Origin: a virus
Virus record (IMG/VR): IMGVR_UViG_3300042691_006316
Coordinates: 1 to 30,422 of that record
Reading direction: 5' to 3' (one strand)
DNA length: 30,422 nucleotides
Within the stretch, counting starts at the first letter, position 1; every line of letters begins with the position of its first letter. Both the position numbers and the translations under genes were made by a program. The notes under the pieces are model-generated. The model did not search any database, had not been told where the DNA came from, and saw nothing but the letters and a program-made list of their open reading frames with translations. This document shows, piece after piece, positions 1-30,422 of this stretch.

Positions 1-18
1 TGTAACTGAGTCCAATTT

Positions 19-189
19 TCATTCGTCAAGTCCGAATTCTTGGGCGATACGTTTAGCAGTCTCTGGGTCAGCCAGTTCGCGGCAGCGTTCAGCTACCAAA
101 CGACCAAACTGTTCTAACCGCTGTCCACCTACTGAAGGATAGTGACTGCCGCCTGCGGCCAAAGCAATGTCATAATAAGGTTGTTTCAT
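19..189 (-). CDS. Small hypothetical protein, 56 aa
   Basis: A 56-residue reading frame starts MKQPYYDIALAAGG and ends with an acidic helix (KRIAQEFGLDE). Its ATG overlaps the TGA of the upstream ligase gene (ATGA), and a GGAGAAAA ribosome-binding site lies inside the last ligase codons, so translational coupling to the ligase is likely. I do not recognise a family. There is no signal peptide, membrane segment or cysteine pair. The codon usage and the tidy overlap make it a believable gene; its function is unknown. Confidence 0.6.
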   Translation of the reverse strand: MKQPYYDIALAAGGSHYPSVGGQRLEQFGRLVAERCRELADPETAKRIAQEFGLDE

Positions 190-1571
190 AATTTTTCTCC
201 TGGTTCAAATCCGCGGAATGTTTTGAATCGCGGGAATCGCATGCTGTAGGTGCCGTCCTGGTTTTGTGTGATGGCATCAGCACGAACTTCCACAACTTGT
301 CCTGTCACAAGATTGCTGCCAACATGATCCTGCCACAACTGGTCTCGCAATTCGTCACTGAAGCCACTGCCCACGTTGACTCGAATTGTTTTGCCATCGT
401 CCACACCTTCGCATACCAAGGCACCCAAGCGTCCCTCGTTGCGTCCAGTGCCCTGTTCCACATCCACCACAGTCAAGCTGACTTCAATAAAGGGTTTCCA
501 CTTCATCCAAGCGTCCACACGCTTGCATTGATATGGTGCATCCAGGCTCTTGATCATGATGCCTTCGTAGCCCTGCTCCACGCTGGCTTCAGCAAAGCGG
601 CGCATGATGTCATGACCTTCGGCCCCATCTAGGTCCACATCCATGCCAGGCATGACCTGAATCAAGTCCTCAGCTGTAAGTGCTTCTCTAGCACGATCCA
701 GCAAGGCTAGACGTTTGTGCTGAGGTGCGTTCCAGAAGCCACGCTCAAAGTCATCCAGGGGAACAATGTCAAACACATGATACACCATGTGTTCGGTCCG
801 GGCATCACTCTTGCGATGTGCCTGCTTCATGAGTTCTTGAAAGCTCCGGCCCACAATCTCGCCGTCCAACACAAAGCGTCCGCCCATGTTGGCACCATGC
901 TGGAACAGTCGACGATTGGCTTCAATTGCCTCTGCCACCTGGGGAAAATTGTCCATAGGCTTGCCATTGCGACTGTAGAGATTGACCACATCGCCAGTGA
1001 CCACCGCCAAGATACGCACACCGTCCAGCTTGACTTCCAGGCGTTTGATGCCACGAAGCTTGGTGGGCTGACCAGCAGAGTCCTGGGCCAGTTGGCAAGT
1101 AAACACAGGCACCCGCCAATGTGTCCGGCCCACTACTTTGTTGATGGTCTTTTCTGAGATGCCACATCGCATGTCCTTGATCAGCACACGGCGGGCCACC
1201 TGGTTCCATTCTTCACTGTCAAACAGTTGAGCCACCGCCTGGATGCGATCACGAGCACGGTGTCCAGTAATGGTTCGAGTGCGTAGTGCTTCCAGCAAGG
1301 CCCAGAAGGTGGGCCAGGGATTGGCTGCATGTGTGATGCCCTCAGTCTCGGGAACCTGACGCACGCCAAACACATGGTAAGGATTGTAGGCCTCGTACAG
1401 ATTGAACAAGAACGCCTGTGCATCAGCACTGCCCAAGTTTGCGGCCATCAGGGCTTTTTCAATTGTTTTTTCTTTGTGGAGTCGGCTGTCCGAGCTTTCC
1501 AGGTCTTTGATCCAACCTGCTGCCATCACAGCCTCAAAGCGAGCGTCATTGAAGTTGATTTCATCAATCAT
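186..1571 (-). CDS. lig: ATP-dependent DNA ligase (T4 gp30-like)
   Basis: A 461-aa enzyme that would seal nicks in phage DNA through an enzyme-AMP intermediate. The covalent nucleotidyltransferase motifs are in order: motif I VKLDGVR with nucleophile Lys181, motif Ia SRNG (200-203), motif III LDGEIV (235-240), motif IIIa YHVFDIV (264-270), motif IV EGIMIK (336-341) and motif V WMKWKP (355-360). An N-terminal helical region (about 1-160) precedes the core, and residues after 360 should form the OB fold. This architecture and length suit T4 gp30 and related phage ligases. It has its own upstream sigma-70-type promoter, while the ribosome-binding site before the ATG is weak. The stop overlaps the next small gene. 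No truncation is seen. Identification as a ligase is firm; the gp30 assignment is by architecture. Confidence 0.95.
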   Translation of the reverse strand: MIDEINFNDARFEAVMAAGWIKDLESSDSRLHKEKTIEKALMAANLGSADAQAFLFNLYEAYNPYHVFGVRQVPETEGITHAANPWPTFWALLEALRTRTITGHRARDRIQAVAQLFDSEEWNQVARRVLIKDMRCGISEKTINKVVGRTHWRVPVFTCQLAQDSAGQPTKLRGIKRLEVKLDGVRILAVVTGDVVNLYSRNGKPMDNFPQVAEAIEANRRLFQHGANMGGRFVLDGEIVGRSFQELMKQAHRKSDARTEHMVYHVFDIVPLDDFERGFWNAPQHKRLALLDRAREALTAEDLIQVMPGMDVDLDGAEGHDIMRRFAEASVEQGYEGIMIKSLDAPYQCKRVDAWMKWKPFIEVSLTVVDVEQGTGRNEGRLGALVCEGVDDGKTIRVNVGSGFSDELRDQLWQDHVGSNLVTGQVVEVRADAITQNQDGTYSMRFPRFKTFRGFEPGEKL

Positions 1572-1604
1572 ATTTAAGTGCTTTCTGTGTCAGACAATGT
1601 GTAT

Positions 1605-1633
1605 ATTATAGCACAAGAGTTCTTCTTGGGCAA
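1605..1633 (-). promoter_or_regulatory. Sigma-70-type promoter upstream of ligase
   Basis: On the minus strand, a TTGCCC -35 (1628-1633) is separated by exactly 17 nt from a TATAAT -10 (1605-1610) preceded by TGTGC, an extended -10. The same TGTGCTATAATA core recurs upstream of other genes in the first 3.6 kb. The -35 begins one base after the stop codon of the preceding gene. Direction and distance (34 nt from -10 to the ATG) fit expression of the ligase, probably early in infection. Confidence 0.75.
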
Positions 1634-1634
1634 A

Positions 1635-1922
1635 TCACATGCTCCAGTAGGTTTCGCTGGCAGGATTGCACGACCAGGGAGTGTCGCGGTCGATTTCAAT
1701 GTCCTGGCCTGTCATCAAGTTCTTGACCGTTCGCATAGTAGGGTGGAACTCGATGCGGTAACCTAGGCGTGCAGGATACAGTTGGTATTGCAGTTCACGC
1801 ACCTCACGCCGCATTTCTGCCGCATCACGATGCTGCCAAACAGTGGTGCTAACAAGTCGTTCGCCAGATTTGCAACGACGATCTGCTTTGTAAATGTACA
1901 TGGTGTAGTTGGTCTTGCTCAT
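1635..1922 (-). CDS. Conserved-looking hypothetical protein, 95 aa
   Basis: A 95-residue basic protein starting MSKTNYTMYIYKADRRCKSG. I chose this ATG rather than one 30 nt upstream because AGGAG lies six bases before it and the promoter at 1955-1983 is just upstream. The sequence is rich in Arg, Tyr and Trp, with a central region resembling short phage proteins of unknown role (from memory, not searched). There is no membrane segment. It sits alone between two promoters, so it is probably made as a monocistronic early message that also reads into the ligase. Confidence 0.65.
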   Translation of the reverse strand: MSKTNYTMYIYKADRRCKSGERLVSTTVWQHRDAAEMRREVRELQYQLYPARLGYRIEFHPTMRTVKNLMTGQDIEIDRDTPWSCNPASETYWSM

Positions 1923-1954
1923 GATCCGCTCCTGTTTTGTTACGCTATACAAGT

Positions 1955-1983
1955 ATTATAGCACAGGAGCGAATTTAGGTCAA
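1955..1983 (-). promoter_or_regulatory. Sigma-70-type promoter with TTGACC / TATAAT, 17-nt spacer
   Basis: Minus-strand -35 TTGACC (1978-1983) and -10 TATAAT (1955-1960) are 17 nt apart, with a TGTGC extension before the -10. A 9-bp inverted match exists between the spacer (CGCTCCTGT) and the Shine-Dalgarno region (ACAGGAGCG) of the gene it drives. It lies directly after the stop codon of the 148-aa gene. Confidence 0.8.
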
Positions 1984-1984
1984 A

Positions 1985-2431
1985 TCACCAACTGCTGTGG
2001 TATTCAATATCCCAATTGACCGACAAGAGCAGTGTAGCATCGATGATCTTGATGGTTTCTTCCAGGTCTCGGTAATACCACTCGTCGAGATCAGTGTTGC
2101 CAAAAAAGAATCCCGAAGCCGGGGGCAGTTGAGCAGTGGCTAGTTCTCGGAAGGCCAGCACACGTTCGCAGGTGTCCCGCAGTTCCTGCAGTCGTTCACG
2201 TGGTACCGGATAGGAGTGGCAGTTGTCTGTGCCGTCCTGTACGTTGTCCACAAACCATTTGTGAATGGCATTGGCCTTGCGCCAGTAGCCCACACGCACT
2301 GTCACATACTGAACAGTCTGCTCGTCAGTCAGTTCGGGAAAGTGCCGCATGATTTCGGTACTGATAGCTTTGTCTTGATCGTTGTAGTCACTAACATACC
2401 GCTTGGCAGTCAAGTACATGTCCAGTCCCAT
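1985..2431 (-). CDS. MGLDMYL-type phage protein, 148 aa, unknown function
   Basis: The 148-aa product begins MGLDMYLTAKRYVSDYND. Proteins beginning MGLDMYL recur in many phages and some bacteria, but I know of no established activity. Visible features are a YWRKANAIHKWF stretch (about residues 49-60) and a Gly/Phe-rich turn (SGFFFGNTDLDEWYY) near residues 106-120. No membrane segment or catalytic motif is recognisable. The start is supported by AAGGAGA seven bases upstream. The gene follows a 52-aa membrane protein with nine bases between and precedes the promoter for the 95-aa gene. Confidence 0.75.
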   Translation of the reverse strand: MGLDMYLTAKRYVSDYNDQDKAISTEIMRHFPELTDEQTVQYVTVRVGYWRKANAIHKWFVDNVQDGTDNCHSYPVPRERLQELRDTCERVLAFRELATAQLPPASGFFFGNTDLDEWYYRDLEETIKIIDATLLLSVNWDIEYHSSW

Positions 2432-2440
2432 GGGATCTCC

Positions 2441-2599
2441 TTAACGGTTACAAATTCTTCGGATTTCTTCGGCCTTGCGATCAGTAGCAACATAGGCCAG
2501 CTTGCACTGATTGATGGTGTAGGTTCGATAAACTGAATCAATCGACAGCAAGATCAGCACAAACGCCATGGCACCAAAAAACCATCTAAAGTCCAACAT
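2441..2599 (-). CDS. Small single-pass membrane protein, 52 aa
   Basis: A 52-aa frame starting MLDFRWFFGAMAFVLILL contains one strongly hydrophobic segment (about residues 6-20) followed by a charged tail ending RRICNR. The ATG begins one base after the TGA of the preceding 81-aa gene, which argues for real coupled translation. It could be an inner-membrane small protein acting on the host early in infection; that is inference from location only. No family is recognised. Confidence 0.55.
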   Translation of the reverse strand: MLDFRWFFGAMAFVLILLSIDSVYRTYTINQCKLAYVATDRKAEEIRRICNR

Positions 2600-2600
2600 G

Positions 2601-2846
2601 TCACTTTACCTTTTGAATCACTGCCATGGCTTCGGGATAGGCCTTCAATGCTGCCACGTCCTCGTCCAGCGAAGCCAGGGCCGCACACTCCATTAGGCTG
2701 ATGCCGTAGCACACATCGTCCGGGCCCACTGCCTCCATCCACTCACGAACGTCCTGGGGAGTTTGCAGGCTCATGAGAATTCTGAGATCCACGCTTTGAT
2801 AGTGGTCAAAGCCCAGGCGACTGAAGTCAAGTTTTTTGCTGTTCAT
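2601..2846 (-). CDS. Hypothetical protein, 81 aa
   Basis: An 81-aa acidic protein starting MNSKKLDFSRLGFDHYQS. A longer start exists 57 nt upstream, but it would overlap the small upstream membrane-protein gene; the chosen ATG follows that gene's TAA by one base, the same stop-N-ATG arrangement used on its other side. The C-terminal half (MECAALASLDEDVAALKAYP) looks helical. No family is recognised. Confidence 0.6.
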   Translation of the reverse strand: MNSKKLDFSRLGFDHYQSVDLRILMSLQTPQDVREWMEAVGPDDVCYGISLMECAALASLDEDVAALKAYPEAMAVIQKVK

Positions 2847-2847
2847 G

Positions 2848-2961
2848 TTAGGCCACCAAGGTCCAGTAGGCTGTGAGAGCCACAGCATAGATGCCCACAG
2901 CATGTGCCAGTAGAACAGCAGAATCTTTCAGAACAAATTTGGCGTATTCAGCATCTTGCAT
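2848..2961 (-). CDS. Very small membrane protein, 37 aa
   Basis: A 37-aa frame starting MQDAEYAKFVLKDSAVLL, whose second half is hydrophobic (AVGIYAVALTAYWTLVA) and would form one membrane helix. It is the first gene after a strong promoter (2991-3019) and has a perfect AAGGAG site five bases before the ATG, which is good evidence for translation despite its size. Function unknown. Confidence 0.55.
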   Translation of the reverse strand: MQDAEYAKFVLKDSAVLLAHAVGIYAVALTAYWTLVA

Positions 2962-2990
2962 AAGGACTCCTTGTGTTGATTGATGTTTGT

Positions 2991-3019
2991 ATTGTAGCAC
3001 AACCAGTATTTCTGGTCAA
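2991..3019 (-). promoter_or_regulatory. Sigma-70-type promoter, TTGACC / TACAAT
   Basis: Minus-strand TTGACC (3014-3019), 17-nt spacer and TACAAT (2991-2996) with TGTGC before the -10. The TGA stop of the upstream 98-aa gene (3016-3018) lies inside the -35 hexamer. It drives the 37-, 81-, 52- and 148-aa genes, which are almost contiguous. Confidence 0.75.
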
Positions 3020-3312
3020 GCCGTCATCACGTATTCGCTCAAGATCCACTTGGCACGGTTCAGCATTTGACGTTGATCTTCCAGGATGTTGGCCAGGGTG
3101 TCTGAATCGTAAGGACCATACGACACCATTTCCTGGCAGTCGCTCATGAGACTCATGGCCATCATGGCTGCACCTGAAAAACGAAACGTGATGCTTTGTT
3201 CCACTGCTTCACGCATCTGGTCCTCGGTGGTGCCATACATGCGGATTTCGCGACGATCCGATTCAGTCATGTCCCGCATGTAGCAGCCATTGATGTCAAG
3301 CAATGCACTCAT
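3016..3312 (-). CDS. Hypothetical protein, 98 aa, Met-rich
   Basis: The 98-aa protein starts MSALLDINGCYMRDMTESD; ACAGGAG lies seven bases upstream and the promoter at 3344-3372 lies before it. The longer start at 3372 would precede that promoter and is rejected. A Met-rich helix (AAMMAMSLMSDCQEM) occupies about residues 49-63. Its function is unknown. The stop codon is embedded in the next promoter's -35 box. Confidence 0.6.
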   Translation of the reverse strand: MSALLDINGCYMRDMTESDRREIRMYGTTEDQMREAVEQSITFRFSGAAMMAMSLMSDCQEMVSYGPYDSDTLANILEDQRQMLNRAKWILSEYVMTA

Positions 3313-3343
3313 TTCTGACTCCTGTGTTGTTAACCTATGCTGT

Positions 3344-3372
3344 ATTATAGCACGAGAGTGATTTATGGTCAA
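3344..3372 (-). promoter_or_regulatory. Sigma-70-type promoter, TTGACC / TATAAT
   Basis: Minus-strand TTGACC (3367-3372), 17-nt spacer, TATAAT (3344-3349), with CGTGC before the -10. The stop codon of the 63-aa gene (3369-3371) is part of the -35. It drives the 98-aa gene. Confidence 0.8.
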
Positions 3373-3560
3373 ATCTTGGGGAAACGGATTCTGGGTGCTG
3401 TTGCGGAGATGGCACGAGCAATCTCGGCTTGCTTGCGATTCCAGTCAGCCGCACGTTGCTCTAGGGTTCTGGGCGTAATGCCCATCTCCCGTTGCAGTGC
3501 ACGGATGTCAGCATTGATTCGAGCTTGTTCAGCCTGCATTTTGTCCCAATCGTTTGTCAT
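3369..3560 (-). CDS. Small coiled-coil-like protein, 63 aa, probably leaderless
   Basis: A 63-aa, highly charged helical protein (start MTNDWDKMQAEQARINAD). Heptad-like spacing through residues 8-27 suggests a coiled coil. The TATAAT of the promoter at 3568-3597 ends only seven bases before the ATG, so the transcript would begin at or next to the start codon. An internal Met8 with a weak GGGAC upstream is an alternative start. Function unknown. Confidence 0.5.
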   Translation of the reverse strand: MTNDWDKMQAEQARINADIRALQREMGITPRTLEQRAADWNRKQAEIARAISATAPRIRFPKI

Positions 3561-3567
3561 ATGCGTA

Positions 3568-3597
3568 ATTATACAACTAATTGGTATTTTAGGTCAA
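3568..3597 (-). promoter_or_regulatory. Sigma-70-type promoter, TTGACC / TATAAT, 18-nt spacer
   Basis: Minus-strand TTGACC (3592-3597) and TATAAT (3568-3573), 18 nt apart, preceded by TTG rather than the TGTGC seen in its neighbours. It lies between the 247-aa structural-type gene and the 63-aa gene, marking the border between late-type and early-type modules. Confidence 0.7.
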
Positions 3598-3623
3598 TCG
3601 CCGTGTTTTGCAATGCGTTGTGA

Positions 3624-4367
3624 TTAGGTAGATTCTGTGGGATCGCGAGCCGGAATGATGTTGTAGCCGTTGATACCCACTGAATTAAGTTCAAGACTGT
3701 TTTGACCTTCTCGCATGGCAGCTATCAAGGCCTGGCCTGCCACACTTTCTTTGTCCAGCACAGACTCAAAGAATTGCGAAGGACGTCCTAACGCATCACT
3801 GGTGCCCAACGATGGCACACTGGAAATCAAAGCCAACACAGGAGTCAGAGTATCTTCAGTCAAGTCATCAAACACAATGCCAGCGTCTGTTTGAAATTCT
3901 TGCTCACTGATGGTGGCGCTAGCTGGCTCTGAAAACGCTGTGTTGATGGTATCTGTGTCCCCACCCATGGCCGCAGCAGCAGTAGAAATGGCTGGGTCAG
4001 CGAGAGCCACCAACGCACTTATTGCAGCATCAGCGTTGGCATATGACCCTGCCCCAGGACCTGATGGGATTACCACTGGGCCAGTTCCAAATGAGCCATT
4101 GACCGACCCTTTCATGTTGGCATATATTGCTGCCAAGGTCGACAAGGTTCCAGCAGCCAATTGTGCACGTAGTAGTGCAGCCACTGTGAGTATGTCTTCG
4201 GAAGACACTACACTAGTTGATTCGCCAAAAAAATCTTTGACCAAAACCAAGCCATTGGGTCCTGATCCTTTGGCCAGAGTGTCAAGATAAAATTGTTTCG
4301 TAGCCTCAGTTATAGGCTGAGTGAAATCCTTTATCAAGGGTAAGTCTTCAAGCGTTTTTATGGTCAT
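3624..4367 (-). CDS. Probable virion/baseplate-associated protein, 247 aa
   Basis: A 247-aa, Ala/Ser/Gly-rich acidic protein starting MTIKTLEDLPLIKDFTQP. It contains LVLVKDFFGES (about 40-50), a phrase I associate with marine T4-like virion proteins, but no defined domain. The ATG overlaps the TGA of the 374-aa gene (ATGA), so it is the last member of the block grx, Sm-like, PAAR, 374-aa, 247-aa. Its position after a PAAR spike-tip gene suggests a baseplate or tail-spike role; that is inference from neighbours. No cleavable signal or membrane helix is seen. Confidence 0.6.
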   Translation of the reverse strand: MTIKTLEDLPLIKDFTQPITEATKQFYLDTLAKGSGPNGLVLVKDFFGESTSVVSSEDILTVAALLRAQLAAGTLSTLAAIYANMKGSVNGSFGTGPVVIPSGPGAGSYANADAAISALVALADPAISTAAAAMGGDTDTINTAFSEPASATISEQEFQTDAGIVFDDLTEDTLTPVLALISSVPSLGTSDALGRPSQFFESVLDKESVAGQALIAAMREGQNSLELNSVGINGYNIIPARDPTEST

Positions 4368-5488
4368 GCTGTTAATATCGATGCTAGTTGAGGCAAAGTC
4401 AAGTTGGCAATGCCACTGATCTGTTGCAGTGAGAATCCCCAGGCTTTGTTGCCCACTGCCCAGGTGGGTGGAATTATTTTGCCCAGTTCGTCACACCCCG
4501 AAGGAGCGACTGTGATACTGCCGGGTACGCCTGGGGTCAACACGCCATTTTCGTAAATTGGGACTCCTTGAAACAGCAAGGTACCAAAACTGTTGGGCAG
4601 TATGGCTGTTGGGTCCAGAAGATCTGCCATATTGTCTAGATTATCTAGATTAGTTACTCCCAACACGGCCAGCACTTGATCCAAACAATCGTCGCCCACC
4701 AAGGTCAATCCCAGAAAAGCCTTTTGTTGCAGTCTGTCAAATTGGTTGGCAGATAATCCACCTGGGTTGAATAGACTGGATCGATTGTTGGTAATAAGAT
4801 CCTTTATTTCTGCTGAGCTTAGTCCAACTGATCGTAGTGCCACTTCCACACAAGGCAATAGACTGTTGCTGTTGGTTTGTCCTGCCAAGGTCTGTATCAA
4901 GGTAGCAGGTTCTCCTAGTGTGGGCAAATCTGGCAGAGAAATTAAAAATCCAAGATTTGCTATATCGTCGCCAAACACTGTGGGATTGTTGGTGACCTTG
5001 GTAATATCACCAGTGATCATGTCTGTAAGATTGGTAAAAGTGGGCCCAAGATATTCATTGGCATCAAGTGCGCTGAGAATAAACTGGTTGGCCAAAGCTG
5101 CATAGCCTTGGGCCGCTGCAAAAGCCTGGGCAAATTTGGCAGAGTCGCCACCACCGATATCCCGGTCTGCAATTTCTTGTAACAATGCCACATATCCATT
5201 TTCGGCAACTGCAGGAAAAGGATCCTGACCTGCAAATTCTGCAGGAATACTGTTGCCCAAGGCAGGACATACACTGGTGCCCAATGACCGCAACGCTGTC
5301 AACGTTGGCGCAGACACACCTCGACCTGGCGCAAGAGATATTGCAGTCATGAGATCTGCAATAAAAGAAATACTGAGATAAGAAGATGCTGCTGCAGCAA
5401 ACTCGCTGTTGCCAACTAATACTGTGTTGTTTAACAGTCCCTCACCGCCTGTCAACTGCAGAGGTGACAATAATCCTGGTTTAGCCAT
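4364..5488 (-). CDS. Probable virion/baseplate-associated protein, 374 aa
   Basis: The 374-aa product starts MAKPGLLSPLQLTGGEGL. A frame opening 53 codons further upstream overlaps the PAAR gene and is rejected; the chosen ATG shares its A with the TAA of PAAR (TAATG). The protein is rich in Leu, Ala, Asn and Gly with many short helical repeats (for example NLDNLDNMADLLDP) and four scattered Cys. I do not recognise a family. Its place directly after PAAR and before the 247-aa gene suggests a structural part of the tail tip or baseplate. Confidence 0.65.
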   Translation of the reverse strand: MAKPGLLSPLQLTGGEGLLNNTVLVGNSEFAAAASSYLSISFIADLMTAISLAPGRGVSAPTLTALRSLGTSVCPALGNSIPAEFAGQDPFPAVAENGYVALLQEIADRDIGGGDSAKFAQAFAAAQGYAALANQFILSALDANEYLGPTFTNLTDMITGDITKVTNNPTVFGDDIANLGFLISLPDLPTLGEPATLIQTLAGQTNSNSLLPCVEVALRSVGLSSAEIKDLITNNRSSLFNPGGLSANQFDRLQQKAFLGLTLVGDDCLDQVLAVLGVTNLDNLDNMADLLDPTAILPNSFGTLLFQGVPIYENGVLTPGVPGSITVAPSGCDELGKIIPPTWAVGNKAWGFSLQQISGIANLTLPQLASILTA

Positions 5489-5775
5489 TACGATACCCTT
5501 ACATCGGGACTGCCGCCCTGTCTTATGTGGCCACAAGAATCTACGTCTTGTCCTGTACGAATTATAGGTTTTCCACCTGCCCGCACAGTGCCTGATCCTC
5601 CAACTGTGGTGGCGTTGCAGTGCTGCCCTTGACCGCGTTGGCCGCAAGGTGGATGAGCAGTCACTGCAGAACCAGCCACTGCTACAGAACGGCCGTTTAT
5701 TCGCACCGTGGCTTCGCCACCGGTTATGATCCCTCCGCTGGTATTTGGATCACCTAGTCGTTGCACTCCTGGCAT
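5488..5775 (-). CDS. PAAR-domain spike-tip protein, 95 aa
   Basis: The protein opens MPGVQRLGDPNTSGGIITGG, followed by VRINGRSVAVAGSAVTAHPP, which is the repeating Gly-rich beta pattern of PAAR proteins. In T4, gp5.4 is a PAAR protein that caps the gp5 needle and sharpens it for membrane piercing. Residues with metal-binding potential include the His/Cys set HPPC, QHC and SCGH. Length (95 aa) is normal for a stand-alone PAAR tip. AGGA lies just before the ATG. The gene is packed between the Sm-like candidate and the 374-aa gene, which could be partner components of the same tail tip. Confidence 0.85.
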   Translation of the reverse strand: MPGVQRLGDPNTSGGIITGGEATVRINGRSVAVAGSAVTAHPPCGQRGQGQHCNATTVGGSGTVRAGGKPIIRTGQDVDSCGHIRQGGSPDVRVS

Positions 5776-5776
5776 A

Positions 5777-6082
5777 TTATCCTAATATTAGTTTCTTTTC
5801 TGGTACCTTGATACCAGTTGTTGCTTCTAGATATTTCATTTTGACTGAGTCATCAGTCTTTGATACCAACGCAACGCTGTTAGTATTTAACTTGATTTCT
5901 TCCTTGGGGTCTGCGGTGAACAAACTGGGCACTAGTCCCATGCCCTGCGGACCTGGTGCAATACTGACTGGCTCTTCCAGCATGATCCAGTCTCCACCAG
6001 ATTGTTTGACTTTGGCTACCATTTCTTCGCCTGAGTTCATTTTGAATGTGTATACTTGGTTGGGTTCTAGTGCTATTTGCAT
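5777..6082 (-). CDS. Small beta-rich protein, Sm-like candidate, 101 aa
   Basis: A 101-aa protein starting MQIALEPNQVYTFKMNSGEE. The N-terminal half alternates hydrophobic and polar residues in the manner of a small beta barrel (VYTFKMNSGEEMVAKVKQ then DWIMLEEPVSI), which recalls Sm/Hfq-type folds; this is fold-level impression, not a motif match. The C-terminal half is Lys/Glu-rich. Its ATG overlaps the glutaredoxin stop (TAATG). It might be an RNA-binding regulator or a structural tail-tip protein; location between glutaredoxin and PAAR does not settle which. Confidence 0.6.
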   Translation of the reverse strand: MQIALEPNQVYTFKMNSGEEMVAKVKQSGGDWIMLEEPVSIAPGPQGMGLVPSLFTADPKEEIKLNTNSVALVSKTDDSVKMKYLEATTGIKVPEKKLILG

Positions 6083-6303
6083 TATGATAGTTTCTGTTTG
6101 AGTTCTGTAAAACCGCCCACTAGTTCTCCATCTAGGAAAATTTGTGGTACGGTACGGGCTGTGGGCACAGCTTCTAGTAGTTGTTCCCGGGTGTAATCAA
6201 CACCGATCTTTTTTTCTTCGTATTCAATACCCTGTTGTTCCAACAGGTTTTTGGCCGCCACGCAATAGGGGCAGGCATCTTTGGTCCATACAATTGCTTT
6301 CAC
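6082..6303 (-). CDS. grx: Glutaredoxin, 73 aa
   Basis: A small glutaredoxin starting (GTG) MKAIVWTKDACPYC. It has the dithiol active site CPYC at residues 11-14, the cis-proline motif TVPQIF and the GG glutathione-contact turn (LVGGF). It would reduce the C-terminal cysteine pair of the phage ribonucleotide reductase large subunit. It lies 11 bases downstream of nrdB, with GAGGAAAC as ribosome-binding site before the GTG. The GTG start is inferred because no in-frame ATG fits the family's N-terminus. Confidence 0.92.
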   Translation of the reverse strand: MKAIVWTKDACPYCVAAKNLLEQQGIEYEEKKIGVDYTREQLLEAVPTARTVPQIFLDGELVGGFTELKQKLS

Positions 6304-6314
6304 TGTTTCCTCTT

Positions 6315-7415
6315 TTATAAATTTGGTAGTGCGTCATAGTCCAGAGTGTCACTCATCACTCCCAATACATAGTTAGTCGATTCTGACTCCTGCAGTGCAG
6401 TTTGTTTCTTGCTGGTGTCCACGTGCTTCATGAACCAGGGAATAGGAGTGGTTCTGGGTGCAGGTTCGGTGTACTTGATGCCAATTTCTTTGAGTGCACT
6501 TACTGCAGTAAAGTCCACAAAGTCTTTGAGAATGTTGGCGTTGAGACCGATCACTGGCCCATGCCGGAACAGGTAGTCAGCCCAGGCCTTTTCTTCGCGG
6601 ATCACATCCAGGTACATGGCATACACTTCGGCTTCACACTCGGCCTTGGCTCGAACAAATCGCGGATCTTCCTTGATCACTTGATTGATTAGGTATGCGG
6701 TCCAACCTTTGTGTAATAGTTCGTCTTGTAGAATCAAGCTGATGATGTTGCCGTTGCCAATAAAGATCTTGTTCTCCACCATGGCCAAGCTGGTGGCAAA
6801 GCTGACCATGAAGCGGAAGGCTTCTAGTGCGTAGCTGGCGTGCAGGGCCAACCAGATTGCCCGGATGTGCTCGTGCTCATCAATCAGTTCGCCCACTTCT
6901 TTACGGCAGTTGATCACGTGCAATTGATCATAATACTTGCCCACACTGGATGCCATGTCCACAATCTCTTGTGTGTCATGGATGGTGTTGAACACTTCCT
7001 TGGGCACGTTGTAGATGTTGCGGATGATGTGACTATAACTGCGACTGTGAATGTTGGTTTCAAAGAAACTCCAGTTATACATCAGTGCTTCTATCTCAGG
7101 CAAGCTGACGCAAGGAGTAAACACTTGTGCAGGGCCGCGGCCTTGCAAACTGTCCAGTGCTGTTTGACGCAATAGATTTGATGTAAAGATATGCCGAACT
7201 GTGTCACTGGCATCCTTGAAGTCATTGGCATCCTTGGTCAAGCTGACTTCTTCCGGAATCCAAAAGAATCCACGTGCTGTGGTTTCAAAGTTGGAAATCT
7301 TGGGATATTTGAATTCTTCAAATCGTTGAATGGTTACAGGACCGGCTGGGTCCAAGAACATCTTGCGATTGAGATAGTCTGTTTTGGTTGTTAGGTTGTA
7401 TTGTTGTTTTGACAT
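6315..7415 (-). CDS. nrdB: Ribonucleotide reductase class Ia, beta subunit
   Basis: The 366-aa protein carries the di-iron tyrosyl-radical subunit that drives NDP to dNDP reduction with NrdA. Candidate metal ligands are Asp88 (ALDSLQGRGP), Glu119 and His123 (FFETNIHSRSY), Glu198 (YALEAFRF), Glu232 and His235 (QDELLHKG); the radical tyrosine is Tyr127. The acidic hydrophobic tail DTLDYDALPNL fits docking to NrdA. Relative to the E. coli enzyme there is one extra residue (Asn121) between the first Glu and His ligands, giving an E-x3-H spacing. Full length, in a cluster with glutaredoxin; nrdA lies further upstream with four other genes between. Confidence 0.96.
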   Translation of the reverse strand: MSKQQYNLTTKTDYLNRKMFLDPAGPVTIQRFEEFKYPKISNFETTARGFFWIPEEVSLTKDANDFKDASDTVRHIFTSNLLRQTALDSLQGRGPAQVFTPCVSLPEIEALMYNWSFFETNIHSRSYSHIIRNIYNVPKEVFNTIHDTQEIVDMASSVGKYYDQLHVINCRKEVGELIDEHEHIRAIWLALHASYALEAFRFMVSFATSLAMVENKIFIGNGNIISLILQDELLHKGWTAYLINQVIKEDPRFVRAKAECEAEVYAMYLDVIREEKAWADYLFRHGPVIGLNANILKDFVDFTAVSALKEIGIKYTEPAPRTTPIPWFMKHVDTSKKQTALQESESTNYVLGVMSDTLDYDALPNL

Positions 7416-7482
7416 AATTTATCTTCTTTTGTTAATTGCAGATTGTTCCACACGTTTTTATTCACTGCGGTCACAGCAAGCA

Positions 7483-7488
7483 ATTATA
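7483..7488 (-). promoter_or_regulatory. Possible -10 element before nrdB
   Basis: A perfect minus-strand TATAAT lies about 70 nt upstream of the nrdB ATG in a 141-nt gene-free gap, but no convincing TTGACA-like box occurs at 16-18 nt upstream. If used, it would need an activator or act with the hairpin region at 7507-7553. Confidence 0.35.
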
Positions 7489-7506
7489 AAGGTATCTACA
7501 AACATA

Positions 7507-7532
7507 CTGTATGCTAACACAATAGCATACAG
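7507..7532 (-). repeat. Perfect 10-bp inverted repeat between the 166-aa gene and nrdB
   Basis: CTGTATGCTA and TAGCATACAG are perfect reverse complements separated by six bases. The element begins 25 bases after the stop of the upstream gene. There is no strong U-run after it on the minus strand, so it is either a weak terminator, an RNA-processing or stability hairpin, or a protein-binding operator upstream of nrdB. Confidence 0.7.
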
Positions 7533-7538
7533 ATGTCT

Positions 7539-7553
7539 ACTGTGAAACACAGT
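7539..7553. repeat. Second inverted repeat, ACTGTG-AAA-CACAGT
   Basis: A perfect 6-bp palindrome with a three-base centre sits between the stop codon of the 166-aa gene and the 10-bp stem. Two adjacent perfect dyads in one short gap suggest a regulatory or transcript-processing site rather than chance. Confidence 0.5.
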
Positions 7554-7556
7554 TGT

Positions 7557-8057
7557 TTATTTTCTTACTTCTTTGGTGACATCTGGCCACCATTCGGGGT
7601 CAGGATTCAGTCGGTTTTTGTACAGTTGTTTGATACGACTCTCGTACTCAGCTTTGGAACCTTCAACTCGGCCCGAAATCACGTCCAGCACATAGTTCAG
7701 TGTCACAGCATTGGCACTGAGTGTGGCACATCTGGCACTGACTTCGTTTTTCAACAGGTCCAGTAAAATACTTTCAGAACTTTCTGCAAGTACTTTTACA
7801 TATTTTTTAGGCACATGTAGATCAATGGTGCTGTACACAAAGTCATAGTGTGGCGCAGGGCAGCAGTGCAAGATGTATTCGTCTAGAACTTCTATGCGTT
7901 TGAATCCGTCTTTGTCGTACCACACAGCACGGTTGGCAGTGAGTTCGTCTGGTGCGCCCAGTTTCTTGGTGAGACTTTTGACAAATTTCACCGGCTCTTC
8001 GTTGCGCCACACAGCGGTGGTGTTTTTTGATTCAATCAGCAGGTCAGATATTTTCAT
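7557..8057 (-). CDS. Hypothetical protein, 166 aa, predicted leaderless late gene
   Basis: A 166-aa protein starting MKISDLLIESKNTTAVW. No family is recognised. The N-terminus M-K-I-S-D-L followed by LIE resembles capsid-targeting peptides of T4 internal proteins, which end in an (L/I)-x-E protease site. A TAAATA late box ends only five bases before the ATG, leaving no room for a leader or ribosome-binding site if that promoter is used. The C-terminus ends in a WW-containing tail (DPEWWPDVTKEVRK). Confidence 0.65.
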   Translation of the reverse strand: MKISDLLIESKNTTAVWRNEEPVKFVKSLTKKLGAPDELTANRAVWYDKDGFKRIEVLDEYILHCCPAPHYDFVYSTIDLHVPKKYVKVLAESSESILLDLLKNEVSARCATLSANAVTLNYVLDVISGRVEGSKAEYESRIKQLYKNRLNPDPEWWPDVTKEVRK

Positions 8058-8062
8058 GTGTG

Positions 8063-8068
8063 TATTTA
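8063..8068 (-). promoter_or_regulatory. T4-type late promoter box (GAATAAATA)
   Basis: Minus-strand TAAATA within GAATAAATAC. It overlaps the TAA stop of the ATP-grasp-like gene and ends five bases before the ATG of the 166-aa gene. T4 late promoters consist of TATAAATA at the -10 region with the start site about six bases downstream. Confidence 0.55.
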
Positions 8069-8671
8069 TTCACCTACCCAAAACCCCAATCTATCACCCC
8101 CGGGACTGGCATACCATGTGGTATTTGGAGGCTGTGCAATTGGATTATCTTGCCAAACAGGGTATATAACATTGCCATTGTGATTGCTGAAATCGTCGTT
8201 CCATCTCAAATGCACTTCAATAATCTTGCCTGCCACATATTCCACATTGACCCAGGGCGTGAGTTTCCACAAATCACCCAGCACTTGCGGAAACTGGTAG
8301 TGATCGGATATTCGTTGCCAACGACAGAATCTGTCCAATCTATCAGGATCATCTCTAAATCCTTCCACTGCCAGCTCCGGTAAGCCATAGTGAAAATCTA
8401 CCGAAGTATGCCGACCTTCGAAACATTCACACCAAAAAGAACCGTCGGGCACTAGATCAGTATCTTGGGGTGTAAGCCACATTTTACTGGCGCCGCGGCT
8501 CATCATGCGTATATTGGTTATGGGGCGCACAATGTACCAGGCTGCTCGGGGCACTGCAACGCCTGCTGGTGCTGCTAGATATCCCAGTTTACGAGCCAGT
8601 ATCAGTTTGTCATAGATCCATAGATAATCTACAGGACATTGTGACCACACATCTTTGTCATCAATAAACAT
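8066..8671 (-). CDS. ATP-grasp-like candidate, 201 aa
   Basis: The 201-aa protein opens MFIDDKDVWSQCPVDYLWIY. Suggestive ATP-grasp features are WYIVRPI (about 45-51), a Gly-containing MMSRGAS loop, a WCECFEG stretch and, near the C-terminus, NVEYVAGKIIEVHLRWND, whose Glu...Asn spacing resembles the metal-binding end of the ATP-grasp fold. The length is short for a complete ligase, so it may be a reduced member. No substrate can be predicted. It is 15 bases downstream of the aldolase homologue; the ribosome-binding site is poor. The fold call is tentative, the gene itself is solid. Confidence 0.6.
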   Translation of the reverse strand: MFIDDKDVWSQCPVDYLWIYDKLILARKLGYLAAPAGVAVPRAAWYIVRPITNIRMMSRGASKMWLTPQDTDLVPDGSFWCECFEGRHTSVDFHYGLPELAVEGFRDDPDRLDRFCRWQRISDHYQFPQVLGDLWKLTPWVNVEYVAGKIIEVHLRWNDDFSNHNGNVIYPVWQDNPIAQPPNTTWYASPGGDRLGFWVGE

Positions 8672-8686
8672 GTTTTGGTACTAATT

Positions 8687-9307
8687 TCAATAGTTTCCTG
8701 ATGCAAGCACGATCTTGCAGATGTGTTCTAATCTCTCGATGTGTTCGTATGCTCGCCAAGGGCTAGTGTCTATGGCAACTACTCCGTGGCCTTTGATGCC
8801 CACAATGTCATAGGCAATATTACCACGGTCATCTAATTCTAATCGATAATGACACTGATCGGCAAGTTCTTGGCTGATGGGTTTTACATCACCAACATTG
8901 GGTGCCACCCGGGTATAACGATTCAGTTCTGGAAACGCTGTGCTGATGGTGCTGAGATCAATTCCAGCATGCATGGCTGCAATGCAGTAGGTGGGATGAA
9001 CATGCACCACCACACGCACATCGTTGCTATGCTGACCCATGGCACGTTGCAGACCAAAGTGCAAGGGAATCTCTCCGCTGGGTTGCAAGTTGGCGCTGAT
9101 GTCAGTATAGTGCTCTTCCTGCCACCGCAGTCCGTCGATCCGGATCTTCTTGAACTGATCGGGTTGCAGGGTTTGCTTGCGTACACCTGACGGTGTGATG
9201 TAGAAGTGATCACGATCGTGGTGGCGAATTGAGACATTACCGTCACGACTGGTAATCCAGTTGCGCTTGTATGCGTCTGTCATGACTTCACAAATAGTTT
9301 CTAGCAT
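8687..9307 (-). CDS. Class II aldolase/adducin-family protein, 206 aa
   Basis: The product is like L-fuculose-phosphate aldolase, ribulose-phosphate epimerase-type or methylthioribulose-phosphate dehydratase enzymes. From the chosen ATG, the family's zinc and acid residues are visible: Glu79 in PSGEIPLH, His102 and His104 in VVHVHPT, and His174 in IKGHGVV. The N-terminal SRDGNVSIR is the phosphate-binding loop. A TTG start 33 nt upstream is possible, but the ATG after the TAA of the membrane-protein gene is preferred. An intact active site suggests a working metal-dependent lyase or dehydratase on a sugar phosphate; the substrate is unknown. Its place between nrdA and nrdB marks it as an accessory metabolic gene. 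Confidence 0.85.
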   Translation of the reverse strand: MLETICEVMTDAYKRNWITSRDGNVSIRHHDRDHFYITPSGVRKQTLQPDQFKKIRIDGLRWQEEHYTDISANLQPSGEIPLHFGLQRAMGQHSNDVRVVVHVHPTYCIAAMHAGIDLSTISTAFPELNRYTRVAPNVGDVKPISQELADQCHYRLELDDRGNIAYDIVGIKGHGVVAIDTSPWRAYEHIERLEHICKIVLASGNY

Positions 9308-9314
9308 TATTTTT

Positions 9315-9506
9315 TTACCAATGTCTAATAGTATTAGCAATAATAAACAAACAAGTTACCACATGTATCACTACCCAAAAAGTTTTTAAAAATAAAGCTA
9401 TTCTCGCTTCTTTTAAAGTTAAGATAGGTACATCTGGTTGGTCATCGTCTGTGTTACCCATTAAGTGACCAGTTGCTCTGGCCCATATTTTTTCAAACGA
9501 ATTCAT
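9315..9506 (-). CDS. Small membrane protein after nrdA, 63 aa
   Basis: A 63-aa protein starting MNSFEKIWARATGHLMGN, with one or two closely spaced membrane segments (about residues 36-60, rich in Val, Leu, Phe and Ile). A longer frame begins inside nrdA and is rejected; the chosen ATG lies one base after the nrdA TGA. I recall similar small proteins next to nrd genes in marine T4-like phages but cannot verify. Function unknown. Confidence 0.65.
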   Translation of the reverse strand: MNSFEKIWARATGHLMGNTDDDQPDVPILTLKEARIALFLKTFWVVIHVVTCLFIIANTIRHW

Positions 9507-9507
9507 A

Positions 9508-11835
9508 TCACAACTTGCATGATTCGCAACCTTCTTCGGCATCAAAGTCAATTGTTTCCAGCATCTCGGGTGCTTTTTCGTCTTCGGCCTTGCTGCCTTT
9601 CTTGTTGATCAAGCTGTAGTAGAATGTTTTAAGACCCCACATGTGACTCTGCATCAAGTTCTGTGCAATCAAGGTAGTGGGTACTTTGCGATCCGGGAAG
9701 TGTGCAGGATTGTAAAAGGTGTTGGTAGATATGCTTTGATCAATATAGGCTGCAATCACTGCGGCTGTTTTCAAATAGCCATCACAATCTTTCTGTTCCC
9801 ACATCAGTTGATAATTCTTACGCACCTTGGCATTGTGATATTCAGGAACCACCTGTGTGAAGCTGCCAGCTTTGGATTCTTTGGTGCTGATCAAGCTCAT
9901 GGGCATTTCGATGCCGTTGGTTGAACCAATCACCACTGAGCTAGACTCAACAGGTGCCACAGCACCATTGGTGGCATTGCGAACACCGTGTTCTTTCATC
10001 TGTACCCGCAGTGTTTCCCAGTCAAGTTCGGGGGCAAAGTCAGCAAGTTCATTAACACCCTTGGCACGTAGTTCCCAAGGAAACACACCTTGCCCATAAC
10101 GAGTCCGGTCACTGCCCAAACACCGGCCACGTTCTCGAGCCAGTTCCACGCTCATCTCTGTAAGGTAGTAGGTTTGATGTTCCATCCAGGTCTTGACTTC
10201 GGCCAATGCATCAGCTTCACCATACTTCAGCCCACGCTTGGCGTGCCAGTAGGCCAAGTTGGTGATACCAATACCCAAGGGGCGAATTTCTTCGTTGCTG
10301 AGTTTGCTTTGAATGCTCAAGAAGTCTTGGTAGTCCAAGATGTTGTTGAGACTGCGGTGTAGAATACGCACAGCCCTGCGCATGTCTTCGGGATTGCGGA
10401 ACGCACCCCAGTTGATTGAACCCAAGGTACACAATGCAATACGTCCCTCTTCGTCATCCAGGCGTTTGAAGCTTTTGGTAGGCAACAAGATCTCACAGCA
10501 AAGGTTGCTCTGGTAAATGGTATGGTATTCAGGGTCAAACGGGCCCTGGTTCATGACATTGTCAATGAACACTAGATAGATGCGTCCTGTATCCGTGCGC
10601 TCTTTGAGAATGCCTGACTTGAACACTTCTTCAGCTGCCATGGTCTTGCGACGCAGGCCTGGCTGCTTTTCGTACTTGACATAGAGTTCTTCAAACCGTT
10701 TGGTATTGGTGTAAAATGCTTCGTACAGGTCTGGGACTTCGTTGGGGTCAAAGAACGTGATGTCTTGCTTGTTCTTGAAGCGGCGCCAAAAGAAAGCACT
10801 TAGCACCACACCATAGTCCATGTGTCTTACCCGTGTTTCTTCAGTACCTTGATTGTTCTTAAGTACAATAAGATCATCAAACTGGTGATGCCAAATAGGA
10901 TAGAATACAGTAGCACTAGCATTACGAATGCCTCCTTGTGAACATGAGCGTAGGTCGCCAAACCATTTTTTCAGGAATGGAATCATACCGGTATGCATGA
11001 TCTCGCCGCCACGAATGGGTGATCCCAGGGGGCGTAGTCGTCCAATCTCTAAACCAATGCCAGCACGTTTGCTGGCATACTTGGCCATCATTTCACCAGA
11101 GGCAAAAATAGAGTCAAGATCATCATCGCTACGAATAAGAACGCAAGACGAGAATTGTTTAGTAGGGGTACCAAGGCCAGCGAGAACAGGAGTAGCAAGA
11201 GTGAAAAGACCGTCGCTTGCAGCATTGTAATATTCCTTTATGTAGCGCATACGAGCGCTGTTGGGTTCTTCTTTGTGAAACACAGTAGCTGCTGCTACCA
11301 TGTAACGAATCTGTGGGGTTTCGTATGTTTCTTTTGTGCTACGATTCTTGACCAGATATTTTTCGATCAGTTGCTCAATGGCAGCGTAGGAATACTGCTC
11401 GTCTTTTGAGTGATCCAGCATGTCGTTCATGCGGTTCCAGTCGTCTTCGGTGTACCACTCCAACAGTTCAGGAGTGTACAGGCCAGTGGCCACATTGGTC
11501 TTGACGATTTCGTACAGGTGAGGAGGCTGATAGGAGCCATACACATCTTTGCGCAACATGCTGAGTCGCTGTTTGCCAGCCACAAACTGATAGTTTGTGT
11601 GTCCCACGTCCGGATTGGATTCCACGTCAATCAAGTCCACAATGGCCCGTAGAGTAATACCGTCAATTTCCTTGGTGGTGATACCGTCATAAAAGTGCAG
11701 TTGGGCCTTGATTTCTACCATGCTCTGACTCACATCGGCTATGCCCGAGCAAACTTTTGCAATTTGAGTTTGCCACTTTTCCAACGAAAGTGGCTCGCGA
11801 GTACCATCGCGTTTGAGTACTGTGATTGACTTCAT
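9508..11835 (-). CDS. nrdA: Ribonucleotide reductase class Ia, alpha subunit
   Basis: The 775-aa catalytic subunit. It begins with an ATP-cone (about 1-90, VLKRDGTREPLSLEKWQ). Active-site residues by comparison with E. coli are Cys231 (FSSC), Asn444, Cys446 and Glu448 (SNLCCEILLPT), and Cys469 (LCTLGSIN); the C-terminal redox pair is Cys770 and Cys773 (GCESCKL), to be reduced by the phage glutaredoxin. The GGIRNASATVFYPIWH stretch (301-316) is the usual class Ia loop. An AAGG site overlaps the stop of the preceding gene. There is no intein or intron, and the length is normal. It follows the 141-aa gene by two bases. Confidence 0.97.
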   Translation of the reverse strand: MKSITVLKRDGTREPLSLEKWQTQIAKVCSGIADVSQSMVEIKAQLHFYDGITTKEIDGITLRAIVDLIDVESNPDVGHTNYQFVAGKQRLSMLRKDVYGSYQPPHLYEIVKTNVATGLYTPELLEWYTEDDWNRMNDMLDHSKDEQYSYAAIEQLIEKYLVKNRSTKETYETPQIRYMVAAATVFHKEEPNSARMRYIKEYYNAASDGLFTLATPVLAGLGTPTKQFSSCVLIRSDDDLDSIFASGEMMAKYASKRAGIGLEIGRLRPLGSPIRGGEIMHTGMIPFLKKWFGDLRSCSQGGIRNASATVFYPIWHHQFDDLIVLKNNQGTEETRVRHMDYGVVLSAFFWRRFKNKQDITFFDPNEVPDLYEAFYTNTKRFEELYVKYEKQPGLRRKTMAAEEVFKSGILKERTDTGRIYLVFIDNVMNQGPFDPEYHTIYQSNLCCEILLPTKSFKRLDDEEGRIALCTLGSINWGAFRNPEDMRRAVRILHRSLNNILDYQDFLSIQSKLSNEEIRPLGIGITNLAYWHAKRGLKYGEADALAEVKTWMEHQTYYLTEMSVELARERGRCLGSDRTRYGQGVFPWELRAKGVNELADFAPELDWETLRVQMKEHGVRNATNGAVAPVESSSVVIGSTNGIEMPMSLISTKESKAGSFTQVVPEYHNAKVRKNYQLMWEQKDCDGYLKTAAVIAAYIDQSISTNTFYNPAHFPDRKVPTTLIAQNLMQSHMWGLKTFYYSLINKKGSKAEDEKAPEMLETIDFDAEEGCESCKL

Positions 11836-11837
11836 TC

Positions 11838-12263
11838 TTACCTTAATTGTTGTTTGATTTTATCTTGCGATACATGCCGTCGAGATATTGTTACATCTGG
11901 GATGGTATTTACGACAGTGTCAGCATCCCAATTCAATATATATTTTGATTTGTCAACTAGGACTAAATTGTCACCTCCAGATTCTGTCAGCACAGCATCT
12001 TGTATGTCAGGTCGATCTAGTATTGTTATAGTATACATGATTCCTAGCCCGCGAGCAAGACCACAGTAGACGTTGTCGTCCAATAATTGCCAAGGATCGG
12101 GCCAAGTTTTAACGTCATCCCAATGCAGGTGATAAGGTCGCCAGGGAGTTTGAAACCACCAGGAGTTGATAGCTGCTAGTGCCTGGGCCGGAGGTAGGGC
12201 CGCAGCCTGAGTTCTCAGTTGAGCCCAAGCCGTCAACCGCTCAGGAAAAGTGTGTGCCCACAT
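11838..12263 (-). CDS. Conserved-looking hypothetical protein, 141 aa
   Basis: A Trp-rich 141-aa protein beginning MWAHTFPERLTAWAQLRT, with a dense aromatic block WWFQTPWRPYHLHWDD (about 35-50), then YCGLARGLGI and NLVLVDKSKYILNWD. I recall this layout from marine T4-like phages without known function. There is no membrane segment. Its ATG shares bases with the stop of the tail-spike gene (TAATG), so it is coupled to a late structural gene, yet it also precedes nrdA by two bases. Confidence 0.65.
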   Translation of the reverse strand: MWAHTFPERLTAWAQLRTQAAALPPAQALAAINSWWFQTPWRPYHLHWDDVKTWPDPWQLLDDNVYCGLARGLGIMYTITILDRPDIQDAVLTESGGDNLVLVDKSKYILNWDADTVVNTIPDVTISRRHVSQDKIKQQLR

Positions 12264-14065
12264 TAGTTTATATGTGCAATACTGTATCGAATGATGCCAT
12301 CGCCGGGGCCAGTGGCAGTGTATCGGACTGTTACCAACGGAGTTGCTACACTTAGATTGTGTTCAGCTTCTAGGATTACCCCAGTGTTGCCGTTTTCTAC
12401 ATAGTCATCCACGTAGCTGAATCCGGTGCCCGGTGTGCCATCGCGACCACTGACCACAGTCATTGTTCCTGTGCGATAAAAGTCATTTCTCACAATGGTA
12501 TAATCTAGTTTGAACGCAGGAATTTTGAGAATGTCTGTATCTACTATCACTAGATTGGCCTGAGTGCTGTCGTCCCGAATATCATCCCGAATACCGGCTG
12601 TGCGTTGATAACGTCCTAGTTCTAGTTGATTGGCCAGAGTGTTGTTTTGAATGTTGTCCTGAAAGTAGGTGATACCTGAGATATTCATGCCCAGAGCTAT
12701 GCTGCTGGTGTCAGTCAAATTGATTCGAGGATATGTGACGCTCTGAACAGTGTTGCGCTGAAACATGTCGCCAATGCTGACATTGTTTTCTGCATCAATC
12801 ACAATAATACCGGTGGCCGGAAAGGCGCTTCCATTGAATCCATTGCCCACATCATAAAATGTGTTGTAGGCTGTGGCGTTGTGACTCACACCGTCGATCA
12901 CAATACCTTGCGAATGGATGTTGTCAAAAGTGTTTTGTACAACACGCACCCCAGTTGCACCACCATCCACAGGCACAGCGCCACCCAGCACAATGCCTTG
13001 ATGTAGTGTGTCAAAATCACAATTGCTAAAAGTCACACCTTGAATTTGTTGTTGGGTATCTGTAGCGTAGGTAAATTTTGAAAACTTGCAATTGTTCCAG
13101 GTCACGTTGCGACTCACTGCACTAGGCGAACTGCTCCATCTAACAGCAGCAACATCGTCGCCGGCATCCACAAGATCAACAGTGGTCAACGATCCTTCGA
13201 TTGTGACTGAGTCAAACACACATCGATCTGCATATTCGATCAGTACACCGTCGTGCACCTGATTGGTCACAAACTTCATGCTGGAAATTTCTATGTTGCC
13301 CGGCAGACTGGCGCCGTTGGTACCAATGTTGACTCCGGTCTGTTGTAGACTGTCGGCTGTTTGAACAATGTATTCGGGCAAAGATTCTGTTGACCAGTAG
13401 GGATCTCCATTAGGATTGGTTGCACCGATAGCGGTGCCGATGGGCACTACAAAGTTGGATCTGTAGTACAGTGTGGTTGCAGTGTTGTATACCAACACGC
13501 CCGGTGGATAAGAAGTTGTGTTGGTCCAATTCTGGACATTAAAACTGATTATAGTACTGTCGGGGCCGTCGCCATACAACTGACAGTTAGGTGGAATGTT
13601 CAAGGTATCTGTAATAATGTAAATACCAGCCGGGAAAAATATACTGCGTCGGGCACTGGGATTGGTGCTACGGCAAAATATCTGGAACAAAGCACGATTG
13701 ATGTTGACAGTGACATCAGTTACTCCGTCGCCGGTGGCACCAAAATCAGTAATGACCGCATAACTGTCTAGGCGACGTTGCAGACTCTGTGCCACAGGGT
13801 CACCGAGGGTGGCGCCAGTTTGTACATCATATCCTGCAGCTTCGCCTTTGTAGATATACTGAGTGGCAAAACTGAGAATGTCACTAAATTCGGTCAATAC
13901 TTCAGTGTTGCCCACTACAGGAGCACCGTCTGCTATGGTGCCGTTGCCAATGAACAATCTGCGTTGATCAACTGCCCAGCCGAGTTCAGCACCTGCTAAG
14001 GGTTGGGGCAAGTCGGCTTCTAGGCCCTTGCGTTGAGTTATTCTTGATATTTGTACGATTGCCAC
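12263..14065 (-). CDS. Tail spike/fibre with pectate-lyase-type beta-helix
   Basis: The 600-aa protein starts at a GTG with AAGGA eight bases upstream. Residues 1-50 (QISRITQRKGLEADLPQPL then LFIGNGT) form the tail-attachment module seen at the start of many phage fibres, like the Mtd N-terminal type. Residues from about 105 (TDFGATGDGVTD) match the entry strand of pectate-lyase-3-type right-handed beta-helices; repeating short beta turns (NVTWNNCKFSKF, GVTFSNCDFDTL, VVQNTFDNIHS) continue to about 430. The C-terminal 120 aa are beta-rich. It would bind or cut host surface polysaccharide. A late box lies upstream at 14092-14097. Confidence 0.88.
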   Translation of the reverse strand: MAIVQISRITQRKGLEADLPQPLAGAELGWAVDQRRLFIGNGTIADGAPVVGNTEVLTEFSDILSFATQYIYKGEAAGYDVQTGATLGDPVAQSLQRRLDSYAVITDFGATGDGVTDVTVNINRALFQIFCRSTNPSARRSIFFPAGIYIITDTLNIPPNCQLYGDGPDSTIISFNVQNWTNTTSYPPGVLVYNTATTLYYRSNFVVPIGTAIGATNPNGDPYWSTESLPEYIVQTADSLQQTGVNIGTNGASLPGNIEISSMKFVTNQVHDGVLIEYADRCVFDSVTIEGSLTTVDLVDAGDDVAAVRWSSSPSAVSRNVTWNNCKFSKFTYATDTQQQIQGVTFSNCDFDTLHQGIVLGGAVPVDGGATGVRVVQNTFDNIHSQGIVIDGVSHNATAYNTFYDVGNGFNGSAFPATGIIVIDAENNVSIGDMFQRNTVQSVTYPRINLTDTSSIALGMNISGITYFQDNIQNNTLANQLELGRYQRTAGIRDDIRDDSTQANLVIVDTDILKIPAFKLDYTIVRNDFYRTGTMTVVSGRDGTPGTGFSYVDDYVENGNTGVILEAEHNLSVATPLVTVRYTATGPGDGIIRYSIAHIN

Positions 14066-14091
14066 AGTGTGAGTCCTTGAAATCTATCCAG

Positions 14092-14097
14092 TATTTA
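14092..14097 (-). promoter_or_regulatory. T4-type late promoter box before tail spike
   Basis: Minus-strand CTAAATAC, overlapping the stop codon of the exonuclease gene; 26 nt downstream lies the tail-spike GTG with an AAGGA site in between, a normal arrangement for a late transcript. Confidence 0.6.
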
Positions 14098-14805
14098 GCG
14101 TGACTGATAGTAGAGTTCAACTCGTTTCATCCACTCACTTGCCCAGTAGGCAAATTCGTCGCCTTGTACCACAAACTCCAGATATTGTGGCCGATCGTAA
14201 CTGCCGTCGGGCAGTAGCCGTGGCTGCACAGCCATCAAAATAACACCTGTGTTGATCTCAGTACTATGTGTTTCGTTGTGTGCTGCTGCATATGCTGCCA
14301 GCTGCAAAAAGTAGTCCGTGATGTATTCACGTTTTTTGACTTTGTTGCTTTGTTTAAAGTCCAAGATAGCCGGCTGGCCTCGCCAGGTGCCCACTAGATC
14401 CGTAGTACCTGCATACAGGCCTGAATAGTACACAGGAACTTCTGTTCCCCAAAATTCGTCCACGTTGGGCAAACCTTGCAATATAACTTCTGCTGCCATA
14501 AACCACGAGGGATGTGCAAATGGGTTTGAGGGCAGTGGTTTCATGTCTGTGTGTAGCACATAGTGTTCCAGGTATGCATGCATGCGAGTACCACGACTGG
14601 CTGCTTCGGTGGTGATTTCCTGAGCACGTTGCTCGCCTACAGACCGTCGCCAACGAGCCAGGGCTTCTCGATCTTCTGCAGGCTTGGTCCGATCAAGAAT
14701 AGTGGTCACACTAGGAACCTTAGATCCGTCAGGCAAGCAATAGTGTCGTTTGCCGTCAATGGTAGTTCTGTCCAGGGGGGTGTAGTTGTATCGTGAGGTT
14801 ATCAT
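14095..14805 (-). CDS. PD-(D/E)XK exonuclease, MGME1/RecB-nuclease-like, 236 aa
   Basis: A 236-aa nuclease of the RecB/Cas4-like superfamily. Visible motifs are His76 (RMHAYLEH), Asp136 (YAGTTDLVG), the core Asp149-x-Lys151 (AILDFKQSNK) and Gln168/Tyr172 (FLQLAAYA), the order found in MGME1-type enzymes. No cysteine tetrad is present, so unlike Cas4/AddB it should lack an Fe-S cluster even though it neighbours Fe-S assembly genes. It probably trims DNA ends during replication or recombination, or degrades host DNA. The start follows the A-type carrier stop by three bases. Confidence 0.85.
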   Translation of the reverse strand: MITSRYNYTPLDRTTIDGKRHYCLPDGSKVPSVTTILDRTKPAEDREALARWRRSVGEQRAQEITTEAASRGTRMHAYLEHYVLHTDMKPLPSNPFAHPSWFMAAEVILQGLPNVDEFWGTEVPVYYSGLYAGTTDLVGTWRGQPAILDFKQSNKVKKREYITDYFLQLAAYAAAHNETHSTEINTGVILMAVQPRLLPDGSYDRPQYLEFVVQGDEFAYWASEWMKRVELYYQSR

Positions 14806-14808
14806 GTG

Positions 14809-15132
14809 CTATACTCTAAAACTTTCGCCACAACCGCATCGATCGCGTTCGTTAGGGTTGCGAAATTCAAAGCCCTCGTTAAGTCCTTGACGCACATAGT
14901 CGATCACCATGCCCGAAACATAAGGCAAATTTTTTGGATCCACAAACACTCGCACCCCATTGGTGTCGTAGTGCCGCACACAGTGTAGGTTGGGATTGTC
15001 TACATATTCTAACACATAGGCCAGGCCTGAACAGCCTGTGGTTTTAACTCCTACTTGGATGCCTTCACCCGAGCCTCGTTTTTCCAGCGCACGTTTAATG
15101 CGAGCTGCTGCTAGGTCTGTTACTGATATCAT
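14809..15132 (-). CDS. iscA: A-type iron-sulfur carrier (IscA/ErpA/SufA-like)
   Basis: A 107-aa protein with the three conserved cysteines of A-type carriers: Cys34 in TGCSGLAYVLEY and Cys99/Cys101 in the C-terminal CGCGESF. Length and order match the family. It would accept Fe-S clusters from IscU and pass them to apo-proteins. GGAG lies nine bases before the ATG. The start overlaps the 3' end of the GNAT gene by 38 bases, unusually long for this genome. Whether it is IscA, ErpA or SufA by descent needs a tree. Confidence 0.92.
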   Translation of the reverse strand: MISVTDLAAARIKRALEKRGSGEGIQVGVKTTGCSGLAYVLEYVDNPNLHCVRHYDTNGVRVFVDPKNLPYVSGMVIDYVRQGLNEGFEFRNPNERDRCGCGESFRV

Positions 15133-15706
15133 TTCGTTGTCTCCGTGCTAGGGGGTTGAAGTTGGCCAACCAACGTTGATGCAGTTCCATCATTTGATCC
15201 AGGAGATCTTGTTGTTCTCGTACAAAGTCTACAGTGTAGTCTGTTGGAGTTGGTGGGAGTAAAGCCACTTGTGCTGTGATGTCCGGTCCTGATCGTTCTA
15301 CTACTTCTAATCCGTGCTTGGTGGCCAAGTGTTGTATGCGCTGGTTGTCTCTAATGCAGTGCATGAACAGGCTGTCCACTCCGTGTGTTCTGGCCCAGTC
15401 AATAGTATACGCCATGAGACGATTGCCAATGCCTTGACCTTGAAGACTGCCACGCACACTCACTGCCAGTTCCCAGTCATGATTGCTTTTGGCCAGATGA
15501 GTAAATCCCACGGGGTCAGCACCATGTGCAGCCATAAACAAATAGTGATCGCCAGGATGGTATAACATGTGCAGGATCAACTGATCAATGTTGTGGTCGC
15601 TGGCAGCGTAGCCAAATCGTGTGTAACGGTCCTGTGCACTCAGTTGTTTTAAATGATGTGCGTAAAGGGATAATTCTGTGTTGCTACAGAGTTGTATATT
15701 AAGCAT
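15095..15706 (-). CDS. GNAT-family N-acetyltransferase, 203 aa
   Basis: The 203-aa protein has a typical GNAT opening (SAQDRYTRFGYAASDHNI, about 23-40) and an acetyl-CoA loop VSVRGSLQGQGIGNRLM (82-98) with Q-x-x-G-x-G. The last 45 residues (EQQDLLDQMMELHQRWL) extend past the GNAT core as a helical tail ending in SSSSH. Its substrate is unknown. It overlaps iscU by 8 bases and iscA by 38 bases, so the three are one translation unit; it might modify a protein in the same pathway or be an unrelated passenger. Confidence 0.85.
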   Translation of the reverse strand: MLNIQLCSNTELSLYAHHLKQLSAQDRYTRFGYAASDHNIDQLILHMLYHPGDHYLFMAAHGADPVGFTHLAKSNHDWELAVSVRGSLQGQGIGNRLMAYTIDWARTHGVDSLFMHCIRDNQRIQHLATKHGLEVVERSGPDITAQVALLPPTPTDYTVDFVREQQDLLDQMMELHQRWLANFNPLARRQRNDISNRPSSSSH

Positions 15707-16076
15707 GTTTGGCCCGGTAATCTGCCACTGCGGCCTTGATGGCGTCTTCAGCCAGGATGCTGCAGTGAATCTTCACAGGCGGCAAGGCTAGTTCTTCAGC
15801 TAACTCGCTGTTTTTGATATCGCTGGCCTGGTCCAGAGTCATACCTTTGACCATTTCGGTGATCAGGCTGCTGGATGCAATTGCACTACCGCATCCATAG
15901 GTTTTGAAGCGAGCATCTGTGATCACACCGTCTTCTACTTTGATTTGGAGCTTCATTACATCTCCGCAGGCCGGGGCTCCTACCATTCCGGTGCCAACGT
16001 TGGTGTCGCCTTTGTCAAAGCTGCCCACGTTGCGTGGATTTTCGTAGTGCTCTACAACCTGTGCTGAATATGCCAT
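15699..16076 (-). CDS. iscU: Fe-S cluster scaffold IscU
   Basis: A 125-aa scaffold protein. All active residues are visible: Cys37 and Asp39 (GAPACGDVM), Cys62 (YGCGSAIASSS), His104 and Cys105, and the HscA-recognition motif LPPVK (98-102) directly before IHCS. It is full length, so it should assemble 2Fe-2S clusters using host IscS and HscA/HscB. AAGGAG lies seven bases before the ATG and a strong promoter lies upstream (16095-16123), making it the first gene of an iscU, GNAT, iscA, exonuclease run. A phage iscU is an auxiliary gene likely taken from a bacterium with the Isc system. Confidence 0.96.
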   Translation of the reverse strand: MAYSAQVVEHYENPRNVGSFDKGDTNVGTGMVGAPACGDVMKLQIKVEDGVITDARFKTYGCGSAIASSSLITEMVKGMTLDQASDIKNSELAEELALPPVKIHCSILAEDAIKAAVADYRAKHA

Positions 16077-16094
16077 ATTGATCTCCTTGTGTTT

Positions 16095-16123
16095 ATTATA
16101 CTACAATCAACCGGCATGGTCAA
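16095..16123 (-). promoter_or_regulatory. Sigma-70-type promoter for the iscU operon
   Basis: Minus-strand TTGACC (16118-16123), 17-nt spacer and TATAAT (16095-16100), the same TTGACC core used in the left-hand early block but without the TGTGC extension. It is followed by a 19-nt leader and AAGGAG before iscU. An inverted repeat overlaps the -35. Confidence 0.8.
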
Positions 16124-16138
16124 GCAAGTTGACCGGTT
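16109..16138. repeat. Nested inverted repeats over the iscU promoter -35
   Basis: GGTCAA-GCAAG-TTGACC (16118-16134) is a perfect 6-bp dyad whose left arm is the -35 box; an outer pair AACCGG/CCGGTT (16109-16114 and 16133-16138) flanks it. The two pairings share two bases, so they are alternatives. There is no U-tract, so an operator or regulatory hairpin is more likely than a terminator. Confidence 0.55.
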
Positions 16139-16143
16139 TGATA

Positions 16144-16506
16144 TTATTTTTTGAGGCCGCGTTTCATGGCCGATTTGGCAGCAGCAGCCACAATGTTTTG
16201 GGCCTTGTTTACAGGCATGCTTGGTGCTGCAGGTTGTTCACCGCCTTTGAATACAATAGGGTCCTGTGAGTCCGGGGCCAAGGGTTCCAGAATGTTGCTC
16301 AGCGGAGGTTGCCCCACAAGGTCAGCCAGTTGGTTTGGAGCAATGACTATGCCCAGGCCGCGTGCCAGTTCGATAAAGGCTCGTTGATCAATTTGCTTTT
16401 GTGCACCGCGATCTTCTGAGCGGCCAGCTAAAAAACTCACCAGGCCCATGAGCTTTTCGGGCTCAGGCGTAGCGCCTGTTGTGTTGGCCACTTCGTCAAT
16501 ACGCAT
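16144..16506 (-). CDS. Hypothetical late protein, 120 aa
   Basis: The 120-aa protein starts MRIDEVANTTGATPEPEKL and ends in a basic Ala/Lys helix (KSAMKRGLKK). A proline-rich linker lies around residues 66-98. Its ATG overlaps the TAA of the 320-aa gene (TAATG), so the two are coupled and probably work together in the virion or prohead. No family is recognised. Confidence 0.6.
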   Translation of the reverse strand: MRIDEVANTTGATPEPEKLMGLVSFLAGRSEDRGAQKQIDQRAFIELARGLGIVIAPNQLADLVGQPPLSNILEPLAPDSQDPIVFKGGEQPAAPSMPVNKAQNIVAAAAKSAMKRGLKK

Positions 16507-17468
16507 TATCTACGTGCTCGTCCCAGCGAAGCAGCAGGAGCACCTGTGTCGGCGTCGAGATCAGCGCCAGCATCTGCAGCTAGGTCATCTAGATCATCCA
16601 TTTCGCCAGCAACGCCGGCTGCAGCATCAGCACCAAGATCAGCGCCGGCGTCTAGATCAGCGCCAGCGTCCATGCCTGGAATTTCAGCAGCAGGTGCAGC
16701 TTGTCCAGTAACCACGCCTAGGGCAGCATCTAACTGTTGCTTGGTACCCGACAAGGTCTGCATCAAGGCAGTGAGTGCACCTGTGACATCGGTGTTGAAT
16801 TGTGTGGCCTGATCAATACCCACTTGATTCTTGATCGAATCAACCAGGGCTGGTAATTCTTTGAACTGCAGTTCGCTTACATCTTCCAACATGCCCTGCA
16901 TCTTATCAACCATGTCTTGTGCAGCCAACACTACCTGGGCTTGTTGCACTTCGCTTTCTTTGAGATAGCGATAGGCACGACGCAGGCGATTTTCAGCCAT
17001 GGTGGTGGCTTGTGTGTTGATCATGTTTTGTTCGTCAGGAGTCAAGGCCTGACCTTTCTTGATCTTGTCTTGGGCTGCTTTGAGTTTGGGATCTACAGGA
17101 GCAGCAGGCTTGGCAGCAGGGTTCATGCCAGTGGCTGGTGCAGGAGTAGCACCTGCAGGTTGGATAGTTCCAGGCTTGGCAGCAGGTTGCATGCCAGTTG
17201 CTGGACTAGGTGTGGCTGCCATTTCTTTGAGACGGGCGGCTAGAGCCTGTTCCATCATGACCAGTTTGAGATACTCAGGATCTTGTTCGCTGGTGTGACG
17301 AGCTGCAGTCTGACGGTGTTCACCCAGTATACCACGCACACGATTCAGCATGTGGTCGGCCTGGCGGCGGTTCAACTGGTCAAAGCTGAGTCTAGAACCA
17401 AAGTAACTTTCGAATACTTGGCTAATTTGTTGTGTGGCCTTGGGTGCGGCGAGTTCATGCAGTTTCAT
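16506..17468 (-). CDS. Probable head/prohead-associated protein with repeats, 320 aa
   Basis: The 320-aa protein starts MKLHELAAPKATQQISQVF with a helical N-terminal half (about 1-90), a Pro/Ala linker with two copies of an ATGMxPAAKP unit (about 95-123), a helical middle (125-250) and an acidic Asp/Ala/Gly tail (ADLDAGADLGADAA), ending in GRARR. Such acidic, low-complexity, helical proteins are typical of T4-type prohead core or scaffold proteins, but no direct match is recognised. It has a late box upstream and GAGGAT before the ATG. It is co-transcribed with the 120-aa gene. Confidence 0.6.
   Translation of the reverse strand: MKLHELAAPKATQQISQVFESYFGSRLSFDQLNRRQADHMLNRVRGILGEHRQTAARHTSEQDPEYLKLVMMEQALAARLKEMAATPSPATGMQPAAKPGTIQPAGATPAPATGMNPAAKPAAPVDPKLKAAQDKIKKGQALTPDEQNMINTQATTMAENRLRRAYRYLKESEVQQAQVVLAAQDMVDKMQGMLEDVSELQFKELPALVDSIKNQVGIDQATQFNTDVTGALTALMQTLSGTKQQLDAALGVVTGQAAPAAEIPGMDAGADLDAGADLGADAAAGVAGEMDDLDDLAADAGADLDADTGAPAASLGRARR
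17105..17204. repeat. Direct repeat inside the 320-aa gene
   Basis: Two 34-bp copies (17105-17138 and 17171-17204) match at 31 of 34 positions with a 66-bp period. They encode the repeated ATGM-(Q/N)-PAAKP segment, so the protein linker grew by a 22-codon duplication that could expand or contract. Confidence 0.7.
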
Positions 17469-17922
17469 TTGAGAATCCTCTAAGTTGTAGATATTTAGCC
17501 GAATTAATACATTTTTCCAGTTCGGCTGTGACTGAATCCAGCAGCTCTTGTTTGGGCTGTATCTTGGTATTTACTGTTTCGTAAAAGTCTTCTGTACGCC
17601 CTTGTTGTGCTTGTGATCGACGGCAATAAATGTCAGCGGCCAGTTGTTGTCGTTTGTGGTCCAACATCTGTATGTTGTTGGCCAAGTTGTATTGATGATA
17701 TTTGTCAGCCACACACCAACTGATGGCTGTGCGTTTGCTGCTGAACACGTGAATTAGCCGGTCCCAGGTGCTGACGCTGTAGCCGTGTGCTTGTGGTTCC
17801 AGGTGGTACCGGCCAAACGCTACGTATGAACCCGATTCAGAATCCACAATCATGTGTTTGAGATTGCGACCAAATTCACGTTCGGCCCAGCGTTCTAGTT
17901 TTTGATCTTGTGTGGGTTTCAT
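17455..17922 (-). CDS. Hypothetical protein, 155 aa
   Basis: A 155-aa protein starting MKPTQDQKLERWAEREFGRN. Its ATG overlaps the TGA of the 90-aa gene (ATGA); a longer start is rejected because it lies within that gene. A Tyr/His-rich region (VAFGRYHLEPQAHGYSV) is followed by HVFSSKRTAISWCV and a long helix with a coiled-coil look (about 80-145). The last codons contain the late box and ribosome-binding site of the next gene and overlap it by 14 bases. Function unknown. Confidence 0.6.
   Translation of the reverse strand: MKPTQDQKLERWAEREFGRNLKHMIVDSESGSYVAFGRYHLEPQAHGYSVSTWDRLIHVFSSKRTAISWCVADKYHQYNLANNIQMLDHKRQQLAADIYCRRSQAQQGRTEDFYETVNTKIQPKQELLDSVTAELEKCINSAKYLQLRGFSNETA
17492..17497 (-). 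promoter_or_regulatory. T4-type late promoter box before the 320-aa gene
   Basis: Minus-strand GGCTAAATATC lies inside the 3' end of the 155-aa gene, followed by a 23-nt leader with GAGGAT before the ATG at 17468. Confidence 0.6.
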
Positions 17923-18191
17923 TTGAACACGTAGGTGACCAACAAGTAGCCGATTATGGCCAACATTGTGCCGCCGATGCCCAGGCTCCAATTCAGCAGT
18001 TGGTCATTGCGTTTTTCTGTCATGGCATGCATCATGTCATGGATTTCGCCCACAATTGAGTTGAGCCCGGCAATTTTTTGTTCAACAGTTTCCATCTTGG
18101 ATTCTAGGAATCGGTAGCGTTGTGCGCACAAATCAACGTGGGCCTCTAGGCTTTTTTTCTCAAGGTCAGTGGGTTCGTGGCCAATGGACAT
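17919..18191 (-). CDS. Coiled-coil protein with C-terminal membrane anchor, 90 aa
   Basis: A 90-aa protein with a charged helical region (about residues 8-65, RFLESKMETVEQKIAGLNSI) and a single hydrophobic C-terminal segment (about 69-88, LGIGGTMLAIIGYLLVTYVF). The arrangement suits a tail-anchored inner-membrane protein, perhaps a spanin- or holin-accessory-like lysis factor; that is inference. A late box lies at 18210-18215 and CGGAGAA before the ATG. Confidence 0.65.
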   Translation of the reverse strand: MSIGHEPTDLEKKSLEAHVDLCAQRYRFLESKMETVEQKIAGLNSIVGEIHDMMHAMTEKRNDQLLNWSLGIGGTMLAIIGYLLVTYVFK

Positions 18192-18192
18192 A

Positions 18193-18627
18193 TTAGTTCT
18201 CCGTTGACGTATTTATGGTTTCGAACCAAATGTTTTGTTGCGGACCCTGCGTGGTCAGTACCGGTGCTAGATCAGATTGTTCGGTCAAATACAGCATCAT
18301 GGGTACACCATCGCAGTCCAGTTTGAGCCCTGCTAGTGGATCTGAGTTGCTGTGCATTTCAAACACACCTTCGTGTTCGCTCTCAAACGTGAACTGCCAC
18401 ACACCGTTGTTGCACACAGGTTGAGTGATCTCTTGAGGTTGAGTTCTTAGGCCAAAAATCTGCAAAAGTGTTTCGTAGTTGCGCTGCTGGTTTCGGCTGC
18501 GATTCCAGTCTTGATGATTGTTGACCATTTGTTCAGCACGATCACGGTAAGGTATCTCACTGGCGCGAAACGTTCCAGTAACTCCGGTCCTGCTGCAGTC
18601 AAATAGAGTTCGACATTGTATTTTCAT
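18193..18627 (-). CDS. Hypothetical late protein, 144 aa, predicted near-leaderless
   Basis: A 144-aa protein starting MKIQCRTLFDCSRTGVTG. A TTG-initiated frame seven codons longer overlaps the late box and is rejected. The TAAATA box (18636-18641) ends eight bases before the ATG and there is no ribosome-binding site. Cys5, Cys12 and two later Cys are present; the C-terminal half alternates as beta strands (GVWQFTFESEHEGVFEMHS). No family is recognised. Confidence 0.55.
   Translation of the reverse strand: MKIQCRTLFDCSRTGVTGTFRASEIPYRDRAEQMVNNHQDWNRSRNQQRNYETLLQIFGLRTQPQEITQPVCNNGVWQFTFESEHEGVFEMHSNSDPLAGLKLDCDGVPMMLYLTEQSDLAPVLTTQGPQQNIWFETINTSTEN
18210..18215 (-). promoter_or_regulatory. 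T4-type late promoter box before the 90-aa gene
   Basis: Minus-strand CCATAAATACG (ATAAATA matches seven of eight T4 late consensus bases), inside the 3' end of the 144-aa gene, with CGGAGAA and ATG following. Confidence 0.65.
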
Positions 18628-18635
18628 TCTGCAGC

Positions 18636-18641
18636 TATTTA
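18636..18641 (-). promoter_or_regulatory. T4-type late promoter box before the 144-aa gene
   Basis: Minus-strand CTTAAATAGC, directly after the U-tract of the terminator at 18647-18680, so a terminator and a fresh late promoter are placed back to back. Confidence 0.5.
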
Positions 18642-18646
18642 AGGCC

Positions 18647-18680
18647 AAAAAGAAACCCCAGATTTTTTAAGTCCGGGGTT
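18647..18680 (-). terminator. Strong rho-independent terminator
   Basis: On the minus strand, AACCCCGGA and TCTGGGGTT pair as a 9-bp stem (one G-U) around a nine-base A-rich loop, followed by TCTTTTT. It lies 19 bases after the stop of the 136-aa gene. It is the clearest intrinsic terminator in the window. Confidence 0.9.
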
Positions 18681-18698
18681 GTTTAAACTAGGGTTGAA

Positions 18699-19109
18699 TT
18701 AGTTTGTGAATGTTGCAGTGGCTGCTGTGGTTACAGCGTAGCCCAGGGCGGCTGTGAGAGCCACGTCTAGGTCGCCGGTGTCAGCAAAGTCCCAAGCACC
18801 GGTTGGGAACGAAGCAATAGCCAAAGTAGCAGTGTTGCTAGAATTGGTTGTGAATTCATACATAGCAATGGTTGCTTTTTGTTGAATTGTCTGAATAGCG
18901 ATTGCCAAAGAGGTGCCGCTGACAGTGGCGTTACCGGTGAAAGTAACTGTGCCGAAGTCCAGTTTAGGACCAGCTGCGTTAACAGTTACACCGCTGACCA
19001 CGGTGTTGATACCTGTGCTGAAACCAGCACCAGGTGAAGTGGCGTTTACGCCCTGATCCATTACCACTACTGGTTGGAGATCGCCATTTACGCGAGTGAT
19101 TTGTGCCAT
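18699..19109 (-). CDS. Probable abundant virion protein, 136 aa
   Basis: A 136-aa Thr/Ala/Gly-rich protein starting MAQITRVNGDLQPVVVMDQG. Strand-like repeats (TVTFTGNATVSGTSLAIA) suggest a beta-rich virion surface protein. It is the only gene here boxed as a single unit: late promoter ATAAATA at 19151-19156, 41-nt leader with AAAGGAAA, one gene, then a strong terminator. That layout suggests high expression, as for a capsid decoration or tail protein. No family is recognised. Confidence 0.7.
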   Translation of the reverse strand: MAQITRVNGDLQPVVVMDQGVNATSPGAGFSTGINTVVSGVTVNAAGPKLDFGTVTFTGNATVSGTSLAIAIQTIQQKATIAMYEFTTNSSNTATLAIASFPTGAWDFADTGDLDVALTAALGYAVTTAATATFTN

Positions 19110-19150
19110 GATAAATTTCCTTTAAGTTAATAGGCTTTGTGCCTTGCTTT

Positions 19151-19156
19151 TATTTA
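19151..19156 (-). promoter_or_regulatory. T4-type late promoter box before the 136-aa gene
   Basis: Minus-strand CATAAATAAA, matching ATAAATA of the T4 late consensus, 41 bases before an ATG with an AAAGGAAA site. Confidence 0.7.
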
Positions 19157-19173
19157 TGTCGGATCCAAAAAAA

Positions 19174-21081
19174 TCATGATTTGGGATTGTTTTGTGCTCG
19201 ATTTTGAGCAGCAAAAGCGTTGGGATCAAAGCGGTTCACTGCTTTGGCATAGCCTGCAGGTGTGGCCATTACCCAGCCTTCTTGTCCTGGATGCTGTGCA
19301 TCTGCTTGACGCAACAGATCCATTTTGAGATCGTGCAACAATATAAATGCTGTGAATGCTGCTGCCAGGGCCTCTGTGTTGCTGGTGGGACTCTGTAGGT
19401 ACTCCACAATGTTGCGGAACTTTTGTGGTGTTACTTTGGTCTGCAGCCAGTCGCCAAACTCGGGCATTAGGGTAGCAGGATTTAGTGGTGAGCCTACCTT
19501 GGTGTTGATAAAGTCCACAGCCAGTTTGGCCAGGTCTGTAATCTTGTTGGCTCTCAGTTCAGCAGGATTGAACAGGGTGTTGATGGCAGCACCGTCTGAC
19601 CGTATCAGACTCTTGAGTTGTTTTACCAGTGCAGGTTCAGCTGTCAACGCTTTGGGAGTGGCTGGGCGTTCCAGCATCAGGCCCGGAACAGGATTAAAGC
19701 TCACACCACGCAAGGGCTGTCGTGGTTCGCCTACATCACTGTACATGCTGTGAATAGCAATGCCAATTTTGCTGGCACCTATGCGTTGACCCAAGGCACT
19801 GCGAACTGGAATTTTGTATTCGATAGTATTGGGGCGGAACACATAGTTGCCGGCTACTTCGGGCGGTGTGTCCATGTACAACAAGTCGCCCTTGACATAG
19901 CCACGGAAGTTTGCAGGCAGTGCTGCTTCTAGCACAGGAAACAAGGTGGCATACAACTGGATTAGTTCTGTGCGATCGCCTGATCTCTTGCTCTGTATAT
20001 CAGCCATCATTTGAGGACTAGTGGCCAGACCGTCGTAGCCCTTGGCTTCAAATCCCGACCCATCAGTCAGCACAAACTCACCTGTGGCAGGCTTGCGACC
20101 AAAGATCACAGCAGGTTTGCCGTCCCATTTGGCAGTCACTGTGCTGGGCTGTTCCATGGCCTGTTGAACTATTTCTAGTGCATCCACAATGCCTTGTGTG
20201 CCACGACGGAACACCAGATCTTCTAGATGTTCAATACCTTTGGCACGACCACCTACGCCGACTGCTTCGGCTTCAGAAATCATTTGTACAGAGTCTGGTG
20301 CTTCTACCAAAGGCATCATGCCTTGGTTTACAATGCGATCTCTCAAGCGTGCCAGAAAACCCACATCACTTTCTTTCACGCTGGTATCTGGTTCCTGTAA
20401 ACCTTCACGTGCCAAATATTCACGGAAGTCACGGAGTTTAGCATCACGTTCAGGATCACCAGCTAGATTCTGATAGATAGTTTCCACGTTCTTTAGGTCA
20501 TCTTGATCACGGCCTGGGCCCAGCAAAGTCTGTGCCACACGGTCAGGATCCATACCATCGCGTACTGGCTCATTGGTGGCACGACTGAACATACCGTTGG
20601 CTCCTACCTTGAGTCCCAGGTGTTTGGCCAAGCTGGACATTAGCACATTGCGTACCATGCCTTTGTAGGCTGAATCTGTACCGCCTGCATAGAAGAATGT
20701 GCCCCAGTCCACATTGGGGAAAAACATAAAGTCTGTTTGTACAAAGCCATTTTCAGCACGGCCACCGATAGGAGTTTTGAAATGTACTTCACCTGATTTG
20801 CGTACCCAGTCACGCGGGTCTTGTTTGTTCTGCTGAACAAATTGTGTGAGCCGTTGTGCAATAGCTTCTTTGTCAGCATCCGCTAAATCCACTGCCAAGT
20901 CTAGGTCGCCTGAAGTGGCAGCACGGCCAGTTGAACCCAGCCAACGATCTTGAGGGAACTGCATGCCCAGCACACCTTCCAGCCACTTGATTGTAGCAGG
21001 CACATCCGCTCGGTCAATACGCTGTGTGGCTGGCTTGCCGTCAGCAGTTTTAAATACGTTTCCGCCTTCTAGTAGTTTCAT
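19174..21081 (-). CDS. Fusion of Pol-beta-type nucleotidyltransferase and ligase-like (DUF6267-like) domain, 635 aa
   Basis: The N-terminal domain (about 30-160) has the minimal nucleotidyltransferase signature: Gly49-Ser50 in WLGSTGRA, Asp59-x-Asp61 in SGDLDLAVD and a third acid Asp117 in VQTDFMF. After a linker, the C-terminal domain (about 280-620) opens with GIEHLEDL and has motif I TAKWDGKPAV with candidate nucleophile Lys318, a motif-III-like YVKGDLLYM (Asp399), a motif-IV-like EGWVM (601-605) and Lys613 in YAKAVNR. This pattern is that of covalent nucleotidyltransferases (ligase/capping superfamily) and recalls DUF6267 of T4-like phages. The start MKLLEGGNVF overlaps the 216-aa gene (ATGA). 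Late context suggests a packaged or late-acting RNA or DNA end-modifying enzyme; activity is unproven. Confidence 0.75.
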   Translation of the reverse strand: MKLLEGGNVFKTADGKPATQRIDRADVPATIKWLEGVLGMQFPQDRWLGSTGRAATSGDLDLAVDLADADKEAIAQRLTQFVQQNKQDPRDWVRKSGEVHFKTPIGGRAENGFVQTDFMFFPNVDWGTFFYAGGTDSAYKGMVRNVLMSSLAKHLGLKVGANGMFSRATNEPVRDGMDPDRVAQTLLGPGRDQDDLKNVETIYQNLAGDPERDAKLRDFREYLAREGLQEPDTSVKESDVGFLARLRDRIVNQGMMPLVEAPDSVQMISEAEAVGVGGRAKGIEHLEDLVFRRGTQGIVDALEIVQQAMEQPSTVTAKWDGKPAVIFGRKPATGEFVLTDGSGFEAKGYDGLATSPQMMADIQSKRSGDRTELIQLYATLFPVLEAALPANFRGYVKGDLLYMDTPPEVAGNYVFRPNTIEYKIPVRSALGQRIGASKIGIAIHSMYSDVGEPRQPLRGVSFNPVPGLMLERPATPKALTAEPALVKQLKSLIRSDGAAINTLFNPAELRANKITDLAKLAVDFINTKVGSPLNPATLMPEFGDWLQTKVTPQKFRNIVEYLQSPTSNTEALAAAFTAFILLHDLKMDLLRQADAQHPGQEGWVMATPAGYAKAVNRFDPNAFAAQNRAQNNPKS

Positions 21082-21728
21082 TTTGTTTTCTTAATTCCCG
21101 AGGTAGCAGAAGTTACTCCTGCAGCCTGAAGCTGTGCAATAATAGCAGAATCCCGTGTGTTTTGAGGATTAAGGGGCCGGCCATCAAATTGATAAACTAC
21201 CGGAGCTGCTGCTGGGGCAACTGGTGTTGCTGCTGGTGCAGTCGAAGTTGTAGGCGGTGCTTGAGTTTTGTTTCTGTCAGCTATTTTATCTGTGGCAGTT
21301 TTTAAGAATCCAGGCTTTTCAATTGGTGCTGCTGCAGAAGGTACAGTTGCAGCTGGTTGAGCTGTTGTTTTACCTGTCATTTGATCCCTTGCTGTTTGTG
21401 CTGCCAATGCTTGTTTGGCCTTGCGAATTTGTTCAGGTGATTGCAGAACTGTTGCTGGGGCCTGCTTTACACCTGGGAGATTTAACACATTGCCAGCATT
21501 GAATCCTGTAGGTGTCACAGTTGTTGCAGCTGGTTTAGGTGCTGCCGCTGCCGCTGCTGGTGCTGGTGCTGGTGCAGCTGGTGCTGATGCAGGCAGTGGT
21601 GTAGTTTGTGCAAGTTTATAAGTGTTCCAATCCACACCAGTGGCTTTTTTAAATGCATCGTTACGAGCATCTGTAGCTAAACGTTTTAGAAAGTTTTCGT
21701 TAAGGGTAGTTATTTCATGAATCTGCAT
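21078..21728 (-). CDS. Ala/Pro-rich probable virion-internal protein, 216 aa
   Basis: A 216-aa protein starting MQIHEITTLNENFLKRLATD, with long Ala/Pro stretches (ASAPAAPAPAPAAAAAAPKP, about 50-69) and (APAATPVAPAAAP, about 169-181) separated by a Gln/Lys-rich helical centre. TCAGGAG precedes the chosen ATG; a start 54 nt upstream overlaps the preceding gene and is rejected. The N-terminus has a short helical peptide ending in LNE, an (L/I)-x-E site like that cut by T4 gp21 protease. Flexible low-complexity content fits an internal head protein. Function unknown. Confidence 0.6.
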   Translation of the reverse strand: MQIHEITTLNENFLKRLATDARNDAFKKATGVDWNTYKLAQTTPLPASAPAAPAPAPAAAAAAPKPAATTVTPTGFNAGNVLNLPGVKQAPATVLQSPEQIRKAKQALAAQTARDQMTGKTTAQPAATVPSAAAPIEKPGFLKTATDKIADRNKTQAPPTTSTAPAATPVAPAAAPVVYQFDGRPLNPQNTRDSAIIAQLQAAGVTSATSGIKKTK

Positions 21729-21963
21729 GGGTTCTCCTGACTGATCTAGAAAACTTGCCACTGTCTCGGGTACGGATTGCATTCAGCAGTTTTCTAGTGA
21801 GATTTTCAGCCTGTTCAGGCGAATACTCTGACTCAATCTGTTCCAGCAAGCGTATGGCAGTGTCAATGATGTTGCTGGCACGATTTTCAATCAACAAGCG
21901 GCGATCACGTTCTACATACAACGTGTCTAATTCTTCTAGTATACTTCGTGTCTTTTTTTGCAT
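21715..21963 (-). CDS. Helical hypothetical protein, 82 aa
   Basis: An 82-aa charged, helical protein starting MQKKTRSILEELDTLYVERD with coiled-coil-like spacing to about residue 60. It is the first gene of the late run into the 216- and 635-aa genes: a late box at 21982-21987 and AAAGG before the ATG. It overlaps the 216-aa gene by 14 bases. No family is recognised. Confidence 0.6.
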   Translation of the reverse strand: MQKKTRSILEELDTLYVERDRRLLIENRASNIIDTAIRLLEQIESEYSPEQAENLTRKLLNAIRTRDSGKFSRSVRRTHADS

Positions 21964-21981
21964 GTCAGCGGACCTTTGTAT

Positions 21982-21987
21982 TATTTA
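21982..21987 (-). promoter_or_regulatory. T4-type late promoter box, leftward
   Basis: Minus-strand CGCTAAATAAT, 18 bases before the ATG of the 82-aa gene. It is paired back to back with a plus-strand late box 18 bases away. Confidence 0.6.
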
Positions 21988-22005
21988 GCGTAGACCCTTT
22001 GGGAA

Positions 22006-22011
22006 TAAATA
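22006..22011 (+). promoter_or_regulatory. T4-type late promoter box, rightward
   Basis: Plus-strand GAATAAATATC, followed by a 20-nt leader with GAGGA before the ATG at 22032. It drives the tail-fibre gene against the direction of its neighbours. Confidence 0.65.
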
Positions 22012-22031
22012 TCTACTACGAGGACCCAACA

Positions 22032-23642
22032 ATGACCAGTGCAATCAATCCCAACAACATCGACGGCAGTTATCCAGTGCCAGGTGTGCCCAATAACACA
22101 CAGGGCTTTAGAACAAACTTTACCAATACCAAGACCAATTTCCAGTATGCTGCAGCCGAAATTACCGAACTGCAAAGCAAAGCTGTTCTTAAACAAAGTT
22201 TGGGCACTGCCAATGCACTAGTCAACAACAACATGAATGGTAGCACGATCTTCAATGTCAAACTGCAAGACGTTGAGTACAGCTACCTGGCGGTGACTGC
22301 TACCTCGGGCAACATCAACATTGATTACGCAGCAGCAATGTTTCAGCAGATCAACCCCACTGGTCCTGTGAGTCTGGGTTTTAGTAACTTTCCAGCTTCG
22401 GGCACAGTGGGCTCTGTACGGGTGGCCTTCAACATTACCAACGTGTCACAAACAGTGACCTTGCCGTCTGCGGTCAGTGTGGGTATCTCTGCTGTTGCTG
22501 GCATCAGTCCAGGTACACCAGGCCTGAGCAACACCATCACTTTCTCTGCCGCAGGTAACTATGCATTTGAATTTGCGTCAGCTGACGGTGGTACCACTAT
22601 CTGGATCTTTGACGACAGCCGTGCTCCTGACACAATTCGCAGTACTTTTTTCATTGACAATGCCACTGCTGCCACTTCCAATGTAACAGGTGCGCTGAGA
22701 GTGACCGGCGGCGTTGGAGTAGGCGGCAACATATATACTGCAGGCAATGTGTATAGTAGCCGTATCTTTGGCGATGGTGGATTCCTCAGCAACGTGACTG
22801 TGGCGTCCAACGTGGCAGTGACTCAAATTGCCAACGGTGCTTCTGCTATGGCAGTCAACGGTTCAGGTGGCAACATTTCTATCACAGTGGGCGGTATGGC
22901 CAACGTGGCAGTGTTCACTACTACTGGCCTAGATCTCAACGGCAACATTGTGGGCAACGCCAACGTCAGCGGTGAAGTTTACAGTGCCGGCAACATCAAC
23001 GTGAATTCAGGCAGCTACTTCTTGGGCGATGGCAGCTTGTTGAGTAATATATCTCCCAACCATGTGTTCTTTGCCAACAGCTACATGGGGTTTGGTATAG
23101 CCAACGGCAACGCCAACATTTCTGTAGGTTCTTCAGCCAACGTGGCAGTGTTTACTCCTAGTGCAGCAATTTTTGACAGCAACGTGGTGGTACTGGGCGC
23201 AAGTGGTGTTGTTTCCAACGTGGTCACCACCGGCAACCTTGCTGTGACCGGCATAGTGACCAGCGATCTTGTGAGCATTGACCGCATTGTGACCAGCAGC
23301 AACGGGGGCATTGGTTATGTTACAGGTGCTGGTGGTACTCAAACTCAAACCACCAACAAGACCAACCCTGTCACACTTAATACTATTGCGGGTCAAATCA
23401 CTCTAAACAATCAGAACTTGGGTGCAGGTTCTCATGCAACGTTTGTGCTCAACAACACTGCCATTGCCAACACTGACGTCATGATTATCAACCATGTAAG
23501 CGGTGGTACTATCGGTGCTTATACATTTGATGTGAGTTGTAATACTGCAAATGCCAACGTCACCATCACCAACCGTACAGGTGGTGCATTGGCTGAAGCA
23601 CCTGTGATTAGATTTGCTGTGATCAAGAGTGCTATCAGTTAA
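22032..23642 (+). CDS. Tail-fibre/virion structural protein, 536 aa
   Basis: A 536-aa Asn/Gly/Val-rich protein. The start MTSAINPNNIDGSYPVPG is chosen over an upstream ATG because the late box and GAGGA lie between them. Residues 1-60 (QGFRTNFTNTKTNFQYAAAE) form the N-terminal module common in marine phage fibres. Residues 215-420 hold repeated beta units (GDGGFLSNV and GDGSLLSNI; three ANV- or SNVAV-type units). The final 110 aa (TQTQTTNKTNPVTLN to IRFAVIKSAIS) form a C-terminal domain I associate with pelagic phage fibres. It would recognise the host surface. It is one of two plus-strand genes and ends tail-to-tail with the helicase gene. Confidence 0.82.
   Translation: MTSAINPNNIDGSYPVPGVPNNTQGFRTNFTNTKTNFQYAAAEITELQSKAVLKQSLGTANALVNNNMNGSTIFNVKLQDVEYSYLAVTATSGNINIDYAAAMFQQINPTGPVSLGFSNFPASGTVGSVRVAFNITNVSQTVTLPSAVSVGISAVAGISPGTPGLSNTITFSAAGNYAFEFASADGGTTIWIFDDSRAPDTIRSTFFIDNATAATSNVTGALRVTGGVGVGGNIYTAGNVYSSRIFGDGGFLSNVTVASNVAVTQIANGASAMAVNGSGGNISITVGGMANVAVFTTTGLDLNGNIVGNANVSGEVYSAGNINVNSGSYFLGDGSLLSNISPNHVFFANSYMGFGIANGNANISVGSSANVAVFTPSAAIFDSNVVVLGASGVVSNVVTTGNLAVTGIVTSDLVSIDRIVTSSNGGIGYVTGAGGTQTQTTNKTNPVTLNTIAGQITLNNQNLGAGSHATFVLNNTAIANTDVMIINHVSGGTIGAYTFDVSCNTANANVTITNRTGGALAEAPVIRFAVIKSAIS
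22807..23150 (+). repeat. Internal repeats in the tail-fibre gene
   Basis: Exact 14-bp CCAACGTGGCAGTG occurs three times (22807-22820, 22900-22913, 23137-23150), each encoding the beta unit around NVAV. Repeats of this kind allow fibre length or specificity to change by recombination. Confidence 0.65.
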
Positions 23643-25081
23643 CCTGATTTGATCTTGCCCAACAACTGTTTGAGCTTGGCACTCTGAACTTCGCCACTCA
23701 CCTTGCCGGACTCTCCCGACACTGCCATGGGTTTTTCCCAGGCTGGAGTTCCTGTTGGTCGTTCGCTAGTGCCCCCGGCTTCGGCATTGATCTTGCTTTT
23801 GGCCTTGATTGAGTCCATGATACTGCTTTGTGGACGATTGTATCCACCTTCGTCACCGCCCTCGTCTGTGATACGCATAGTTTCAATGTTGTATTCCAAG
23901 TCAATCTTTTGGCCTACGCCTGTGGAGCTACGACTCTTCATACACTGTATCTGATACTTGCCGCGCTCTTTCATGGCACGTGACGTAAAGATACCGAACA
24001 CGTTGTCAGCAGTGTTGATTTTAGAGATACCACCCGAAATGTGCGAATGGTCAAACTCGATTTCTTCCACGGCACTACGGTTCAACTGTGACGCAGTGAC
24101 CAACAAGATACCCAGTTCCTTGGCCAAGTTGCGCAGTTCTTCACTCACATACTTGTCTTTCACAAACAAGTCGTTGGGCGAAACTTTGGCGCTGACCGGC
24201 ATCAACAAGTCCAAGTAGTCCACCATGATAAAGTCTACTTTGTGACCGGTCTTGATCTGATACTCTTTCAAGAACGCACGTACATCGTTGATGTTGCTCT
24301 GTGCTGGCAAGGCTTTGACTTGATAGCTGCCGCTTTTGCGACCCACCATCTTGATCTTGAGTGCTGCATTTTCTTTGTCACGTCGGATGTCCTTGGTGCT
24401 CATGTCTGTCAGCATGGCTGCAGTACGCAAGCCTGTGAGTTCTTCACTCAGTTCCAAGGTAATGTAAACACCGTGTAATCCTTGTTGCACCCAGTTCAAG
24501 GCAATGTTCATCATCACTAGAGATTTACCAGAACCTGATCCGCCAGCAAAGATGTTGAGTTCGCCACGACTGAATCCACCATACAGCAGTCGATCCATCT
24601 GTGGCCAGCCTGTTGACACCTGTCCGCCTGTGTCAAAGTAGCGACTGAACATGCCTTCGGGGTCAGCCCAGAAGTCTGTGCCCAGGTCCTTGGTCAAACT
24701 GATCTGCACCGCATCCTTGATCAGTTTTTCCACAGGTTCAAACTCGCCTTTTTCCAGCAAGTCTGCTGACTTCAAGATAGCACGTTCTAGTTCTTGACGT
24801 CGAGTAAATGCTTCAAACTCAGTCATGAACCATTCAAAGTGTCCTTCGTTCAAGTCTGGAACTGTTTGCAGTCGTACACCTGTGGTGGCCGATATCTGCG
24901 TGATCTCGGGCATGGTCTTGTACTTGTCCGAGTGCTCGCGAATAAACTCTGCAGCCGGACGTAGGCTGCGATCAAAGTTTTCGGGATTGAAAATGTTCTG
25001 CACACGCACATAGCTCGACGCATCCTGCAACATCATTTCCAGGAACAAACGTTGTACGTCAGTTGAGTAATCTTTTAGCAA
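23639..25081 (-). CDS. gp41: DnaB-family replicative helicase (gp41-like)
   Basis: A 480-aa RecA-fold helicase that would unwind DNA at the fork. Walker A is GGSGSGKS (180-187), Walker B is FIMVDYLDLL (284-293), and a TASQLNRS sensor follows. The N-terminal 130 aa form the DnaB-like collar. The C-terminal 70 aa are low-complexity, ending KLKQLLGKIKSG. It starts at TTG (25079-25081), inside the last 23 bases of the primase, with AAGGA nine bases upstream; the residues after it match the expected family start (YSTDVQRLFLEMML). The next ATG would delete that region. Helicase and primase are adjacent, as the T4 primosome demands. Confidence 0.93.
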   Translation of the reverse strand: MLKDYSTDVQRLFLEMMLQDASSYVRVQNIFNPENFDRSLRPAAEFIREHSDKYKTMPEITQISATTGVRLQTVPDLNEGHFEWFMTEFEAFTRRQELERAILKSADLLEKGEFEPVEKLIKDAVQISLTKDLGTDFWADPEGMFSRYFDTGGQVSTGWPQMDRLLYGGFSRGELNIFAGGSGSGKSLVMMNIALNWVQQGLHGVYITLELSEELTGLRTAAMLTDMSTKDIRRDKENAALKIKMVGRKSGSYQVKALPAQSNINDVRAFLKEYQIKTGHKVDFIMVDYLDLLMPVSAKVSPNDLFVKDKYVSEELRNLAKELGILLVTASQLNRSAVEEIEFDHSHISGGISKINTADNVFGIFTSRAMKERGKYQIQCMKSRSSTGVGQKIDLEYNIETMRITDEGGDEGGYNRPQSSIMDSIKAKSKINAEAGGTSERPTGTPAWEKPMAVSGESGKVSGEVQSAKLKQLLGKIKSG

Positions 25082-26027
25082 GTTGTCTTTTCCTTAGTTC
25101 TATTTTGATTCTACTGGTTTCTCTGGCCTGCATGATAGTTATCAACACAGCAAGCCGGCCATATTTGATCACAGCATCGTTGACATCTTTGCAGTCATCA
25201 CCCCAGTCAGGTATGCTCACTGCCCAACCCAGTTCCATGGCGCGGTCTATCAAGTCCAGGCCTGTTTTGTCTTGATCAGGCACCACTGTGATTTCCTTAC
25301 CTAGGTTGCGTATCACACGGGCTTGAACATCGCTAATGTCATTGTGCATGACTGCAACACCACCAATGCTGAGTGCGTCAAATATGCCTTCAGTCACCAA
25401 GACCTGTGTCCAGGCGGCCTGCACACTGTCTACATTAAACACATAACCCGGCTGTGAGTCAGTGAGATATCTGGGATTGCGATCATCCAAGAATCGCTTG
25501 GTCCATCCTACCACGCGGTTGTTGTAGGTAAATGGAACGACAATACCTGCACGTTTGCTGAGAGCATCCACCATAAACGGAAAGTATTCAGGTGCTCGTC
25601 GTGATTGCAAGTATCTAGCCGACTCTGAATTAGGTTCCACAAACTCTGCTCCTGCTGGCAGTTCTCGTTCTTCAAAATTGATACCTTGCAACAGTTGCGC
25701 AGTACGTTCACGATCTTCAATGATGCCGTACACACTGCGATGCCGCATACTGTCAAGGTTCAAGTGTTCAATGTCATTGTCACTTACACCAAACCAACTC
25801 AAGAGCCTGCGGGCCTTAAAGCTCACAGAGCGGCCAAGGATAAAGCTGGCAGTGTAGCTACAATTGAAGCAGTGATAACTCCAACCTTGTTCAGTTGCCT
25901 TGAGTCCACCTCTTAGTCGATGATCTGCACTCTGCCCATTGTGCGTACAGCAAGGCGCATTGAAGCTGATCCACCCTGAAGGTGTCTGCTTCCGTTTGCC
26001 GGGCAAGTAACTGGTTATGTCAATCAT
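25059..26027 (-). CDS. gp61: DNA primase (gp61-like, zinc-finger and Toprim)
   Basis: A 322-aa primase that lays down RNA primers with the neighbouring helicase. An N-terminal zinc site is formed by Cys26, Cys27, His29, Cys53 and Cys56 region residues (APCCTHNG, YHCFNCSY). The Toprim core has Glu213 (LVTEGIFDALS), Asp251-x-Asp253 (VVPDQDKTG) and a late Asp pair (CKDVNDAV). Length is close to T4 gp61. The ATG lies seven bases after a TATACT -10-like box with a perfect palindrome, and no ribosome-binding site is seen, so the mRNA may be leaderless. The 3' end overlaps the helicase gene by 23 bases. Confidence 0.93.
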   Translation of the reverse strand: MIDITSYLPGKRKQTPSGWISFNAPCCTHNGQSADHRLRGGLKATEQGWSYHCFNCSYTASFILGRSVSFKARRLLSWFGVSDNDIEHLNLDSMRHRSVYGIIEDRERTAQLLQGINFEERELPAGAEFVEPNSESARYLQSRRAPEYFPFMVDALSKRAGIVVPFTYNNRVVGWTKRFLDDRNPRYLTDSQPGYVFNVDSVQAAWTQVLVTEGIFDALSIGGVAVMHNDISDVQARVIRNLGKEITVVPDQDKTGLDLIDRAMELGWAVSIPDWGDDCKDVNDAVIKYGRLAVLITIMQARETSRIKIELRKRQLAKRLLN

Positions 26028-26044
26028 CTGTTATAGTATAACAG
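26028..26044 (-). promoter_or_regulatory. Palindromic promoter element before primase
   Basis: CTGTTATA-C-TATAACAG on the minus strand is a perfect 8-bp dyad with a one-base centre. It contains TGTTATACT, an extended -10, ending seven bases before the primase ATG. The -35 is weak. A dimeric repressor or the extended -10 alone could govern it. Confidence 0.5.
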
Positions 26045-26067
26045 AATCACCCGGTGAACTGCAACGA

Positions 26068-27144
26068 TTAACGGTATTGAATGTTCTCAACTACACCGTT
26101 TGTGAGAACTACTGTGGCTGCAGTACTGCCTTCAAACTGGATAGGCAAGTAGCCTGAACCGCCGTTGGTCACTGTGACGTTGGCCACAGTGCCGGCACCG
26201 CCTGAGTTCAAAGTGGCCACAGCAGTGGCACCTGCACCATAGCCTAGGATCTGCACATACGGAGGGGCCACATAGGAATTGCCAGAATTGGTCAACAAGA
26301 TTCCAGTCACTACGCCATCTACCACGGTGGCCTCAGCAGTGGCACCGTAACCAATAGAAGTGTTTAGGGCAATTCTCAACAAGGGATGATAACCCACTGC
26401 ATTAAAATACACAGATTCTGTAGCATCCAAATACTCACGGCTTTCGGTAACATTATAAAATTCTGATTCGTAGTCCTGTGCTGCCTGTAGTTTGAGTGTG
26501 CCTGTGTAGTGCACCAAGTCCATTTTGACTGTGGTTAGGCTAGAGCCATTGGTGGTCATGTGGCTGCTATAAAACTCTGTACGCTGCACACTGTTGAGTG
26601 GCTGTGGGTTCAGTGCCCAGTCAGGCCAGCCAGTGGGGGCTGCACTCACGGTTTGATTTTTGCCAGTGATAGTGGGAATGGTAACTTCAAGGCTGGGCAC
26701 AAATTCTGGATAGATACTATCCACAATGTTACAATCAGCACGGGCACCTGCATCAGCGTCAGTGAACACAGCCTGATGATAGCTGCCCTGAGTTCGCTCA
26801 ATGCTGTAGCTGCCGGGTTGAGCCACAATGTCATTGGTGTCCTCTGGGGTCAATACCACACGCACCCGCCCGGTCACAGCACTCAGTATGTCCATTTCTT
26901 TTTCCACCAGTAAGCGATCGCCAGCTTGTGTCAAGAGTCTAAATTTGAATGTGGATCCTGTGACATTGACAGGCTTTTGATCCTGATTGATGAATTCAAA
27001 GAGCAACACATTGTCCACTCCTTTGTTTACTGTTAAAGTTTTTGCGTACACTGGATCATACCTCTTTGTGAAATATCCACCCGCGGTGTCTACCAGTAAC
27101 ACTCTGGTAATTTGCTGATAAAGATAAACGGTTGTGGAATACAT
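26068..27144 (-). CDS. Virion structural protein with BppU-like N-terminus, 358 aa
   Basis: The 358-aa protein starts MYSTTVYLYQQITRVLLV; an upstream ATG lies beyond the late box and is rejected. Residues about 40-110 (DNVLLFEFINQDQKPVNVTG, then VRVVLTPEDTNDIV) resemble the beta-sandwich found at the N-terminus of phage baseplate/receptor-binding proteins (BppU/DUF2479 type). The C-terminal 110 aa are GYGATAEATVVDG/TNSGNSYVAPP/NGGSGYLP repeats found in phage fibre proteins. TAAATA ends five bases before the ATG with no ribosome-binding site, so the message should be leaderless. It probably belongs to the tail fibre or neck. Confidence 0.78.
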   Translation of the reverse strand: MYSTTVYLYQQITRVLLVDTAGGYFTKRYDPVYAKTLTVNKGVDNVLLFEFINQDQKPVNVTGSTFKFRLLTQAGDRLLVEKEMDILSAVTGRVRVVLTPEDTNDIVAQPGSYSIERTQGSYHQAVFTDADAGARADCNIVDSIYPEFVPSLEVTIPTITGKNQTVSAAPTGWPDWALNPQPLNSVQRTEFYSSHMTTNGSSLTTVKMDLVHYTGTLKLQAAQDYESEFYNVTESREYLDATESVYFNAVGYHPLLRIALNTSIGYGATAEATVVDGVVTGILLTNSGNSYVAPPYVQILGYGAGATAVATLNSGGAGTVANVTVTNGGSGYLPIQFEGSTAATVVLTNGVVENIQYR

Positions 27145-27149
27145 TGATG

Positions 27150-27155
27150 TATTTA
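27150..27155 (-). promoter_or_regulatory. T4-type late promoter box, leftward, leaderless
   Basis: Minus-strand GCTAAATAC; five bases then ATG of the 358-aa gene. Placed back to back with a plus-strand late box nine bases away. Confidence 0.65.
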
Positions 27156-27163
27156 GCACACCA

Positions 27164-27169
27164 TAAATA
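27164..27169 (+). promoter_or_regulatory. T4-type late promoter box, rightward, leaderless
   Basis: Plus-strand CATAAATAAC (ATAAATA matches the T4 late core); six bases then ATG of the 125-aa gene at 27176. Confidence 0.65.
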
Positions 27170-27175
27170 ACCCAG

Positions 27176-27553
27176 ATGGCTAACAACATATTCCAAAAGC
27201 TGACAGAAAAATATCCTTTTATAACCTTGTGTGTCTACGCCAACAACGAGTATGTGGGAGTGGTGCAAAATCGTGATGATATTGTGACCACCATCTACGA
27301 CTTTGGTGCTGTGATTTTGCAAGAAGATAAACTGGAGTTTTTGGAGTTGGCAGCAGCCTGGTGGTGGGAAAGCAATCGTAGTATTCCTATCAACATTTTC
27401 TTGAGACGAGACTGGGACAAATTCAGACCCACATTACGCACTTTTGTCAATAAAGATCTTGAAATCCTACATGGCCCAACCTGTAGCTTGCTGGACATAG
27501 CCCGTAAAAAGAGCAAGCGAAAAAGCATCACACTGGTTCGTCGGCTTGACTAA
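27176..27553 (+). CDS. Conserved-looking hypothetical protein, 125 aa
   Basis: A 125-aa basic protein starting MANNIFQKLTEKYPFITLCV. It has a Trp-rich helix (LELAAAWWWESNRSIPINIF, about 56-75) and a Lys/Arg-rich C-terminus (ARKKSKRKSITLVRR), suggesting nucleic-acid or scaffold binding. I recall similar proteins in pelagic T4-like phages without assigned function. It is the second plus-strand gene; its 3' end overlaps the DnaE-like gene on the opposite strand by 26 bases. Confidence 0.7.
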   Translation: MANNIFQKLTEKYPFITLCVYANNEYVGVVQNRDDIVTTIYDFGAVILQEDKLEFLELAAAWWWESNRSIPINIFLRRDWDKFRPTLRTFVNKDLEILHGPTCSLLDIARKKSKRKSITLVRRLD

Positions 27554-28106
27554 TCAAGTTCATGTGTAAAGCAACCAACATGCTGTAACTAAGAGCATGC
27601 GCCTTTTTGAATGTATATCCTTGACTGCTATCCCCATCCCACACTGTGTCAAACACCTGATCCCAGGATTGATTTTGTAAGTGTGCTTTGCCTGGCCGAA
27701 TGATCGAAATAAAAGCTGCCATTCTGGGTATAGAATCAGGTCGCATGGTCTTTAACAGATCTGTGTAATTGCCCACATGCACCAATTGGCCGGCCCAGGC
27801 CGGATCTTGCCACAGTCGTTGCCAGGGCGGAGTTGCGGCCAGCATTTGTTCATAGTGCTCAAGACTCTTGATCAACTGATACACACTCATGTTCAAGAAG
27901 TCGATCTTAAAATAGCCACGTGATTCTGCGGACTCATAGTCTATGGCTGCACACTGATTCACAGGATCATACGGAATGTCTGTGACATACACACCCGAAT
28001 TATGACGTCGTACCTGGCCTTGATGTAATTGTCGTGCTGGGGTATGCTGAATCAAACTCAGTATCTTGTTTCTGTCAGCAAAGTCCAAGTCAATGTCTGC
28101 GCTCAT
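27528..28106 (-). CDS. Miniature DnaE/PolC-like (C-family polymerase palm) protein, 192 aa
   Basis: A 192-aa protein in which the motif skeleton of bacterial DnaE appears in order at one-sixth of its length. ADIDLDF (3-9) matches the PDIDIDF motif that carries two catalytic Asp; RHNSGVYV (34-41) matches HAGGVVI; GYFKIDFLNMSV (64-75) matches the GLVKFDFLGL motif with the third catalytic Asp (Asp69); AAFISIIRPGK (130-140) matches ALYRPGPM; GYTFKKAHALSYSML (163-177) matches GYGFNKSHAAAYAL. PHP, most of the palm insert, fingers, beta-binding and OB regions are missing. It may be a repurposed or decayed polymerase fragment, or a small enzyme. It lies one base after the zinc-finger gene and is probably co-translated with it. 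Confidence 0.75.
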   Translation of the reverse strand: MSADIDLDFADRNKILSLIQHTPARQLHQGQVRRHNSGVYVTDIPYDPVNQCAAIDYESAESRGYFKIDFLNMSVYQLIKSLEHYEQMLAATPPWQRLWQDPAWAGQLVHVGNYTDLLKTMRPDSIPRMAAFISIIRPGKAHLQNQSWDQVFDTVWDGDSSQGYTFKKAHALSYSMLVALHMNLISQADEPV

Positions 28107-28107
28107 G

Positions 28108-28782
28108 TCACCATCCTGCTCGAGTTAATATTTCTTGTGCATAGGCCTGATCTGCAGGACGTTTTGCAAACTGCTGCTGCCACAAATCCGAATCAATATA
28201 GGGCCAGATCATGGCAACCTGTGTGGGATCGAGACTGCCCAAGAACCTTTGTCCCGATTCAGAATTGTATATCACCCAAGGACTAATCCGCCCTGTTGTG
28301 ACAGCATAGCACATGGCATTGGCATTGCCGTATCTTAAACAGTCGCTGGGCTGGGCTAAGTTGGTTTCTGCCCAGTTTAAGCCAAACTCCACTGCACGAG
28401 CTAGAGCATCGTCCACTGCTTCTACCTGTAGGTAATCAATTAGATATTCTGTGTACACTCGATCGCTACACCAGTAGTCGATCTTTTTGTTGTGTTTCAG
28501 CAACCAGTCAATGAAACGCGGTGGGTTAATAGCACGTATGCCCACACAGTATCGTCCAAACTTGACAAACGCACGATAGTAGGCCGACTCCACAAAGGTT
28601 TCAAATGTTTTGTTGCGAGCTGATCCTGCTGCTGTTTCGTAAAAGCGTATGTAACTCTGAAAACCCAAACGAACACCTGCCTCATCACGGCCGGCGTGTC
28701 TACGCTTGGGCTCACACATGTGTGCTGCAATAGAAGTTTCTTTTGCAAACTCTTTCTTGCAATATTCGCAACAATAGCTCAT
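28108..28782 (-). CDS. Zinc-finger protein next to DnaE-like gene, 224 aa
   Basis: The 224-aa protein opens with a C-x2-C-x12-H-x-C finger (Cys5, Cys8, His21, Cys23 in CCEYCKKEFAKETSIAAHMC). The rest is helical with aromatic clusters (YRAFVKFGRYCVGIRAINPP, RFIDWLLKHNKKIDYWC). No catalytic motif is recognised. The finger suggests a DNA, RNA or protein contact. The ATG overlaps the stop of the SGNH-like gene (ATGA), and its own TGA is one base before the DnaE-like ATG; the tight coupling makes the DnaE-like protein the likely partner. I recall such finger proteins in marine T4-like phages. Confidence 0.75.
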   Translation of the reverse strand: MSYCCEYCKKEFAKETSIAAHMCEPKRRHAGRDEAGVRLGFQSYIRFYETAAGSARNKTFETFVESAYYRAFVKFGRYCVGIRAINPPRFIDWLLKHNKKIDYWCSDRVYTEYLIDYLQVEAVDDALARAVEFGLNWAETNLAQPSDCLRYGNANAMCYAVTTGRISPWVIYNSESGQRFLGSLDPTQVAMIWPYIDSDLWQQQFAKRPADQAYAQEILTRAGW

Positions 28783-29510
28783 GCTAGTATTTTATGCTCT
28801 CGAATGTATTCCGTCAAGTAAGCGTTTAGGACTTCGTGATGTCCGGGTGCTGGATGCACCATGTCTGGCGGCACATACGGGTGCCCTGGTGCATAAATGG
28901 TTGGCTGTACGCCCTGGCTGTGTTGGTAAGCAATAGCTCTCCAGTCAAAACCATCAATGATGTAGGGAACTTCTTTGAAATACTGTAGTCTTGGATGTTC
29001 TAGTAATTCTTGGTACAAGTTGTCTGCTTGTTGAAACATGAGAATTTTGTGACCCCGCTGACGGATATCGCTTATTACCCCTAGCATGCGATACATCAGA
29101 TCTTCAATTCGATCCAGCACAGTATCAGCTTCCCATTTTAATTTTAAATCAACAAATTGATCAGAATCAGATTGTTTCCAATGTGGCATCCACTTGTTTC
29201 GAAAAATCTGATTCTGTGGGTTGGTCCAACGACCTTCAAACGAGTCTGTTTCAATGAGAATAGGTATTTCCAGCCTACTAACAAATGTCATGCCTAGTAC
29301 ATACAACGTATTTGCACCTGGATTACGACTGTGTTTTTGGGTGGTTCTTAGAATCCTTGAGTTGGCGCTGCCACCAATTGCAAGGCTAACTGCATTGGGA
29401 ACCCCCGGTTCTTTTTCTATGCCAAGACGTTGTGCCAAATCTACGTGTCCTTGTCCAAATGCATAGCTTTCCATATAACTGCAGCCGTTGACTACCAACT
29501 GTGAGATCAT
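28779..29510 (-). CDS. SGNH-hydrolase-like protein, 243 aa
   Basis: A 243-aa protein with the order of SGNH/GDSL esterases: block I VVNGCSYMES with candidate nucleophile Ser11, block II SLAIGGSANSRI (Gly46-47, Asn50), and the C-terminal DMVHPAPGHHEVL (Asp216, His219 or His224). Spacing and motifs are looser than textbook enzymes. It might remove or add acyl groups on host surface glycans or cell wall, or modify phage components; substrate unknown. Overlaps both neighbours as ATGA. It lies in the replication block, which may be coincidence. Confidence 0.65.
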   Translation of the reverse strand: MISQLVVNGCSYMESYAFGQGHVDLAQRLGIEKEPGVPNAVSLAIGGSANSRILRTTQKHSRNPGANTLYVLGMTFVSRLEIPILIETDSFEGRWTNPQNQIFRNKWMPHWKQSDSDQFVDLKLKWEADTVLDRIEDLMYRMLGVISDIRQRGHKILMFQQADNLYQELLEHPRLQYFKEVPYIIDGFDWRAIAYQHSQGVQPTIYAPGHPYVPPDMVHPAPGHHEVLNAYLTEYIREHKILA

Positions 29511-29953
29511 TTTTTGTCTTGTCCTGCATTGTGACGATACTCATCAATTTCTTTTTGTGTGGTTATCTCAGCCATGACATCAATTTCGTCGTCTTTGTAG
29601 TGCGGAAATATTTCCTGCAAGGCACGGCGTTTGGCGCTGAGTCCTGCTTCTTTCTTTTTGGGAGCGATCCAGGGATGACGAGGTGTGCCTATGTCGGGAC
29701 TCACAGTAGTAGCCAGCAACCACTGCAGTTTAGGATGCCGACCAAGATCAAAAAAGTGTTTGTTCAGTCGCTCGTTGGTGGCAATCACATAGAACTCCTG
29801 CAGTTCTCTAGATCCATCTACTGATGAGCCCCAGCGAATCATGAGATAGTTGCTGAACTTTTTCTTTTCTTCTGCAGTGAGATCATCGTAGAATGATCTG
29901 ACCTTGCGGTCAAACATCCGCATCTCATTGGCAATGTTTAGTTTATCGCTCAT
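29507..29953 (-). CDS. Probable sliding-clamp loader small subunit (gp62-like), 148 aa
   Basis: A 148-aa helical basic protein. It has the layout I know for short T4-type gp62 proteins: a KKFSNYLMIRWGSS stretch (about 31-44), ATNERLNKHFFDLGRHPKLQ (about 58-77), a helical LQWLLATTV, a Lys-rich linker with W (HPWIAPKKK) and a C-terminal DDEIDVMAEITTQKEIDEY. This is pattern memory, not alignment. gp62 would open the gp45 clamp with gp44. The neighbouring primase and helicase fit a replication block, but no gp44 or gp45 is in the window. The ATG overlaps the upstream gene by 11 bases. Confidence 0.55.
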   Translation of the reverse strand: MSDKLNIANEMRMFDRKVRSFYDDLTAEEKKKFSNYLMIRWGSSVDGSRELQEFYVIATNERLNKHFFDLGRHPKLQWLLATTVSPDIGTPRHPWIAPKKKEAGLSAKRRALQEIFPHYKDDEIDVMAEITTQKEIDEYRHNAGQDKK

Positions 29954-30197
29954 AGGGCTTGCTTAGATTGTAGACTATTTTAACATGATCAATGGCTTCT
30001 TGCAAAGTAGGATTGGACTCTGCTGCTGTGAGTATGTCGTTCCATTCTGACAGGTGCCCACGTTCAGGAGAACCAGTGACATCGTATCCCACCACTGATC
30101 TTTCAGATGTGCCTGATTCCCGTGCATAGATTATACCATTAGCACGTTCATAAATCAAGGTGGCACCAGGTTTAAGACTTCCCATATTGATATCCAT
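29943..30197 (-). CDS. Hypothetical protein, 84 aa
   Basis: An 84-aa protein starting MDINMGSLKPGATLIYERAN. A longer frame from 30260 overlaps the 47-aa upstream gene and lacks a ribosome-binding site; Met22 or Met26 are better starts. YERANGIIYARESGTS and a C-terminal helix ending VKIVYNLSKPYER look conserved in marine T4-like phages, from memory. Function unknown. Confidence 0.55.
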   Translation of the reverse strand: MDINMGSLKPGATLIYERANGIIYARESGTSERSVVGYDVTGSPERGHLSEWNDILTAAESNPTLQEAIDHVKIVYNLSKPYER

Positions 30198-30315
30198 ATT
30201 GTGAGTGGGCCCAGCGAAGGAATCTATCAAGTTGTTCACGATCATCAGGATAGCTTTCAAGATAGATACGAACCATTCGGTTCAGCATTTCAAATGTTTG
30301 TGCTTCTGTGTACAT
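30172..30315 (-). CDS. Small hypothetical protein, 47 aa
   Basis: A 47-aa helical frame starting MYTEAQTFEMLNRMVRIY and ending SQYGYQYGKS. It starts three bases after the stop of the preceding gene and overlaps the 84-aa gene by 26 bases. The GGTGA site upstream is weak. Likely real because of contiguous packing; function unknown. Confidence 0.5.
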   Translation of the reverse strand: MYTEAQTFEMLNRMVRIYLESYPDDREQLDRFLRWAHSQYGYQYGKS

Positions 30316-30318
30316 AGG

Positions 30319-30422
30319 TCACCATGCTTTGTTGTAATCCACGATCTCGCAGTTGCGACTGACATCTTTCACAAAGTAAACACAGTCAGGTTCGGGATCG
30401 TCATTGAGTGGTACTGCCAGCA
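30319..30422 (-). CDS. Partial hypothetical protein, C-terminal 33 aa
   Basis: The C-terminal end of a gene that begins beyond the right edge. The visible part has acidic residues and two Cys (LNDDPEPDCVYF, DVSRNCEIVDYNKAW). Too short to assign. Confidence 0.5.
   Translation of the reverse strand, partial: LAVPLNDDPEPDCVYFVKDVSRNCEIVDYNKAW

What the first reader, a model, noticed from the sequence alone, without database searches (positions are those of the whole stretch)
19174..21081. Fusion of a Pol-beta-type nucleotidyltransferase with a ligase/capping-type nucleotidyltransferase
Both halves keep catalytic signatures: GS-x8-DxD plus Asp117 at the N-terminus, and KWDG with downstream acid, EGW and Lys elements at the C-terminus. 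A protein that could add nucleotides and also form a covalent enzyme-nucleotide adduct would suit end repair, capping or tRNA repair against host defence. It is expressed late and starts with MKLLE, so it may be packaged and injected.
Basis: partly seen in the sequence, partly recalled or inferred. Interest (0 to 1): 0.78.

Follow-up and report, generated by a model that had tools for sequence, protein, structure and literature searches.

The report
Phage end-repair enzyme fusion, probably packaged
A phage protein known only from environmental DNA joins a nucleotide-adding enzyme to a ligase-like enzyme that public databases still list as 'unknown function'; conserved protease-type sites suggest it is packed in the virus head, cut into two enzymes and injected to mend broken nucleic acid ends.

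Summary
In detail: the minus-strand ORF at 19174-21081 (635 aa) has GS-x8-DxD, D117, KWDG (K318), EGW and K613, essentially invariant in 79 relatives. The N-half model matches Pol-beta-fold (Pol X) enzymes. The C-half is Pfam DUF6267 ('unknown function'); model, profile and motif evidence places it, less strongly, in the ligase/capping superfamily, nearest to phage RNA ligases.

The pairing recurs: fused NTase-DUF6267 in over 200 IMG/VR loci, overlapping neighbour genes in Phosso, Atu_ph07 and other jumbo phages, and a reverse-order fusion. In cyanophages DUF6267 instead partners a HIGH/cytidylyltransferase-type NTase, and in one freshwater group also an Acb1 domain.

New here: the leader ends in [LI]-x-E just before the NTase core in 77/79 relatives, and the disordered linker holds [LI]-x-E in 77/79: the T4 gp21 prohead-protease motif. 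Two neighbouring families share the leader, and the PA5oct NTase is annotated as a virion protein by mass spectrometry. Best reading: a two-enzyme end-repair polyprotein (RNA more likely than DNA), packaged, cut and injected. Catalysis, substrate, cleavage and packaging are untested. It works like the known RNA ligase + RlaP pair but is not a member by Pfam/profile tests.

The parts
19174..21081 (-). Pol-beta NTase + DUF6267 ligase-like fusion protein, 635 aa
   Evidence: ORF; conserved full length in IMG/VR
21067..21081 (-). Leader MKLLE (res 1-5), putative capsid-targeting peptide ending in gp21-type motif L-L-E|G
   Evidence: 77/79 relatives end the leader in [LI]xE directly before GG
20341..21066 (-). 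NTase domain (res 6-247), Pol-beta fold
   Evidence: AlphaFold; Foldseek to Pol lambda/beta/mu/TdT
20899..20907 (-). DxD catalytic motif D59-L60-D61
   Evidence: 78/79
20731..20733 (-). third catalytic acid D117
   Evidence: 79/79
20236..20340 (-). Inter-domain linker (res 248-282), low-confidence/disordered in the model
   Evidence: pLDDT below 50 at 252-276; [LI]xE in 77/79
20299..20310 (-). candidate prohead-protease site L258-V-E260|A261
   Evidence: motif count; consensus L/I-X-E from PMC9026906
20269..20280 (-). second candidate prohead-protease site I268-S-E270|A271
   Evidence: sequence
19225..20235 (-). DUF6267 = ligase/capping-superfamily-like domain (res 283-619)
   Evidence: Pfam PF19782 E 7.5e-30; model pLDDT 90.7; Foldseek; hhalign
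20119..20130 (-). motif I K318-W-D-G, predicted nucleotidyl-lysine
   Evidence: 79/79; invariant in 66 DUF6267 proteins
19885..19890 (-). motif III-like G398-D399
   Evidence: 79/79
19294..19635 (-). all-helical insertion (res 483-596) between motif IIIa-like and motif IV, a DUF6267-specific feature
   Evidence: secondary structure
19273..19281 (-). motif IV E601-G-W603
   Evidence: E601 and G602 79/79
19243..19245 (-). motif V K613
   Evidence: 79/79
21078..21782 (-). upstream gene overlapping P0001 by 4 nt (ATGA); Pro/Ala-rich, fast-evolving
   Evidence: found in only 3 loci
16506..17468 (-). syntenic gene with the same M-[KR]-[LI]-x-E leader; hits a virion structural family
   Evidence: phrog_14154 E 1.2e-13; 55 of 63 distinct N-termini have [LI]xE
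16144..16506 (-). syntenic gene with the same leader type (MRIDE / MKIFE)
   Evidence: 59 of 59 distinct N-termini

Best explanation
It is a two-enzyme nucleic-acid end-repair polyprotein. (1) The N-domain, a Pol-beta NTase (fold shown by model and conserved acids), adds nucleotide(s) to a damaged 3' end (inferred). (2) The DUF6267 domain, a ligase/capping-superfamily enzyme (indicated by structure, profile and motif), forms a K318-NMP adduct and seals the end (inferred); RNA, such as tRNA cut by host defence nucleases, is the likeliest substrate (inferred). (3) The leader MKLLE and the linker carry gp21-type sites (motif shown, cleavage inferred): the protein enters the prohead, is cut into free NTase and ligase, and is injected with the genome, so that repair starts before phage genes are expressed.
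For: Invariant catalytic residues. N-fold: Pol X, prob 1.00. C-fold: the top 8 PDB hits are ligase or capping enzymes; viral-library hits include a PA5oct protein at E 4e-6 and RNA ligases of Atu_ph07, Panulirus argus virus 1 and Tunisvirus. hhalign of DUF6267 to the jumbo-phage ligase family gives E 1.4e-6 plus a colinear 2.9e-4 hit aligning HLED, KxDG, PNTIxY and EGxV..KxVxR; controls are 0.09 or worse. The pair recurs fused N-C, fused C-N (L332/L333) and as overlapping neighbours. Of 80 loci fetched with an NTase query alone, 57 have a ligase/DUF6267 fused or within 5 kb (my count). One group of DUF6267 relatives is fused to Acb1, a 2H phosphodiesterase. Protease motif: leader 77/79, linker 77/79; leader absent or rare in neighbouring Fe-S, exonuclease-like and primase genes. 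NTases without a leader start at M-GG, matching the predicted mature end. A gp21-family protease is encoded in 6 of 12 relatives' contigs. PA5oct NTase EST35_0231 is annotated as a structural protein by ESI-MS/MS.
Against: No biochemistry exists. Best PDB Foldseek E for the C-domain is only 0.012, and no Pfam RNA-ligase model reaches its cut-off; 1 of 66 DUF6267 members reaches PF09511 at E 0.016, no better than noise families in that scan. Pol X and DNA-ligase hits would equally fit DNA gap repair. Cyanophages replace the NTase by a HIGH-type enzyme, which does not normally extend nucleic-acid ends. The PA5oct ligase EST35_0228 is not annotated as structural although neighbours are. Cyanophage DUF6267 genes mostly lack the leader. 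About 23 of 80 NTase loci show no ligase nearby. [LI]xE is a short motif and also occurs elsewhere in the protein (e.g. around 529-588).
Confidence: 0.45

Rival explanations
1. DNA gap-filling plus sealing: the Pol X-like domain fills gaps and the ligase seals nicks or ends of the incoming phage DNA, as in Pol X + ligase repair pairs.
For: Closest folds of the N-half are gap-filling DNA polymerases lambda/beta/mu; best PDB matches of the C-half are ATP DNA ligases and AsfvLIG; the locus lies next to primase-helicase genes.
Against: The phage already encodes an ATP-dependent DNA ligase at 186-1571. Profile and viral-fold evidence leans to RNA ligases. The cyanophage HIGH-type partner and the Acb1 fusion do not fit gap filling.
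Confidence: 0.2
2. Packaged effector that nucleotidylates host proteins or small molecules (NMPylation or cofactor-like synthesis), the ligase half serving as a second nucleotidyltransferase.
For: Pol-beta NTases in injected polyvalent phage proteins have been proposed as protein modifiers (PMC5512222); DUF6267's cyanophage partner belongs to the cytidylyltransferase/NMNAT class.
Against: Does not explain the recurring link to RNA-ligase-like proteins in jumbo phages; conserved EGxV/KxV motifs resemble polynucleotide ligases.
Confidence: 0.2
3. Counter-signalling: the module consumes or modifies defence nucleotides (CBASS type) rather than repairing ends.
For: DUF6267 + CTP_transf + Acb1 single ORF in L380 and equivalent ORFs in five other loci.
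Against: No Acb1 hit in P0001; a ligase has no obvious role in this.
Confidence: 0.08
4. Same repair enzyme but not packaged or cut: the [LI]xE motifs reflect structural conservation, not protease sites (a rival to step 3 only).
For: The motif is short; E5 could be part of the fold; no proteomics exists for this phage group.
Against: Leaders differ in sequence and length (about 40 kinds) yet keep [LI]xE at the junction; leaderless homologues start at M-GG; the same leader occurs on a virion structural family at the locus.
Confidence: 0.35

Closest known systems
DUF6267 (Pfam PF19782; PHROG 455)
   Same: The C-half is a member (E 7.5e-30).
   Different: Cyanophage members examined have no Pol-beta NTase; in most loci with enough flanking sequence they are fused or adjacent to a HIGH/cytidylyltransferase-type NTase.
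[quoted passage not shown]
   Same: A Pol-beta NTase working beside an ATP-dependent RNA ligase; the NTase is proposed to restore lost nucleotides before sealing.
   Different: P0001's NTase has no RlaP Pfam hit and hhalign to RlaP is no better than controls. T4 and Atu_ph07 carry RlaP, and T4, Atu_ph07 and Phosso carry Rnl1, elsewhere in the genome. Fusion with protease-type motifs has no counterpart in what I read.
T4 RNA ligase 1 (Rnl1) with Pnkp
   Same: KxDG, then an acidic motif III followed by P-x-N-x-I-V-x-x-Y, then EGxV and KxK-like order; hhalign E 0.0026.
   Different: DUF6267 has a helical insertion of about 110 residues before motif IV and no C-terminal domain after motif V; Pfam PF09511 not reached.
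T4 internal head proteins (IPI-III, Alt) with capsid-targeting sequence cut by gp21
   Same: Short N-terminal leader ending in L/I-x-E; some lone NTase relatives carry MTFKQFLLE or MKTFKQFFNLLKE, close to T4's MKTYQEFIAE.
   Different: P0001's leader is only 5 residues; packaging not shown; an internal linker site would split two enzymes.
Polyvalent proteins (PMC5512222)
   Same: Multidomain phage proteins predicted to be packaged and injected.
   Different: No RNA ligase + NTase pair of this type in the passages I read; processing here would be by the prohead protease rather than by a built-in peptidase.

Membership tests
Pol-beta NTase superfamily | hG[GS]-x(n)-[DE]h[DE] motif | tested here: met
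   G49S50-x8-D59LD61, 78/79 (S50 is T in two)
Pol-beta NTase superfamily | third catalytic acid on a later strand | tested here: met
   D117 79/79 on strand 113-121
Pol-beta NTase superfamily | fold | tested here: met
   Pol X hits, prob 1.00, best E 4.7e-4
Pol-beta NTase superfamily | nucleotidyl transfer activity | not testable with these tools
   needs assay
Covalent nucleotidyltransferase (ligase/capping) superfamily | motif I KxDG and motifs III, IV, V in order | tested here: met
   K318WDG, GD399, EG601, K613 invariant in 79 relatives; KWDG and GD invariant, EG and K nearly so, in 66 diverse DUF6267 proteins
Covalent nucleotidyltransferase (ligase/capping) superfamily | fold | tested here: inconclusive
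   top 8 PDB hits all ligase/capping but best E 0.012; supported by viral library and profile match
Covalent nucleotidyltransferase (ligase/capping) superfamily | Lys-NMP adduct | not testable with these tools
   needs assay
T4 Rnl1 family (PF09511) | Pfam score over cut-off | tested here: not met
   no hit for P0001; 1 of 66 DUF6267 members at E 0.016
RlaP (PF10127) | Pfam match or profile similarity | tested here: not met
   no hit at E<=10; hhalign E 0.16, same as controls, though from only two RlaP sequences
DUF6267 (PF19782) | Pfam score over cut-off | tested here: met
   105 bits vs 27
Prohead-protease-processed internal head protein | leader ending in L/I-x-E | tested here: met
   77/79
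Prohead-protease-processed internal head protein | gp21-family protease encoded | tested here: inconclusive
   PF03420 in 6 of 12 relatives' contigs; the window itself is a fragment
Prohead-protease-processed internal head protein | present and cleaved in virions | not testable with these tools
   only the PA5oct NTase homologue is annotated by MS

The most novel reading that the evidence does not exclude
A phage repair polyprotein: an NTase and an RNA-ligase-like enzyme made as one chain, imported into the prohead, split at the linker by the prohead protease and injected, so that host defence damage to tRNA is reversed from the first moment of infection. DUF6267, a family present in hundreds of T4-like phages, would be a new RNA ligase family that swaps between two unrelated kinds of NTase partner.
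Probability: 0.3. Interest if true: 0.85.

Novelty: new variant of a known kind. Interest (0 to 1): 0.62.

Why it matters
It gives a testable function to DUF6267, found in about 400 sequenced phages (mostly cyanophages) and in very many metagenomic contigs. If right, phages deliver ready-made end-repair enzymes with their DNA, a counter-defence acting before any phage gene is expressed, and use the head-maturation protease to release two enzymes from one chain.

Tried and rejected
Sequence searches of P0001 and of domain profiles against the PDB gave nothing meaningful. NCBIfam and PADLOC gave no hit; plasmids no hit. One bacterial MAG contig (Rickettsiales, L419) holds a DUF6267 gene, with no sign that the fusion is bacterial. 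RlaP and Rnl1 membership tested and not met. T4 late promoter not found. I considered a strict rule that the two NTase types exclude each other and rejected it: L379-L383 and L385 carry both at one locus, and relatives encode other HIGH-type NTases elsewhere. A regex hunt for ligases beside lone NTases found none. No DUF6267 paper in the open library; the original RNA-repair survey that named RlaP (Burroughs & Aravind 2016, from memory) was not held, so what it says about related pairs could not be checked.

Full report
Observation. The ORF is on the minus strand of 19174-21081. In 79 relatives (window protein included; the others 47-90% identical to it) the ligase-type residues K318-W-D-G, D399, H444, E601-G and K613 are in 79/79, D117 in 79/79, D59 and D61 in 78/79; the exception is an ORF shortened at its 5' end.

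Domains. Residues 283-619 are Pfam DUF6267 (E 7.5e-30), of unknown function also in PHROGs. The N-half has no Pfam or PHROG family. AlphaFold on the 79-row alignment gives pLDDT 87.7 with a low-confidence linker at 252-276. Foldseek of the full model lists only Pol X enzymes in its top 50 (Pol lambda, beta, mu, TdT; prob 1.00, best E 4.7e-4). The C-domain alone (66 rows, pLDDT 90.7, pTM 0.86) gives weaker matches, but the top eight are all DNA ligases, a tRNA ligase domain or capping enzymes (best E 0.012). In the viral library, after other DUF6267 proteins, come a PA5oct protein of 446 aa (the length of EST35_0228; E 4.2e-6) and RNA ligases of Atu_ph07, Panulirus argus virus 1 and Tunisvirus. 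Secondary structure puts an all-helical insertion (483-596) between motif IIIa and motif IV, which probably explains the weak E-values.

Link to other phages. Sinorhizobium phage Phosso has a KLDG ligase-like gene (446) overlapping an NTase gene (447) homologous to the N-half. Agrobacterium phage Atu_ph07 has the same overlapping pair. Pseudomonas phage PA5oct has the ligase (EST35_0228) and, three genes on, the NTase (EST35_0231), the latter annotated 'structural protein, ESI-MS/MS'. A fetch with the jumbo-phage NTases alone returned 80 loci; in 57 of them (my tally) a DUF6267 or ligase-like gene is fused or lies within 5 kb, including a 901-aa ligase-then-NTase fusion in two assemblies (L332, L333). 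hhalign of DUF6267 against this jumbo-phage ligase family gives E 1.4e-6 and a second colinear hit at 2.9e-4, aligning HLED, K-x-D-G, PNTI-x-Y and EGxV...K-x-V-x-R...F..N; unrelated controls give 0.09 or worse. DUF6267 to T4 Rnl1 is 0.0026, over the motif IV-V region only.

Partner swap. In cyanophages and marine relatives DUF6267 has no Pol-beta partner; it is fused to (S-PM2) or adjacent to (P-HM1) a cytidylyltransferase/HIGH-type NTase. Of 89 marine-type loci, 68 show that partner within the fetched DNA; of the 21 without it, 13 end less than 500 bases downstream of DUF6267. More than 200 window-type loci are NTase-DUF6267 fusions. One freshwater group (L380 and like loci) fuses DUF6267, the HIGH-type NTase and an Acb1 2H-phosphodiesterase domain (PF23474 E 3.6e-15) and has a separate Pol-beta NTase gene beside it. 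A 2H enzyme could heal cyclic-phosphate RNA ends or destroy signalling nucleotides; this does not decide between the two.

Packaging signs. T4 gp21 cuts after L/I-x-E (PMC9026906). In 77 of 79 relatives the leader ends in exactly this motif before the NTase core, although leaders vary in length and sequence. Lone NTase relatives show leaders such as MTFKQFLLE|GG and MKTFKQFFNLLKE|GG, close to T4's MKTYQEFIAE, while jumbo-phage NTases without a leader start at M-GG, the predicted mature end. The disordered linker carries [LI]xE in 77/79, most often followed by A. Among window gene families with many homologues only P0001 (122/125 distinct N-termini), 16144-16506 (59/59) and 16506-17468 (55/63; hits a virion structural family) show the leader generally; metabolic genes at the locus mostly do not (the helicase's 18/49 lies further in, at residues 12-15, without a basic leader). 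A gp21-family protease is present in 6 of 12 relatives' contigs. Cleavage and packaging themselves are not shown.

Verdict. Phosso and Atu_ph07 carry a true Rnl1 elsewhere, so this pair is probably not a simple duplicate of it. The substrate is open: RNA is preferred over DNA because the profile and viral-fold evidence leans to RNA ligases and the phage has its own DNA ligase at 186-1571.

Noticed in passing
window 14809-15132 (-) and 15699-16076 (-): The phage carries an A-type Fe-S carrier (PF01521, E 6e-17) and an IscU/NifU-type scaffold (PF01592, E 2e-50); both lie in the syntenic block shared by many relatives.
   Followed up: partly
L380:5804-8143 (-), also L379, L381-L383, L385: Single ORF with DUF6267, cytidylyltransferase-like and Acb1 anti-CBASS domains (Pfam run on L380 only).
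   Followed up: partly
window 8687-9340 (-): Class II aldolase/adducin domain protein (PF00596 E 6.5e-30), a likely metabolic gene.
   Followed up: no
window 7557-8057 (-): Protein starts MKISDLLIE|SK, another candidate gp21-type leader.
   Followed up: no
L235:4857-5825 (Prevotella phage Lak-A2): Lak megaphages encode a distant NTase relative (read with TAG as Gln); no ligase recognised nearby.
   Followed up: partly
L353, L373, L388 and similar: Lone NTase relatives with leaders of the LxE type, no ligase nearby; L353 and L373 sit among tail-fibre-like genes.
   Followed up: partly
window 21948-23642 (+): Long plus-strand, fibre-like repeat-rich gene between the helicase gene and the P0001 operon; homologues in about 100 loci.
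   Followed up: no
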